Source of the DNA: Burkholderiaceae bacterium
Lineage (GTDB): Bacteria; Pseudomonadota; Gammaproteobacteria; Burkholderiales; Burkholderiaceae_E
Assembly: GCA_021166725.1 (NCBI GenBank)
Contig: JAJPES010000041.1
Span: forward strand, 1 to 64,000
Direction of reading: 5' to 3'
DNA: 64,000 nt
This document shows positions 1-64,000 of the stretch, piece after piece. Positions within the stretch are counted from its first letter, which is position 1, and every line of letters begins with the position of its first letter. The position numbers and the translations under genes were made by a program. A model generated the notes under the pieces. That model searched no databases. It saw only the letters and a list, made by a program, of their open reading frames with translations, and was not told where the DNA came from.

Positions 1-150
1 GCCTCTAGATGTTTTTTGGATTGTGTTTTTGTCATGCGTTAAAGGTGTTAACCCGGTTTCTTACATGGTTTGTGTCCCCACAGAACGTTGTCCTGACCCC
101 GGTTTCCGCGGTTTCCAGTTTCCCTGACCGAACTCTTCACCCTTCACCGG

Positions 151-177
151 CGTGATCGCCGCTCGGCGGCGATCACG
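151..177 (-). terminator. Perfect inverted repeat at the ahpD stop
   Basis: An 11-nt arm (151-161) and its exact reverse complement (167-177) flank a 5-nt loop and include the ahpD stop codon. On the minus strand this would form a strong GC hairpin at the end of the ahpC-ahpD transcript. No T-run follows, so it is not a canonical intrinsic terminator; it may act as an mRNA 3' stabiliser or a factor-assisted terminator. Confidence 0.4.
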
Positions 178-700
178 CCGCAACCAGATGCGCGACGCGC
201 AGCGCTTGCGCACTTGCGGCGATCACCGCGGCGATACGTCCGACGTCGCGCAACTGCACGGTCGTCCAGCCCGCCTTCTGCAGCAACTCGTAGTGCGAGC
301 GAACGCAGAAGTGGCATTTGCCGACCGCCGAGGCGGCGAGCGCGAAGGCCTCGAAGCGCTCGCGCGGGACGCCGCCGTGCGTGGCGTAGGCCTGCATCCG
401 CAGTTCGGCGCGCTGCTTGCCCAGTTCGGGGTCGTCGGCCATCTCGACGTACGGATACCAGACGTTGTTCATCCCCATCAGCGCCGCGGCCGTCAGCGCG
501 GCGGTCGCGTCGGCTTCGTCGAGCGACTCGCGAAACGCCTCGACCAGGTCGTCGCTGCCCGCCGCGTAGGCGGCGGCCAGCGCGCAGCCGAGCGCGTCGG
601 CCGGGGCGAGACTCGAGCGCTGGACGACGGCGTCCAGGTTCAGCCGGATGTCCTTCGCGAAATCGGGGATCCGCGAGCGGACGGCTTCGAGCTTCGTCAT
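173..700 (-). CDS. ahpD: Alkyl hydroperoxide reductase AhpD (carboxymuconolactone decarboxylase fold)
   Basis: A 175-aa all-helical AhpD-type protein that in known systems reduces AhpC with electrons passed from dihydrolipoamide-linked partners. The catalytic CHFC motif sits at residues 129-132, with the supporting Glu near 117 and His at 136, as in AhpD of Mycobacterium. It begins 14 nt after the ahpC stop on the same strand, so the two are almost certainly one operon. Length is normal for the family. The ATG at 698-700 gives the standard N-terminus. Confidence 0.93.
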   Translation of the reverse strand: MTKLEAVRSRIPDFAKDIRLNLDAVVQRSSLAPADALGCALAAAYAAGSDDLVEAFRESLDEADATAALTAAALMGMNNVWYPYVEMADDPELGKQRAELRMQAYATHGGVPRERFEAFALAASAVGKCHFCVRSHYELLQKAGWTTVQLRDVGRIAAVIAASAQALRVAHLVAA

Positions 701-714
701 TGCCGGCCTCCCGG

Positions 715-1263
715 TCAGAGCGTGTCGCCGCCGACCGCGCGGTTGCACGGACACAGCTCGTCGGTCTGCAATCCGTCGAGGATGCGCAGCGTCTCGTCCG
801 GGTTGCGCCCGACGTTCAGGTTGTTCACCGTCACGTGCTGGATCGTGTTGTCCGGATCGACGATGAAGGTCGCGCGCAGCGCCACGCCTTCGCTCTTTTC
901 GCGGATGCCGAGCTGGTCGACCAGCGAACCCGTCGTGTCGGCGAACTGCCACTGCTTCAGGTTCTTCAGGTCGGGGTGCTCGCGACGCCACGCCAGCTTG
1001 ACGAACTCGTTGTCGGTCGAACCGGCGAGCACGACCGCGTCGCGCTCCTCGAAGTTGCCGACCAGTTTGTCGTAGCCGACGATCTCGGTGGGGCAGACGA
1101 AAGTGAAGTCCTTCGGGTAGAAGTAGATGATCTTCCACTTGCCCGGGAACGACTTCTCGGTGATCTCTTCGAAGGCGCTGGCGCCTTTTTCTTCGGGCTG
1201 GTTGAACTTCGGCTTGACGCCGACCACGCGGAACGCTTCGAGCTTGTCGCCAACGGTTTTCAT
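715..1263 (-). CDS. ahpC: Alkyl hydroperoxide reductase AhpC (peroxiredoxin)
   Basis: A 182-aa cytosolic 2-Cys peroxiredoxin that reduces H2O2, organic peroxides and peroxynitrite. The peroxidatic cysteine is C57 in FTFVCPTE, and C-terminal cysteines (C171 and C173, in ELCPCNR) provide the resolving thiol. A CPC terminus together with an adjacent ahpD is typical of the AhpC/AhpD pairing rather than the AhpC/AhpF pairing. It is the first gene of the pair and has an OxyR-like operator 86-122 nt upstream. Confidence 0.95.
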   Translation of the reverse strand: MKTVGDKLEAFRVVGVKPKFNQPEEKGASAFEEITEKSFPGKWKIIYFYPKDFTFVCPTEIVGYDKLVGNFEERDAVVLAGSTDNEFVKLAWRREHPDLKNLKQWQFADTTGSLVDQLGIREKSEGVALRATFIVDPDNTIQHVTVNNLNVGRNPDETLRILDGLQTDELCPCNRAVGGDTL

Positions 1264-1348
1264 GGAGTGACTCCCTTCATCGGTGGTGAGGCGCCGGCAT
1301 GTCCGACGCGATGAAGGTAATTCTCGGCGCGCGCGGGTAATCAGTCCA

Positions 1349-1385
1349 ACGAATAAAAACGATCTTTTTAATCGGCTAAATCGAT
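1349..1385 (-). promoter_or_regulatory. OxyR-like four-half-site operator upstream of ahpC
   Basis: Four tetramers (ACGA, CGAT, ATCG, CGAT) start at 1349, 1360, 1371 and 1382, exactly 11 nt apart with 7-nt spacers. The proximal-distal pair 1371-1385 is a perfect ATCG-N7-CGAT palindrome; the other pair is imperfect. This is the architecture of OxyR sites (ATAG-N7-CTAT repeated twice), with C/G in place of A/T at the variable inner base. Its position in front of ahpC agrees with peroxide induction. The spacing is seen directly; binding by OxyR is inference. Confidence 0.45.
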
Positions 1386-1676
1386 CTTGTAGCGGGCAGA
1401 GCTGCCAAAAGGGGAGTCATCGAGCGGGCTCCGGAAGAATTCCGTCGTCCAAATTGCCGGCGCGTCGCGTTTCGCGCGTATCACGCGCGTCCAGCAGAGG
1501 CGGGCCACTGACCAGCGGCGGCTTGCGCGCCTGACGCGCAGTCCTGGCCGCCTCGTCGGGAAGGGGCGCGGAAATGCGCGACTTCTGCGCATTGCGGTAG
1601 GCACACCTCGCGGAGCCGTCGCCGTCGGCCCTCGCGCCCGGAGAACGGCCACTCCGCACTCGACAGCGCCGGGGGT
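1386..1676. other. Non-coding stretch between ahpC promoter and arnD
   Basis: Roughly 290 nt with no convincing gene on either strand; short open frames here have arginine-rich, low-complexity translations. Together with the operator region it makes a 413-nt gap. No tandem repeat or terminator with a T-run was seen. Confidence 0.5.
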
Positions 1677-2621
1677 TTACCCCTTTCCCCTTCCCCCTTC
1701 TCCCTTCCTTTCCCCGTTCCCTTCCCCCTGCACGGCGAGCGTCCCACTGCGACCGGGGACGGTGCCGACGGCCACCCGGTGTGCGGGAAGTGCTTCTGCA
1801 TCCAGCGATGCGAAGAGCCCGTCGAGGCCGACCAGCGTCCAGCCCTGCGTGCGCCAGCCGCGGAGCAGGCGCTCGAAGACGTTGCCGAGCCGCCCGCCCT
1901 CGAGCTCGGCGTGCAACGTGTACACGTGCGTCTGCGGCGACGATTTGGCGGTGAAGGCCAGCAGACGCGCATCGGCGTTGCCGGCGGTGATGCCGTCCAG
2001 GCCGATCATCTCGTCGAGCGTCGGCAGCGTCGTCGGCAGCTGCGGCACTCCGATCTCGCGACCTTCGGCGTCGACCGGGCGAAACGGATGCGTGCCTCGT
2101 GTATCGGATGCGTAGGAGAAGCCCAGTTCGCGCTCGAGCGACCAGGCGGCCTCGTTCATCTGCCAGCCCGCCGCGCCGTGCACGCGCGGCGCCTCGCCGA
2201 AGATCTCGCCGAAGCGCTCGACGGCCAGGCGCATCTGCTCGCGCGTCCAGCCGGCGTCGCGCGCGGCGACGCGGTCCTGCCAGAGCACATGATCCCAGCA
2301 GTGAACACCGACCTCGAAGCCGCGCTCGCGCACCTTGCGCATTGCCGCGGCCTCCCGGCGCCCGATGTCGGGGCCGGGCAGCAGCGTGCCGTACAGCAGC
2401 GTGCGCACGCCGTAGTGTTCGACGACCGAGGTGCGCGAGACCTTGCCGAGGAAACCCGGTCGCAGCGCCCGACGGATCGCGCGGCCGGTATGGTCGGGGC
2501 CGAGGCTGAACAGGAAGCTCGCGCGCGCGTCGTTGCGTTCGAGCGTGTCGAGCAGCCGCGGAACGCCGTCGCGCGTGCCGAGCCAGGTGTCCGCGTCGAT
2601 CTTCAGCGCGAGGCGGCGCAT
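1677..2621 (-). CDS. arnD: ArnD: 4-deoxy-4-formamido-L-arabinose-phosphoundecaprenol deformylase
   Basis: A 314-aa polysaccharide deacetylase-family enzyme that removes the formyl group from undecaprenyl-phosphate-Ara4FN in the lipid A aminoarabinose pathway. NodB-type metal motifs are visible: DAD at residues 9-11 and VHCWDH in the middle. The N-terminus (KIDADTWLGTRDGVP) is characteristic of ArnD. It is the last gene of the arn operon, 10 nt after arnA2. Oddly, the last 16 or so residues (starting GEGNGERKG) are encoded by a copy of the G-rich purine repeat family, so the natural C-terminus was probably extended by repeat insertion. Confidence 0.9.
   Translation of the reverse strand: MRRLALKIDADTWLGTRDGVPRLLDTLERNDARASFLFSLGPDHTGRAIRRALRPGFLGKVSRTSVVEHYGVRTLLYGTLLPGPDIGRREAAAMRKVRERGFEVGVHCWDHVLWQDRVAARDAGWTREQMRLAVERFGEIFGEAPRVHGAAGWQMNEAAWSLERELGFSYASDTRGTHPFRPVDAEGREIGVPQLPTTLPTLDEMIGLDGITAGNADARLLAFTAKSSPQTHVYTLHAELEGGRLGNVFERLLRGWRTQGWTLVGLDGLFASLDAEALPAHRVAVGTVPGRSGTLAVQGEGNGERKGEGGRGKG
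1681..1732. repeat. G-rich purine repeat (GGGGGAA-type) inside the arnD 3' end
   Basis: Read on the minus strand this is a run of GGGGAA/GGGGGAAG-like units ending at the arnD stop. It belongs to the same dispersed family as the arrays at 9151, 18611, 24046, 48920, 53101 and 63851. Here it is translated as a Gly/Glu/Lys/Arg tail on ArnD. Confidence 0.65.
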
Positions 2622-2631
2622 CGCTGCGTTC

Positions 2632-3684
2632 TCAGCTGCCGCTGTCGTTCAGTTCGCGCGCAGCCGGCATCCGGCTGCGGTAGTGCTCGAAGATACGCAC
2701 CAGCGCCTCGCGCATGCCGATGGTCGGCTCCCAGCCGAGCTCCGCGCGCGTGTTCTCGATCGACGGGACGCGATCGCGCACGTCCTGGTAGCCGCTGCCG
2801 TAGTAGTCCTGCGCGCTCGTGTCGACCAGCGTGACGCGCGCGGCGTTGTCGCGGTACTCCGGATAGCCGGCGGCGATGTCGAGCATCATCTGCGCGAGTT
2901 CGCGCACCGAATGGTGGTTCTCGGGATTGCCGATGTTGTAGATGCGGCCGCCGGCGCGATCGTCGCGGTTCTCGATGATCTTCATCAGCGCCGCGATGCC
3001 GTCGTCGACGAAGGTGAACGAGCGTCGCTGCTGCCCGCCGTCGACCAGCTTGATCGGTTCGCCTCGCACGATGTGGCCGAAGAACTGCGTGACGACGCGG
3101 CTCGAGCCTTCGCGCGGCGTATCGATGCTGTCCAGTCCGCCGCCGATCCAGTTGAAGGGCCGGAACAGCGTGTAGCGCAGGCCGCGTTCGAGTCCGTAGG
3201 CGTGGATCACGCGGTCCATCAGCTGCTTCGAGCAGGCGTAGATCCAGCGCTGCTTGCCGATCGGCCCGTAGACGAGTTCGGAGGTTTCGGGGTCGAAGCG
3301 CTCGTCGCGGCACATGCCGTAGACCTCGGAGGTCGACGGGAAGACCAGATGCTTGCCGTAGTGCAGGCAGTGCCGCACCACCGGCAGGTTCGCCTCGAAG
3401 TCGAGCTCGAAGACGCGCAGCGGCTCCTTCACGTAGGTGGCGGGCGTCGCGATCGCCACCAGCGGGAGCACGACGTCGCACTTCTTCACGTGGTACTCGA
3501 TCCACTCGCGGTTGATCGTGATGTCGCCTTCGAAGAAGCGCAGCCGCGGATGGCCGATCCACTCGGCGATGCGCTCGTCGTGCATGTCGATGCCGTGCAC
3601 TTCCCAGTCGGTCTGCGACAGGATCGCGCGCGTCAGGTGGTGTCCGATGAAACCGTCGATGCCGAGGATGAGAACGCGCTTCAT
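2632..3684 (-). CDS. arnA: ArnA C-terminal-type UDP-glucuronate decarboxylase (separate gene)
   Basis: A 350-aa NAD-dependent SDR enzyme equivalent to the C-terminal half of E. coli ArnA, which oxidatively decarboxylates UDP-glucuronate to UDP-Ara4O. The Rossmann motif GIDGFIGHH is at residues 8-16; the catalytic Ser-Glu lies in PSTSEVYGM, and the Tyr-x3-Lys pair in YACSKQ. It overlaps the upstream formyltransferase gene by 4 nt (ATGA) and is followed by arnD after 10 nt. In enterobacteria this domain is fused to the formyltransferase; here it is a stand-alone gene. Confidence 0.93.
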   Translation of the reverse strand: MKRVLILGIDGFIGHHLTRAILSQTDWEVHGIDMHDERIAEWIGHPRLRFFEGDITINREWIEYHVKKCDVVLPLVAIATPATYVKEPLRVFELDFEANLPVVRHCLHYGKHLVFPSTSEVYGMCRDERFDPETSELVYGPIGKQRWIYACSKQLMDRVIHAYGLERGLRYTLFRPFNWIGGGLDSIDTPREGSSRVVTQFFGHIVRGEPIKLVDGGQQRRSFTFVDDGIAALMKIIENRDDRAGGRIYNIGNPENHHSVRELAQMMLDIAAGYPEYRDNAARVTLVDTSAQDYYGSGYQDVRDRVPSIENTRAELGWEPTIGMREALVRIFEHYRSRMPAARELNDSGS

Positions 3685-4640
3685 GATGGGAATGTTCCGG
3701 GGGAATCGGGGCGGGGCGGCAGCGGCGGCAGGACGAGTCGCTCGCCGAACACCGCGGCGAAGCGATCGGCATCGAGCGGTACAGCACCGAGTTGCGCATC
3801 CATCACGCGCAATCGCCCGCCGTCGGCGCCGAACAGCGACAACTGGCCGGAGACCACGCGCATCTCGGCCGGCGAGGCGCTGCGTGCGCCGTCGGCGGCG
3901 ATCGTGCGCCAGACGTGGAGCCTGCCTTGCGGGAGGTCGACGAAAGCGCCGGGGAAAGGTCGTGTAACGGCGCGAACGAAGTCGTGCAGTGCGCGCGCGG
4001 ACAGCGCCGGATCGATCCTTCCGTCTTCCGGGCGGCGCGCGCCGAAGCGCGTGGCCGCGCAGTGATCCTGTTCGCGCAGCACGGCGCTGCCGTCGAGCAG
4101 CGCGGGCAGGCTGCGCCACAGCACGATCTCCGCGGCGACGCAGATCTTCGCGTACACCTCGCGCGCGTCGTCGTCGGGCAGGATCGGCACCGCCTGCTGG
4201 TCGACGATCGCGCCGGCGTCGGCCTTGCGCGTCATGGCATGCAGCGTGGCGCCGGTCTCGGTTTCGCCGTGCAGGATCGCCCAGTTCAGCGGCACGCGGC
4301 CGCGGTACTTCGGCAGCAGCGAGCCGTGCACGTTGAAGCCGCCACGTGGTGCAACCGCAAGCAGCCGCTCGTCGAGCATGCGCCGATAGTAGAAGGAGAA
4401 GAGGAAATCGGGACGCTTCTCGCGCACGTGTCCCAGCACTGCGTCGGTGTTCGGATCTTCCGGCGACACGACTTCGATGCCGCGCTCCTCGGCAGTGGCG
4501 CGCACGCTGTCGAACCAGATCGTCTCGCCCGGGGAGTCGTCGTGCGTGACGACGAGCGCGACGTCCACGCCGCGCGCAAGCAGCGTGCGCAGGCAGCGCA
4601 CGCCGACCTGGTGGTAGGCGAAGACGACGGCGCGCGTCAT
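3681..4640 (-). CDS. arnA: ArnA N-terminal-type UDP-Ara4N formyltransferase (separate gene)
   Basis: A 319-aa protein matching the formyltransferase half of ArnA, which formylates UDP-L-Ara4N with 10-formyl-tetrahydrofolate. The catalytic Asn and His are in FNVHGSLLPKYRGR, and the Asp in KADAGAIV. It starts at the ATG overlapping the arnC stop (ATGA) and ends overlapping the decarboxylase start, so all three are translationally coupled. The C-terminal OB-like region continues well beyond the formyltransferase fold, as in methionyl-tRNA formyltransferases. Confidence 0.92.
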   Translation of the reverse strand: MTRAVVFAYHQVGVRCLRTLLARGVDVALVVTHDDSPGETIWFDSVRATAEERGIEVVSPEDPNTDAVLGHVREKRPDFLFSFYYRRMLDERLLAVAPRGGFNVHGSLLPKYRGRVPLNWAILHGETETGATLHAMTRKADAGAIVDQQAVPILPDDDAREVYAKICVAAEIVLWRSLPALLDGSAVLREQDHCAATRFGARRPEDGRIDPALSARALHDFVRAVTRPFPGAFVDLPQGRLHVWRTIAADGARSASPAEMRVVSGQLSLFGADGGRLRVMDAQLGAVPLDADRFAAVFGERLVLPPLPPRPDSPGTFPS

Positions 4641-5677
4641 GGAGCCCGTTCGCGCGCGCCCGCGGCATCGAGATCCTGCAGCACCGCCGAGACCAGGTAG
4701 CGCGGCCGGCGCCGCACCTCCTGGTAGATGCGCCCGACGTATTCGCCGAGCAGTCCGATCCCGAACAGCGCGATTCCCATCAGCAGGAACTCGATGGCGA
4801 ACAGCGTGAAGAGGCCCCCTTCCTCGGGTCCGAGGAGCAGGCGGCGCAGCACGAGCACGACGACCAGCGCCGCCGAGAGCACCGACAGCAGCATGCCGGC
4901 CAGCGAGAACATCTGCAGCGGCACGATCGAGAACGACGTCATCAGGTCGAAGTTCAGCCGCATCAGGCGGTAGGCCGAGTACTTCGACTCGCCGGCGAAA
5001 CGCTCTTCGTGCGCAATGTCGATCTCGACCGGATTGCGCGCGAACTGCCAGGCGAGCGCCGGAACGAAGGTGTACAACTCCTCGCAACGGTTGATCGCAT
5101 CGACGATCTCCCGGCTGTAGGCGCGCATCATGCAGCCCTGGTCGGTCATGCGGATGCGCGTCGTGCGCTCGCGCAACCGGTTCATCGCGCGCGACGCGAC
5201 GCGCCGCCACCAGGCGTCCTCGCGCAGCCGTCGGATAGTGCCGACGTAGTCGTGCCCGGCGTCCATCTGCTCGAGCAGCCTGACGATTTCCTCCGGCGGG
5301 TTCTGCAGGTCGGCGTCGAGCGTGACGATGCGTTCGCCGCGCGCGTAGTCGAAGCCGGCGAGGATCGCGCGGTGCTGTCCGAAGTTCGATGCGAACAGCA
5401 CGACGCGCGTCACGTCGGGGCGGCGCCCGAACTGCTCGGCGAGCAGTTGCGCCGAGCGGTCGCGGCTTCCGTCGTCGACGAAGATGATCTCGTAGGAGAC
5501 GCCGAGCGCGTCGAGCGCCGGATACAGGCGCGCGAACAGCGCGGGGAGCACCGCCTGCTCGTTGTAGACGGGAACGATCACCGACACGCGTGGAGCGGCG
5601 CGAACTGGCGGGTCGGCTGCCGCGACCGGCGCTGCGACGGCGGGCGTTGTGGACAAGGCTGCTGCCGACGTGTTCAT
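4637..5677 (-). CDS. arnC: ArnC: undecaprenyl-phosphate Ara4FN transferase
   Basis: A 346-aa GT2 glycosyltransferase that moves Ara4FN from UDP onto undecaprenyl phosphate at the inner membrane. The GT-A core starts at VSVIVPVYNEQ (about residue 31) and has the DDGSRD and DADLQNPPEE metal/nucleotide motifs. Two C-terminal hydrophobic segments anchor it. The first 30 residues are Ala/Pro-rich and not typical of the family, but the ATG overlaps the arnB stop as ATGA, which supports this start. Confidence 0.92.
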   Translation of the reverse strand: MNTSAAALSTTPAVAAPVAAADPPVRAAPRVSVIVPVYNEQAVLPALFARLYPALDALGVSYEIIFVDDGSRDRSAQLLAEQFGRRPDVTRVVLFASNFGQHRAILAGFDYARGERIVTLDADLQNPPEEIVRLLEQMDAGHDYVGTIRRLREDAWWRRVASRAMNRLRERTTRIRMTDQGCMMRAYSREIVDAINRCEELYTFVPALAWQFARNPVEIDIAHEERFAGESKYSAYRLMRLNFDLMTSFSIVPLQMFSLAGMLLSVLSAALVVVLVLRRLLLGPEEGGLFTLFAIEFLLMGIALFGIGLLGEYVGRIYQEVRRRPRYLVSAVLQDLDAAGARERAP

Positions 5678-6801
5678 CGCAGGGCTGCCTTCGTCACGCG
5701 CTGAACGGCTTCGCATACGCGCAACACGTCGTCGTCGCGCATGCCGGCGTGCAGCGGCAGCGTGACGGTGCGGCGGCCGATGTCTTCGGCCACCGGAAAC
5801 TGCCCTTCGTGATAGCCGCGCGCCCGGTACAGCGCGAACAGATGCATCGCGGGGTAGTGCACGCCGACGGCGATGCCTTCGCGGCGCATCGCGTCGATGA
5901 ACTCGCCGCGGCCGATGCGCAGGCGATCCAGCGGCAGCAGCGGCTGGAACATGTGCCAGTTCGACTGCGCGAAATCGGCCGGCGGCAGCGCGAAGCCCAG
6001 CGAGCGGTCGAAGTGCTCGAAGTACAGGCGGGCCAGCGCGCGCCGACGCTCGTTGAACGCGTCGAGCCGGCGCAGTTGCACGATGCCGAGCGCCGCCGCG
6101 ATGTCGGTCAGGTTCGCCTTCGCGCCGAGCACGTCGACGTCCATCGACCCGTCGGGCAAGCGCGTGACGCCCTGCAGGCGCAGCTTCTCGAAGCGGCGCG
6201 CCTCTTCGGCGTCGTTCATCACCAGGCAGCCGCCTTCGCCGGTGGTCATGTTCTTGTTCGCATGGAAGCTGAACGAGACGAGGTCGCCGAAACTTCCGAT
6301 GCGCGCGCCCTTCCAGTTCGCGCCCATCGATTGCGCGGCGTCTTCGAGTACGCGCAGCTGGTGGTGCGCGGCGATCGCCGCGATCGCGTCGCGGTTCGTC
6401 GGCAGCCCTGCCAGGTCCACCGGCAGCAGCATCCGGGTGCGCGCACCGATCGCCGGTTCGATGCGCGAAACGTCGATGTTGCGCGTGCGCGCATCGGCAT
6501 CGACGAACACCGGCGTCGCGCCGACGGCGAGAACGACGTTGGCCGTGGCCACCCAGCTCAGCGGACAGGTGATCACCTCGTCGCCGGGTCCGATGCCGGC
6601 CAGGCGCAACGCGATCTCGAGCGCCGCGGTGCCCGATGCGACGACGCGCGTCGGGCGGCCGCCGAAGTACGCCGACAGCGCATCCTCGAACTCGCGACAG
6701 CGCGGGCCCGTGGTGAGCCAGCCGGAGCGCAGTACCGCGTCGACCGCCGCGCGTTCGTCGTCGCCGATCAGCGGACGGGCAAAGGGGAGTTCGTTGCTCA
6801 A
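5674..6801 (-). CDS. arnB: ArnB: UDP-Ara4O aminotransferase (PLP)
   Basis: A 375-aa DegT/DnrJ/EryC1-family aminotransferase that converts UDP-Ara4O to UDP-L-Ara4N with glutamate as donor. The PLP Schiff-base Lys is K183 in FSFHANKNMTTGEGG, with Asp154 in EDAAQS. The start codon is TTG, overlapping the arnT stop as TTGA; this gives the canonical N-terminus and there is no better ATG. The downstream junction with arnC is ATGA, so the whole operon is tightly coupled. Confidence 0.93.
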   Translation of the reverse strand: MSNELPFARPLIGDDERAAVDAVLRSGWLTTGPRCREFEDALSAYFGGRPTRVVASGTAALEIALRLAGIGPGDEVITCPLSWVATANVVLAVGATPVFVDADARTRNIDVSRIEPAIGARTRMLLPVDLAGLPTNRDAIAAIAAHHQLRVLEDAAQSMGANWKGARIGSFGDLVSFSFHANKNMTTGEGGCLVMNDAEEARRFEKLRLQGVTRLPDGSMDVDVLGAKANLTDIAAALGIVQLRRLDAFNERRRALARLYFEHFDRSLGFALPPADFAQSNWHMFQPLLPLDRLRIGRGEFIDAMRREGIAVGVHYPAMHLFALYRARGYHEGQFPVAEDIGRRTVTLPLHAGMRDDDVLRVCEAVQRVTKAALR

Positions 6802-8507
6802 AGTGCGGAGGAATCGGCGGCGCGGCGCACGACGACGACGCGTCGCGCATCGCGGAAGACGACGTGCATCGGCAGGCCGGACGCGGACAGTGACGACCAG
6901 GTGTCGGGTCGCATCATCGCTGCGCCGTCGTCAAGCGCCTTCCAGCGCTGCGCGAATTCGGCGACGGTCGGGATCCATCGCGCGGGGTCGCGCCCCTGGC
7001 CGAAGGCGAATTCGTCCGTATAGGCGACGAGCGTCACGTTCCGATCCAGATAGAAGGGTAGGGTCTGATCGTACATCGCCACGGCGAAGACGGGCTCGTC
7101 GGCCGACAGCAGAGGGCGCAGTACGGCGCCCACGTCGCGGCTGCTCTTGATCGACGCGTGCTCGTCGTGTCCGTCGAGCGCAGCGAGCGTGGCGAGCACC
7201 GTACCCGCGGCCAGCACGACGACGCCTGCCAGCGCCCGTCCCTGGCCGAAAACGCGGTACGCGATGGTCGCGGCGGCGATCACGAAGGCACCCGCCGCCG
7301 CGAAGCCGGGCGCCATTGCTTCGAGTACTTCGGGTGGCGTGTCGCGAGTGGCAAAGTGCGGGAGCAGGGGCGCCACTGCCATCAGGGCGAGCCCCGCCAC
7401 CGCAGGCATGGCCAGGTGGACGCGCAGGCGCCGCGGGTCGGCCTTCTCCAGCCAGGCGCCGGCGAGCAGCGCGAGCGCCGGGAACATCGGCAGGATGTAC
7501 GAGGGCAGCTTCGATCGCGAGGCGCTGAAGAACACGAAGACGAATGCTGCGTACACCAGCAGGAAGCGGCGCGGCTGGAACCCGCGCTTCGGCTCGCGTG
7601 CGGCGCCGAAGCGGACCAGCGACGGCAGCATCGTCGTCCACGGCAGGAAACCGGCCAGCAGCAGCGGCACGAAATACCAGACGGCGCCGGGGCGCCGCGC
7701 CTGGTCGGTCAGGTAGCGCTGGAAGTGCTCGTGGACGAAGAAGAAGTCGGCGAAACCGGGATTGCGCAGCGAGACGACGACGAACCAGGGCGCGGCGAGG
7801 GCCAGGAAAAGAGCCGATCCGGCAATCCAGTGCATCCGGCGCAGCGGCACGAGCGTGCGCGACCACGCGCAGTACACCAGCAGCGCGGCGCCCGGGACCA
7901 GCACGCCGACCAGCCCCTTGGTCAGCACCGCACCCGCCATCGCCGCCCAGGCCGCAAGCATCCATCGGCGCTGCTGCAGCGACGAGGTGTCGTCGCGTTG
8001 CGCGAGCAGGAACGCGCACAGCGCGAGCGTGAGGAAGAAGGTGAGCCCCATGTCGAGGCTCAGGAAATGCGCGTTGGCGACGATCCAGATGCAGCCGGCC
8101 GCGCTCGCCGCGGCGAAGGAACCTGCCGGCTCGCTCCACAGGCGCCGTGCGGTGAACGCGACCAGCGCCGCCGTGGCGAAGCCGCAGGCGGCTGGCCAAA
8201 GCCGCGCCGCGAACTCGCTGGCGCCCAGCAGACCCATTGCCGCGGCCGCCATCCAGTAGCCGAACGGCGGCTTCTCGAAGTACAGGAAGCCGTTCAGATG
8301 CGGCGTGATCCAGTTGCCGCTGCGCAGCATCCCCAACGCGATCGTCGCGTAGCGGCCCTCGTCGGGATTGACCAGCGCGCGATGACCGAGGGGCGTGAAC
8401 CAGACGACGGCGAGTGCGAGCCAGGCGGCCCAGGCGCCCCATCGTCGCTGTCGCTCGGGATGCACGCGCTCGTCGCTGTGGGAAAAACGAACGGCTGCCG
8501 GCGGCAT
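6798..8507 (-). CDS. arnT: ArnT: lipid A aminoarabinose transferase
   Basis: A GT83 inner-membrane transferase of about 569 aa that moves L-Ara4N from undecaprenyl phosphate onto lipid A phosphates, lowering the negative charge that polymyxin and cationic peptides bind. The periplasmic catalytic loop motif NPDEGRYA and FEKPPFGYW appear early, followed by about a dozen hydrophobic segments and a soluble C-terminal domain. I chose the ATG at 8507. A TTG at 8591 overlapping the yajQ stop would add 28 residues; the case is not settled because neither site has a strong ribosome binding site. First gene of the arn operon. Confidence 0.88.
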   Translation of the reverse strand: MPPAAVRFSHSDERVHPERQRRWGAWAAWLALAVVWFTPLGHRALVNPDEGRYATIALGMLRSGNWITPHLNGFLYFEKPPFGYWMAAAAMGLLGASEFAARLWPAACGFATAALVAFTARRLWSEPAGSFAAASAAGCIWIVANAHFLSLDMGLTFFLTLALCAFLLAQRDDTSSLQQRRWMLAAWAAMAGAVLTKGLVGVLVPGAALLVYCAWSRTLVPLRRMHWIAGSALFLALAAPWFVVVSLRNPGFADFFFVHEHFQRYLTDQARRPGAVWYFVPLLLAGFLPWTTMLPSLVRFGAAREPKRGFQPRRFLLVYAAFVFVFFSASRSKLPSYILPMFPALALLAGAWLEKADPRRLRVHLAMPAVAGLALMAVAPLLPHFATRDTPPEVLEAMAPGFAAAGAFVIAAATIAYRVFGQGRALAGVVVLAAGTVLATLAALDGHDEHASIKSSRDVGAVLRPLLSADEPVFAVAMYDQTLPFYLDRNVTLVAYTDEFAFGQGRDPARWIPTVAEFAQRWKALDDGAAMMRPDTWSSLSASGLPMHVVFRDARRVVVVRRAADSSAL

Positions 8508-8587
8508 GACGGCGACGATGCCCGAGGTGTCGTGAGACCGGTGCCGGCGCTTCGTGAGCGAATCGTGAGAACTGCTGCGTGCGCCGC

Positions 8588-9073
8588 TCAATCGCGGAAG
8601 TTGGTGAAAGCCAGCGGCACGTCGGCGATTTCCTTCTTCAGCAGCGTGATCGCCGACTGCAGGTCGTCGCGCTTGCCGCCGCTCACGCGCACGGAATCGC
8701 CCTGGATGCTGGCCTGCACCTTCAGCTTGCTGTCCTTGACGAGCCGCACGAGCTTCTTCGCGTGTTCGCTGGACACGCCGTGGCGCACGGTGATCGGCTG
8801 CTTGACCTTGTCGCCGCCGATCTTCTGCACGTCGCCGTAGTCGAGGAAACGCACGTCGACGTTGCGCTTCGCCAGCTTGGCGAGCAGGACGTCGCTCACC
8901 TGCCCGAGCTTGAAGTCGTCGTCGGCGTAGGCCGTCAACTCGCGCTCCTTCTGCTCGATGCGCGCGTCGGACCCCTTGAAGTCGAAGCGCGTGGAGATTT
9001 CCTTGTTGGCCTGGTCGACCGCATTGCGGACCTCGACCGCATCGGCCTCGGAAACGACGTCGAAAGAGGGCAT
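8588..9073 (-). CDS. yajQ: YajQ family (DUF520) nucleotide-binding protein
   Basis: A 161-aa protein with the two-lobed YajQ fold, full length from MPSFDVVSE to the Phe-rich end. Family members bind cyclic di-GMP or nucleic acids, and in Xanthomonas one acts as a c-di-GMP effector; the role here is not known. It lies directly upstream of arnT with no gap and may be co-transcribed with the arn operon. A TAGAAT-like -10 is visible on the minus strand at 9111-9116. Confidence 0.93.
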
Positions 9074-9150
9074 CCGCTCACCTCGGTTTGAATGCTCGTG
9101 GACGCGCGCATTCTACTGGTGTGCCGCCGCTCCGATCACCGACGGTTTTC

Positions 9151-9187
9151 GCCCCTTCCCCCTTCCCCCTTCCCGCTTCCCTTCCTC
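9151..9187. repeat. G-rich purine repeat (GGGGGAA-type), single arm
   Basis: On the plus strand this is CCCCTTC/CCCCCTT units repeated about five times, between the divergent yajQ and DUF3182-like genes. It is one arm only, with no facing arm. It is preceded by GGTTTTCGCCCC, which resembles the core (GGCTTTTCCCC) of the paired copies at 18664 and 24144. Confidence 0.65.
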
Positions 9188-9245
9188 GCAGGCACGTCGT
9201 TCGCACCGAGCCCGCAGTCTCGCCACGGAGGCCTGGCCGATCGTG

Positions 9246-10391
9246 ATGATCGAAGCAGTCGCCGGCGGTGTCCCATTGACTCGCCATTCGCGTGTTTCGT
9301 TCCTGAGCTGCAGACCCGGCGCTCGCGAGCACGAGCTCGTCTCGCAGATCTGCATCGCGCGTGAACTCGCACGCCTGATCGGCGGGCGTTTCGACCGCTA
9401 CGTCGATGCCGAGCATCCCGACGGCCAGGCCGCGCTCGGCTACGTCGTGCCCAACGACACGATCGTCGGCGCGCAGGCGGCGCTGCGCTGGGGCATCGAG
9501 AGCGAGGGCGACCTGTTCGGCGGCGTGGTGCCTTTTCCCTTCGTCGCCACCAAGGTCATCTCGCATCCGCTGGTCGCCGACGACGCGCCGTATCCCCCGG
9601 GCTGGAATGCCGATTTCGGCGCCCGCATTGCCGACCTCGTGTTGCCCGGCTATTCGGCTTTCTCGATGCGAGACCTGAAGGTTGCCGCCCGCGCGCTGCT
9701 GTCGCGCGGCCCGGTTCGCATGAAGCTGGCGAGCGGCATCGGCGGCCTGGGCCAGTTCGTCGTGCAGTCCGAGCGTGAGCTCGAAGAGCGACTCGCGTGG
9801 CTGGATCCGAACGAAGTGGTGCGCCGTGGCGCGGTCGTGGAGACCGATCTTCGACAGACGCGCACCTGGAGCATCGGGCAGTTGCGCATCGGCCGGCTGA
9901 AGGCCAGCTACTTCGGGACCCAGCGGACGACCCGTGATCGCCACGGCGTGGAGGTCTACGGCGGTTCGACGATCACGATGGTGCGCGGCGGCTTCGACGC
10001 GCTCGAGCCGCACGTGGCGGGCGACGAATCGCTGCGGCGCGCGATCGGCCTGGCGCGCGGGTACCACGAGGCCGCCTTCGCATCGTTCGCCGGACTCTTC
10101 GCATCGCGCTGCAACTACGACGTGGTGCAAGGCGTCGATACCGCCGGCCACGAGCACCGTGGTGTGCTCGAGCAGTCGTGGAGGGTGGGTGGCGCGAGCC
10201 ACGCCGAGCTCGTCGCGCTGCACGCGCTGCGCGACGATCCCGCGCGCGAAAAGGTCAGTGCGGAGACGATGGAGGTGCATTGCGCCGATCCCGAACTGCC
10301 CGAGGGCGCGTTCGTGCATTTCCGCGGCGTCGACGATCGGGTCGGCCCGATCACCAAGTACGCGCGATTGCTCGACGATGCAGACGCGTGA
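9246..10391 (+). CDS. DUF3182-like protein, possible ATP-grasp relative
   Basis: A 381-aa soluble protein that I match to the DUF3182-type family by overall pattern; its biochemical function is unknown to me. It has Gly-rich segments (SGIGGLGQF) and acidic residues arranged in a way that recalls ATP-grasp ligases, but I cannot confirm the fold. The ATG at 9246 follows GGAGG (9228-9232) by 13 nt; an in-frame GTG at 9243 is an equally possible start. It overlaps the next gene, an alpha/beta hydrolase, by 14 nt, so the two form a two-gene unit. Confidence 0.7.
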   Translation: MIEAVAGGVPLTRHSRVSFLSCRPGAREHELVSQICIARELARLIGGRFDRYVDAEHPDGQAALGYVVPNDTIVGAQAALRWGIESEGDLFGGVVPFPFVATKVISHPLVADDAPYPPGWNADFGARIADLVLPGYSAFSMRDLKVAARALLSRGPVRMKLASGIGGLGQFVVQSERELEERLAWLDPNEVVRRGAVVETDLRQTRTWSIGQLRIGRLKASYFGTQRTTRDRHGVEVYGGSTITMVRGGFDALEPHVAGDESLRRAIGLARGYHEAAFASFAGLFASRCNYDVVQGVDTAGHEHRGVLEQSWRVGGASHAELVALHALRDDPAREKVSAETMEVHCADPELPEGAFVHFRGVDDRVGPITKYARLLDDADA

Positions 10392-11226
10392 GCGCCACGT
10401 CGACATCGTCGTCGGCACCGACCACATCGATGGCACGCTCGTCGCGCCGGGGCAGGGGATACCGGGTGTTCTCTTCGTGCACGGATGGGGCGCGACGCAG
10501 CAGCAGTATCTCGCGCGCGCGCGCGACATCGCGGCACTCGGTTGCGTATGCCTGACGCTGGACCTGAGCGGCCACGCGCGCACGCATGCCAAGCGCGAAA
10601 CCGTCTCGCGCGAACGAAACCTGCGCGACGTGCTCGGCGGCTACGAGATCCTCGCCGCGCACCCGCAGGTCGACCCGGAGGCGATCGCCGTCGTCGGAAG
10701 CAGCTACGGCGGCTACCTGGCAGCGGTTCTCACCGAAATGCGCAACGTGCGCTGGCTGGGGCTGCGCGTGCCCGCGCTGTACCGAGACGCCGGCTGGGAG
10801 CTGCCCAAGCTGCAACTGCATCGCGAGCAGGATCTCGTGACCTACCGGCGCGGCTTCGTTCCGGCCGCGGAGAACCGGGCCTTGCGCGCGTGCGCGCGCT
10901 TTCGCGGCGACGTGCTGGTCGTCGAGTCCGAACGCGACGACATCGTCCCGCCGCCGGTGATCGCGAGCTACCGGGCCGCGTTCACGCAGGCGCACTCGCT
11001 GACCTACCGGTGCATCAAGGGCGCCGATCACGCGCTGTCGAGCGATGCAAGCCAGCGCGAGTACACCGCCCTTCTCGTGCAGTGGTTCACCGAGATGCTG
11101 GCGGCCGCAAGGCGCGACCTGCGCGAACCCCCGCAGACGATCGTCGCCGAACCGCAGCGCGTGCTCGCGACCGCCGAGCCTTCACGCGAGAGTGCCGAGC
11201 GCTGGCGCGAGAGTGACGAGCGCTAG
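10378..11226 (+). CDS. Alpha/beta hydrolase (dienelactone hydrolase/peptidase-like)
   Basis: A 282-aa alpha/beta hydrolase. The oxyanion loop FVHGWGA, nucleophile elbow VGSSYGGY (Ser), an acidic residue in VESERDD and the His in GADHAL make a complete triad, so it should be active; the substrate is unknown. It overlaps the upstream DUF3182-like gene by 14 nt. Its last 14 codons lie in a 21-bp tandem repeat, giving a RESAERW/RESDER tail; the second repeat unit supplies the TAG stop. Convergent with uup. Confidence 0.82.
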   Translation: MQTRERHVDIVVGTDHIDGTLVAPGQGIPGVLFVHGWGATQQQYLARARDIAALGCVCLTLDLSGHARTHAKRETVSRERNLRDVLGGYEILAAHPQVDPEAIAVVGSSYGGYLAAVLTEMRNVRWLGLRVPALYRDAGWELPKLQLHREQDLVTYRRGFVPAAENRALRACARFRGDVLVVESERDDIVPPPVIASYRAAFTQAHSLTYRCIKGADHALSSDASQREYTALLVQWFTEMLAAARRDLREPPQTIVAEPQRVLATAEPSRESAERWRESDER

Positions 11227-11285
11227 AGCGAGCGTGCCGGGCGCTAGCGCGAGCGTGCCGAGCGTTGGAGCGAGAGCGTGACGAT

Positions 11286-11289
<4 letters not shown>
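11185..11289. repeat. 21-bp tandem repeat, four full copies plus a degenerate fifth
   Basis: Units begin at 11185, 11206, 11227, 11248 and (degenerate) 11269; a typical unit reads CGCGAG-AGTGCCGAGCG-CTGG with few changes. Because 21 is divisible by three, the first two units encode repeating heptapeptides at the hydrolase C-terminus, while the rest fill the gap and reach the convergent uup stop. Confidence 0.8.
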
Positions 11290-13238
<1,949 letters not shown>

Positions 13239-13251
13239 CGCGTCATCGCTT

Positions 13252-14574
<1,323 letters not shown>

Positions 14575-14611
14575 TTTCTTGCGCGCCGCCGTGTGCAGTG
14601 AAAAACTCTCG

Positions 14612-14617
14612 ATTATA
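14612..14617 (-). promoter_or_regulatory. TATAAT -10 box for argG
   Basis: A perfect TATAAT on the minus strand lies 37 nt before the argG start codon. The matching -35 region falls inside the left arm of the inverted-repeat element at 14625; no good TTGACA is present at 17 nt. The element may therefore contribute to argG transcription. Confidence 0.45.
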
Positions 14618-14624
14618 TGACTTG

Positions 14625-14782
14625 GGAGTCTGTCGGAGTTGAACCGAGTCCGCGTGAGCCCCTGGCCGAAGCGCAAACAAGGCGCAAAGCGCAACCGTGG
14701 CGGGGCCACGGCGATCATTTGCAACGCAGTGTGCGCTCCGGCCATGGGCTCACGCGGGCTCGGTTCAACTCCGACAGACTCC
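14625..14782. repeat. MITE-like element with 44-bp inverted arms
   Basis: The left arm 14625-14668 and right arm 14739-14782 are reverse complements with only two mismatches in 44 nt; both outer ends read GGAGTCTGTCGG inward. The 70-nt centre contains a smaller hairpin (CCGTGG-CGGGG-CCACGG, about 14695-14711). There is no coding sequence inside. The length and long terminal inverted repeats fit a miniature inverted-repeat transposable element or a large palindromic regulatory structure. No clear target-site duplication was seen. Confidence 0.6.
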
Positions 14783-15130
14783 TGGGCAACTGCGGATGGG
14801 GAGAGGCCCGCCGCCCGGACAACGCAACACAGTGCGCCAACCGCGCTTTTGCTGCGAAACGCAGCAATTATGTGTGGGCCGGGGGTTCCCCAACCGAGAA
14901 TGCCGGGTTGTGCAGCATTCAAGCTCGGGCGAGGGGAGTGGGCTCGATCCGTGGGCCTCGTGCGGCGATAGGAGCCGTTGGCCACGACGAGGAGTAGGCT
15001 GGACTATGGCCCCCCTGCAACGGCCGCTCTCCCTGCAACGCCACGTCGATCCGAGGGGGCCCGGGAACGCACGGAGAACGCGCGTTTCTGCTTGCGCTCC
15101 CCTTTTCCCGTCAGAGGAGGTGCTCGACCG

Positions 15131-15331
15131 ATGGACTCGAATGCGGCGCTCGAAGTGGCCCAGGCGGTGCGCGATGCGTGCCGCGCGGCGGTAGCCGATG
15201 CATGGGAAGACGCCGGGGTGCAGGGCTTGTGCGTCGAAGGGCGTTGCGAGGTGGCGGTGGGCGCGATCGAGCGGATCGCGTTGGAGGAGATCGTCGAACG
15301 CGTGCTGGCCGAACGAAGCGCCGGCACCTGA
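15131..15331 (+). CDS. Small acidic conserved hypothetical protein
   Basis: A 66-aa acidic, helical protein with two cysteines in GLCVEGRCE. A strong AGGAGG at about 15114-15119 precedes the ATG by about 11 nt, which makes it a credible gene. Its pattern (AVRDACRAAVADAWEDAG then GLCVEGR) resembles small uncharacterised proteins found beside arginine genes in other betaproteobacteria; this comes from memory and function is unknown. It faces argF tail to tail, 62 nt apart. Confidence 0.72.
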   Translation: MDSNAALEVAQAVRDACRAAVADAWEDAGVQGLCVEGRCEVAVGAIERIALEEIVERVLAERSAGT

Positions 15332-15393
15332 ACGTCGCATGCACCTGCGGGGCGGGCAACGCGCGACGGGGCCCGCGCCTCGCTGTCGCTTTC

Positions 15394-16317
15394 TCAGCCG
15401 CCGCCTTTCACCCGCCCCAGCATCAGGTACTCGATCAACGCCTTTTGCGCGTGCAGCCGGTTCTCCGCTTCGTCCCAGACCACCGACTGCGGGCCGTCGA
15501 TCACCTCGCTGCTGACCTCCTCTCCGCGATGGGCCGGCAGGCAGTGCATGAAAAGAGCATCGGGCTTCGCCATGCGCATCATGTCGGCGTCTACGCACCA
15601 GTCTGCAAAGGCGCGCCGGCGCTGTTCGTTCTCTTCCTCGAAGCCCATGCTCGTCCAGACGTCGGTGGTGACGAGATCGGCGTCCGCGCAGGCCTGCATC
15701 GGGTCTTCGAACTGCTCGACGCGGCCACCGAAGCGGCCGGCGCGCTCCGGCTCGATCTCGTAGCCGGGCGGCGTGGAAACGCACATCTCGAAGTCGAGCA
15801 ACTCGGCCGCCTGCAGCCAGCTGTTGCACACGTTGTTCGAGTCGCCGATCCACGCTACCTTGCGCCCGGCGATCGGGCCACGATGTTCGATGAAGGTGTA
15901 GATGTCGGCCAGGATCTGGCACGGGTGATATTCGTTGGTCAATCCATTGACCACCGGCACGCGCGAATGCGCCGCGAATCGCTCGACGGTGTCCTGCTCG
16001 AAGGTGCGGATCATCACGATGTCGCACATGCGCGAGATCACCTGCGCAGCGTCCTCGACCGGCTCGCCGCGGCCGAGTTGGGAGTCGCGGGTGTTCAGGT
16101 AGATCGCCGCGCCGCCGAGCTGCTGCATGCCGGCCTCGAAGGACAGCCGGGTGCGCGTGCTGGCTTTCTCGAAGATCATCACCATCGTGCGATCGACGAG
16201 GGGGTGGTACTTCTCGTAGCGCTTGAAGCGGTCCTTGATGATTCGCGTGCGTTCGAACAGGTACTGGAACTCCTCGGCCGGGAGGTCGCGAAACTGCAGG
16301 AAGTGCTGGATCGTCAT
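15394..16317 (-). CDS. argF: Ornithine carbamoyltransferase
   Basis: A 307-aa anabolic transferase that makes citrulline from ornithine and carbamoyl phosphate. The carbamoyl phosphate loop STRTR is at residues 53-57 and the ornithine/catalytic motif HCLP at 258-261. The length is standard. It lies 10 nt after argD on the same strand, so argD-argF form an operon; argG is transcribed separately nearby. Confidence 0.95.
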   Translation of the reverse strand: MTIQHFLQFRDLPAEEFQYLFERTRIIKDRFKRYEKYHPLVDRTMVMIFEKASTRTRLSFEAGMQQLGGAAIYLNTRDSQLGRGEPVEDAAQVISRMCDIVMIRTFEQDTVERFAAHSRVPVVNGLTNEYHPCQILADIYTFIEHRGPIAGRKVAWIGDSNNVCNSWLQAAELLDFEMCVSTPPGYEIEPERAGRFGGRVEQFEDPMQACADADLVTTDVWTSMGFEEENEQRRRAFADWCVDADMMRMAKPDALFMHCLPAHRGEEVSSEVIDGPQSVVWDEAENRLHAQKALIEYLMLGRVKGGG

Positions 16318-16327
16318 CGTGCGGCCT

Positions 16328-17539
16328 TCACGAGGACGAGCGCGCGGCAACCCGCTCGGTGTCGCGCAGGAACGCGCGGATCACCGGTACCAGCCGCTCG
16401 ACAAGCAGATCGGAATGCTCGGCGCGGTAGATCAGCGCAGGCAGCAGCCGGATGACGCGCTCGGCCGTAACGTTGAACACGACTCCCGCCTCGAGGCCTT
16501 TGCGGATGATCGCGGCGCAGGGACGGTCGAGCTCGATGCCCATCATCAAGCCCTGGCCGCGCACCTCGACGACGCCGTCCACGCCGTGCAGCGCCGTGCG
16601 CAGTCCGGAGAGGATCCGCTCGCCCTGCACTCGGGCGTTCTCGAGCAATCCCTCTTCCTTCATCACCTGCAGCGTGACGAGGCCCGCGCGCATCGCCAGC
16701 GGGTTACCGCCGAAGGTGGTGCCGTGGTTGCCCGGCTGGAACACTTCGGCGGCGGCGCCTCGCGCGAGCACGGCGCCGATCGGCACGCCGGAGGCGAGCC
16801 CCTTGGCGAGCGGAACGACGTCGGCGCGAATGTCCGCCCATTGATGCGCGAACCACTTGCCGGTACGACCCGTTCCGCACTGCACTTCGTCGATCATCAG
16901 CAGCCAGCCGTGCTCGTCGCACAGGCGGCGCGCCGCTCGCAGGTAGTCGATGCGCGCCGGCTGGATGCCGCCTTCACCCTGGATCGCCTCGAAGAATACG
17001 GCGACGACGTTCGGCCGCTCGCCGGCCACGCGCTCGAGTGCGGCCGCGTCGTTGAGCGGCACGCGCACGAATCCCTCGACCAGCGGCTCGAAGCCCTGAT
17101 GCACCTTCGGATTGCCGGTTGCCGACAGCGTAGCGAGCGAGCGGCCATGGAACGCGCGCTCGCAGACGACGATCTCCGGGCGGTCGATGCCGCGCTGATG
17201 CCCGTACTTGCGCGCGATCTTGATCGCGGCCTCGTTGGCTTCGAGTCCGGAGTTGCAGAAGAACGCGTTCGTCATCTCCGACAACTCGACGAGGCGCGCG
17301 CCGAGTTCTGTCTGCAGCGGCACTTCGAAGACGTTCGAGCTGTGGATGATGCGAGCGACCTGCTCGCGCAGCGCCGCCACCAGTTTCGGATGCGCGTGGC
17401 CGAGCGTGTTCACCGCGATTCCCGCCAGCGCGTCGAGATGCCGCCTGCCTTCGGTGTCGTAGAGCCAGACACCGTCGCCGTGGGTGAACGCGACGGGCTG
17501 GCGGTTGTAGGTGTTCATCAGCGGAACGGTGGCGGCCAT
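16328..17539 (-). CDS. argD: Acetylornithine aminotransferase
   Basis: A 403-aa class III PLP aminotransferase for N-acetylornithine, often also used for succinyldiaminopimelate in lysine synthesis. Lys246 in PLAKGLASG forms the Schiff base and Asp217 in MIDEVQCGTGRTG contacts the pyridine ring. The ATG at 17539 gives MAATVPLMNTYNR, the usual N-terminus. A TACAAT -10-like box lies on the minus strand at 17587-17592. First gene of the argD-argF unit. Confidence 0.94.
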   Translation of the reverse strand: MAATVPLMNTYNRQPVAFTHGDGVWLYDTEGRRHLDALAGIAVNTLGHAHPKLVAALREQVARIIHSSNVFEVPLQTELGARLVELSEMTNAFFCNSGLEANEAAIKIARKYGHQRGIDRPEIVVCERAFHGRSLATLSATGNPKVHQGFEPLVEGFVRVPLNDAAALERVAGERPNVVAVFFEAIQGEGGIQPARIDYLRAARRLCDEHGWLLMIDEVQCGTGRTGKWFAHQWADIRADVVPLAKGLASGVPIGAVLARGAAAEVFQPGNHGTTFGGNPLAMRAGLVTLQVMKEEGLLENARVQGERILSGLRTALHGVDGVVEVRGQGLMMGIELDRPCAAIIRKGLEAGVVFNVTAERVIRLLPALIYRAEHSDLLVERLVPVIRAFLRDTERVAARSSS

Positions 17540-17721
17540 GGCGATTTCCGGCGTGGGGCTGTGCGCGGGCGCAGGGGAAGGTGACGATTGTAGGAGATGG
17601 GCGCGCGTGCAGTCCGCGGCAGTCGCCAAATCCTCCGAAAGAGCTTTGGGCACGAAGGCTAAGTAGTCGATCCCATTGGCTTTTTACCCACAGAGGGTGT
17701 CGGAAACGACAGCCGCGGAGG

Positions 17722-17727
17722 TAGAAT
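17722..17727 (+). promoter_or_regulatory. TAGAAT -10 box before the response regulator
   Basis: TAGAAT at 17722-17727 lies 43 nt upstream of the GTG start at 17771. The -35 region is weak. The hexamer recurs as a candidate -10 before several genes in this window. Confidence 0.35.
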
Positions 17728-17770
17728 CGGCGCCCAATGGGCAGGCACATGCCCCGGGGAGGAAGGTCGA

Positions 17771-18610
17771 GTGAGCATCGACGCGATGGCCGATCCGCGG
17801 CCGCAGTATCGCGTGGCCGTGTTCGGCCTCGCGAGTCGGCTGCAGCACCTGCTCGAGGTCGTGCTGCGCCATGCGCGGCACAACCGCTATCGATATTCGT
17901 TGTCCACCACGCGCGGTCCTGGCGACTTCGACGTCGCGCTCGTCGACATGACCGTTGCCGGCGGCGTCGACACGGCTCGAACGCTCGAGCAGATCTTCGA
18001 CGAGCGCGCGGTGCTGCGGGTCGGACGCCGCTGCGACGCAGCGCGGCCGCGCGACGACCTGCTGCAATCGAGCTTCGTTGGTCAGGTGCTCTACGCGCTG
18101 AACCGGGTGGTCGACGCGCGGCGCTCGCGCGAGCGTGCGGAGCGCGAGGCTGCGGCGGTCGACGCCGGGCGCGTGGTCACCGAGGACGGCGTGCGGCGGC
18201 GGCCCCGCGCGCTGATCGTCGACGACAGCCCGACGGTGCGTCGGCAGTTGTCGTTGGCCCTGAACCGCATCGGACTGGACGGCGAGGCGGTGGCCAGCGC
18301 GAGCGAAGCGCTCGACGTGCTGGCGATGCGCAGCTACGAACTGATGCTCGCCGACGTGGTGATGCCCGGACTCGACGGCTACCAGCTGACGCGCACCGTG
18401 CGCCGCGACCGCGCGCTCCGCGCGATGCCGGTGATCCTGCTCACCAGCCGTTCGTCGCCCTTCGACCTGGCGCGGGGCGCACTCGCCGGCTGCAACAGCT
18501 ACCTGGTAAAGCCCGTTTCGATGCAGACGCTGCACGAAACCGTGCAGCGCCAGTTGCGCCGCTACGCAAAGCGGAGACGGATGGAGAACGAACTGCGCTT
18601 CGCAGCTTGA
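17771..18610 (+). CDS. Response regulator with C-terminal REC domain and divergent N-terminal domain
   Basis: A 279-aa protein. Residues 146-265 are a canonical receiver: acidic pair D151-D152, phospho-acceptor D195 in LADVVMPG, T225 and K247 in YLVKP. Residues 12-115 look like a degenerate receiver-like domain (VALVDM) that lacks the acidic pocket. No DNA-binding or enzymatic output domain follows, so it is a stand-alone signalling module of the PilG/PilH/CheY type. The start is GTG with GGAGGAAGG (17758-17766) just upstream. No histidine kinase lies nearby. Confidence 0.85.
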   Translation: MSIDAMADPRPQYRVAVFGLASRLQHLLEVVLRHARHNRYRYSLSTTRGPGDFDVALVDMTVAGGVDTARTLEQIFDERAVLRVGRRCDAARPRDDLLQSSFVGQVLYALNRVVDARRSRERAEREAAAVDAGRVVTEDGVRRRPRALIVDDSPTVRRQLSLALNRIGLDGEAVASASEALDVLAMRSYELMLADVVMPGLDGYQLTRTVRRDRALRAMPVILLTSRSSPFDLARGALAGCNSYLVKPVSMQTLHETVQRQLRRYAKRRRMENELRFAA

Positions 18611-18705
18611 GGAAGGGGAGGGGGAAGGGGGAAGGGGGAAAGCCCCGGCCGCTCGAGTCGAGGCTTTTCCCCTTCCCCCTTCCCCCTTCTCCCTTCTCTT
18701 CCCTC
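18611..18705. repeat. Paired G-rich purine repeat arms between convergent genes
   Basis: The left arm (about 18611-18643) is GGGGGAA units; the right arm (about 18664-18700) is the complementary CCCCCTT units. The core between them contains CTCGAG and CGAGGCTTTTCCCC. The arms can pair into a long GC-rich hairpin between the response regulator and efp. Each arm also contains four or more runs of three or more G, so a G-quadruplex is possible. It probably serves as a bidirectional transcription end, which is inference. Confidence 0.75.
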
Positions 18706-19264
18706 ATTTCACCCGATTGCGGTACTCGGCCGTTCGCGTGTCGATCTCGATGCGGTCGCCGATCTCGACGAAGGCCGGCACCGGGACCTCGAAGCCGGTG
18801 GGCTTGATGCGCGCCGGCTTCATCACCTTGCCCGAGGTGTCGCCCTTGACTGCCGGCTCGGTGTACTCCACCTCGCGCACGACGCTGTTGGGCATCTCGA
18901 CGGAGATCGCGCGGCCGTCGTAGAACGTGACTTCGCAGGGCATTCCGTCGTCGAGGTAGTTGAGCACCTCGCCCATGCTGTCGCGCTCGATCTCGTACTG
19001 GTTGTACTCGCCGTCCATGAACACGTACATCGGATCGGCGAAGTACGAGTAGGTGACTTCCTTCTTGTCGAGGATCAGCACGTCGAACTTCTCGTCGGCC
19101 TTGTAGACGGACTCCGTGCCGGAGGCGTTCAACAGGTTCTTCAGCTTGAGCTTGACGACCGCGGCGTTGCGGCCCGAACGGTTCAGTTCGGCGCGCTGCA
19201 CGACCATCGGATCCTTGCCGATCATGACGACGTTGCCGACGCGCAATTCCTGGGCGAGTTTCAT
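18704..19264 (-). CDS. efp: Elongation factor P
   Basis: A 186-aa translation factor that relieves ribosome stalling at polyproline. KOW-like N-terminal, OB and C-terminal OB domains are all present, ending TAEYRNRVK. The modified residue is Arg32 in [11 protein letters not shown], which marks the EarP-rhamnosylated class rather than the EpmA-lysylated Lys34 class; the modifying enzyme gene earP lies immediately upstream. A TATAAT overlapping the earP stop may give efp its own promoter. Confidence 0.96.
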
Positions 19265-19307
19265 GAGGCTTCGGGGGTAAAAACGTTCGGGTTCAGGGGA
19301 ACCGGCG

Positions 19308-19313
19308 ATTATA
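19308..19313 (-). promoter_or_regulatory. TATAAT -10 box for efp overlapping the earP stop
   Basis: On the minus strand TATAAT contains the TAA stop codon of earP. A start about 7 nt further would give an efp leader of roughly 37 nt. The -35 is not clear. Confidence 0.42.
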
Positions 19314-20415
19314 GCCTTTCGATGCAGAATTCGGCGAATCGTGTGCACAGGTCCTGCTGCCCGCCCAGTGCGGCGCTCCAGCGTTCGAAATCGGGACCGA
19401 GCCCGTCGAACTGCGCGTCGAATGCCCGCCATGCGCACTCCCAGTCGCCTTCGCCCGACCAGGCGAGCATCGCCGCGTCGATCTCGCCGCAGCCTTGCAG
19501 CCGGTGCAGGAAGGCGCGCAGCTTTCGCAGGTGGACGCCCTCCTCCTGCCGGTACGGCTGCCAGAGGAAGGGCCTGGCTGCCCATTGCGCGCGCACCCAG
19601 GAATCCTCTCCGCGAACCAGGTTCAGGTCCGCGCTCCACAACAGGCGGTCGTATTCATCCTGCGACAGGAACGGCACGCGCTGCACGGTGAGCATCGCGT
19701 CGTGCAGCACCTGTCCGACGGCAGGTGCGCGGCCGAAGTGCCGGGCGAGCGCGGCGTCGGCGACGCCTTCCGGCACCAGCACGCGCCACCGGGTCGGCCC
19801 TGTACGCAGCAGCCGGAACCAGCAGACGACGGGCGCCTGCGGATAACAGAACAGAGTTGCGATCCGCTCCTCGGGGTCGGGCGCGATGCCGCGCGTCGCC
19901 AGCCACGCGCGGCGCGCGCCGCCGGTGACGAAAGCGTCGCGCGCCGCGAACAGCCCGGCCTCGCGCAGCAACCCGCCGCTGCGTGCGTCGAAGCCCGGGT
20001 AGTAGAAGTGCTCGACCGCACCGTCGCGCGGCTTCTTCGAGCGCAGCCCGTGGTGCGACGAGACCCATTCTTCCGCGCTCAGGTATTCGAGCTGTACCCA
20101 CAGCGGCCGGCGCGGCGCGCCGGCGAGCGCTGCGCGCAACCCGGGCGGCGGTTCGGCGCCGAATGCGCTGACGAGGATGTCCTCGTCATGCGGCCTCGTA
20201 GCCGCATCGCCGGCCCAATGCTCGACGACGATCGCGCCCCGGCCGGCGTCTGCTTCGGGCTGCGCGCCGAGGCGCTCGAGCAGATCCGGGCGGTCGATCG
20301 TCAAGCGCATGCGCCAGCCGTGCTCGCGTGCCAGTTGGCGCACGAAACGCCAGCACACGCCGGCGTCGCCGAAGTTGTCGACGACGCGGCACAGCACGCG
20401 CGCGGCGAGTGTCAA
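19309..20415 (-). CDS. earP: EarP: EF-P arginine rhamnosyltransferase
   Basis: A 368-aa inverting GT-B enzyme that transfers rhamnose from dTDP-rhamnose to Arg32 of EF-P. The catalytic aspartates are in [15 protein letters not shown]; with this start they number D13 and D17, as in characterised EarP proteins, which supports the TTG start codon. The nucleotide-sugar site motif [15 protein letters not shown] is intact near residue 270. The TTG overlaps the stop of the KTSC gene as TTGA. It lies directly upstream of its substrate gene efp. Confidence 0.93.
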
Positions 20416-20783
20416 TCGCCGCCTTTGTTCGCGCGCGACGCGTCGCCGTCGCGCATTCCGCGCGCGTTTCCGCCGTCGTCCGGTGCGTTGTCGGCGACCT
20501 CGGGCGTGCTCGAGCCCGCGCCGAACAGTGAATCGAGTTTCGATCGCGCGTCAGCGGCGCCGCCCGCGCGCGCGCGCTCGACCGCGTATTCCTCCTCGAT
20601 CCTATCGGCGTAGAACACGGCCGGATTGGGTGCGGCGACCAGGCGGCGCCACACCTCGGCGGGCACTGCCTTGAAGATGCGGCGTTCGCCGTCGACGAAG
20701 TCGATTTCCAGCCGCTGCTCGCGAGCCTCGTAGGCGGCGGCCTTCAGCCGTCCGCCGTGCAGCGTTCGCCGTTCGAGTGCCAT
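20412..20783 (-). CDS. KTSC-domain protein
   Basis: A 123-aa protein. Residues 20-70 match the KTSC domain pattern (LEIDFVDGERRIFKAVPAEVW then NPAVFYADRIEEEY), which occurs alone and at the C-terminus of some lysyl-tRNA synthetases; function unknown. The tail from residue 75 is low-complexity and rich in Gly, Asp and Ala. It overlaps earP by 3 nt and follows ggt by 25 nt, so it may belong to a ggt-KTSC-earP-efp transcript. Confidence 0.75.
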   Translation of the reverse strand: MALERRTLHGGRLKAAAYEAREQRLEIDFVDGERRIFKAVPAEVWRRLVAAPNPAVFYADRIEEEYAVERARAGGAADARSKLDSLFGAGSSTPEVADNAPDDGGNARGMRDGDASRANKGGD

Positions 20784-20808
20784 TCTTCGCCTCCTGCGTC
20801 GTCGGCGC

Positions 20809-22653
20809 TCAACGTCCGAGCGCCATGCCTTCGCGTCGCGGATCGACCGCTCCCTCGAGCGTGCAGCGCCGCGGGGCGCGGCATTGAAGCGCGATCGCGT
20901 GCAGTCCGCTCGTCATTTCACGCCACTCGACGACGTGCCCTCGCGCCGCCAGCGCCCGAGCGAGCGACGGCGCCGCGCGGCCGGTTTCCAGTTCGGTCGG
21001 TCCGTTGCGGCTGCCGACGTTGGGCATCGCGAGCGCGGTGGCGAGATCGATGCGATCGTCGAGCACGGCGACGAGCGTGCGTGCAACGTACGAGATGATC
21101 GACGCCCCGCCGGGCGAGCCGACCGCGAGCACGGGCGCGCCGCTGCGCGCATCCAGCACGATCGTCGGCGACATCGAACTGCGCGGGCGCTTGCCCGGCT
21201 GCACGCGGTTGGCCGCCCACGCTCCGTTGCGCGCCGGAACGAACGAGAAGTCGGTGAGCTGGTTGTTCAGCAGGAAGCCGCGCACCAGCAGCCGCGAGCC
21301 GAATGCGTTCTCGATCGACGTCGTCATCGACACCACGTTGCCGTCGCCATCGACGATCGACAGGTGCGACGTCGAAGTCGGCTCGAAGACGGGCGGCGTG
21401 CGAGCGCGCGGCATGCCGCCGACCGACGGCGACCCGGGCGCGGCGTGCTGCATCGAGCGCTCGCCGATGCTCGTCGCGCGGCGCAGCAGGTAGCGGGCGT
21501 CGAGCAGCGTGCCGGGCGCATCGCTCACCGGTTCGCCAGGCTGCTGGCCGGGCAGCGCGACGAAATCGGTGTCGGCGACGTACTCGTTTCGATCGGCGAA
21601 GGCCAGCCGCTCGGCCTCGGTGAAGCGATGCACGCCGTCGACGAGCAGGCTACCGCTCGGGTCGGCAAGCCGAAGCGGCGGACCGGCGAGTTCCCAGTAC
21701 GCAAGCATCTGTGCGATCGCGATGGCGCCCGACGAAGGCGGCGGCATGCCGCAAACCCGATGAATGCGGTGCACGACGCACAGCGGTTCGCGCTCGCGCG
21801 GCTCGTAGAACGCGAGGTCGCGCTCGCCGAGCAAGCCGGCGTTCGGATGCGCGGCGACCGCGTCGACGATGTCTGCCGCGATCGGTCCGGTGTGCAGGGC
21901 CAGGCTGCCGCGGCGAGCGATCTGCTCGAGCGTGTCGGCGAGCGGCGGATTGCGAAGCAGATGCCCCGGCGGCCAGGCGCGTCCGTGGGCATCGTAGAAA
22001 TACGCCGCGGCCGCCGGTTGCAGGCGCAGCCAGCGGTCGGTATCGAGGAGCGCGTGCAGGCGCTCGCTGACTTCGAATCCGTTGCGTGCGAGTGTGACGG
22101 CCGGCTCGAAGAGTCGCTGCCAGGCCAGGCGGCCGTGCGTGCGGTGCACGCGTTCGAGCATGCGCACGACGCCCGGGACGCCGACCGAACGCCCGCCCAC
22201 CGCGGCCTCGAAGAAGTCCATCGGCGTGCCGTCCGCGCGCAGGAACAGGTCGGATCGCGCGCGCGCCGGTGCCGTCTCGCGACCGTCGAAGGCGCGCACG
22301 CGGCCGCTTCGCGCTTCGTACAGCAGCAGGAAAGCGCCGCCGCCGATGCCGGAGGATTGCGGCTCGACCAGGCCGAGAACCATCTGCGCCGCGATCGCGG
22401 CGTCGACCGCATTGCCGCCCGCTTCGAGAATCGACGCTGCGGCGCGCGTGGCGTACGGATTGGCGGTGACGGCGAGATATCGTTCGGCGAATACCGGTGC
22501 CCGTCGCACGAACCCGCTCGACGCTTCCGGCGCTGCACGCTCGGCGGCGTGCGTTGCAGCGGGCGCTGCGGCGTCGATCGCCGGCCCCGCCTGTGTCGGC
22601 GCATGCGCGATGCAGGCGAGGAATGCCCAACCCAGGACCGATGCGAGTCGCAT
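20809..22653 (-). CDS. ggt: Gamma-glutamyltranspeptidase
   Basis: A 614-aa periplasmic Ntn-hydrolase that cleaves or transfers the gamma-glutamyl group of glutathione. A signal peptide covers roughly residues 1-22 (hydrophobic FLACIAHA). The autoprocessing nucleophile is T428 in TSTSHLSIVDGDGNV, so the large subunit is about 427 residues and the small about 187. The GGGAFLL and SPGGASIISYV motifs of the family are present. Divergent from an amidase gene 34 nt away. Confidence 0.92.
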   Translation of the reverse strand: MRLASVLGWAFLACIAHAPTQAGPAIDAAAPAATHAAERAAPEASSGFVRRAPVFAERYLAVTANPYATRAAASILEAGGNAVDAAIAAQMVLGLVEPQSSGIGGGAFLLLYEARSGRVRAFDGRETAPARARSDLFLRADGTPMDFFEAAVGGRSVGVPGVVRMLERVHRTHGRLAWQRLFEPAVTLARNGFEVSERLHALLDTDRWLRLQPAAAAYFYDAHGRAWPPGHLLRNPPLADTLEQIARRGSLALHTGPIAADIVDAVAAHPNAGLLGERDLAFYEPREREPLCVVHRIHRVCGMPPPSSGAIAIAQMLAYWELAGPPLRLADPSGSLLVDGVHRFTEAERLAFADRNEYVADTDFVALPGQQPGEPVSDAPGTLLDARYLLRRATSIGERSMQHAAPGSPSVGGMPRARTPPVFEPTSTSHLSIVDGDGNVVSMTTSIENAFGSRLLVRGFLLNNQLTDFSFVPARNGAWAANRVQPGKRPRSSMSPTIVLDARSGAPVLAVGSPGGASIISYVARTLVAVLDDRIDLATALAMPNVGSRNGPTELETGRAAPSLARALAARGHVVEWREMTSGLHAIALQCRAPRRCTLEGAVDPRREGMALGR

Positions 22654-22687
22654 CGGGGCATCATAGCGGTCGCTCCTTCCGCCAGCG

Positions 22688-24058
22688 ATGAACATGCTGT
22701 CCGATTCACGAACCGCTGCAAGCTCGCCGCACAGCGAATCGATCCGCGACGTGGTCGCCGAGATCGCTGCCGGCTCCTGCAGCGCGCAGTCGCTCGTCGA
22801 GCAGGCGCACGACAACGCCGTGCGCCATGCCGCGCTGAACGCGATCGCCTGGGTCGACTGGCCTGCCGCATTCGACGAGGCGAGAGCGCTCGACGACGAG
22901 GCGCGAGCGGGCCGTCTGCGAGGTCCGCTGCACGGCGTTCCGGTATCGATCAAGGACCTGTACGCGGTGCGCGGAATGCCGACGCGCGCCGGCACCCGCG
23001 CGCCGCTGCCGCCGCTCGGCGCGGTCGAAGCGACGGCGGTCGCGCGCCTGCGGGCGGCGGGCGCGCTCGTCTTCGCCAAGACGAACATGCACGAGATCGC
23101 GCTGGGCTGCAGCGGGGAGAACGAGTGGACCGGCGACGTCTGCAATCCCTTCGATCCGGCACGGCAGTCCGGAGGATCGTCGAGCGGATCGGGCGTGGCG
23201 GTAGCCGCCGGTATCGGGCTCGCATCGATCGGCAGCGATACCGGCGGGTCGGTGCGCATTCCCGCCGCTTTCTGCTCGGTGGTCGGGTTCAAGCCGACGG
23301 CGGGGGCGATTCCCCTCGACGGCGCGCTGCCGCTGTCGTTCACCTGCGATCACGCGGGGCCGCTCGCGCGCAGCGTGGCGGACTGCGCGCTGCTGTACGA
23401 GGTGATGGCGCAGCGACGCGTTGCGCACGGTGCCGTCGCGCGCCGCCCGCGCTTGCACATTCCCGCTGCCTGGCTGCGCGGTCGCCTCGCGCCTCAGGTG
23501 CGCGAACGATTCGAGCGTTCGGTCGGGCAACTGCGCGCAATCGGCGCAGAGATCGGCGAGGCCGACGTTGCGCAATTGAACGATTCGTGGGCGTCCTATA
23601 CCCCGATCGTGAGGGCGGAAGCCGCGTGGGTGCATCGCGCCGCGCTCGATGCTGGCGGCGTCGGATTCTCGTCGCTGGTGTTGCCGGCGCTGCAGGCCGC
23701 ACGTCGCATTCTCGCCGTCGAGTACGTCGAGGCGATGCGCACGCGCGCCGCGATCTCGGCGGCGCTGGACGCGGCACTCGCCGACTGCGACGCCTGGATC
23801 CTTCCGACGAGCACCGTGCTGCCGCCGCCGCGCGGGCAGAACGACGTGCAGGTCGAAGGCGGAACGACGACCGTGCGCGAGGCCGTGCTCGGCCAGACGC
23901 TGCCGTTCTCGTTGTGCGGCGTGCCGGCGCTATCGGTTCCGCTCGGGCTGGTCGACGGCCTGCCCGTAGGGCTGCAGGTGGTCGCCCGCCGCGACGGCGA
24001 TGCGACGCTGTTGGCCCTGGCGCGGTGGATCGAGAGGAAGGTGAAGGGTCAAGGGTGA
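22688..24058 (+). CDS. Amidase-signature family amidase
   Basis: A 456-aa amidase-signature enzyme. The Ser-cisSer-Lys triad is visible as K89 in SIKDLY, a serine in GGSSSGSGVAVAAG (162-175) and the nucleophile in SDTGGSVR (183-190). It may be a GatA-like or carboxylic-amide hydrolase; no gatB/gatC lies nearby, so a free-standing amidase is more likely. The final residues (KVKGQG) are encoded by the start of the GGGTGAA array, whose first in-frame TGA ends the gene. Confidence 0.85.
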   Translation: MNMLSDSRTAASSPHSESIRDVVAEIAAGSCSAQSLVEQAHDNAVRHAALNAIAWVDWPAAFDEARALDDEARAGRLRGPLHGVPVSIKDLYAVRGMPTRAGTRAPLPPLGAVEATAVARLRAAGALVFAKTNMHEIALGCSGENEWTGDVCNPFDPARQSGGSSSGSGVAVAAGIGLASIGSDTGGSVRIPAAFCSVVGFKPTAGAIPLDGALPLSFTCDHAGPLARSVADCALLYEVMAQRRVAHGAVARRPRLHIPAAWLRGRLAPQVRERFERSVGQLRAIGAEIGEADVAQLNDSWASYTPIVRAEAAWVHRAALDAGGVGFSSLVLPALQAARRILAVEYVEAMRTRAAISAALDAALADCDAWILPTSTVLPPPRGQNDVQVEGGTTTVREAVLGQTLPFSLCGVPALSVPLGLVDGLPVGLQVVARRDGDATLLALARWIERKVKGQG

Positions 24059-24180
24059 AGGGTCAAGGGTGAAGGGTGAAGGGTGAAGGGTGAAGGGTGA
24101 AGGGTGAAGGGTGAAGGGCAACAGCCCCGATGACGGAGATCGAGGCTTTTCCCCTTCACCCTTCACCCTTGACCCTTCAC
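24046..24180. repeat. GGGTGAA tandem array with facing inverted arm
   Basis: Ten 7-nt units (GGGTGAA, two with GGGTCAA) run from 24046 to 24115; seven consecutive perfect copies occupy 24067-24115. After a 30-nt core (ending GATCGAGGCTTTTCCCC) a facing arm of CTTCACC/CCTTGAC units runs to about 24180. The arms pair perfectly over several units, including the GGGTCAA variant. It fills the gap between the convergent amidase and SDR genes. The G-strand (GGG-N4 repeated) meets the pattern for intramolecular G-quadruplexes. Confidence 0.85.
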
Positions 24181-24185
24181 GTCTC

Positions 24186-24950
24186 TCACCTCGGCGCCAT
24201 CCGGATCGCTCCATCCAGCCGTATCGTCTCGCCGTTGAGCATCGTGTTCTCGAAGATCTGCGCGACGAGCTGCGCGTATTCCTCGGGGCGGCCCAGGCGC
24301 GAGGGGAAGGGCACCTGGCGACCGAGCGACTCCTGTACTTCCTTCGGCAGGCTGTCCATCAGCGGCGTGAGGAACAGGCCCGGGGCGATGGTGACGACGC
24401 GCACGCCGTCGCGCGACAGATCGCGTGCGATCGGCAGCGTCATGCCGACGATGCCGCCTTTCGAAGCCGAATACGCCGCCTGTCCGATCTGGCCGTCGTA
24501 GGCCGCGACCGACGCCGTGTTCACGATGACGCCGCGCTCGCCTTCTTCGTTCGGCTCGTTGCGCACCATCGAGGTGGCCGCGATGCGGATCATGTTGAAA
24601 GTGCCGATCAGGTTGACGGTGATCACCTTCGTGAAGACGTCGAGCCGGTGCGGTCCGTCCTTGCCGACGGTCTTCGCGGCGGGGCCGATGCCCGCGCAGT
24701 TGACGAGACCGACCAGGCGACCCATGCCGGCGGCCGCGTCGACCGCGGCCTTCGCATCGGCCTCGGCGGCGACGTCGCAGCGCACGAAGCGCGTGGCGGC
24801 GCCGAGTTCGTCGACGAGTTGCTTGCCCATCGTTTCGTTCAGGTCGGCGACCAGTGCCTTGCCGCCGGCAGCGACGATGCGTCGCACGGTAGCCGCGCCG
24901 AGGCCGGAGGCGCCGCCGGTGACGAGCACGACGTTGTTCTGAATCTTCAT
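24186..24950 (-). CDS. Short-chain dehydrogenase (3-hydroxyacyl-CoA dehydrogenase type 2-like)
   Basis: A 254-aa classical SDR. The NAD-binding GGASGLG is at residues 12-18, NCAGIG in the middle, and the catalytic Ser with YSASK follows. The long insertion after [13 protein letters not shown] and the [14 protein letters not shown] end resemble HSD10-type 3-hydroxyacyl-CoA dehydrogenases of fatty-acid or branched-chain breakdown. The substrate is inferred, not shown. Divergent from the SirB1-like gene; convergent with the amidase across the GGGTGAA array. Confidence 0.85.
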
Positions 24951-25088
24951 CGGATTCTCCTGGACAATGCGATCCGGAATTACAGCACACCCGTAGTGTG
25001 GCAACGACGGCGGCACCGCGCTACCGTAGGGGTCCACGCCCGGATGCCGCGACATCGTCCCGGCGTGATGCAGAACCGTGGAGGCACT

Positions 25089-25778
25089 GTGCACGGCGCG
25101 ACGGACGCTTTCCTCGACTACTGGCGCATGCTGGTGCGCAGCGACGATTCGCTGCCGCTGTTCGAGGCGGCACTGTCGATCGCCCAGGACGAATATCCCG
25201 AGTTGCCGATGCACGAGGTGCTCGCGCGCGTCGACGGCTTCGCGCTGGCACTGCGTCGTCGCGTCGCCCGATTGCGCCAGCCGATCGCGCGCGTCGATGC
25301 GCTGCGCGAGCACTTCGCCGACGAATTGGGTTTTCGCGGCAACGCGAACGACTTCCACGACCCGGAGAACAGCTACCTGAATCGCGTCATCGAGCGTCGG
25401 CTCGGCATTCCGATCAGCCTGTCGGTGCTCTATCTGGAAATCGCCGAACTGGCCGGCGTGCAGGCCTGCGGCGTGGGCTTTCCGGGGCACTTCCTGGTGC
25501 GCCACGACGTGGCCGGACGCGGGATGATCGTCGACGTCTTCGCCGGCGCACGCGTGCTGACGCACGACGAACTCGAATACCGCCTGCTGCCGTACGCGGC
25601 GGGCGATCGCGAGGAAGCGGGTCGGATGCTCGGTCGCGCACTGCCCGCGGCGAGCGGGCGGCAGATCCTCGCGCGCATGTTGCGCAACCTGCGGGCGATC
25701 CATCGCGAGCGCGGCGACGCGCGCCGGCTGGCAGCGGTCGAGCGCCGGCTCGTGGTGCTCGAGGAAACCGAAGCCTGA
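25089..25778 (+). CDS. SirB1-like transglutaminase-fold/TPR protein
   Basis: A protein of about 229 aa with the SirB1 N-terminal transglutaminase-like region ([20 protein letters not shown], then GFPGHFLVR) and a short helical TPR-like C-terminus. The family is conserved, and its role is uncertain. The GTG at 25089 follows GTGGAGG closely and gives an N-terminus near ATDAFLDYW; an ATG at 25068 or 25044 would be longer but lacks a ribosome binding site. Confidence 0.8.
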
Positions 25779-25785
25779 AACGAAA

Positions 25786-25808
25786 CCGGCGGCGCGATGC
25801 GCCGCCGG
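25786..25808. terminator. Perfect 10-bp GC hairpin between convergent genes
   Basis: CCGGCGGCGC at 25786-25795 and its exact complement at 25799-25808 flank a 3-nt GAT loop. It lies between the SirB1-like gene and hppA, which converge. No T-run on either side, so it is hairpin-only and possibly bidirectional. Confidence 0.45.
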
Positions 25809-25848
25809 AGTGTCGTGCCGCCGGCGCAACCGCGCCGGACGAACGAGC

Positions 25849-27936
<2,088 letters not shown>

Positions 27937-28082
27937 GAGTGGACCTCCATCCGGTTCCGGTTGTGTTGTGAAAAGCTGAAAAAGACGATCGGGAAACGAG
28001 GCGCCGTCGCTTGCTGCGAAGCGGCCGCTGCGACGCGTTCACGCCCTGGGCGGGACGCGTTCAAGCGCGAAGCGCCGGGAGT

Positions 28083-28796
<714 letters not shown>

Positions 28797-28873
28797 TCAA
28801 TTCGCAGCGTACGACACCGTTGCGGGAACGACGCTTGCGCTGCCGACGCGTAGCGGGTAGTGGGCAGCATGCG

Positions 28874-29413
28874 ATGAAGAACTGGTCGGAAGCGATTCAC
28901 GACGGAATGCTCGGCGGCGCGCTGGCCGCTGCGGCAACGGTGGGCGTCCTCGCGCTGTGCGGAAGACGCGAGACGCGCAGCGCGGCGGCGCCGCTGAACG
29001 CCGTCAGTCACGTCTATTGGGGCGAACAGGCGCTGCACGAGAACCGCGCCTCGCTGCGCTACACCGGCGCCGGCTTCGTCACCCACCTGTTGTCGGCATT
29101 GATGTGGGGCATCGTCTACGAGAAGCTGCTCGGCGAGCGCCGGGCGCGGTCGCTGCTGCGAGTCGCGCGCGACACGGCGGCGGCCACAGCGGCGATCGCG
29201 GCGGTCGACTTCAAGGTGGTTCCCGCGCGGCTCACCCCCGGGTTCGAGCACCGGCTGTCCACGCCGAGCCTTTTCGGCGTCTACACCGCTCTGGGGCTTG
29301 CGCTGGCCGCCGCAACGCGCTGGTCTTCGTCGCAACGCGCCCACCGCTGGCGCACGCGCTCGAGGTCGGCGGCCGTGTCGACGCCGCCTTCGGCGGCACG
29401 CTCGGACAGGTGA
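28874..29413 (+). CDS. Predicted membrane protein overlapping kdsB antisense
   Basis: A protein of about 179 aa with hydrophobic segments near residues 12-30, 66-80, 98-110 and 135-147 and a conserved-looking stretch [18 protein letters not shown] cannot assign a function. Sensible protein sequence ends about residue 150 ([11 protein letters not shown]); the last 30 residues are Arg/Ser-rich and lie antisense to the kdsB 3' end, a 133-nt convergent overlap. The kdsB-adk order common in the group is interrupted by this gene. Confidence 0.62.
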
Positions 29414-30165
29414 ACCGCGATCCGCAGGCCGTGCCAGATCGCGCGCAACTGCTCGAGCGACTCCAGCGTCTCCAGCGGTGAAGGTGGCAGCGACGCGTGC
29501 GCGCGCAGGTACGACACGCGGTAGGCGTACAGCCCGATGTGGCGCAACGGGCGCTGCGCCGCGCCGAAGACCGTGTCGAGCGATTGCGGCAGCCGCGCCG
29601 GGAAGCCGGGCATCGCGTCGCGGACGAAGGGCAGCGGTGAACGGCTGAAATAGAGCGCCCGCATTCGCGCGTCGCAGACCAGCTTGACGACGTTCGGATC
29701 GAGCCACGCCGCGATGTCGTCGATCGGATTCGCGGCGGTGGCGATCGCGCAGTCGGAAGACTCGGCCAGGCGCCGCGCGACCGCGCGCACGAGCGCGGGC
29801 TCGATCAGCGGCTCGTCGCCCTGGACGTTGACGACGATGCGCCCGTCGTCGAGCGCGAGCGCATCGGCCGCCTCTGCCAACCGTTCCGTGCCCGATGCGT
29901 GGTCCGCGCGCGTGAGGATCGCTTCGAAGCCGGCTGCGCGCACCGCGTCGACGATGCGCGGCGAGTCGGTGGCGACCGCCACCTGCGCGGCGCCGGCCGC
30001 TGTCGCGCGTTCGGCCACGCGCACGACCATCGGACGTCCGCCGAGGTCGGCGAGCGGCTTGTCGGGCAGGCGGGTCGAGGCGAGTCGCGCCGGGATCAGC
30101 ACGACGAAATCGGGTTCGGCCGGGACCGCGCCGCCCGCGTCGCCTACGTCGCCCGCGGCGCTCAC
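29281..30165 (-). CDS. kdsB: 3-deoxy-manno-octulosonate cytidylyltransferase
   Basis: A 294-aa enzyme that activates Kdo as CMP-Kdo for lipopolysaccharide inner core synthesis. Signature motifs: [25 protein letters not shown] and the C-terminal [10 protein letters not shown]. It is about 40 residues longer than usual: a 17-residue low-complexity N-terminus before [11 protein letters not shown] and a C-terminal extension. The start is GTG overlapping the ycaR stop (GTGA); an internal start nearer the conserved core cannot be excluded. Confidence 0.93.
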
Positions 30166-30410
30166 GACTCGCCGGTACCCGGATCGGGAAGCTCGCGCGG
30201 CACGGTGTCGCCGGCCTCGGGTTCGAGGCGCCGCGCCTCGTTTTCGAGCATCACCGGAATGCCGTCGCGCACCGGGTAGGCGAGGCGGTCGGCGTGACAG
30301 GCGAGTTCGGCTTCGAACGGCGTGCCGTCAGCGGAGCGGCCGCCGGGCAGTCGCTTCAGCGGCCCCTTGCACAGCGGACAGACGAGGATCTCGAGCAGGC
30401 GTGCGTCCAT
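30162..30410 (-). CDS. ycaR: Trm112/YcaR family protein
   Basis: An 82-aa Trm112-like protein with the canonical [18 protein letters not shown] start, which retains a CPLC pair, a histidine/cysteine in [11 protein letters not shown] and DGIPVML. In other bacteria it sits between lpxK and kdsB, as here; it is thought to act as a small zinc-ribbon partner protein. Its start lies inside the lpxK 3' end, giving an 83-nt same-strand overlap. Confidence 0.9.
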
Positions 30411-31470
30411 GAAGCGTCTCGTTCAGCCAGTCGGCGAGGGCGGGTTCGACGAGGGCGCGCACTTCCAGGTACCAGCAGCGTGCGTCGGCCCAGGTCGCGC
30501 ATTTTACGGCGTCCTTCTCGGTCATCAGGATCCACGGGGCGGCAATCGCGTCGAGGCGTGCCGGCGAGATCGACGCGTGGTCGGCCAGCGCGATCTCCTC
30601 GGCGTCCACGCCGAGCGTGCGCAGTGTGTCGAAGAATCGCTGCGGCGCGCCGGTTGCCGCGAGCGCGACGACCGCGTCGGAACCGAGTCGCGACGCGAAT
30701 TCGCCAGCGGGCACGGGGGCGGCGTGGCCGTCGAGCGCGACGAAGTGCAGCGGTTCGATGCGAAAGCCGAATACGCGCTGGTGCGCCAGCGGCGGGCGCG
30801 CCTGGCCGTTCAGCGCGATCGCATCCATCGACGCGGCCTGTGCCAGTGGCGCGCGCAAGGGGCCGGCGGGCAGGCAACGCCCGTTGCCGGCGCCGCGTTC
30901 GTCGAAAACTGCGATCTCCACGCTGCGCGCCAGTCCGGCGTGCTGCAGTCCGTCGTCGCTCACCACCACGTCGATCGACGGCTGCGCGGCGAGCAGCGTC
31001 TGCACGGCCTGCCGGCGAGCGCGCGCCGCCGCCACCGGGCGACCGGTGCGACGCGCCAGCAGCACGGGTTCGTCGCCGTGCTCGATTGCGTCGTCGCCGG
31101 CGCCGACCAGCCGCGCGTCGTGCCGGCGCGCGCCGTAACCGCTGGTCACGATGCCGGGCGTCCAGCCCCGCTGCGCGAGCGCATCGACCAGCGCCTCGAC
31201 GAGCGGCGTCTTGCCGGCGCCGCCGGCCACCAGATTGCCGACGACGACGACCGGCACCGCCGGTGCGGGAAGCCGTCGAATCGCGTGCCGCCTGCGCCGG
31301 GCGACGGCCGCCGTCAACGCGGCGAGCGGCGCCAGTGCCGCACGAAGCAGCCACAGCGTTCGCGACGGGGAACGCTCGTACCAGAGCGTGCGCAGCGCCG
31401 GCTCGATCCGCTCGCGCAGCCGGCCGGTGGCGGATGTCGTCGGGACTTGCTGTCGCGGCGGCGCAGCCAC
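30328..31470 (-). CDS. lpxK: Tetraacyldisaccharide 4'-kinase
   Basis: A 380-aa inner-membrane kinase that phosphorylates the lipid A disaccharide at the 4' position. The P-loop is [16 protein letters not shown], with the partner motifs VVSDDGLQH and [10 protein letters not shown] hydrophobic helix near residues 42-58 anchors it. The start codon is GTG, 8 nt after the exbD stop. The C-terminal 27 residues run past the family end and overlap ycaR. Confidence 0.93.
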
Positions 31471-31478
31471 CGGTGCCG

Positions 31479-31928
31479 CTAGCGGGCTCGCCGCGGTGCC
31501 GCGGCGCCCGCGGCGTCGGCCTGCGCGGCGAAGGTGACTTTGGCAACGCCCGCCTCGCGGGCCGCGGCGAGCACCGAGATGACGTCCTGGTGCTTCGCGC
31601 CGGCATCGGCGTGCACGACGAGCACCGGGTCCTTGCGCTCGGCGGCGACGCGACCGAGCTCGGCGGCGAGCCGGTCGCGCGCCACCAGTTGCGCGCCGCC
31701 CTCGCCGAGGATCCGGTACTGCCCGTCGGCCGAGATGCCGATGTCGACCTCGCTGGGGCGCTCGGTGGCCGTTTCGCCGGTAGCGCTGGGCAGGTCGACC
31801 TGCAGTTCGGTGAACTTCGAGTAGGTCGTCGTGACCATCAGGAAGATCAGCACCACCAGCAGGACGTCGATCAGCGGGACGAAGTTGATTTCCGGCTCGT
31901 CGCGCCGAATGCCGCGGCGGAAGTTCAT
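31479..31928 (-). CDS. exbD: ExbD/TolR-type biopolymer transporter
   Basis: A 149-aa inner-membrane protein with one N-terminal transmembrane helix after the conserved INFVPLIDVLLVVLIFLMV; the proton-carrying Asp is in that motif. The rest is periplasmic. It works with ExbB to energise TonB- or TolA-like transport. The start overlaps the exbB stop (ATGA). Confidence 0.93.
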   Translation of the reverse strand: MNFRRGIRRDEPEINFVPLIDVLLVVLIFLMVTTTYSKFTELQVDLPSATGETATERPSEVDIGISADGQYRILGEGGAQLVARDRLAAELGRVAAERKDPVLVVHADAGAKHQDVISVLAAAREAGVAKVTFAAQADAAGAAAPRRAR

Positions 31929-32530
31929 CGCGGCGCCGCGCGCAGGTGATCGACCAGTCGCAGCGACTGCTGCTCCATCTCGACGAGGAAGGCGTCCACG
32001 CGTGCGCGGAAGTGCCGGTACGCGATCATTGCCGGTATCGCGATCAGGATTCCGAGCGCCGTGTTGTAGAGCGCGACCGAGATGCCGTGGGCGAGTTGTT
32101 GCGGGTTGGTTCCGCCCGGGGCCTGCGCGCCGAAGATTTCGATCATGCCGACGACGGTGCCGAAAAGGCCCATCAGCGGTGCGACCGCGGCGATGGTGCC
32201 CAGCGCCGACAGGTAGCGCTCGAGGCCGTGCGCGACCGCCCGGCCGGTTTCCTCCATCGCTTCCTTCATCAGTTCGCGGCCCGCGCCTTCGTGGCGCAAC
32301 CCGCTGGCCAGCACGCGACCGAGCGGCGAATTGACCGCGAGGCGATTGAGCATGTCGGGGGTGATCGACTGCGTGCGTCGCAGGCCGAGCACCTCGTCGA
32401 GCAGGCCGGGCGGCAGCACGCGCGACGACTTCAGCGACAGGAAGCGCTCGATGATCAGCGCGACGGCGGCGATCGAGGCGACAATGAGGAACCAAATGGG
32501 CCAACCGGCCGCCTGGATCAGGGACAACAA
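31925..32530 (-). CDS. exbB: ExbB/TolQ-type proton channel
   Basis: A 201-aa protein with three transmembrane helices; the last two flank the conserved GLFGTVVGMIEIF and LYNTALGILIAIPAM motifs. The start is a TTG at 32530 preceded by GGAGA at 7 nt, giving MLSLIQAAGWPIW, the typical N-terminus. Any upstream extension lacks conservation. First gene of exbB-exbD-lpxK-ycaR-kdsB, linking proton-motive transport with lipid A/Kdo synthesis by shared transcription. Confidence 0.9.
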   Translation of the reverse strand: MLSLIQAAGWPIWFLIVASIAAVALIIERFLSLKSSRVLPPGLLDEVLGLRRTQSITPDMLNRLAVNSPLGRVLASGLRHEGAGRELMKEAMEETGRAVAHGLERYLSALGTIAAVAPLMGLFGTVVGMIEIFGAQAPGGTNPQQLAHGISVALYNTALGILIAIPAMIAYRHFRARVDAFLVEMEQQSLRLVDHLRAAPR

Positions 32531-32552
32531 GACGATTCTCCGGGTACTGCGC

Positions 32553-32585
32553 AAACCGAAAGGCACGCAATTGTCGGTTTTTTTT
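32553..32585. other. Hairpin with T-run upstream of exbB
   Basis: AAACCGA (32553-32559) and TCGGTTT (32574-32580) can pair across a 14-nt loop, followed on the plus strand by eight T residues (32578-32585). This looks like a small intrinsic terminator on the plus strand, where no gene ends. On the minus strand it lies just upstream of exbB. The role is unknown. Confidence 0.3.
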
Positions 32586-32872
32586 CCAGCGGGCAGCAAG
32601 TGCAACCGTCGAACGGCGCCCGCGAACGGTTGCAGCGGGCCGCCGACGCGGCCCGCACGCCTCGCTGCCTGGGGACAACTCTGTGAACAAGCCGCCTTCG
32701 TTGCGCTGCGGCGAGCGGAATTCAATCGGCGTGCCCGCTTGTCGCGCCACGGCAAAAAAGAAATGTCAAGTGGAATCAAGCAGTTGACGTCGCCGACGAC
32801 GTTGTGGCAAGACGAAGCCGCAAAGAATCCGATCGTGCGCCGCGTGTGGATAGATCCGACCCGGAAACTCGC
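32586..32872. other. Non-coding stretch between exbB and xseA
   Basis: The divergent gap between exbB and xseA is 342 nt in total. Apart from the hairpin at 32553-32585, a TTGACG hexamer at 32784-32789 is the only promoter-like signal; it has no good -10 at the right spacing. No credible gene is present. Confidence 0.4.
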
Positions 32873-34252
32873 ATGAGCGCTCGTTTTGCCGGCGCAAACG
32901 AAGCAGGGACGCGGGAAATCCTGTCGATTTCCCAGTTGAACCGCGCCGTTGCTGGGTTATTGCAACGCAACATCCCGCCTGTATGGGTTCTCGGCGAGAT
33001 TTCGAATGCGACGCGCGCGGCGAGCGGACACTGGTATTTCACGCTGAAGGACGCCGGCGCGCAGGTGCGGGCGGTGATGTTTCGCGGACGGGCGCAATAC
33101 CTGACGTTCGTCCCGCGGAACGGCGAGCGCGTCGAGGCGCGGGCCGTCGTCGCGCTGTACGAGCCGCGCGGCGACTTCCAGCTCACGGTGGAAGCGATGC
33201 GTCCGGCCGGAGCCGGCGACCTGTTCCAGCGCTTCGTCGAGCTCAAGGAGAAGCTGCAGGCCGAAGGGCTGTTCGATGTCGCGCGCAAGCGCCCGCTGCC
33301 GAGCTTCCCGCGCACCGTCGGCGTGGTTACGTCTCCGCGCGCCGCGGCGCTGCGCGACGTACTGACCACGCTGCGCCGCCGTGCGCCCGGGGTCGCGGTC
33401 GTCGTCTACCCGGCGCAGGTGCAGGGCGCGGACGCGCCGGTCGCACTGGTGGCGGCGCTGCGCGCCGCGTCGCGCCGCGCCGAATGCGACGTCCTGCTGC
33501 TCGTGCGAGGCGGCGGTTCGATCGAGGATCTGTGGGCGTTCAACGACGAGACGCTCGCTCGCGCGATCGCCGCCTCGCCGATTCCGATCGTCAGCGGCGT
33601 CGGGCACGAAACGGACTTCACGATTGCCGATTTCGTCGCCGACGAACGGGCGCCGACCCCCACCGGCGCTGCGACGCATGCGGTGCCCGATCGTCGCGAA
33701 CTCGCCGAGCGCGTGTTGCGGGCGTCGGCGCGCGTCGAACGCGCTTGGTGGCGGCGCATCGAGGCCGTCGAGCAGCGACTGGACACGGTCGCACGATTGT
33801 TGCGTTCGCCGTCGGCCCAGTGGCAGGCACGCGCGCATCGGTTGCACTCGCTTGCGCAGCGCATGGCCGCCTTCGGCAGGATCTCGCTGCAGCAGCGGGC
33901 GATGCGGCTCGACCGCCTGTGCGCCGGGGTGCGTGCGCCGCGCACCGATGTCGCCGAGCAGCGGCTCGCACACGCCGCGCTGGCGCTGCAGCGAGGCGCC
34001 GCGCAGCGCGTCGCCCGGCTCGGCGAGCGCGTGGACAACGTCGCCGCGGCACTCGGCCTGGTCAGCCCGCAGGCGGTGCTCGAGCGCGGATACGCGATCG
34101 TGCACGACGCGCACGGGCGCGTGCTCGCATCGGCGACCGGCGTGGCGGTGGGCGATGCGCTGCGCGTGGCGCTGCGCGACGGCACGCTCGATGTCGGGGT
34201 GCAGGCGATCGAGACAGGGGAGAAGGCGACGAGGACTTTGCCGCCGTCCTAG
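32873..34252 (+). CDS. xseA: Exodeoxyribonuclease VII large subunit
   Basis: A 459-aa subunit with the N-terminal OB fold ([14 protein letters not shown], then [11 protein letters not shown]) and the conserved catalytic region ([41 protein letters not shown]). Long basic coiled-coil segments follow from about residue 280. With XseB it degrades single-stranded DNA; xseB is not in this window. The TAG stop forms part of a TAGAAT that may serve sodB. Confidence 0.94.
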
Positions 34253-34255
34253 AAT
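34250..34255 (+). promoter_or_regulatory. TAGAAT -10-like box for sodB overlapping the xseA stop
   Basis: TAGAAT includes the xseA TAG stop codon and lies 53 nt before the sodB ATG. A matching -35 is poor. The same nesting occurs before panB (61466-61471) and, with TAA, before efp (19308-19313). Confidence 0.35.
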
Positions 34256-34308
34256 CGAAGATCGACTCGCGCGCCGCGCGATCCGAACGACTACAAGGAG
34301 AACACGCA

Positions 34309-34890
34309 ATGGAGCACAAGCTGCCGCCTCTTCCGTACGCGATGGACGCACTCGCGCCGTACGTATCGAAGGAGACGCTCGAATACCACTACGGCAAGCA
34401 CCACCAGGCCTACGTCACGAACCTTAACAACCTCATCAAGGGCACCGAGTTCGAGAACATGGGCCTGGAGGACATCGTGCGCAAGGCATCGGGCGGCGTG
34501 TTCAACAACGCGGCGCAGGTGTGGAACCACACGTTCTTCTGGTCGTGCATGAAGCCGGGCGGCGGCGGCCAGCCCTCGGGCCCGCTCGCCGATGCGGTTT
34601 CCCGCAAGTGGGGCTCCTTCGATGCCTTTCGCGAGGCGTTCAGCAAGAGCGCCGTCGGCAACTTCGGCTCGGGCTGGACCTGGCTCGTGAAGAAGGCCGA
34701 CGGTTCGGTCGACATCGCGAACACGAGCAACGCGGGCACGCCGCTCACCACCGGCGACAAGGCGCTGCTGACGATCGACGTCTGGGAGCACGCGTACTAC
34801 ATCGACTACCGCAATGCGCGGCCGAAGTTCGTCGAAACCTTCCTCGCCAACCTCGCCAACTGGGACTTCGCCGCGAAGAACTTCGGCTGA
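34309..34890 (+). CDS. sodB: Iron superoxide dismutase
   Basis: A 193-aa Fe/Mn-type SOD. Metal ligands H27, H75, D158 and H162 fall in [15 protein letters not shown] and [19 protein letters not shown] and FGSGWTWLV favour the iron form. There is no signal peptide, so it is cytosolic. AAGGAG lies 8 nt before the ATG. It removes superoxide and complements ahpCD, far away in the window, in oxidative defence. Confidence 0.95.
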
Positions 34891-34910
34891 GCGACAGCGT
34901 CACCGGCGAA

Positions 34911-34937
34911 CCGAAGACGTCGATCCGGCGTCTTCGG
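34911..34937 (+). terminator. 9-bp hairpin after sodB
   Basis: CCGAAGACG (34911-34919) pairs with CGTCTTCGG (34929-34937). No T-run follows, and a gene starts 57 nt downstream on the same strand. It could be a processing or stability hairpin, or a weak terminator. Confidence 0.4.
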
Positions 34938-34993
34938 GCACGTCCCTTGCCTGCAACGATGCCTCGAGCATTCCAACAAAAGGAGCGGTGACC

Positions 34994-35248
34994 ATGAGTT
35001 GGCTGTGGACCTTGATCATCGGATTGATCGTCGGCGCCATCGCGAAATGGGTGATGCCCGGGCGGCAGGACGGAGGCATCATCGTCACGATGATCCTCGG
35101 CATCGTCGGTGCCTTCATCGCCACCTGGATCGGACAGGCGGTCGGGTGGTACCGCGCGGGCGAAGGCGCGGGCTTCATCGCGTCGATCATCGGCGCGCTG
35201 ATCATCCTGTGGATCTACGGGATGATCACGCGCAAGCGCGAGGCTTGA
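34994..35248 (+). CDS. GlsB/YeaQ/YmgE family membrane protein
   Basis: An 84-aa protein with three transmembrane helices and the family pattern GLIVGAIAKWVMPG, MILGIVGAFIATW and SIIGALIILWIYG. It is a small stress-associated membrane protein family of unknown mechanism. AGGAG sits 8 nt before the ATG. It ends 9 nt from the convergent DUF192 gene. Confidence 0.9.
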   Translation: MSWLWTLIIGLIVGAIAKWVMPGRQDGGIIVTMILGIVGAFIATWIGQAVGWYRAGEGAGFIASIIGALIILWIYGMITRKREA

Positions 35249-35257
35249 CGGCCGTTT

Positions 35258-35740
35258 TCAGCGCTGGCCGGGAAAGATCGAAGGCTGCACGAGACGCGCG
35301 CCCGGCGCGAGGCCGTGGCGCGCGAACCACCCCTGTTCCATCTCGAGCGCGAAACGCACCTCGCGGCTCGGGCAGTGGCTGTCGTCGCTGCGCGGCGCCA
35401 TCTGTGCGATGTCGACGATCCGGCCGTCGTCGTCGAGGAACGCGATCGACAGCGGCAACGGCGTGTTGCGCATCCAGAAGCAGTGCACCGCCTTTCGCTC
35501 GAAGACGAACAACATTCCTTCGTTCGGGCCGAGCGCTCGGCGCCCCATCAGCCCGATCGCTCGGGTACGGTCGTTGTTCGCCAGTTCGGCACGAATGATG
35601 TGGATCCCGGCCTGCAGTCGTACGATCGGCAGCGTCGGCTGCGGAACGGCCTCGGCGCTCGACTGGGCGTGCACCGACGGGATCGCCGGCGGCCCGAGCG
35701 TTGCGCAGGCAAGGGCGAGGGAGCAGGCGATTCGTCGCAT
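35258..35740 (-). CDS. DUF192 secreted protein
   Basis: A 160-aa protein with a cleavable signal peptide (MRRIACSLALACATLG, ending near VHAQS) and a DUF192 domain (IRAELANNDRTRAIGLMGR, then FWMRNTPLPLSIAFLDDDGRI). The family is widespread and uncharacterised, and probably periplasmic. Convergent with the GlsB-type gene and divergent from icd. Confidence 0.88.
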   Translation of the reverse strand: MRRIACSLALACATLGPPAIPSVHAQSSAEAVPQPTLPIVRLQAGIHIIRAELANNDRTRAIGLMGRRALGPNEGMLFVFERKAVHCFWMRNTPLPLSIAFLDDDGRIVDIAQMAPRSDDSHCPSREVRFALEMEQGWFARHGLAPGARLVQPSIFPGQR

Positions 35741-35863
35741 CGCACGATAGTGCCGCAACCGCCGTCCGAGCGCGACGCTTCGCCTGCTGCGGCATAATCC
35801 CGGGGTTCGGATAGCGGGCTCGCGGCCCGTGTCCGCCGGCTCAGACTCCGAGGATCCGCTTTC

Positions 35864-37117
<1,254 letters not shown>

Positions 37118-37173
37118 GGCGGTCCCGGGGCGTCTCCGGACGTCCCGGAAGGTCCCGAACGAATCTCCAGATC

Positions 37174-37525
37174 GTGGGTATCTCTGCGAGCGATGTGGTG
37201 CCGTTCACCCAGGCGCGTGCGACGCTGTCCGACCTGGCTGAACAGGTCAAAGCCGGCGCCGAGGAAGATCATCACCAAGAACGGCGAGAGCTATGTCGCC
37301 CTCATCGACGCCGAGCGCCTGGATTACTACCACCGCCTGGAGCGCGAGCGCATCCACCTGCTGTTGATCGACGACGCCCGGCGTGGCCTCGCGGACATTG
37401 CAGCCGGGCGAACCCAGGATGCGGATGCAGGCATTGCCGCTCTGCAGGCGCGGCGTGCCGGTGCGCGGCCGGCTGCTACGAAGGGCAAGGTAAAGGCAAG
37501 CGGGACTGCGCGCAAACGTGGCTGA
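37174..37525 (+). pseudogene. Frameshifted Phd/YefM-type antitoxin
   Basis: Two frames together spell a typical antitoxin. The first (from GTG at 37174) reads VGISASDVVPFTQARATLSD and continues to LAEQVKAGAE; the second continues KIITKNGESYVALIDAERL and ends at 37525. They join around 37261-37265 (GCCGAGGAAGATC), where one extra G breaks the frame. The codon before GTG is ATC where relatives probably have ATG. The gene is therefore most likely inactive. Alternatives are a sequencing error or programmed frameshifting. Confidence 0.75.
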
Positions 37526-37605
37526 GCCCGTCGTTCGCGTCGAACTGACGGCCAGCTTCCTGGACCGGCTGACGGCGATCGCCGCGGGCAAACTACTAGA
37601 CTTCC
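37518..37605 (+). pseudogene. Truncated RelE/ParE-type toxin remnant
   Basis: From a GTG at 37518, overlapping the antitoxin stop as in intact modules, the frame reads AEPVVRVELTASFLDRLTAI, a plausible RelE/ParE N-terminus. It loses resemblance after about residue 24 and runs into the tctB leader. The remaining two thirds of the toxin are missing. Loss of the toxin would remove selection on the antitoxin, which agrees with its frameshift. Confidence 0.6.
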
Positions 37606-37698
37606 CGCGTTTCGCACCACGTACGCAAGCACGCGCCGGCGAACGACGACATGAGGCACCGCGTCCGCGACGTGCCACAACAACGAGGAGACCGCGCA

Positions 37699-38160
37699 AT
37701 GCGCATCCGCAACCGCCGCGACTTCTGGTCGGGGGTGATGTTCCTGGTGCTGGGGTTGCTGTTCGTCGTCTTCTCGCAGGCATATCAACTGGGTACTCCG
37801 GCGCGAATGGGGCCGGGGTTCTTCCCCACGATGCTCGGCGCGATCCTCGGCCTGCTGGGGCTGATCGTGATGTGGCGCTCGACGGCGCGCAGCAACCCCG
37901 AGCTGCGCCTCGAGTCGGTGGGCTGGCGCGAGCTCTGGCTGGTGCTGCTGGCCGTCGGCTTGTTCGGAGCCGCGCTCACGCAACTGGGGATGGTCGTGGC
38001 CGTCGCGCTGCTGATCGGAATCGCGGCGATCGCCAGCCACGAGTTCAACTGGAAGGAGACGCTCGGCTCGATCGTCGTGCTGCTGGTGCTCGCGGATCTG
38101 GTGTTCGTGCGCGGCCTCGAGCTGCAGTTTCCGGTCTGGCCGACGTTTCTTGCCCGGTAG
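37699..38160 (+). CDS. tctB: Tripartite tricarboxylate transporter TctB
   Basis: A 153-aa inner-membrane protein with four hydrophobic helices and the TctB pattern (RDFWSGVMFLVLGLLFVV, then GTPARMGPGFFPTMLG). It is the small membrane subunit of the TTT system. GAGGAG lies 8 nt before the ATG. tctA follows after 18 nt. Confidence 0.9.
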   Translation: MRIRNRRDFWSGVMFLVLGLLFVVFSQAYQLGTPARMGPGFFPTMLGAILGLLGLIVMWRSTARSNPELRLESVGWRELWLVLLAVGLFGAALTQLGMVVAVALLIGIAAIASHEFNWKETLGSIVVLLVLADLVFVRGLELQFPVWPTFLAR

Positions 38161-38178
38161 CCCGCAGCCGAGCAGCCG

Positions 38179-39690
38179 ATGGAACTCCTGTCCAATCTCG
38201 CGCTGGGCTTCGGCGCCGCGCTCTCGTTCGACAACCTCTTCTATTGTTTCGTCGGCGTGCTGCTGGGCACGTTGATCGGCGTGCTGCCGGGCATCGGGCC
38301 GGTGGCGACGATCGCGATGCTGCTGCCGATCACCTACCAGCTGAGCGACCCGACCACGGCGCTGATCATGCTGGCAGGGATCTACTACGGGGCGCAGTAC
38401 GGCGGATCGACGACCGCGATCCTGGTGAACCTGCCGGGCGAGATCTCCTCGGTGGTGACGACGCTCGACGGCTACCAGATGGCACGCAAGGGGCGCCCGG
38501 GACCGGCATTGGCCATCGCGGCGATCGGTTCGTTCTTCGCGGGGACGGTGGCGACGCTGCTGATCGCCGGATTCGCGCCCCCGCTTGCCGAGGTGGCCTT
38601 CCAGTTCGGGCCGGCGGAGTACTTCTCGCTGATGGTGCTCGGCCTGATCGCCGCGGTGGTGCTTGCGCACGGCTCGATCGTCAAGGCGCTGGCGATGGTG
38701 GTGCTGGGCCTGCTCATCGGCATGGTGGGCACCGACGTGAACTCGGGCGTTGCGCGCTTTTCCTTCGACATCCCGGAACTGACCGACGGCGTGAACCTCG
38801 CCGTGGTCGCGATGGGGATCTTCGGCTTCGGCGAAATCATCGCCAATCTCGAGCAGCGCGAGCAGCGCGAGGTCTTCGCCAGCAAGGTCGGACGCCTGCT
38901 GCCGAGCAGCGCCGAGTTCAAGGCTTCGCTTGCGCCGATCCTGCGCGGCACCGCCCTCGGCTCGCTGTTGGGCATCCTGCCCGGTGGCGGCGCAGTGCTG
39001 TCGTCGTTCACTTCCTACGCGATCGAGAAGAAGATCTCGAAGACCCCGGAGCGTTTCGGGCAGGGGGCGATCGAAGGCGTGGCCGGCCCGGAATCGGCCA
39101 ACAACGCCGGCGCGCAGACCTCGTTCATCCCGATGCTCACGCTCGGCATTCCCACCAACGCGGTGATGGCGCTGATGGTGGCGGGGATGATGATCCACAA
39201 CATCCAGCCCGGCCCGCAGGTGATGACGAGCAACCCGACGCTGTTCTGGGGGCTGATCGCGTCGATGTGGGTGGGCAACCTGATGCTGGTGATCCTGAAC
39301 CTGCCGCTGATCGGCATCTGGATCAAGCTGCTGACGGTGCCCTATCGGCTGCTCTACCCTGCGATCCTGCTGTTCTGCTGCATCGGTGCTTACTCGATCA
39401 ACAACAACGTCTTCGACGTGTTCATGACGATCCCGTTCGCCATCCTCGGCTACGTATTTCACAAGCTCGACTGCGAGGCCGCGCCGCTGCTGCTCGGTCT
39501 GGTGCTGGGCAGCCTGATGGAGGAATACCTTCGCCGCGCGATGACGATCTCGCGCGGCGACTGGTCGGTGTTCGTCACCCGGCCACTGTCCGCCTCGCTG
39601 CTCGCGATCGCGGTCGCGCTGCTGGTGATCGTGTTCCTGCCGAATATCGCGAAGAAGCGCAGCGAGGCGTTTGCGGAGGAGGAGAACTGA
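38179..39690 (+). CDS. tctA: Tripartite tricarboxylate transporter TctA
   Basis: A 503-aa integral membrane permease with about 11 helices and the two TctA motifs: GVLPGIGPVATIAMLLP near the N-terminus and GILPGGGAVLSSFTSY in the second half. It imports carboxylates delivered by a periplasmic Bug/TctC receptor, driven by an ion gradient. The only Bug gene nearby is the convergent one at 39760. Confidence 0.94.
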   Translation: MELLSNLALGFGAALSFDNLFYCFVGVLLGTLIGVLPGIGPVATIAMLLPITYQLSDPTTALIMLAGIYYGAQYGGSTTAILVNLPGEISSVVTTLDGYQMARKGRPGPALAIAAIGSFFAGTVATLLIAGFAPPLAEVAFQFGPAEYFSLMVLGLIAAVVLAHGSIVKALAMVVLGLLIGMVGTDVNSGVARFSFDIPELTDGVNLAVVAMGIFGFGEIIANLEQREQREVFASKVGRLLPSSAEFKASLAPILRGTALGSLLGILPGGGAVLSSFTSYAIEKKISKTPERFGQGAIEGVAGPESANNAGAQTSFIPMLTLGIPTNAVMALMVAGMMIHNIQPGPQVMTSNPTLFWGLIASMWVGNLMLVILNLPLIGIWIKLLTVPYRLLYPAILLFCCIGAYSINNNVFDVFMTIPFAILGYVFHKLDCEAAPLLLGLVLGSLMEEYLRRAMTISRGDWSVFVTRPLSASLLAIAVALLVIVFLPNIAKKRSEAFAEEEN

Positions 39691-39719
39691 GGTTCTCGAA
39701 CGATTCGCGCTCGCCGGTT

Positions 39720-39761
39720 GCGTCGTTGACGACGCGCGCGCGAGACGGATCCGGACGTCTC
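39720..39761. terminator. Two small hairpins between convergent tctA and Bug genes
   Basis: GCGTCG-TTGA-CGACGC (39720-39735) and GAGACG-N8-CGTCTC (39742-39761) lie in the 69-nt gap. Neither has a T-run. They may help to separate the two converging transcripts. Confidence 0.35.
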
Positions 39762-40722
39762 ACTTCGTGAACCCCGACTTCTTCACCACCGGCTCCCACT
39801 GCGCACGGTAGGCCGCGAGCATCTTCGCCGTCTCGTCGGGAGTTGCCGAGACGGGCATCATGCTCGCGGCTTCGAACTTCGCACGCACGCTCTTGTCGCG
39901 CATCACGTCGCGAACCGCCAGTCCGATGCGCTGGACGGTTTCCTTCGGCATGGACGCGGGCGCGAACAGGGCGTTCCAGCCGGTGGCGACGATGTCCTGG
40001 CCCGATTCGCGCAGCGTCGGGATGTTCGGCGCCATCGCCGATCTCTTCGCACCTGCCATCGCGAGGATGCGGATCTTCCCGCCCGGTTCGTGCGGGAGCA
40101 GCGCATCGAGCGTGTCGACCGCTACCGGAATGGTGCCCGCCATCAGGTCGGTGATCGACGGCGCCGACCCGCGATAGCCGATGATCTGCGGCTTCACGCC
40201 GACCGATTCGCCGATCATCAACCCGAAGAAGTGGGGCAGGCTGCCGGTGGCGGGAACGCCGAAGTTCGCCTGCTGCGGGTTTGCCCGCAGCCAGGCGACC
40301 AGGTGATTGAACTCGCGTACCGGCACCGCCGCGCCGACGGCGACGGCGAAGTCGTAGTCGGTGATGTGCGAGACGGGAACGAAGTCCTGCTTTGCGTCGT
40401 AGCCCACATCGCTGAAGACGACCGGCGCCACCACCATCAGCGCGGGATTCACCACCACCAGCACGTGCTGATCGGCGGGCGTCGACTTCAACTGCTGCAT
40501 CGCCAGTCGCCCCCCGGCACCAGTACGGTTCTCGACGACGATCGTCGTTTTCAGCTTGTCCTTCAGCGCGTCGGCCACGAGTCTCGCTGCTCGATCCGTG
40601 GCGCCGCCGGGCGGATACGGGACCACGATGCGCAAGCCGCCGTCGAGGGCTTGCGCGGGAGCGAGCGACGGCACCAGCAGTGCCAGGAAGGCGGCGAACA
40701 GCAGGGACGTCAGGGTTTTCAT
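39760..40722 (-). CDS. Bug/TctC-family periplasmic solute receptor
   Basis: A 320-aa periplasmic binding protein with a signal peptide (about 1-24, ending LAPAQA). Signature segments are IVVPYPPGGATDRAAR, ENRTGAGG, and SLPHFFGLMIGESVG. Bug proteins deliver carboxylates, amides or aromatic acids to TctAB. It is downstream of the sulfatase gene (47-nt gap, same strand) and converges with tctBA, so it may serve that transporter. GAGGAG lies 7-8 nt before the ATG. The ligand is unknown. Confidence 0.92.
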   Translation of the reverse strand: MKTLTSLLFAAFLALLVPSLAPAQALDGGLRIVVPYPPGGATDRAARLVADALKDKLKTTIVVENRTGAGGRLAMQQLKSTPADQHVLVVVNPALMVVAPVVFSDVGYDAKQDFVPVSHITDYDFAVAVGAAVPVREFNHLVAWLRANPQQANFGVPATGSLPHFFGLMIGESVGVKPQIIGYRGSAPSITDLMAGTIPVAVDTLDALLPHEPGGKIRILAMAGAKRSAMAPNIPTLRESGQDIVATGWNALFAPASMPKETVQRIGLAVRDVMRDKSVRAKFEAASMMPVSATPDETAKMLAAYRAQWEPVVKKSGFTK

Positions 40723-40769
40723 GGTTTGTCTCCTCGTCGATGGCGGGTGAGGGAAGATGCCGCGCGTCG

Positions 40770-42098
40770 TCAGCGTTGCGGCATGTCCTTGCGCGAGTAG
40801 CCGACGCTCACGGTAGCGTCTTCGGGAATCGCGGGCACCGTCGCATCCCAGCGCAACCATGCATCGCGCATCGCGCACAGGCGCTCGGGGTGCCGCTGCG
40901 CCAGGTTGGCCCGCTCGCGCGCGTCGGCGACGACGTCGAACAGATACTCGTGTTCGTCGACCTTGAGGTATTTCCAGTCGCCGTCGCGCAGCGCACGCTG
41001 TTGCCGATGGTTCATGCGCCAGTACAGCGGACGGGCGAAGCGGTACGAAGGGTCGCGCAGCACCGGCGCGAGCGAGACACCGTCCAGCGGATAGTCGGGA
41101 TGCGCCCGGCCTCCGCCGAGTTCGAGCAGCGTGGCCGACCAGTCCATCGTCATGCAGAGCTGCGCACTCGTGCTGCCCGGGCGAATCACCGCCGGCCAAT
41201 GCGCGATCCACGGAACGCGGATGCCGCCTTCGGTCAGGTCCATCTTGCCGCCGACCAGCGGCCAGTTGTCCGAGAAGCGCTCCCCGCCGTTGTCGCTGGT
41301 GAACACGATCAGCGTGTTCGCGAGCTGCCCGGTGCGGCGCAGCGCCTCGACCAGCCAGCCGATGCCCTCGTCCATGTGGTGGATCATCCGGCGGTAGATG
41401 TGGATGTTGCCGCCGTGCAGGTGGAACAGGTTGTCGCTGACGTCGTTCGCCACCGCTTCGTCGTCGCGCGTCTCCCAGGGCCAATGCGGCGCCGTGTAGT
41501 TCAGGCTCAGGAAGAAGGGCCTGGCTTCGCGGGTCGATGCCGCCACCCGCTCGATGTACTCGACGGCGCGGCGCGAGAACAGGTCGGTCAGGTAGCCGGC
41601 CTCGCGGTGTTCCTGCTCGCCGGCGTACAGGTCGTGGTCGCCTCGCGTCGAGCAGTGCGTGAAGTAGTCGACTCCGCCGGCCATGATCCCGAAGAACTCG
41701 TCGTAGCCCGAGCGCAGCGGCCCGAACGCCGGCGGATAACCGAGATGCCATTTGCCGATCAGCGCAGTCGCGTAGCCGGCTTCGCGCAGCAGCGACGGCA
41801 GTGTCGGGATGTCGGTGGGCAGGCCCAGCGTGGTGCTGCCCCGGCTGCGGCTATGGATCGGCTCCTCCAGTCCGCCGCGTAGTCGGTACTGGTAGCGCAT
41901 AGTCATCAGCGCGAAGCGCGTCGGCGAGCAGACCGGCGCGTTCGAATACCCGTCCGTCATGCGCAACCCGTCGGCGGCGAGGGCGTCGATATGCGGGGAA
42001 ACCGGGCCGAACTCGGCCTCGCGCCCGCCGTAGCAGCCGAGGTCGGCAAAACCCAGGTCGTCGGCGACGATGTAGAGAAGGTTGGGACGCAGCGGCAT
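40770..42098 (-). CDS. Type I sulfatase, formylglycine-dependent
   Basis: A 442-aa alkaline phosphatase-superfamily sulfatase. C57 in APVCSPTR is the C-x-P-x-R cysteine that is converted to formylglycine; the second signature GKWHLG and metal ligands DD (13-14) and SDNGGE are present. No signal peptide is evident at the ATG chosen, so it is either cytoplasmic or starts further upstream. The substrate is unknown; its operon partner is a Bug receptor, which suggests uptake of a sulfated or related organic acid. Confidence 0.9.
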   Translation of the reverse strand: MPLRPNLLYIVADDLGFADLGCYGGREAEFGPVSPHIDALAADGLRMTDGYSNAPVCSPTRFALMTMRYQYRLRGGLEEPIHSRSRGSTTLGLPTDIPTLPSLLREAGYATALIGKWHLGYPPAFGPLRSGYDEFFGIMAGGVDYFTHCSTRGDHDLYAGEQEHREAGYLTDLFSRRAVEYIERVAASTREARPFFLSLNYTAPHWPWETRDDEAVANDVSDNLFHLHGGNIHIYRRMIHHMDEGIGWLVEALRRTGQLANTLIVFTSDNGGERFSDNWPLVGGKMDLTEGGIRVPWIAHWPAVIRPGSTSAQLCMTMDWSATLLELGGGRAHPDYPLDGVSLAPVLRDPSYRFARPLYWRMNHRQQRALRDGDWKYLKVDEHEYLFDVVADARERANLAQRHPERLCAMRDAWLRWDATVPAIPEDATVSVGYSRKDMPQR

Positions 42099-42308
42099 CG
42101 CGATCGCCGGTTACCTGCCGCTCGCGACGGCGTGCGCAGGCACGGTGTCTCCTCGTTCGTTCCGGGGCATGCTAGCGCGCGGCGCGCGGCGCGGCCACTG
42201 AATGGAAGGAATCGGCGCCCGGACGAAATCCTGCCGCCCGCGCACGCGCCCGAGGCGGCGGGAGTCGCGCTTGCAGTCCTCGGCTTGGCCACACCGAGGA
42301 GTACAGCA

Positions 42309-42926
42309 ATGGCTGAACGACGAAACACCCCCGCCGATTCCGCCGCTCGCGCGCGCCAGCAGTGGCGCGACGCGGATTCCCACCGACGCGAGCCGGCGCA
42401 CGACCCTCGCCGACCCGATGAACTCGACCCGACGCTACCGCAGGAGCGGCGCGATCACTTCCTGAATACGCGAAACGGCGTGTTCTACCCGACCGGGCAC
42501 GCCGTGCTCGTGCTGTCGCCCGACGACGCGTTGGCGCTGCGCGATGCGCTGCAGGAAGCCGGCTTCGGCCGCGACGAGACGCTGCTTCTCGGCCCGCAGC
42601 AGGCGGCCGACCTGATGCGCGCGAGCGAGGAGCAGGCGGGCGTGCTCAGCGAGTTCGGCAGCGAACTGGAGAACGTCGCCATCATTCGCCAGCTTGCCGA
42701 CGAGGGTGCGGCGATGCTGCTGGTGCGGACCAAGGGCGACGAAGCGCAGCGAAAGCTGGTACGAGCGGCCGCCGGCAGGGAGGTCCGCAAAGCCTTGCGC
42801 TACCATGCGCTGGCGATCGAGGAGTTGGCGGTAGGCACCGAGGAGATCCCCGGCGACAGCCCTTACGCTGCGGGCGAAGTTCCGCGCAACAAGCCTTCGG
42901 ACGCACAGCTGAAGCCGCGGCAGTAG
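42309..42926 (+). CDS. Conserved hypothetical protein
   Basis: A 205-aa soluble protein of no family I recognise. The N-terminal 45 residues are charged, Arg/Asp/Pro-rich and probably disordered; the core (about 55-165) is a mixed alpha/beta domain starting FYPTGHAVLVLSPDDALALR with a conserved-looking ENVAIIRQLADEGAAMLLVR; the end is Pro-rich. A GAGGAG 8 nt before the ATG supports the start. The core length would fit a small nucleotide- or signal-binding fold, but that is speculation. Confidence 0.72.
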   Translation: MAERRNTPADSAARARQQWRDADSHRREPAHDPRRPDELDPTLPQERRDHFLNTRNGVFYPTGHAVLVLSPDDALALRDALQEAGFGRDETLLLGPQQAADLMRASEEQAGVLSEFGSELENVAIIRQLADEGAAMLLVRTKGDEAQRKLVRAAAGREVRKALRYHALAIEELAVGTEEIPGDSPYAAGEVPRNKPSDAQLKPRQ

Positions 42927-42952
42927 CCGCGGCGCCGGCAGTCGAAGAGAAG

Positions 42953-42974
42953 ACGGCGCGCCGGGGCGCGCCGT
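42953..42974 (-). terminator. cspA: 10-bp perfect hairpin after cspA
   Basis: ACGGCGCGCC (42953-42962) and its complement (42965-42974) flank a 2-nt loop. On the minus strand it is followed by CTTCTCTT, a partial T-rich tail, so it is a reasonable terminator for cspA. Confidence 0.55.
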
Positions 42975-42978
42975 GATT

Positions 42979-43182
42979 TCACGAGGACTGGATGTTCGAC
43001 GCCTGCTTGCCTTTCGGGCCCGAGACGACGTCGAACTGCACCTTCTGGCCTTCCTTCAGGCTCTTGAAGCCGTTCATCTGGATCGCGCTGAAATGCGCGA
43101 ACAGATCCTCACCCCCATCGTCGGGGGTGATGAAGCCGTACCCCTTCGAGTCGTTGAACCACTTGACGGTACCCGTTGCCAT
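42979..43182 (-). CDS. cspA: Cold-shock protein (CspA family)
   Basis: A 67-aa cold-shock domain protein with RNP1 KGYGFI and RNP2 LFAHFS; it binds single-stranded RNA and DNA as a chaperone. A good sigma70-type promoter at 43330-43358 would give a leader of about 140 nt, comparable with the long thermoregulatory leaders of known cspA genes. Confidence 0.96.
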
Positions 43183-43329
43183 GCTTTCGTCTTCCCCTGA
43201 CGCTATCGACTGGACGCTGCCGGCTCGCCGGAAGGCGGCTTACGGGAACGTCGCAGCTTCGTAGTGCGTCGGTTCTTGTTGGAAGCCCGGCGCCCCCGTT
43301 TGCGAGGACATCCCCCGGGCAGCGCACGG

Positions 43330-43358
43330 ATTCTTTGTGAAAAGACAGGTTGCGTCAA
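43330..43358 (-). promoter_or_regulatory. cspA promoter with TTGACG and AAGAAT at 17 nt
   Basis: On the minus strand, TTGACG (43353-43358) and AAGAAT (43330-43335) are separated by exactly 17 nt, matching the sigma70 consensus 5/6 and 4/6. Transcription would start near 43323, about 140 nt before the cspA start codon. Confidence 0.6.
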
Positions 43359-43451
43359 GACAGGACTGGGGTTTTCCGGCGACATTCGATGGGCTTCCGC
43401 ATTGCTTCGTGAAGCCCGTCACGGTCGGCAGGGCGGGGCCGATCGGCGTTA

Positions 43452-43479
43452 TTGCAGTGGAAGCAACACTGGCTAGAAT
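43452..43479 (+). promoter_or_regulatory. Candidate clpS promoter giving a leaderless mRNA
   Basis: TTGCAG (43452-43457) and TAGAAT (43474-43479) are 16 nt apart. The clpS ATG begins 6 nt after the -10, so transcription would start at or near the A of ATG. There is no ribosome binding site before that ATG, which agrees with a leaderless message. Confidence 0.42.
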
Positions 43480-43485
43480 GCATTC

Positions 43486-43790
43486 ATGGCGACGCGTCAA
43501 GATCCGACTCCGGTACTGGAGCGCAAGGGGTCGCGGCTCGAGCCGCCGCCGATGTATCAGGTAATGCTGCTGAACGACGACTTCACGCCGATGGAATTCG
43601 TCGTCAACGTCCTGCAGAGGTTCTTCGGAATGGGACGTGAGAAGGCCACACAGGTTATGTTGAAGGTGCATCGCGAAGGACGCGGCGTGTGCGGCGTCTT
43701 TCCTCGTGACGTCGCAGCGACGAAGGTGGAACAGGTTAGCAGTTACTCACGCCAGCATCAGCACCCGCTGCAGTGCGTGATGGAGGAAGC

Positions 43791-43794
<4 letters not shown>
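43486..43794 (+). CDS. clpS: ATP-dependent Clp protease adaptor ClpS
   Basis: A 102-aa adaptor that delivers N-degron substrates to ClpAP. The core pattern is [17 protein letters not shown], with the [21 protein letters not shown] helix for N-end binding. The stop overlaps the clpA start (ATGA), so the adaptor and its unfoldase are translationally coupled. Confidence 0.95.
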
Positions 43795-46097
<2,303 letters not shown>

Positions 46098-46225
46098 GCC
46101 GGACGATCGAGCGACGTGTTTCGAAGGGGAAGTCAGCCTCGGCGCCATAACGCAGATCAAGGCATCCCGGTTCCGGGGCTGACAGCATTGGCTGCCTGAT
46201 TACAAGAATCAAAGGGGAGACAGCG

Positions 46226-46285
46226 ATGCGCCAACGGCATCCGGCGTCGACGCGGCACGTGGATGGCGCAGAGGCCGCTGCGTGA
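46226..46285 (+). CDS. Putative 19-codon leader ORF coupled to the tetraheme cytochrome
   Basis: An ATG at 46226 preceded by AAAGGGGAGA at 5 nt opens a 19-residue frame (MRQRHPASTRHVDGAEAAA) that ends in TGA at 46283-46285. The TGA overlaps the GTG start of the cytochrome gene as GTGA. The strong ribosome binding site belongs to this short frame and not to the cytochrome, which suggests translational coupling. It is too short to judge by protein features. Confidence 0.45.
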   Translation: MRQRHPASTRHVDGAEAAA

Positions 46286-46881
46286 CGGCGATCGGCAGAC
46301 TTCTTCGAAAGCTGCGCAGTCCTCCCGCCGCCGGCACCACGATCGGCCGCCTGCTCGGCATCGGCGTAGCCGGCACGATCGTCGCGGCCCTGGCCGCCTA
46401 CGCGCTGTTCTTCCATCCGCTGCTCGAGCGCACGAACTCCACCGAGTTCTGCGCCTCCTGCCACTCGATGCAGGCAACGGTGTACCGCGAGTACCAGACT
46501 TCGGTGCACTACTCGAACGCGTCCGGCGTGCGCGCGGGCTGTCCCGATTGCCACGTGCCCAAGGCGCTGGTTCCGAAACTCGTCGCCAAGGTGCGCGCCG
46601 CCAAGGACGTCTGGCACGAAATCCTCGGCACGATCGACACACCCGAGAAATTCGAGGCGCATCGTTGGCGCATGGCCAACGCGGTCTGGTCGATGATGGA
46701 GCGTACCGACTCCGTGACCTGCCGTGGTTGCCATTCATGGGAAGCGATGAACGCCGACGAGCAGGATCGCAGCGCGCGCAGCAAGCATCGCGCGGCGAAG
46801 GAAGAGGGCCGTACGTGCATCGAGTGCCACAAGGGCCTCGTGCACAAGCGGCCGAAGGCTCCGGACGCCGCAGACCTGTAG
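46282..46881 (+). CDS. NapC/NirT-family tetraheme cytochrome c
   Basis: A 199-aa membrane-anchored periplasmic cytochrome. One N-terminal helix (about 22-45) precedes four CXXCH heme sites: CASCH, CPDCH, CRGCH and CIECH. Such proteins carry electrons between the quinone pool and periplasmic enzymes. It starts at GTG. It is followed by the diheme cytochrome and sulfide dehydrogenase genes, which suggests it moves sulfide-derived electrons to or from quinones; that role is inference. Confidence 0.88.
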   Translation: MTAIGRLLRKLRSPPAAGTTIGRLLGIGVAGTIVAALAAYALFFHPLLERTNSTEFCASCHSMQATVYREYQTSVHYSNASGVRAGCPDCHVPKALVPKLVAKVRAAKDVWHEILGTIDTPEKFEAHRWRMANAVWSMMERTDSVTCRGCHSWEAMNADEQDRSARSKHRAAKEEGRTCIECHKGLVHKRPKAPDAADL

Positions 46882-46962
46882 CGGCGCCGGGCGGAGGAAA
46901 GGGGTGCCCCACAGGCGAGGCCGCCGGCATCCTGCTGCGATGACGACCACGAAGGGGGAGCG

Positions 46963-47607
46963 ATGAGAAAGACGTCGTTGGGAACCGCGCTGCTGCTGGC
47001 CGGGGCGGTGTGGGCGGGGAGCGCATCAGCGCAATCGGGGCCGGTGCCCGTGCTCGTAGGGAACTGCGTCGCCTGCCATGGCACCGACGGCAACAGCGGC
47101 GGGCCGGCAACGCCGACGATCGCCGGACTGTCGAAGGTCTACTTCGTCAACGCGATGCTGGCGTTCAAGTACGGCAAGGAAACCGCGAAGATCGAGGCGG
47201 CCGCGCAGACGCTGAAGCTCGATCCGGACGACATCGAGGGCTTCGAGCGGCTGGCCACGGTGATGGACCGCATCGCCAAGGGCTACAGCGACGAGGAGAT
47301 CGGCGCGATGGCCGACTACTTCGCCGGCCAGCGCTTCCAGGCGGCCGCGCAACCCTTCGACGCGGCGCTTGCTGCGAAGGGCAAGGCGGTACACGAGGAC
47401 GCCTGCGAGAAGTGTCATGAGAAGGGCGGACGCAAGGGCGACGGATCGGGCACGCTCGCGGGCCAGTGGACGCCGTACCTGGGCTTCACTTTCGCCGACT
47501 ACGAAGCCGGCCATCGCCAGATGCCTAAGAAGATGCGCGCGAAGATGAAGGACCTGAACGAGAAGGACTTCCAGGCGCTGCTGCAGTTCTACGCCAGCCA
47601 GAAGTGA
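46963..47607 (+). CDS. Diheme cytochrome c4-like / flavocytochrome c cytochrome subunit
   Basis: A 214-aa periplasmic protein with a signal peptide (1-23, ending ASA) and two heme motifs, CVACH and CEKCH, each followed by a possible Met ligand region ([16 protein letters not shown]). The two-domain layout is that of cytochrome c4 and of FccA, the heme subunit of flavocytochrome c sulfide dehydrogenase. The flavoprotein gene starts 10 nt downstream, so it is probably its partner. GGGGGAG precedes the ATG. Confidence 0.88.
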
Positions 47608-47617
47608 GGAGGAGACC

Positions 47618-48919
47618 ATGACGAACATCACTCGCAGGAGCATCCTCCTCGGTGCCGGCGCCACCGGCCTGGCACTGGCCGCGCCGCGCTTTGCCATCGC
47701 GCAGGGCAGGAAGAAGGTCGTCGTCGTCGGCGGCGGGATCGGTGGATGCACGGTGGCGCATTACCTGCGGCTCGGCGATCCGTCGATCGAGGTGACGCTG
47801 ATCGAGCCGAAGAAGAGCTACCACACCTGCTTCATGAGCAACGAGGTGATCGGCGGCGTTCGCAAGATGGAGTCGATCACCTTCGGCTACGACGGCGTGC
47901 GCAAGCGCGGTGTCGAAGTCGTGCACGACACCGTCACCGCCATCGATCCGGCGGGCCGCAGCGTCAAGACCGCGGGCGGCGCGAGCTACGGCTACGACCG
48001 GCTGGTAGTGGCTCCCGGCATCGACTTCAAGTTCGGCGGCATCGAAGGCTACGACGCGACGGTCGCCGAGAAGATTCCGCACGCATGGAAGGCCGGAGCG
48101 CAGACCGAACTGCTGCGCAGGCAGCTCGAGGCGATGGCCGACGGCGGCACGGTGATGATCTGCCCGCCCGCCGCGCCCTATCGCTGCCCGCCGGGGCCGT
48201 ACGAGCGTGCGAGCCTGATCGCCGCCTACCTGAAGCGCCACAAGCCGAAATCGAAGGTGCTGATCGTCGATGCGGCCAACGGCTTCTCGAAGCAGCCGCT
48301 GTTCATCGAGGGCTGGAAAGCGCTGTACGGCTACGGCACGCCGAACGCGATGATCGAGTGGATCAGCGGCGAGCAGACCGACGGCGGCATCGCGAAGCTG
48401 GACGCGGCAACACGCACCGTCACCACGCGCTTCGGCGACAGGCACAAGGCCGACGTGCTGAACCTGATCCCGGCGCAGACGGCGGGCAAGATCGTCCTCG
48501 ACGCCGGCCTGACCGGCAGCGGCGCCTGGTGCCCGGTGGACGTGCAGACCTTCGAGTCGACGATCCACAAGGGAATCCACGTCATCGGCGACGCATCGGT
48601 CGCCTCGACGATGCCCAAGTCGGGCTACGCGGCGAACTCGCAGGCGAAGGTCACGGCGGCCGCTGTCATCGCGCTGCTGCAGGGCAAGGAGCCCGGTGCG
48701 CAGGCCTACGTCAACACCTGTTACAGCCTGCTGGACGACAGCTACGGAATCTCCGTAGCCAACGTCTACCGCCCGGGCAAGGACGACAAGGGCGCCGCGG
48801 TGATCAAGTCGGTGTCCGGCGGTATCAGCCCGCTGGGCGCCTCGCCCGAGTTCCGGCGCCGCGAAGCCGCCTACGCTCACAGCTGGTTCACGAACATCAC
48901 GCACGACGTGTTCGGGTAG
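47618..48919 (+). CDS. fccB: Flavocytochrome c sulfide dehydrogenase flavoprotein (FccB/SoxF-like)
   Basis: A 433-aa periplasmic FAD enzyme exported by a twin-arginine signal ([10 protein letters not shown]). The FAD motif is [11 protein letters not shown]71 in YHTCFMSN aligns with the cysteine that binds FAD covalently in FccB; redox cysteines are in [15 protein letters not shown] and near the C-terminal substrate domain. It oxidises sulfide to sulfur and passes electrons to its heme partner, encoded immediately upstream. The TAG stop is followed by a GGGTGAA repeat. Confidence 0.9.
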
Positions 48920-49010
48920 AGGAGGGTAAGGGTCAAGGGTGAAGGGGACAAGCTCCGACTTCGATGCTCGGCGCGATCTGTCTTTTACCCTTCACCCTTC
49001 ACCCTCTTTC
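48920..49010. repeat. Paired GGGTGAA-type arms between fccB and dsbB
   Basis: The left arm (48920-48947) has GGGTAA, GGGTCAA and GGGTGAA units; the right arm (48983-49010) has the complementary CTTTTACCC, TTCACCC, TTCACCC units. They enclose a 35-nt core. Unlike the copies at 18611 and 24046, this one lies between genes in the same direction. Confidence 0.75.
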
Positions 49011-49032
49011 TCCACCGCCGTATAGTCTCTCG

Positions 49033-49554
49033 ATGCCCTATCGAGGTCGCTTGCTGCTGCTCGGCTGCGCGGTGTTCGCGCTGGCGGCGGTCGGCGTTGC
49101 GCTGGTGCTGCAGCACGTCTACGACATGCGGCCGTGCGCGTGGTGCACGTTCCAGCGGCTGATCTATCTGCTCGTCGCGGCGTTCGCGCTGCTCGGGTGG
49201 GCGTTCGGTGGTCACGTCGGAGTGCGCCGCTCGTTCGGCGTGCTGGCGGCGCTCGCTGCGCTGGGCGGCATCTGGGCCGCGCTGCACCAGCAGCTCGTCG
49301 CTGCGCAGACGCAGTCGTGCGCCTTCACTTTTGCCGATCGCATGTTGATGCAGTTGCGGCTCGACGAGACGCTGCCGTGGCTGTTCATGGCCGACGCATC
49401 GTGCAGCGAGGCGAACGTGCCGTTGCTGGGCGTGCCGTTCGCGCTGTGGAGCGTCGCCGCCTTCGTGCTGCTGGCGGCGGGCGCGTCGTTCGCGGTACTG
49501 TCGTCGAAGGCGCCGCTGGCGCGGCGCTCGCCGCTTCCGGAGGTACCGTCATGA
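49033..49554 (+). CDS. dsbB: Disulfide bond formation protein DsbB
   Basis: A 173-aa inner-membrane protein with four helices. The quinone-linked cysteine pair is CAWC (C35, C38), and the periplasmic pair is C96 and C124, so all four catalytic cysteines are present. It reoxidises DsbA. The stop overlaps the tal start (ATGA), a common pairing only by transcription here. Confidence 0.93.
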
Positions 49555-50486
49555 ACGCACTCGAACAGCTCGAGCAATACACCATCGTCGTCGCCGACAC
49601 GAGCGACTTCCGCACCATCCATCAGTACGGCGCGCGCGACGCGACGACCAACCCGTCGCTCGTGCTCAAGGCCGCGCAGAAGAACGAATACGCACAGCTG
49701 CTCGAGCAGTGCGTCGCCGATCACGCGAAGGAGGACACGCAGTCGCTCGCCGACCGACTGCTCGTGCGCTTCGGGCAGGAGATCCTGAAGGTCGTACCGG
49801 GGCGCGTGTCCACCGAAACCGACGCGCGCCTGTCCTTCGACACGCAGGCGAGCATCGCGCGCGCGCAGCGCATCGTCTCCTTCTACGAGGAAGCGGGCAT
49901 CTCGCGTGAGCGCGTGCTGATCAAGGTCGCCTCCACCTGGGAGGGAATCCGTGCGGCCGAGCAGCTCGAGCGCGACGGCATCCACTGCAACCTGACGCTG
50001 CTGTTCTCGTTCCCTCAGGCAGTGGCCTGCGCCGATGCGGGCGTCACGCTGATCTCGCCCTTCGTCGGGCGCATCTACGACTGGTACCGCAAGCACGAGA
50101 ACCGCGACTACGCGCCCGAGGAAGATCCGGGCGTGCTGTCGGTGCGTCGTATCTACGACTACTACAAGAAGTTCGGCTATCGCACCGAGGTCATGGGTGC
50201 GAGCTTTCGCAGCATCGGGCAGGTGCTCGCGCTGGCGGGTTGCGACCTGCTGACGATCAGTCCCGACCTGCTCGGACAGCTCGCCGAGTCGGAGCAGCGG
50301 GTCGAGCGCAAGCTCGATCCGAAGGCGGCGCACGACAAGGACATCGAGCGAACGTCCTTCGACGAGAAGAGCTTCCGCTACGCGGTCAACGAGGATGCGA
50401 TGGCCACCGACAAGCTGGCCGACGGTATCCGGATCTTCGCCGCCGACGTCGCGAAGCTCGAGCAACTGGTGGCGAAGCTGCGCTGA
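49551..50486 (+). CDS. tal: Transaldolase
   Basis: A 311-aa pentose-phosphate enzyme of the TalB class. The Schiff-base lysine is K125 in [12 protein letters not shown], with the [28 protein letters not shown] and [11 protein letters not shown] motifs. Translationally coupled to dsbB. A hairpin follows before the convergent flavodoxin gene. Confidence 0.96.
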
Positions 50487-50502
50487 TCGCGAACGCGTGT
50501 TC

Positions 50503-50524
50503 GAGCGCGGCTTTCGCTGCGCTC
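50503..50524. terminator. 8-bp hairpin between convergent tal and flavodoxin genes
   Basis: GAGCGCGG (50503-50510) pairs with CTGCGCTC (50517-50524), with one G-T pair and a 6-nt loop. No T-run is present on either side. Confidence 0.4.
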
Positions 50525-50538
50525 ACGGCGGCTGCAGC

Positions 50539-51063
50539 TCACCAGATTCCCATCGACAGACCGGCGCCGAGCGCGTGGCCGAGTTCGCGCGCGCGTTCCA
50601 GTTGCGCCACCTCGATGCGCTTCGGCGCGAGGATCTGCTCGGGCGTCTGCGCTCCGACGACGACGATGAGCGGCTCGGCAATTTCCTTCAGCCGCCAGCC
50701 GGTCGCGATTCGCGCGACCTGGCGTGCGGCGCCGGCGCCGTCGGTGCCCGCGCAGACGAGCGTGGCGTAGGGCAGGCCGTCGATCCGGCCGAGCACCGGG
50801 TAATAGGTGCGATCGAAGAAGTCCTTCATCATTCCCGCCATCGATGCCAGGTTCTCCGGCGTGGCGAAGACGAAGGCCTGCGCCGCGAGCACGTCGTCGG
50901 CATGGGCCTGGTCGGCACGCAGCGACACGACCTCTGTGCCGCGCTCCTCGAGCGCGCCTTCGGCGAGCGCTTCGGCGAGTTGTTGCGTGCCGCCGGTCAT
51001 CGACCACCAGACGAGCAGCAGGCGGGGCAAGTCCGCCGCGCTCGCGTCGGCAGCCGAATCCAC
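50539..51063 (-). CDS. Flavodoxin-like NAD(P)H reductase/FMN-binding protein
   Basis: A 174-aa flavodoxin-fold protein. The phosphate-binding loop is VWWSMTGGTQQLA, and the FMN-contact stretch is FATPENLASMAGMMKDFFDR, with YYPVLGRIDGLPYATLVC. No partner enzyme is obvious. The GTG at 51063 begins 8 nt after the zinc-ribbon gene, so the two probably share a transcript. The electron partner is unknown. Confidence 0.85.
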   Translation of the reverse strand: MDSAADASAADLPRLLLVWWSMTGGTQQLAEALAEGALEERGTEVVSLRADQAHADDVLAAQAFVFATPENLASMAGMMKDFFDRTYYPVLGRIDGLPYATLVCAGTDGAGAARQVARIATGWRLKEIAEPLIVVVGAQTPEQILAPKRIEVAQLERARELGHALGAGLSMGIW

Positions 51064-51071
51064 GCGCGGCG

Positions 51072-51329
51072 TCAGAAATCGAAGATCTCGCCCCAGACGC
51101 TCTTCTTGCGATGCCGCTTGCGATAGTCGTCGTCGTGATGACGGGGGCGGTCTTCCGGCATCGGGCGCGTTGCGGCAGGCACGGAGGTCGCCTCCTGGTT
51201 CGAGCGCTCGATCAGCTTGTCGAGTTCGCCGCGATCGAGCCAGACACCGCGGCATTGCGGGCAGTAGTCGATCTCGATGCCTTGCCGCTCGCTCATCAGC
51301 AGCGTCGCCTGGCAGTTCGGGCATTGCAT
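51072..51329 (-). CDS. TFIIB-type zinc-ribbon protein
   Basis: An 85-aa protein with a zinc ribbon (MQCPNCQATLLMSERQG, then YCPQCRGVWLDRGELDKLIE) of the zf-TFIIB/YjlC-like family, followed by a basic, His/Asp-rich tail ending WGEIFDF. Function unknown. It precedes the flavodoxin-like gene on the same strand. Confidence 0.88.
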   Translation of the reverse strand: MQCPNCQATLLMSERQGIEIDYCPQCRGVWLDRGELDKLIERSNQEATSVPAATRPMPEDRPRHHDDDYRKRHRKKSVWGEIFDF

Positions 51330-51433
51330 TGAGGCGTTCCTCGGGTGAAGTATCGAACCGACGGTGACGGTTCACAGAGACCGATTCTAGTGGCCTGCCG
51401 CGAACACCTCGTTCGCAACGCGGGTGGTTTCCT

Positions 51434-51877
51434 TCAGCGCCCCGTACTCCCGAACCCGCTCGCGCCGCGCGCGCTTTCGTCGAAGCTCTCGACGACGTTC
51501 CACTGCACCTGCACGACGGGAACGACGACGAGTTGCGCGATGCGGTCCATCGGCTCGATGGTGAATGCGTCGCGGCTGCGGTTCCAGCACGAGACCATCA
51601 ACGGACCCTGGTAGTCGGAGTCGATCAGGCCGACGAGGTTGCCGAGAACGATGCCGTGCCTGGCGCCGAGGCCCGAGCGCGGCAGGACCATGGCGGCATA
51701 GTGCGGATCGCCGATGTGGATCGACAGGCCGGTGGACAGCAGTTGCGCGGCGCCGGGTTCGAGGACGAGCGGGGCGTCGATGCAGGCGCGCAGGTCGAGT
51801 CCGGCGCTGCCTTTCGTCGCGTAAGCGGGCATCTGCCCCGCCAGCCGCGGGTCGAGAATGCGAACGTCGAGTTTCAC
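51434..51877 (-). CDS. dut: Deoxyuridine 5'-triphosphate nucleotidohydrolase
   Basis: A 147-aa trimeric dUTPase, all five motifs present: [31 protein letters not shown], the Arg-rich [13 protein letters not shown]-like segment ([12 protein letters not shown]) and the C-terminal GFGSTGR. The start is GTG at 51877, 4 nt after the coaBC stop, which gives the usual [10 protein letters not shown]-terminus and the standard coaBC-dut pairing. Confidence 0.95.
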
Positions 51878-51881
51878 GATC

Positions 51882-52451
51882 TCATCCGGCGAGCCTGCGC
51901 GCGATCTCGTCGGCGAGCGCGCGCGCCAGCGCGTCCTTGCCGGCGCGCGGAAGACGTTGCGCACCATGCTCGTCGATCAGCAGCAGTTCGTTGTCGTCGC
52001 GTCCGAAGGTGTCGGGGCCGATGTTGGCCACCAGCAGCGGGACGCCCTTGCGCGCGCGCTTGGCGGCGCCGTGTTCCTCGAGCTTCTCGCTCTCGGCGGC
52101 GAAGCCCACGCAGTACGGGGCGCCGGGCCGGCGCGCGACGCTCGCCAGGATGTCGGGGTTCTCGGCGAATTCCAGCTTCGGGGCGCGGCCGCTGTCGTCC
52201 TTCTTCCACTTGCTCGCGCTCGTGTTGGCCACGCGCCAGTCGGCCACCGCCGCCACGCCGACGAAGACGTCGAAACGACGGCCTGCGCGCCGGCCATCGT
52301 CGAGTTCGGCCATCACCGCGTCGTGCATGCGCTGCGCCGTGTCGACGTCGATACGCCGCACGCCGCGCGGCCCGGCGAGCGAGGTGGGCCCGGCGACGAG
52401 GACGACTACGGCGCCCGCGACGCGCATCGCGCGCGCGAGCGCGAAGCCCAT
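51882..52451 (-). CDS. coaBC: CoaB remainder (C-terminal part of interrupted coaBC)
   Basis: A 189-aa fragment starting at the ATG directly after an in-frame TAG. It carries most of phosphopantothenate-cysteine ligase: [26 protein letters not shown], the lysine cluster [14 protein letters not shown] and [14 protein letters not shown]. The CoaB start (ITAGPTFEPIDPVR) lies in the other fragment. The two fragments read as one protein if the TAG is decoded. No ribosome binding site precedes the ATG, so a separate product would depend on stop-start reinitiation (TAG-ATG). Confidence 0.85.
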
Positions 52452-53090
52452 CTATCCCGACGAGCGGTTGGTGATCCCGCGCACCGGATCGATCGGCTCG
52501 AAGGTGGGCCCGGCCGTGATCAGCGCGCGTCTGCCGGCGAGCGTCTTCGGCACGAAGCTCGCGGCGATTTCCTCGACCAGTTCGAGCGGTTCGAGCATTC
52601 GCCCGAGTCCGACCTCGCCGCAGGCCTGGTCGCCGCTGCCGGGGCCGGCGACGAGGACGCCGTCGGCGACGATCTGCGCGACGTTGCGTTGCGTCGCCGG
52701 ATGCGACCACATCTGCCGGTTCATCGCCGGTGCGACGACCAGCGCGCACTCGCGCGCCAGGCACAGCGTGGACAGCAGGTCGTCGGCCAGGCCGTGCGCG
52801 AGCCTGGCGAGGAAGTCGGCGGTGGCCGGTGCGACGACGATCGCGTCGGCGCCGCGCGACAGCTCGATGTGCGCCATGTTGTCGGGGATGCGCGCATCCC
52901 ATGCATCGACGAACACCGGCTCGCCGCTGAGCGCCTGGAAGGTCACCGGACCGACGAAGCGCGTCGCCGCCTCGGTCATCACCACCTGGACCCGGGCGCC
53001 GGCGCGCTGCAGCTCGCGCACGAGCTCGGCCGACTTGTAGGCCGCCACGCCGCCGGTGACGCCGAGCACGATCCGTTTGCCGTCGAGCAT
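52452..53090 (-). CDS. coaBC: CoaC plus CoaB N-terminus (interrupted by amber codon)
   Basis: A 212-aa protein: the flavin decarboxylase CoaC (GVTGGVAAYK near residue 11, MTEAATRFV, APAMNRQMW with the catalytic histidine region, GSGDQACGEVGLGRM) followed by the first 25 or so residues of CoaB ending ITNRSSG. The next codon is TAG and then MGFALARA in the same frame. Relatives have a Lys between SSG and MGFA, so AAG to TAG is the simplest change. The pathway makes 4'-phosphopantetheine for CoA and is normally essential. Confidence 0.88.
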   Translation of the reverse strand: MLDGKRIVLGVTGGVAAYKSAELVRELQRAGARVQVVMTEAATRFVGPVTFQALSGEPVFVDAWDARIPDNMAHIELSRGADAIVVAPATADFLARLAHGLADDLLSTLCLARECALVVAPAMNRQMWSHPATQRNVAQIVADGVLVAGPGSGDQACGEVGLGRMLEPLELVEEIAASFVPKTLAGRRALITAGPTFEPIDPVRGITNRSSG

Positions 53091-53100
53091 TGAGGAAGTG

Positions 53101-53127
53101 AAGGGTGAAGGGTGAAGGGTGAAGGGT
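53101..53127. repeat. GGGTGAA tandem array upstream of coaBC
   Basis: Four GGGTGAA units in tandem on the plus strand between coaBC and mscS, single arm. It is followed at once by the hairpin 53129-53144. Confidence 0.75.
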
Positions 53128-53128
53128 A

Positions 53129-53144
53129 GCGCGCTTTTGCGCGC
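53129..53144. terminator. GCGCGC hairpin after mscS
   Basis: GCGCGC (53129-53134), loop TTTT, GCGCGC (53139-53144). On the minus strand it lies 24 nt after the mscS stop, upstream of coaBC. It is hairpin-only; the T residues are in the loop, not after the stem. Confidence 0.4.
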
Positions 53145-53168
53145 CGATCCGGCCCGCTTCGGGTCTTC

Positions 53169-54287
53169 TCAGGTCTGCGTCGCTGCGCGGGGATCCCGGG
53201 TTGCCGGCTGCGCAGGGGGGCGCTGCGCGCGATCGAACTCGGCGCGCACATGCCGGGCGGGTACGGCGAATTCGAGGTCCATGCGCTCGAGCAGGTCGAT
53301 GATCGCCAGGTTGATCCGCTGCTGGATGTCCATGTACATCGTGTAGTCCGACGCGAGCACGTAGTAGACGAACTCGAACTCGAGTCCGTATTCGCCGAAG
53401 GTCGACTGGTGCCCGCGATCGAAGCGGACGTCCTGCTGTCCGCGGATGATTTCCTTGACCGCCTCGACGACCTGCTGCACGCGCTCGCTCGTCGTGCCGT
53501 AGGGCAGGCGAAAGCCGAACACCACGCGGCGATGCGGCATGCGGCTGTAGTTGTGCACCAGCAGGTCGAGCAGTTTCGAGTTGGCGATGATCAGCTGCTC
53601 GCCGCGCAGCGAATCGATGCGCGTGCTCTTGATGCCGACGTTGCGAACGGTGCCCAGGTCGTCGCCGAAGGCGATGAACTCGCCGACCTCGAAGGGCTTG
53701 TCCAGGCCGATGCTGACCGACGAGAAGAGGTCGCCGAGCAGGCTCTGCAACGCGAGCGCCACGGCGACGCCACCGATGCCCAGGCTGGCGACGAATGCGG
53801 TGATGTCCACGCCGGCGTTGGCGAGCATCGCCATCAGCAGCGTCGTCCAGACGAAGAGCTGCGCGGTCCAGCGCAGGATGCCGATGATGACCGGATTGCC
53901 GCGCGGCTTGTCGTCGGCGCTCGGGCGGCGCAGCCACAGCTCGATCAGCGCGTTGATCCACAGCGCGACCTGCACGCCGACCAGCGCGAAGCTCAGGTTG
54001 CCCAGGATCGCCTCGGCGCGCCGCGGGAGATCGAGGAATTCGGCGGCGAACACCAGCGACAGCAGCAGCAGGATCCAGTTGCGCGTGGTGCGCACGATCA
54101 CATGCAGCGGGCGCGCGGCGCGCGCCGCCGCCTCCGGCAGGCGCTCGTCGAGACGGCGCAGGCGCGAGCGCAGCAGCCCGAGCACCGTGCTGGCGATGCC
54201 GAAGCCGACCAGTGCCGCTGCCAGCGCGATGAGCCAGCTCGCTACCGGGTTTCCCATCCATTCCAGCTGGTTCAGCCCTTCGAACAT
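53169..54287 (-). CDS. mscS: MscS-family mechanosensitive channel
   Basis: A 372-aa channel with about four to five N-terminal helices, the glycine/alanine pore helix (FVASLGIGGVAVALALQS) followed by LLGDLFSSVSIGLDKPF, and a beta/alpha-beta C-terminal domain with IGIKSTRIDSLRGE-like features (VGIKSTRIDS). It opens under membrane tension. AAGGAG lies 5 nt before the ATG. It lies 10 nt after lspA on the same strand. Confidence 0.9.
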   Translation of the reverse strand: MFEGLNQLEWMGNPVASWLIALAAALVGFGIASTVLGLLRSRLRRLDERLPEAAARAARPLHVIVRTTRNWILLLLSLVFAAEFLDLPRRAEAILGNLSFALVGVQVALWINALIELWLRRPSADDKPRGNPVIIGILRWTAQLFVWTTLLMAMLANAGVDITAFVASLGIGGVAVALALQSLLGDLFSSVSIGLDKPFEVGEFIAFGDDLGTVRNVGIKSTRIDSLRGEQLIIANSKLLDLLVHNYSRMPHRRVVFGFRLPYGTTSERVQQVVEAVKEIIRGQQDVRFDRGHQSTFGEYGLEFEFVYYVLASDYTMYMDIQQRINLAIIDLLERMDLEFAVPARHVRAEFDRAQRPPAQPATRDPRAATQT

Positions 54288-54297
54288 CCGTTCTCCT

Positions 54298-54789
54298 TCA
54301 GCGATGGCGCCGCACGCGGCGCAGCTCGTCCACCACGAGCAGGACGGCCCCGATCGTGATCGCGCTGTCGGCGACGTTGAAGGCGGGCCAGTGGAAACGC
54401 TGCCAGTGCAGCAGCACGAAATCGACGACGTGCCCGCGCGCGATCCGATCGACGACGTTGCCGATCGCGCCACCCAGGATCAGCGCGAGCGCGAACGCGA
54501 ACAGGCGCTGCGAGCCGTGGCGCGCGAGCAGCCAGACGATGAAGGCGGCGGCCACCGCGCCGAGCCCGATGAAGAACCAGCGCTGCCAGCCCGCCGCATT
54601 TGCCAGAAAGCTGAACGCGGCGCCGCGGTTGTAGACCAGCGTGAGGTCGAAGAAGCCGGGGACGACGGCGAGGCGCTCGCCGTAGGAGAAGGCGCGCTCG
54701 ACGGCGAACTTCGTCGCCTGGTCGAGCGCGACGACGGCTGCGGCGATCCAGAGCCATCTGCCGATCGACGTCGTGCCGCTTCCCGCCAT
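54298..54789 (-). CDS. lspA: Lipoprotein signal peptidase II
   Basis: A 163-aa inner-membrane aspartyl peptidase with four helices. The catalytic aspartates are in [10 protein letters not shown] and [11 protein letters not shown], and the [10 protein letters not shown] loop is present. It cleaves prolipoproteins. Normally it follows ileS directly; here a small membrane protein gene lies between them. Confidence 0.94.
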
Positions 54790-54900
54790 ATTCCGCCTCC
54801 GGTGCTGTTGCGCCGCAGGCGAGGGTACCAGCGCGGGCGGGTTGTCCCGAGTCGGCGCCGTGGCATGCGGCGCACCGACGCGGCGGCGGCGCGCATCGCG

Positions 54901-55314
54901 TCAACCGTGGGTGACCTCGCGCGTATCGCTGACCAGCAGGTACAGGGAAGCCGCCGCGAAGAGCGCGTAGATCAGCACCGTGCTCCACGAGAAGACGTTC
55001 GTCCCCATTGCGCCCGACAGCAGGCCCTGGAACGTGACGAGCAGGCCGAGTACGTCGCCGACGAGGTTGCCGAGCAGGATCGCGCGCAGCGCTTCCCGGT
55101 CGTGAGTCGCGCGGGCGAACCAGTTGATGAGCGCGAAGCCGAGAAGGACGCTGCCGAAATAGCGCACGTTCAGCACTGCATGGGGATTCAGGGGCCCGGC
55201 CTCGACGGCGCTGGACCCGTAGAGCGGCAGCAGCACCTCGGGCACGAAGAGGAATCCGACGCCGAAGAGGAACCCGACGACGCCGAAGACAGCGAGAAAG
55301 GAACCGGTCTTCAT
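54901..55314 (-). CDS. Four-helix membrane protein of unknown function
   Basis: A 137-aa protein with four hydrophobic helices and polar turns (HAVLNVRYFGSVLLGFALIN, and LLVSDTREVTHG at the C-terminus). I do not recognise the family; patterns recall small uncharacterised membrane proteins of the DUF4345 or DoxX-like size class. It separates ileS (184 nt upstream) from lspA (111 nt downstream), breaking the usual ileS-lspA junction. Confidence 0.7.
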   Translation of the reverse strand: MKTGSFLAVFGVVGFLFGVGFLFVPEVLLPLYGSSAVEAGPLNPHAVLNVRYFGSVLLGFALINWFARATHDREALRAILLGNLVGDVLGLLVTFQGLLSGAMGTNVFSWSTVLIYALFAAASLYLLVSDTREVTHG

Positions 55315-55498
55315 GGTGCACTCCTTGTGCCGCGGCCGATGCCGACCGACGAAGTGCCGGCCGCGGGCCGCGCGAGTGCCAATCTACGCTCGCGGTGTCC
55401 GTCCGCAAGAGCCGTTCGCGACGTTCCGGCCGCGGCGGCGCGTTGCGTCTCGTTCTCGTCTCGACGCTCGCGCTGCCGCGGTCCGATCGCCCCGGCTT

Positions 55499-58375
55499 TC
55501 ACGCGAAGCGGCGCACCTCTCCTTCGCCGTACAGGTTCGACACGCAGCGCCCGCAGATCGCGGGGTGCGCCGGATCGACGCCCACGTCGTCGCGGTAGTG
55601 CCAGCAACGCTCGCATTTCGTCCCGTCGCTGGCGCGCACGTCGATCGCCTCGTCTTCGGCGGCAGCAACGCGCACGACCCGCGCGCCGGAGGTGATCCAG
55701 ACGAAGCGCAGGTCGTCGTCGAGCGAGGTGAGTGCCTCGTACGTCTCGCCCGAGGCGCGAAGGTCGACCTCGGCCTGCAGAGACGAGCCGATGCCGCCGG
55801 CCGTGCGCAGATCCTCGAGCTTCTTCATGATGTCGGCGCGCAGCGCGCGGATTCGCGTCCACTTCGCGACCAGCGCGGCCGTGTCGGGCGCCTCGACGTC
55901 GGCCCAGCGCTCGACGCCTTCGAAGCGGTGCCAGGTCTGCGTGAAGATCGTGCCGCCGGCGTCGCGGTGCAGTTGCGGTGCGAAGATCGGCCACGCCTCC
56001 TCGGCGGTGAACGACAGCACCGGCGCGACGATGCGCAGCAGCGCGTCGGTGACGTGATGCAGCACCGTCTGCGCCGAGCGGCGCGCGAGCGAGCGTTCGC
56101 CGGTCGTGTAGAGGCGATCCTTCAGCACATCCAGGTAGAACGCGCCGAGATCCTCCGAGCAGAACGTGTGGATGCGCGCGATCGCCGGGTGGAACTCGAA
56201 GCGCTCGTAGTCGGCCTCGATCGATTTCTGCCACGCCGCGGTCATCGCGATCGCGTAGCGGTCGATCTCGAGCAGTTCGTCGGCGGCCACCGCATCGCGC
56301 GCCGGATCGAAGTCGGAGACGTTGGCGAGCAGGAAGCGAAGCGTGTTGCGGATACGCCGGTAGGCCTCGACGACCCGCGCGAGGATCTCCTTCGACAGCG
56401 ACATCTCGCCCGAGTAGTCGGTGCTGGCCACCCACAGGCGCAGGATCTCCGCGCCCAGCGTTCCGGCAACCTCCTGCGGCTCGATGCCGTTGCCGAGCGA
56501 CTTGCTCATCTTGCGGCCCTGGCCGTCGACGGTGAAGCCGTGCGTGAGCAGCGCCTTGTACGGCGGCACGCCGTTCAACATCGACGACGTGAGCAGCGAC
56601 GAATGGAACCAGCCGCGATGCTGGTCGCTGCCCTCGAGGTACATGTCGGCGGGGAAGTGCGACTTCTCCCGATGCGAGCCGCGCAGCACCGTCTCGTGCG
56701 TGGTGCCCGAGTCGAACCAGACGTCGAGCGTGTCGCGGCTTTTCACGTAGTGCCCGGCCTCGTCGCCGAGCAGCTCGCGCGGATCGAGCCGCTGCCAGGC
56801 TTCGATACCTTCCTGCTCGACGCGCCTGGCCACTGCCTCGAGCAGCTCGAGCGCGCGCGGATGCAGCTCGCCCGTTTCCTTGTGCAGGAAGAAGGCCATC
56901 GGCACGCCCCATTGCCGCTGGCGCGACAGCGTCCAGTCGGGACGCTGCGCGATCATCGCGTGCAATCGCGCCTTGCCCCAGGCCGGATAGAAGCGCGTCG
57001 CGTCGACTCCGGCGAGCGCGGACTCGCGTAGCGTGGGGCCGCCGTCGCTGGGCACGACGTCCATGCCGGCGAACCACTGGCTGGACGCGCGGTAGATCAC
57101 CGGCGTCTTGTGGCGCCAGCAGTGCATGTAGCTGTGCGTGTAGTCCCAGGTGTCGAACAGCACGCCGATCTCGCGCAGGTAGTCGACGATGCGCGGGTTG
57201 GCGTCCCAGATCGACAGTCCGCCCCAGTCCGGCAGCGAGGCGGCGTAGATGCCGTCGCCCTGCACCGGCTGCAGGATGTCCTCGTCGCGCATGCCGTGCG
57301 CCTTGCACGACAGGAAGTCTTCGACGCCGTAGGCCGGCGCCGAATGGACGATGCCGGTGCCCGACTCGAGCGTCACGTAATCGCCGAGATACACCGGCGA
57401 CAGGCGATCGGCGAACGGATGGCGAAACGCGACGCGATCGAGCGCGCGTCCCTTGGCGGTGGCGAGCACCTCGCCTTCGAGCTTCCACGCCTTCAGGCAC
57501 GCTTCGACGCGTTCGGCGGCGAGCACCAGCAGCGCGGGCGCGCCCTGCCAGTCGACGCGCACCAGCGCGTAGTCGAAGTCGGGATGGACGTTCAGCGCCT
57601 GGTTCGACGGAATCGTCCACGGGGTGGTCGTCCAGATCACCGCGTAGCCGCGCTCGACGGGAAGCCTCGGCAGTCCGAAGGCACGTGCGACCGCGTCGGG
57701 GTCGGCGAAGGGGAAGCCGACGTCGATCGCCGGATCGGTGCGGTCTCGGTATTCGACTTCGGCCTCGGCGAGCGCCGAACGGCAGTCGAAGCACCAGTTC
57801 ACCGGCTTCAGGCCGCGATAGAGGAAGCCCTTATCCAGGATGCGCCCGAGCGCGCGCAGCTCGTCGGCCTCGTTGCCCGGGGCCATCGTCAGGTACGGAT
57901 CCTTCCAGTCGCCGAGCACGCCCAGGCGAATGAAGTCGCGCTTCTGGCGCACGATCTGTTCGGTGGCGTAGGCACGCGATTTCGCCTGCACCTCGTCGGC
58001 CGACAGATGCTTGCCGTAGCGCTTCTCGATCTGGATCTCGATCGGCATCCCGTGGCAGTCCCAGCCCGGTACGTAATGCGCGTCGTAGCCGGCCATGTTG
58101 CGGCTCTTGACGATGACGTCCTTCAGGATCTTGTTGACCGCGTGCCCGAGGTGGATGTCGCCGTTGGCATACGGCGGGCCATCGTGCAGCACCCAGACCG
58201 GGCGGCCCTTCGACGCGACGCGGATGCGCTCGTAGACGTCGTCGTCCTGCCATTGCTGCGTCCATGCGGGCTCGCGCCTGGCGAGGTCGCCGCGCATCGG
58301 GAACGACGTTTCGGGCATGTTCAGGGTGTCTCGCCACCCTTTGTCGCGGCGCGCGGCGGATTTTCCTTCGGCCAT
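55499..58375 (-). CDS. ileS: Isoleucyl-tRNA synthetase
   Basis: A 958-aa class I synthetase. HIGH-type motif [14 protein letters not shown] near residue 65, the editing CP1 domain, KMSKSLGN, and C-terminal zinc cysteines CERCW and CGRCV are all present. It is the E. coli-type, zinc-containing enzyme. The ATG at 58375 gives [13 protein letters not shown]; it follows ribF by 14 nt. Confidence 0.96.
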
Positions 58376-58389
58376 CGGTTCTCCGGAGC

Positions 58390-59388
58390 TCAATCGGCGG
58401 AATCTGGGGGCGGGAGCGGGGTGTGCAGACTCGCCTCGCGCGCGAACATTTCGCGTGCATGGCGCGCATCGAGCGCGATCTGCGCGCGCAACGCGTCGAG
58501 CGAATCGAAGCTGCGCTCGTCGCGCAGCTTCGCGACGAATTCGACGCGCACTAGGCGCCCGTAGGCGGGCTCGTCGAAATCGAACAGGTGTGTCTCGAGC
58601 AGCAGCTGTCCGTCGCGCTCGACCGCGGGGCGCGTGCCGAGGCTCGCCACGCCCTGCACCGCGGCCTCGCGCAGGCCGTGCGCACGCACGACGAAGACGC
58701 CGTGCAGCGCCGGACGCGCGAAGGGAATGCGAACGTTCATCGTGGGAAAGCCCAGCGTGCGCCCCAGTTTCTTTCCGTGCAGCACCCGACCGCAGATGGA
58801 GTACGGCCGTCCGAGCAGCGCGGTGGCGAGCGGGAAGTCGGCGGCGGCGAGCGCAGCGCGCACGGACGAGCTAGAGACGCGCTCGCCTTCGCGTTCGATC
58901 GTCGTCAGTCGCTCGAGCTCGAAGCCCGTGGGCCGGGCGAGCTGTTGCAGCAGCGCGTAGTCGCCGGCGCGGCGGGCGCCGAAGCGGAAATCGTCGCCGA
59001 TCAGCAGGTAGCGCGTCTGCACGCCGCCGACCAGGATCTGCTCGACGAATTGCTGCGGCGACAACGACGCCAGCGACGCGTCGAAGCGCGCAATGCAGAC
59101 GCGGTCCACGCCACAGGCGGCCAGTGCCGCGACCTTGTCTCGCAGCGTGCTGATGCGGGTGGGCGCAGTGGCGTCGGGGTGGCCGGCGGCGATGGCGCGC
59201 GACGCGAAGTATTCGCGCGGGTGCGGCTCGAAGGTGAGCACGCAGACCGGCAGCCCGCGCGCGCGCGCCTTTTCGCGCAGCGTCGCGATCACCGCCTGGT
59301 GACCCACGTGCATGCCGTCGAAGTTGCCGATGGTGAGCGCGCACGGGCGGCGCCTGTGGGGCGGCGGCTGGCGGCGGAAGATTTCCAT
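58390..59388 (-). CDS. ribF: Bifunctional riboflavin kinase/FAD synthetase
   Basis: A 332-aa enzyme that makes FMN and FAD. The N-terminal FMN adenylyltransferase has [12 protein letters not shown] and SSSSVR; the C-terminal flavokinase has [11 protein letters not shown] and [10 protein letters not shown]. It starts the conserved ribF-ileS-lspA-coaBC-dut block. TATAAT on the minus strand (59434-59439) may be its -10. Confidence 0.95.
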
Positions 59389-59411
59389 CGGGAGGGGCGG
59401 CTGCGGCTGGC

Positions 59412-59441
59412 TTGCTGCGCGGCAAAACCTTGAATTATAAG
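59412..59441 (+). promoter_or_regulatory. Candidate purN promoter
   Basis: TTGCTG (59412-59417) and TATAAG (59436-59441) are 18 nt apart and precede the purN ATG by about 40 nt. On the other strand the overlapping TATAAT serves ribF, so the A/T-rich palindrome may be shared. Confidence 0.38.
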
Positions 59442-59480
59442 GCGCGCCGGCCGCGTTTCCCACGATGATAAGCTTGGCCG

Positions 59481-60122
59481 ATGAAGAGCATCGTCGTGCT
59501 GATCTCCGGGCGCGGCTCGAACATGACGGCGATCGCGCAGGCGCTGCGCGACGAGCGGTGGTCCGCGCGCATTGCCTGCGTGATCGCCGACCGTCCCGCC
59601 GCAGCCGGCCTCGATCGTGCAAGCGAGTACGGTGCAGCCACCGAAGTCGTCGACTTCCGCGCCTTCGACACGCGCGCCGCGTTCGAGGATGCGCTGGCGA
59701 GCGCGATCGACCGGCATGCGCCCGATCTCGTCGTGCTGGCCGGTTTCATGCGGATCCTCGGCGACGGCTTCGTCGAGCGCTATACGGACCGCATGCTGAA
59801 CATCCATCCGTCGCTGCTGCCCGCGTTCCCGGGCTTGCACACGCATCGCCGCGCGCTCGAAGCCGGTGTCGCCGTGCACGGCGCAACCGTCCACCTGGTC
59901 GGGCGCGAGCTCGACATGGGTCCGATCGTCGCGCAGGCGGCACTTGCGGTGCGCCCCGACGACGACGAGGAGCGTCTTGCCTCGCGCGTGCTCGCGCTCG
60001 AGCACCGCCTGTATCCGATGGCCGTGCGCTGGTTCGTCGAGGGACGGTTGCTGCTGGAGGGCGAGCGCGTCGTGCTGCGCGAGCCGCGACCGGGCGAGAC
60101 GCGCTGCCTCTGGGCAGGCTGA
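59481..60122 (+). CDS. purN: Phosphoribosylglycinamide formyltransferase
   Basis: A 213-aa purine enzyme that transfers a formyl group to GAR. The catalytic residues are N107 and H109 (NIHPSLLPAFPG) and D145 (GRELDMGPIV); the ISGRGSN phosphate loop is at residues 9-14. TGA overlaps the ATG of the following methyltransferase by one nucleotide (TGATG). Confidence 0.95.
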   Translation: MKSIVVLISGRGSNMTAIAQALRDERWSARIACVIADRPAAAGLDRASEYGAATEVVDFRAFDTRAAFEDALASAIDRHAPDLVVLAGFMRILGDGFVERYTDRMLNIHPSLLPAFPGLHTHRRALEAGVAVHGATVHLVGRELDMGPIVAQAALAVRPDDDEERLASRVLALEHRLYPMAVRWFVEGRLLLEGERVVLREPRPGETRCLWAG

Positions 60123-61468
60123 TGCGTTTCGGCGCGATGCGCCGGCAGGCGCTGGCGCAGGCGCTGCGCAGCGCCGATCGCCCCGCCGACGTGGCATTGC
60201 GCGCCTTCTTCCGCGCGCATCCCGCGCTCGGCCGGCGCGATCGGGCGCGCATCGCCGAGTCGGTATTCGACGTGCTGCGCCAGCGGCGCCTGTACGAGCG
60301 GATCGCGTTCGGTGCGGGAGATGGCGGCAGCAGCGGGGGCGGGAGCGGCGGCAGCAGCGGGAGCGGGAGTGGCGGCAGCAGCGGCGGTGACATCGGCAGC
60401 GGCGTCGTCGTCGACGCCGGCGCGCCGATCGGCCGGCTGCACGAGGACGCTTCGCTGGATGCTTTGCTCGACCTCGCCGACGCGCGGCTGGAAGGCCGCC
60501 TCGAGCTCCCGCAGGGGCTGCCCTTCGAAGTCCGCTACAGCCTTCCGGACTGGCTCGCGCAGGCGCTGCTCGCGCAGTTCGGTGCGGGCCAGGCGCAGGC
60601 GCTGGCCGCCGCGCTGCTCGAGGCGGCGCCGCTCGATCTGCGCGCCAATGTCGCGAAGGTCGATCGAGCCACCGTGCGGCGCGAGCTCGACGAGGCCGGC
60701 ATCGAGACGAGCGAACTGCCGCACTCTCCGAACGCGCTGCGCGCGAGCGGCAAGCCCGCGCTCGAACGCACCGCCGGCTACCTCGCCGGGCGTTTCGAGG
60801 TGCAGGACGTCGGCAGCCAGTTGCTCGCGATGCTCGCCGCGCCGCGCCGCGGCCAGACGGTGATCGACCTGTGCGCCGGGGCCGGCGGCAAGACGCTCGC
60901 GATGGCCGCCGCGATGCGCTCGACCGGTCACATCTACGCGTGCGACGTCGCCGCCAAGCGGCTGCAGCGGATGCGACAGAGACTGGCGCGCAGCGGCGCC
61001 GACAACGTGTTTCCGATCGTCATTGCCGGCGAGCACGACGCGCGACTGGACCGGTTGCAGGGCCGGGCCGACGTCGTGCTGGTCGATGCTCCGTGCACCG
61101 GCACCGGAACCCTGCGCCGCGCACCCGACCTGAAATGGCGCATCGGTCCGTTCGAGCGCGACGGCTTCGTTGCCCAGCAGCGCGCGCTGCTCGATGCGGC
61201 GGCGGCGCTCGTGCGTCCCGGTGGACATCTCGTCTATGCGACCTGCAGCCTGCTCGCCGCCGAGAACGACGAACAGCGCGACGCCTTCGAGTCGCGCCAT
61301 GCAGGATGGGTGCGTTGCGATCCGCGCCCGGTGCTCGAAGGGCAGGGCGCGAAGCTGCACGCGCAGGCGAGTGCCGACGACACGCTGCGCCTGCTGCCGC
61401 ATCGCGACGACTGCGACGGGTTCTTCGCCGTGCGCTGGCGCCGCAGCGAGGCTGCGGGCGAAGGTTAG
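60122..61468 (+). CDS. RsmB/NOP-family RNA (cytosine-C5) methyltransferase
   Basis: A 448-aa enzyme with a short NusB-like helical N-domain (1-62), then the SAM-dependent methyltransferase: DLCAGAGGKT, ACDVAAKRL, VDAPCTGTGTLRRAPDLKWR (catalytic Cys) and YATCSLLAAEND (second Cys). Residues 65-94 are a Gly/Ser-rich linker, (GGSSGGGS)-like, which looks like a microsatellite expansion. It resembles RsmB-like rRNA methyltransferases; its target is unknown. TAG at its end starts a TAGAAT that may serve panB. Confidence 0.9.
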   Translation: MRFGAMRRQALAQALRSADRPADVALRAFFRAHPALGRRDRARIAESVFDVLRQRRLYERIAFGAGDGGSSGGGSGGSSGSGSGGSSGGDIGSGVVVDAGAPIGRLHEDASLDALLDLADARLEGRLELPQGLPFEVRYSLPDWLAQALLAQFGAGQAQALAAALLEAAPLDLRANVAKVDRATVRRELDEAGIETSELPHSPNALRASGKPALERTAGYLAGRFEVQDVGSQLLAMLAAPRRGQTVIDLCAGAGGKTLAMAAAMRSTGHIYACDVAAKRLQRMRQRLARSGADNVFPIVIAGEHDARLDRLQGRADVVLVDAPCTGTGTLRRAPDLKWRIGPFERDGFVAQQRALLDAAAALVRPGGHLVYATCSLLAAENDEQRDAFESRHAGWVRCDPRPVLEGQGAKLHAQASADDTLRLLPHRDDCDGFFAVRWRRSEAAGEG

Positions 61469-61471
61469 AAT
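61466..61471 (+). promoter_or_regulatory. TAGAAT -10-like box for panB overlapping the upstream stop
   Basis: TAGAAT contains the TAG stop of the methyltransferase gene and lies 30 nt before the panB ATG. No clear -35. Confidence 0.33.
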
Positions 61472-61500
61472 CGGCCGAACATCACGATGCGAGCCGACGC

Positions 61501-62337
61501 ATGAGTTCCCAAACGGCGCCTTCGGCGCCCGCCGACGCCGGGCGCAGCCCGATCACGCAGCCTCGACTCGCCGAGATGCGGGCGCGCGGCGAGCCGATCG
61601 CGATGCTCACCTGCTACGACGCGAGCTTCGCGGCGCTGCTCGACTCGGTCGGCATCGATAGCCTGCTCGTCGGTGATTCGCTGGGCATGGTCGTGCAAGG
61701 TCATTCGTCCACGCTGCCGGTGACGCTCGACGAAGTCGCCTATCACGTTCGCTGCGTCGCGCGCGCCAACCGCTATGCATGGCTCGTTGCCGACATGCCG
61801 TTCGGCAGCTACCAGGCGGGCGCCGAATCGGCACTGGCCAACGCCGTCACGTTGATGCGCGCCGGTGCGCAGATGGTCAAGATCGAAGGCGGCGCGTGGC
61901 TTGCGCCGACGGTGGAACTGTTCGCCCGCACCGGCATCCCGGTGTGCGCGCATCTCGGGCTGACGCCGCAGTCGGTGCACGTGCTCGGCGGCTACCGCGT
62001 GCAGGCACGCGATGCGCAGGCGGCCGATCGACTCGTCGCCGACGCGCTCGCGCTCGAGCAGGCGGGTGCCACGATGCTCGTGCTCGAAATGGTCCCCGCG
62101 GCACTCGCCGAAACGCTCACGCAGCGCCTGTCGATACCCACGATCGGCATCGGAGCAGGCGCCGGCTGCTCGGGCCAGGTGCTCGTGCTGCACGACATGC
62201 TCGACGTATACCCCGGTCGGCGGCCGCGCTTCGTGCGCAACTTCATGGCCGGCGCATCGAGCGTGCGCGAGGCCGTCGAACGCTATCGCGACGCGGTGAA
62301 GGCGCGCGCGTTTCCCGCGGCCGAGCACGCGTTCTAG
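61501..62337 (+). CDS. panB: 3-methyl-2-oxobutanoate hydroxymethyltransferase
   Basis: A 278-aa enzyme that makes ketopantoate for pantothenate and CoA. Motifs: LTCYDASFA, VGDSLGMVVQGH, the metal and substrate residues in ADMPFGSY, KIEGG, and IGIGAGAGCSGQVLV. An 18-residue non-conserved N-terminus precedes the core. The pathway partner panC is not in this window; downstream coaBC is, but far away. Confidence 0.95.
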   Translation: MSSQTAPSAPADAGRSPITQPRLAEMRARGEPIAMLTCYDASFAALLDSVGIDSLLVGDSLGMVVQGHSSTLPVTLDEVAYHVRCVARANRYAWLVADMPFGSYQAGAESALANAVTLMRAGAQMVKIEGGAWLAPTVELFARTGIPVCAHLGLTPQSVHVLGGYRVQARDAQAADRLVADALALEQAGATMLVLEMVPAALAETLTQRLSIPTIGIGAGAGCSGQVLVLHDMLDVYPGRRPRFVRNFMAGASSVREAVERYRDAVKARAFPAAEHAF

Positions 62338-62353
62338 AAGGACGGACGGCGCC

Positions 62354-63160
62354 GTGGCCCAGGACGCGTCCGAGAAGACGGGAGCAGCGGACGAGCGTCG
62401 CGTGCGCGAGATCGCGATCGTCACCGGCGCCTCGCGCGGCCTGGGCGCTGCGATCGCCGAACGCCTGCTCGCCCCGCATCGGCGCCTCGTCTGCGTCGCA
62501 CGCTCGGGCAACGATGCGCTGGCGGCACGCGCGCAGGCTTCGGGCGCGCCGCTCGACTACCTCCGGCACGACCTGTCCGATGCGCAGGACACCGATCGTC
62601 TCGCCGATGCGCTCTCGGCATTGTTGCGCGCGCATCGTGATGCGAGACGCTTCGTTCTGGTGAACAACGCCGGCATCGTCGAGCCGATCGGTCGGATCGA
62701 AGCGCTGCGCAGCGAAGGGATCGCCGCGGCGTTGCAGGTCAACCTCGCGTCGCTGATGCGGCTCACGGCCGCCTTTCTCGATGCCACCGACGGCGCGAGC
62801 GGCGAGCGGCGCATCCTCGGCATTTCGTCGGGCGCGGCGCGACACCCGATCGCCGGCTGGGCGCCCTATTGCGCGACCAAGGCGGCCGTCGACATGTTCA
62901 CGCGCTGCATCGTCGACGAGCAGTCCCGGCGGGCGAATCCGGCGCGTGCGTGCGCGCTCGCGCCCGGCGTGCTCGATACGGACATGCAGTCGACGATCCG
63001 ATCGGCCGATTTCCCGTCGATCGATCGGTTCCGCGAGCTGAAGACGCAGGGCGGGCTGATCTCGCCGGAGCAAGCGGCCGCGCGGATCGTCGCCTATCTC
63101 GAGCGCGACGACTTCGGTTCGCGACCGGTCGACGACCTGCGCGAGCACGCGGGGAGGTGA
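62354..63160 (+). CDS. Short-chain dehydrogenase/reductase (sepiapterin/benzil reductase-like)
   Basis: A 268-aa SDR that starts at GTG, 16 nt after panB. The cofactor loop is IVTGASRGLGAAIA, and the active-site set is NNAGIVEP, then ISSGAAR and YCATKAAVD. The LAPGVLDTDMQ tail resembles YueD-like benzil or sepiapterin reductases. The substrate is unknown. Confidence 0.85.
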   Translation: MAQDASEKTGAADERRVREIAIVTGASRGLGAAIAERLLAPHRRLVCVARSGNDALAARAQASGAPLDYLRHDLSDAQDTDRLADALSALLRAHRDARRFVLVNNAGIVEPIGRIEALRSEGIAAALQVNLASLMRLTAAFLDATDGASGERRILGISSGAARHPIAGWAPYCATKAAVDMFTRCIVDEQSRRANPARACALAPGVLDTDMQSTIRSADFPSIDRFRELKTQGGLISPEQAAARIVAYLERDDFGSRPVDDLREHAGR

Positions 63161-63271
63161 GCGTGCCGGGGCGTCGCCGCAGGCGGCGACTCGCTGGCGT
63201 GCGATCGTCGAAAGTTCACTGCGGGCCGTCGGCGCCGCGACACGCGAAGTCGGGTCCACCGCCTTCGTCGC

Positions 63272-63300
63272 GCAAAAGAAAACGGCGCGGTAAGGCGCCG
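63272..63300 (-). terminator. Intrinsic terminator for rpmB-rpmG
   Basis: On the minus strand a CGGCGC...GCGCCG stem (plus coordinates 63283-63288 and 63295-63300) with a 6-nt loop is followed by TTTTCTTTT. It lies 47 nt after the rpmG stop and is the clearest intrinsic terminator in the window. Confidence 0.8.
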
Positions 63301-63347
63301 TCCTTCGAGTACGGGGGCGCGCAGTGCGCGCCGAACGGCCGTGCCCG

Positions 63348-63503
63348 TTACTTGATCTTCGTTTCCTTGTAGGCCACGTGCTTGCGAGCGACGGGATCGA
63401 ACTTCTTGATCTCCATCTTCTCGGGCATGTTCCGCTTGTTCTTCGTGGTCGTGTAGAAGTGGCCGGTGCCGGCCGTCGACTCGAGCTTGATCTTGTCACG
63501 CAT
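63348..63503 (-). CDS. rpmG: 50S ribosomal protein L33
   Basis: A 51-aa protein, [20 protein letters not shown] onward, ending KETKIK. It lacks the four zinc cysteines, so it is the C-minus form. It lies 71 nt downstream of rpmB on the same strand, the usual rpmB-rpmG pair, and is followed by an intrinsic terminator. Confidence 0.95.
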
Positions 63504-63574
63504 CGGGAGATCCTCCGATTCGGTGTGTTCAGTGGGTCAGGCTTCGCCCGCGGGCTACGCGTGGCCGGGTGGCT

Positions 63575-63808
63575 TCAGGCCTCGCCGCGTGCGCGCAGAT
63601 CGGCCAGCACCACGTCGATGCCTTTCTTGTCGATCAGCCGCAGCGCGGCGTTGCTCACGCGCAGGCGGATCCAGCGATTCTCGCTCTCGATCCAGAAGCG
63701 GCGGCTCTGAAGGTTCGGCAGGAAGCGGCGCTTCGTCTTGTTGTTCGCGTGCGAAACGTTGTTGCCGACCATCGGCGCCTTGCCGGTGACTTGACAGACT
63801 CGGGACAT
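63575..63808 (-). CDS. rpmB: 50S ribosomal protein L28
   Basis: A 77-aa protein with the [20 protein letters not shown] start and [13 protein letters not shown], the typical gammaproteobacterial/betaproteobacterial length. It lacks the extra zinc cysteines. TATAAT on the minus strand at 63840-63845 is its likely -10, next to a G-rich repeat. Confidence 0.96.
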
Positions 63809-63839
63809 GACGTGTGTCCGGTGTGAAGCAAAGCCGGTA

Positions 63840-63845
63840 ATTATA
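63840..63845 (-). promoter_or_regulatory. TATAAT -10 box for rpmB
   Basis: A perfect TATAAT on the minus strand 31 nt before the rpmB start codon. The -35 region falls at the edge of the purine repeat at 63851-63893 and does not resemble TTGACA. Confidence 0.5.
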
Positions 63846-63850
63846 GCAGC

Positions 63851-63893
63851 AAGGGAGACAGGAGAGGGGGAGGGAGAAGGGGGAAGGGAAAAA
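63851..63893. repeat. G-rich purine repeat upstream of rpmB
   Basis: Plus-strand units GGGAGAC, GGGGGAGG, GGGAGAAG, GGGGGAAG, then GGGAAAAAGCCTCGG. The AAAAGCCTCG core is the complement of the CGAGGCTTTT core between the paired arms at 18611 and 24046, so this is a half-copy of the family. The window ends before any facing arm could be seen. Confidence 0.65.
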
Positions 63894-64000
63894 GCCTCGG
63901 CTGTCCCGCGTCGCGTGCCCTAGCTGCCGGCGAGCGACGGCAAAGCAGCCAGGAATGTGCGTCTTACGCGCGTTCCGGCACGCCGCTATCCCTACGCCGA

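What the first reader, a model, noticed from the sequence alone, without database searches (positions are those of the whole stretch)
52440..52455. In-frame amber codon splits coaBC at an expected lysine
Minus-strand reading gives ...ITNRSSG, then TAG, then MGFALARA in one frame. The CoaB family has SSG-Lys-MGFA here, so a single AAG to TAG change explains it. Everything on both sides is intact, including catalytic motifs. CoaBC is normally essential and no other copy is visible in the window. TAG also ends many genes here (exbD, tctB, fccB, panB, the hydrolase), so global reassignment is unlikely. Options: sequencing or assembly error, an amber suppressor tRNA, TAG-ATG reinitiation giving a two-piece enzyme, or a second genomic coaBC.
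Basis: partly seen in the sequence, partly recalled or inferred. Interest (0 to 1): 0.72.

Follow-up and report, generated by a model that had tools for sequence, protein, structure and literature searches.

The report
Stray stop codon in CoA-synthesis gene
One letter turns a lysine codon into a stop inside an otherwise intact gene for making coenzyme A; this is most likely a wrong letter in a draft genome from an environmental mixture, not a new way of reading the genetic code.

Summary
Confirmed: on the minus strand, TAG at 52454-52452 interrupts an otherwise complete coaBC (53090-51882). Of 29 relatives, 24 have Lys and 5 Arg there; the two closest have AAG. The held genome (88.97% complete) shows no second CoaB domain.

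Decoding explanations are not supported. TAG ends 250 of 1,507 complete predicted genes in the sampled half of the genome (three of these are the interrupted front pieces). Release factor 1 is intact. None of the 38 tRNAs found reads UAG, but five expected tRNAs are missing. The cut lies about 25-29 residues inside the CoaB domain, and the ATG after TAG is the Met present in 80 of 80 public homologues, so a selected split is unlikely. Constraint after the stop is normal.

New: four more in-frame stops in 49.5% of the genome: AAG to TAG in ilvB and acnA, TAC to TAA in an hcrA-like gene, TGA in a CaiB-like gene with deletions. All three core-metabolism cases are AAG to TAG. This lysine bias is weak (P 0.04 to 0.005 by framing), so a lysine-inserting suppressor is not excluded.

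Best reading: substitution errors or inviable variants in the consensus. No reads were available.

The parts
52455..53090 (-). Front piece of coaBC: whole CoaC domain plus the first 29 profile positions of the CoaB (DFP) domain, 212 aa
52452..52454 (-). In-frame TAG where relatives have Lys (24 of 29) or Arg (5 of 29)
51882..52451 (-). Rear piece of coaBC: rest of the CoaB domain, 189 aa and TGA stop, begins at the conserved Met
51434..51877 (-). Downstream gene, dUTPase-like (name from sequence, recalled; no family search run on it)
   Evidence: predicted gene, kept in both near relatives as an aligned block

Best explanation
The TAG is a single-base substitution in the assembled consensus of an environmental Burkholderiales genome, not a working feature of the living cell. 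The organism most likely carries an intact coaBC, and the letter comes from a sequencing or assembly error or from a rare inviable variant taken into the consensus. Shown: the letter, its absence in relatives, normal constraint after it, a normal release factor 1, and no UAG-reading tRNA among those found. Inferred: that the letter is wrong or inviable, because reads could not be examined.
For: All 29 relatives and 80 public homologues have a sense codon there. dN/dS own-G010 is 0.084 before and 0.127 after the stop, against 0.096 and 0.158 for G010-G012: no decay. TAG is an ordinary terminator, RF1 is intact, no CUA tRNA. The genome is fragmented and incomplete (88 contigs, 88.97%) and its nearest relatives are metagenome assemblies. 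Stops inside genes in this genome are not only AAG to TAG (TAC to TAA; a TGA in a gene with deletions), and other genomes show single stops in one related enzyme family.
Against: No reads seen. All three interrupted core-metabolism genes are AAG to TAG, which random error would rarely give. No frameshift was seen in 130 genes aligned to G012, so the assembly is not grossly error-ridden. Clustering of other private changes near the stops, which error would explain, was inconclusive.
Confidence: 0.72

Rival explanations
1. A real, recent nonsense mutation in the sampled population: the DNA truly carries TAG and CoaBC is lost or weak, with CoA made by salvage or by a coaBC in the missing part of the genome.
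For: The genome is 88.97% complete. A decayed CaiB-like gene shows that real or apparent gene loss occurs here.
Against: CoaBC is normally essential (recalled; CoA essentiality also stated in PMC7794376, passages). No decay after the stop. One CoaB domain only in the held part.
Confidence: 0.15
2. Natural amber suppression with lysine: a tRNA with anticodon CUA, in the missing part of the genome or on an unbinned element, inserts Lys at UAG, so AAG to TAG changes are tolerated in essential genes.
For: coaBC, ilvB and acnA each have TAG where relatives have Lys: 24 of 29, 27 of 29 and 28 of 28 readable. AAG to TAG is 8.5% of possible single-step stops; at least 3 of 5 gives P 0.005, at least 2 of the other 4 gives P 0.038.
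Against: No CUA anticodon among 38 tRNAs; one tRNA-Lys, anticodon UUU. RF1 intact. TAG is not avoided as terminator: 250 of 1,507 here, 43 of 355 in G012 (the two gene sets used different length cut-offs). Two other stops are TAA and TGA.
Confidence: 0.06
3. Two-piece enzyme: termination at TAG and reinitiation at the adjoining ATG give CoaC with a CoaB stub plus the rest of CoaB, which assemble.
For: TAG is directly followed by ATG. CoaBC is a tight dodecamer in mycobacteria (PMC7794376, passages), so pieces might associate.
Against: By alignment to 6TGV the cut falls near residue 217, inside CoaB (190-414) and not in the linker (180-189). The ATG is the Met found in 80 of 80 homologues, so it did not arise for reinitiation.
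Confidence: 0.03
4. Global reassignment of TAG in this organism.
For: Three TAG codons at lysine positions.
Against: TAG ends 250 of 1,507 complete predicted genes in the sample, 3 of them interrupted front pieces; RF1 intact.
Confidence: 0.01

Closest known systems
Bifunctional CoaBC (Dfp): TIGR00521, PF02441 plus PF04127; solved example 6TGV
   Same: Same domain order and length; both pieces match consecutive parts of one model; the only CoaB domain found in the genome
   Different: An in-frame TAG replaces a position that is Lys or Arg in relatives
Natural amber suppressor strains (recalled)
   Same: Amber codons inside otherwise intact essential genes
   Different: No CUA-anticodon tRNA found; RF1 intact; other stop types are present too
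Pyrrolysine (UAG) coding (recalled)
   Same: In-frame TAG inside an open frame
   Different: No CUA tRNA found; the sites are plain Lys or Arg in relatives; PylS was not searched for

Membership tests
CoaBC (TIGR00521) | CoaC flavoprotein domain followed by CoaB (DFP) domain | tested here: met
   the two pieces cover 1-212 and 214-391 of 392
CoaBC (TIGR00521) | One uninterrupted frame | tested here: not met
   TAG at 52454-52452
CoaBC (TIGR00521) | Purifying selection over the whole length | tested here: met
   dN/dS 0.084 before and 0.127 after the stop, own-G010
Lysine-inserting amber suppression | tRNA with anticodon CUA | tested here: inconclusive
   none among 38 tRNAs or in the sampled stretches; genome incomplete, tRNAs for Asn, Trp, Ile-GAT, Ala-TGC and Ser-GCT also absent
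Lysine-inserting amber suppression | In-frame stops in intact genes are TAG at Lys positions only | tested here: not met
   3 of 5 are; the others are TAA at a Tyr position and TGA
Global TAG reassignment | TAG not used as terminator | tested here: not met
   250 of 1,507 predicted genes end in TAG
Split CoaC and CoaB | Break at the domain boundary | tested here: not met
   break 29 DFP positions into CoaB; near 6TGV residue 217, linker 180-189
Consensus error | Reads carry a sense codon at the position | not testable with these tools
   no reads and no second genome of the species were available

The most novel reading that the evidence does not exclude
A wild Burkholderiales species carries an undetected lysine-inserting amber suppressor, so that AAG to TAG changes have begun to accumulate in core genes (coaBC, ilvB, acnA) while TAG still ends one gene in six: an early, ambiguous stage of codon reassignment caught in nature.
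Probability: 0.06. Interest if true: 0.8.

Novelty: not a real feature. Interest (0 to 1): 0.25.

Why it matters
If it is error, it is mainly a caution: single-base stops in core genes of draft genomes should not be read as recoding without reads. If the lysine pattern were real, it would be a natural case of ambiguous UAG decoding in a free-living bacterium that keeps release factor 1.

Tried and rejected
A first codon-usage scan mistook antisense frames for genes and was discarded; the model was retrained from clear window genes. Stricter scans missed coaBC itself, so sensitivity is imperfect and the number of in-frame stops is a lower bound. The pair scans that covered the whole sample printed 83 rows (37, where 24 further pairs under the gap-score cut were not printed; 23; 12; 11; searches also dropped pairs under that cut, uncounted). 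I accepted 5 by reading the peptide across the stop and took the rest as ordinary gene ends, by eye and mostly without a homology check. The same holds for the rows of the single-stop scans; for example L231:14849 and L227:4933 were dropped as very short frames.

Homology checks: codons in relatives for coaBC, ilvB, acnA and the hcrA-like gene, the CaiB-like gene, and 130 genes against G012 proteins. The reverse check, own proteins on G012 DNA, gave 0 stops in 126 genes.

Error clusters around the stops looked likely at first but did not hold generally. At columns at least 95% conserved, own departures other than the stop were 2, 1, 2 and 4 in coaBC, ilvB, acnA and the hcrA-like gene (the last on 13 of its 29 loci), against 0, 1, 1, 0 for G010 and 0, 0, 1, 0 for G012. 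This leans to error, but the genes were picked for having stops and the own branch is longer. The G012 control (400 kb) showed no in-gene stop by eye, where about one would be expected at this genome's rate, so it does not discriminate. The codon table was wrong for minus-strand loci and was redone; the DNA alignment mixed orientations and was not used. Paper searches: (0 papers). Only PMC7794376 was opened, passages only. No claim of absence from print is made.

Full report
Observation. The minus strand from 53090 to 51882 encodes a CoaBC of the usual length with one TAG at 52454-52452. The two pieces match consecutive parts of TIGR00521 and of PF02441/PF04127. In 29 relatives the residue is Lys in 24 and Arg in 5. 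In 80 public homologues, the best 80 that one search kept, it is Lys in 79 and Arg in 1, with no in-frame stop in the aligned part; a few contigs are in both sets. The two closest relatives, 96% and 94% identical over the front piece, have AAG.

Genome context. The held genome has 3,566,393 bases in 88 contigs, 88.97% complete and 3.13% contaminated. That the window's own genome is a metagenome assembly too is my inference. The genome shows one DFP match and one match to the front piece at E 0.001.

Decoding machinery. The tRNA family search gave 38 genes. ARAGORN on the loci holding them shows no CUA anticodon, nor do the sampled stretches. The search with tRNA-Lys found itself and, next best, a 78% match that is a tRNA-Met; its anticodon is TTT. 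Missing from the list are tRNAs for Asn, Trp, Ile-GAT, Ala-TGC and Ser-GCT (which tRNAs to expect is recalled), so a missing suppressor cannot be excluded. Release factor 1 is present over the family cut-off without stops. In 1.764 Mb of own sequence, TAG ends 250 of 1,507 complete predicted genes, TGA 1,194 and TAA 63. Three of the 250 are the front pieces of coaBC, ilvB and acnA. In a 400-kb sample of G012, TAG ends 43 of 355 (with a shorter minimum gene length), so TAG is not avoided here.

Other in-frame stops. Scans of the sample gave four more genes with a stop inside: ilvB (L072:3665+, TAG), acnA (L225:6615-, TAG), an hcrA-like molybdopterin enzyme (L230:16304-, TAA) and a CaiB-like CoA transferase (L297:13984-, TGA). 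The gene names are recalled from sequence; no family search was run on these four. Relatives at the ilvB site: Lys in 27 of 29 (AAG 25, AAA 2), Arg 1, Ser 1. At the acnA site: Lys in 28 of 28 readable loci of 29. At the hcrA-like site: Tyr in 14 of 27 readable loci of 29, the rest being other residues in more distant paralogues; the 12 loci printed first all have TAC. The CaiB-like gene lacks two stretches that G012 has, so it looks decayed or misassembled; the codon of relatives at its TGA was not tabulated. One search, whose match list was cut short, also shows single in-frame stops in G004 (TAG), G005 (TAG) and G033 (TGA), so such stops are not peculiar to this genome.

Is there a lysine pattern? 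By codon usage in the first 334 kb, AAG to TAG is 8.5% of all single substitutions that make a stop. The chance of at least 3 of 5 is 0.005. Leaving out coaBC, which set the hypothesis, at least 2 of 4 is 0.038. For the two further core-gene cases it is 0.007, but the division into core and other genes was made after seeing the data. I treat this as a weak signal. Against it, 10,804 AAG codons remain in predicted genes of the sample, so TAG for Lys would be very rare.

Signs of error or decay. Own-G010 dN/dS is 0.084 before and 0.127 after the coaBC stop; G010-G012 gives 0.096 and 0.158. The rear piece is as constrained as in relatives, which fits a stop that is very recent, wrong, or read through. 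Clustering of other private substitutions within 60 bases of the stops is inconclusive (two measures each): coaBC p 0.13 and 0.29; ilvB 0.006 and 0.015, but G012-specific changes cluster there too (0.003 and 0.047); hcrA-like 0.038 and 0.041; acnA 1 and 1. At columns at least 95% conserved the own sequence departs 9 times, against 2 for G010 and 1 for G012, in the four genes with stops left out; the longer own branch and the choice of genes weaken this. No frameshift split was seen in 130 genes aligned to G012.

Two-piece enzyme. The front piece ends 29 profile positions into the DFP domain. By alignment to 6TGV the cut is near residue 217, where the linker is 180-189 and CoaB 190-414 (PMC7794376, passages). 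The following ATG is the conserved Met in 80 of 80 homologues. A functional split is possible in principle, but nothing here points to selection for it.

Verdict. The most economical reading is a wrong or inviable letter in a draft consensus; that no reads could be examined is the limit of this judgement. A lysine-inserting suppressor is the most novel reading not excluded, at about 6%.

Noticed in passing
L072:3038-4993 (+), stop at 3665; G000:C81: ilvB-like gene with an in-frame TAG where 27 of 29 relatives have Lys; an invariant Phe three codons before it is Val here.
   Followed up: yes
L225:6286-9591 (-), stop at 6615; G000:C2: acnA-like gene with an in-frame TAG where 28 of 28 readable relatives have Lys.
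   Followed up: yes
L230:14649-17819 (-), stop at 16304; G000:C24: hcrA-like molybdopterin enzyme with an in-frame TAA at a Tyr position, with several private substitutions in the next 42 bases.
   Followed up: yes
L297:13253-14152 (-), stop at 13984; G000:C23: CaiB-like CoA transferase with an in-frame TGA and two stretches missing relative to G012.
   Followed up: partly
G000:C63:20907-21125 and G000:C26:79237-79455: The same tRNA-Pro/tRNA-Arg pair lies near the end of contig C63 and in C26: a duplication or overlapping contigs.
   Followed up: no
window 53098-53127: Short 7-base tandem repeat, 4.3 copies, just upstream of coaBC; similar runs appear before the gene in G010 and G012.
   Followed up: no
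G004:C31:15231-17471, G005:C1:1864146-1865609, G033:C43:51736-53019: Related molybdopterin-enzyme genes in other genomes also carry single in-frame stops: TAG, TAG, TGA.
   Followed up: no
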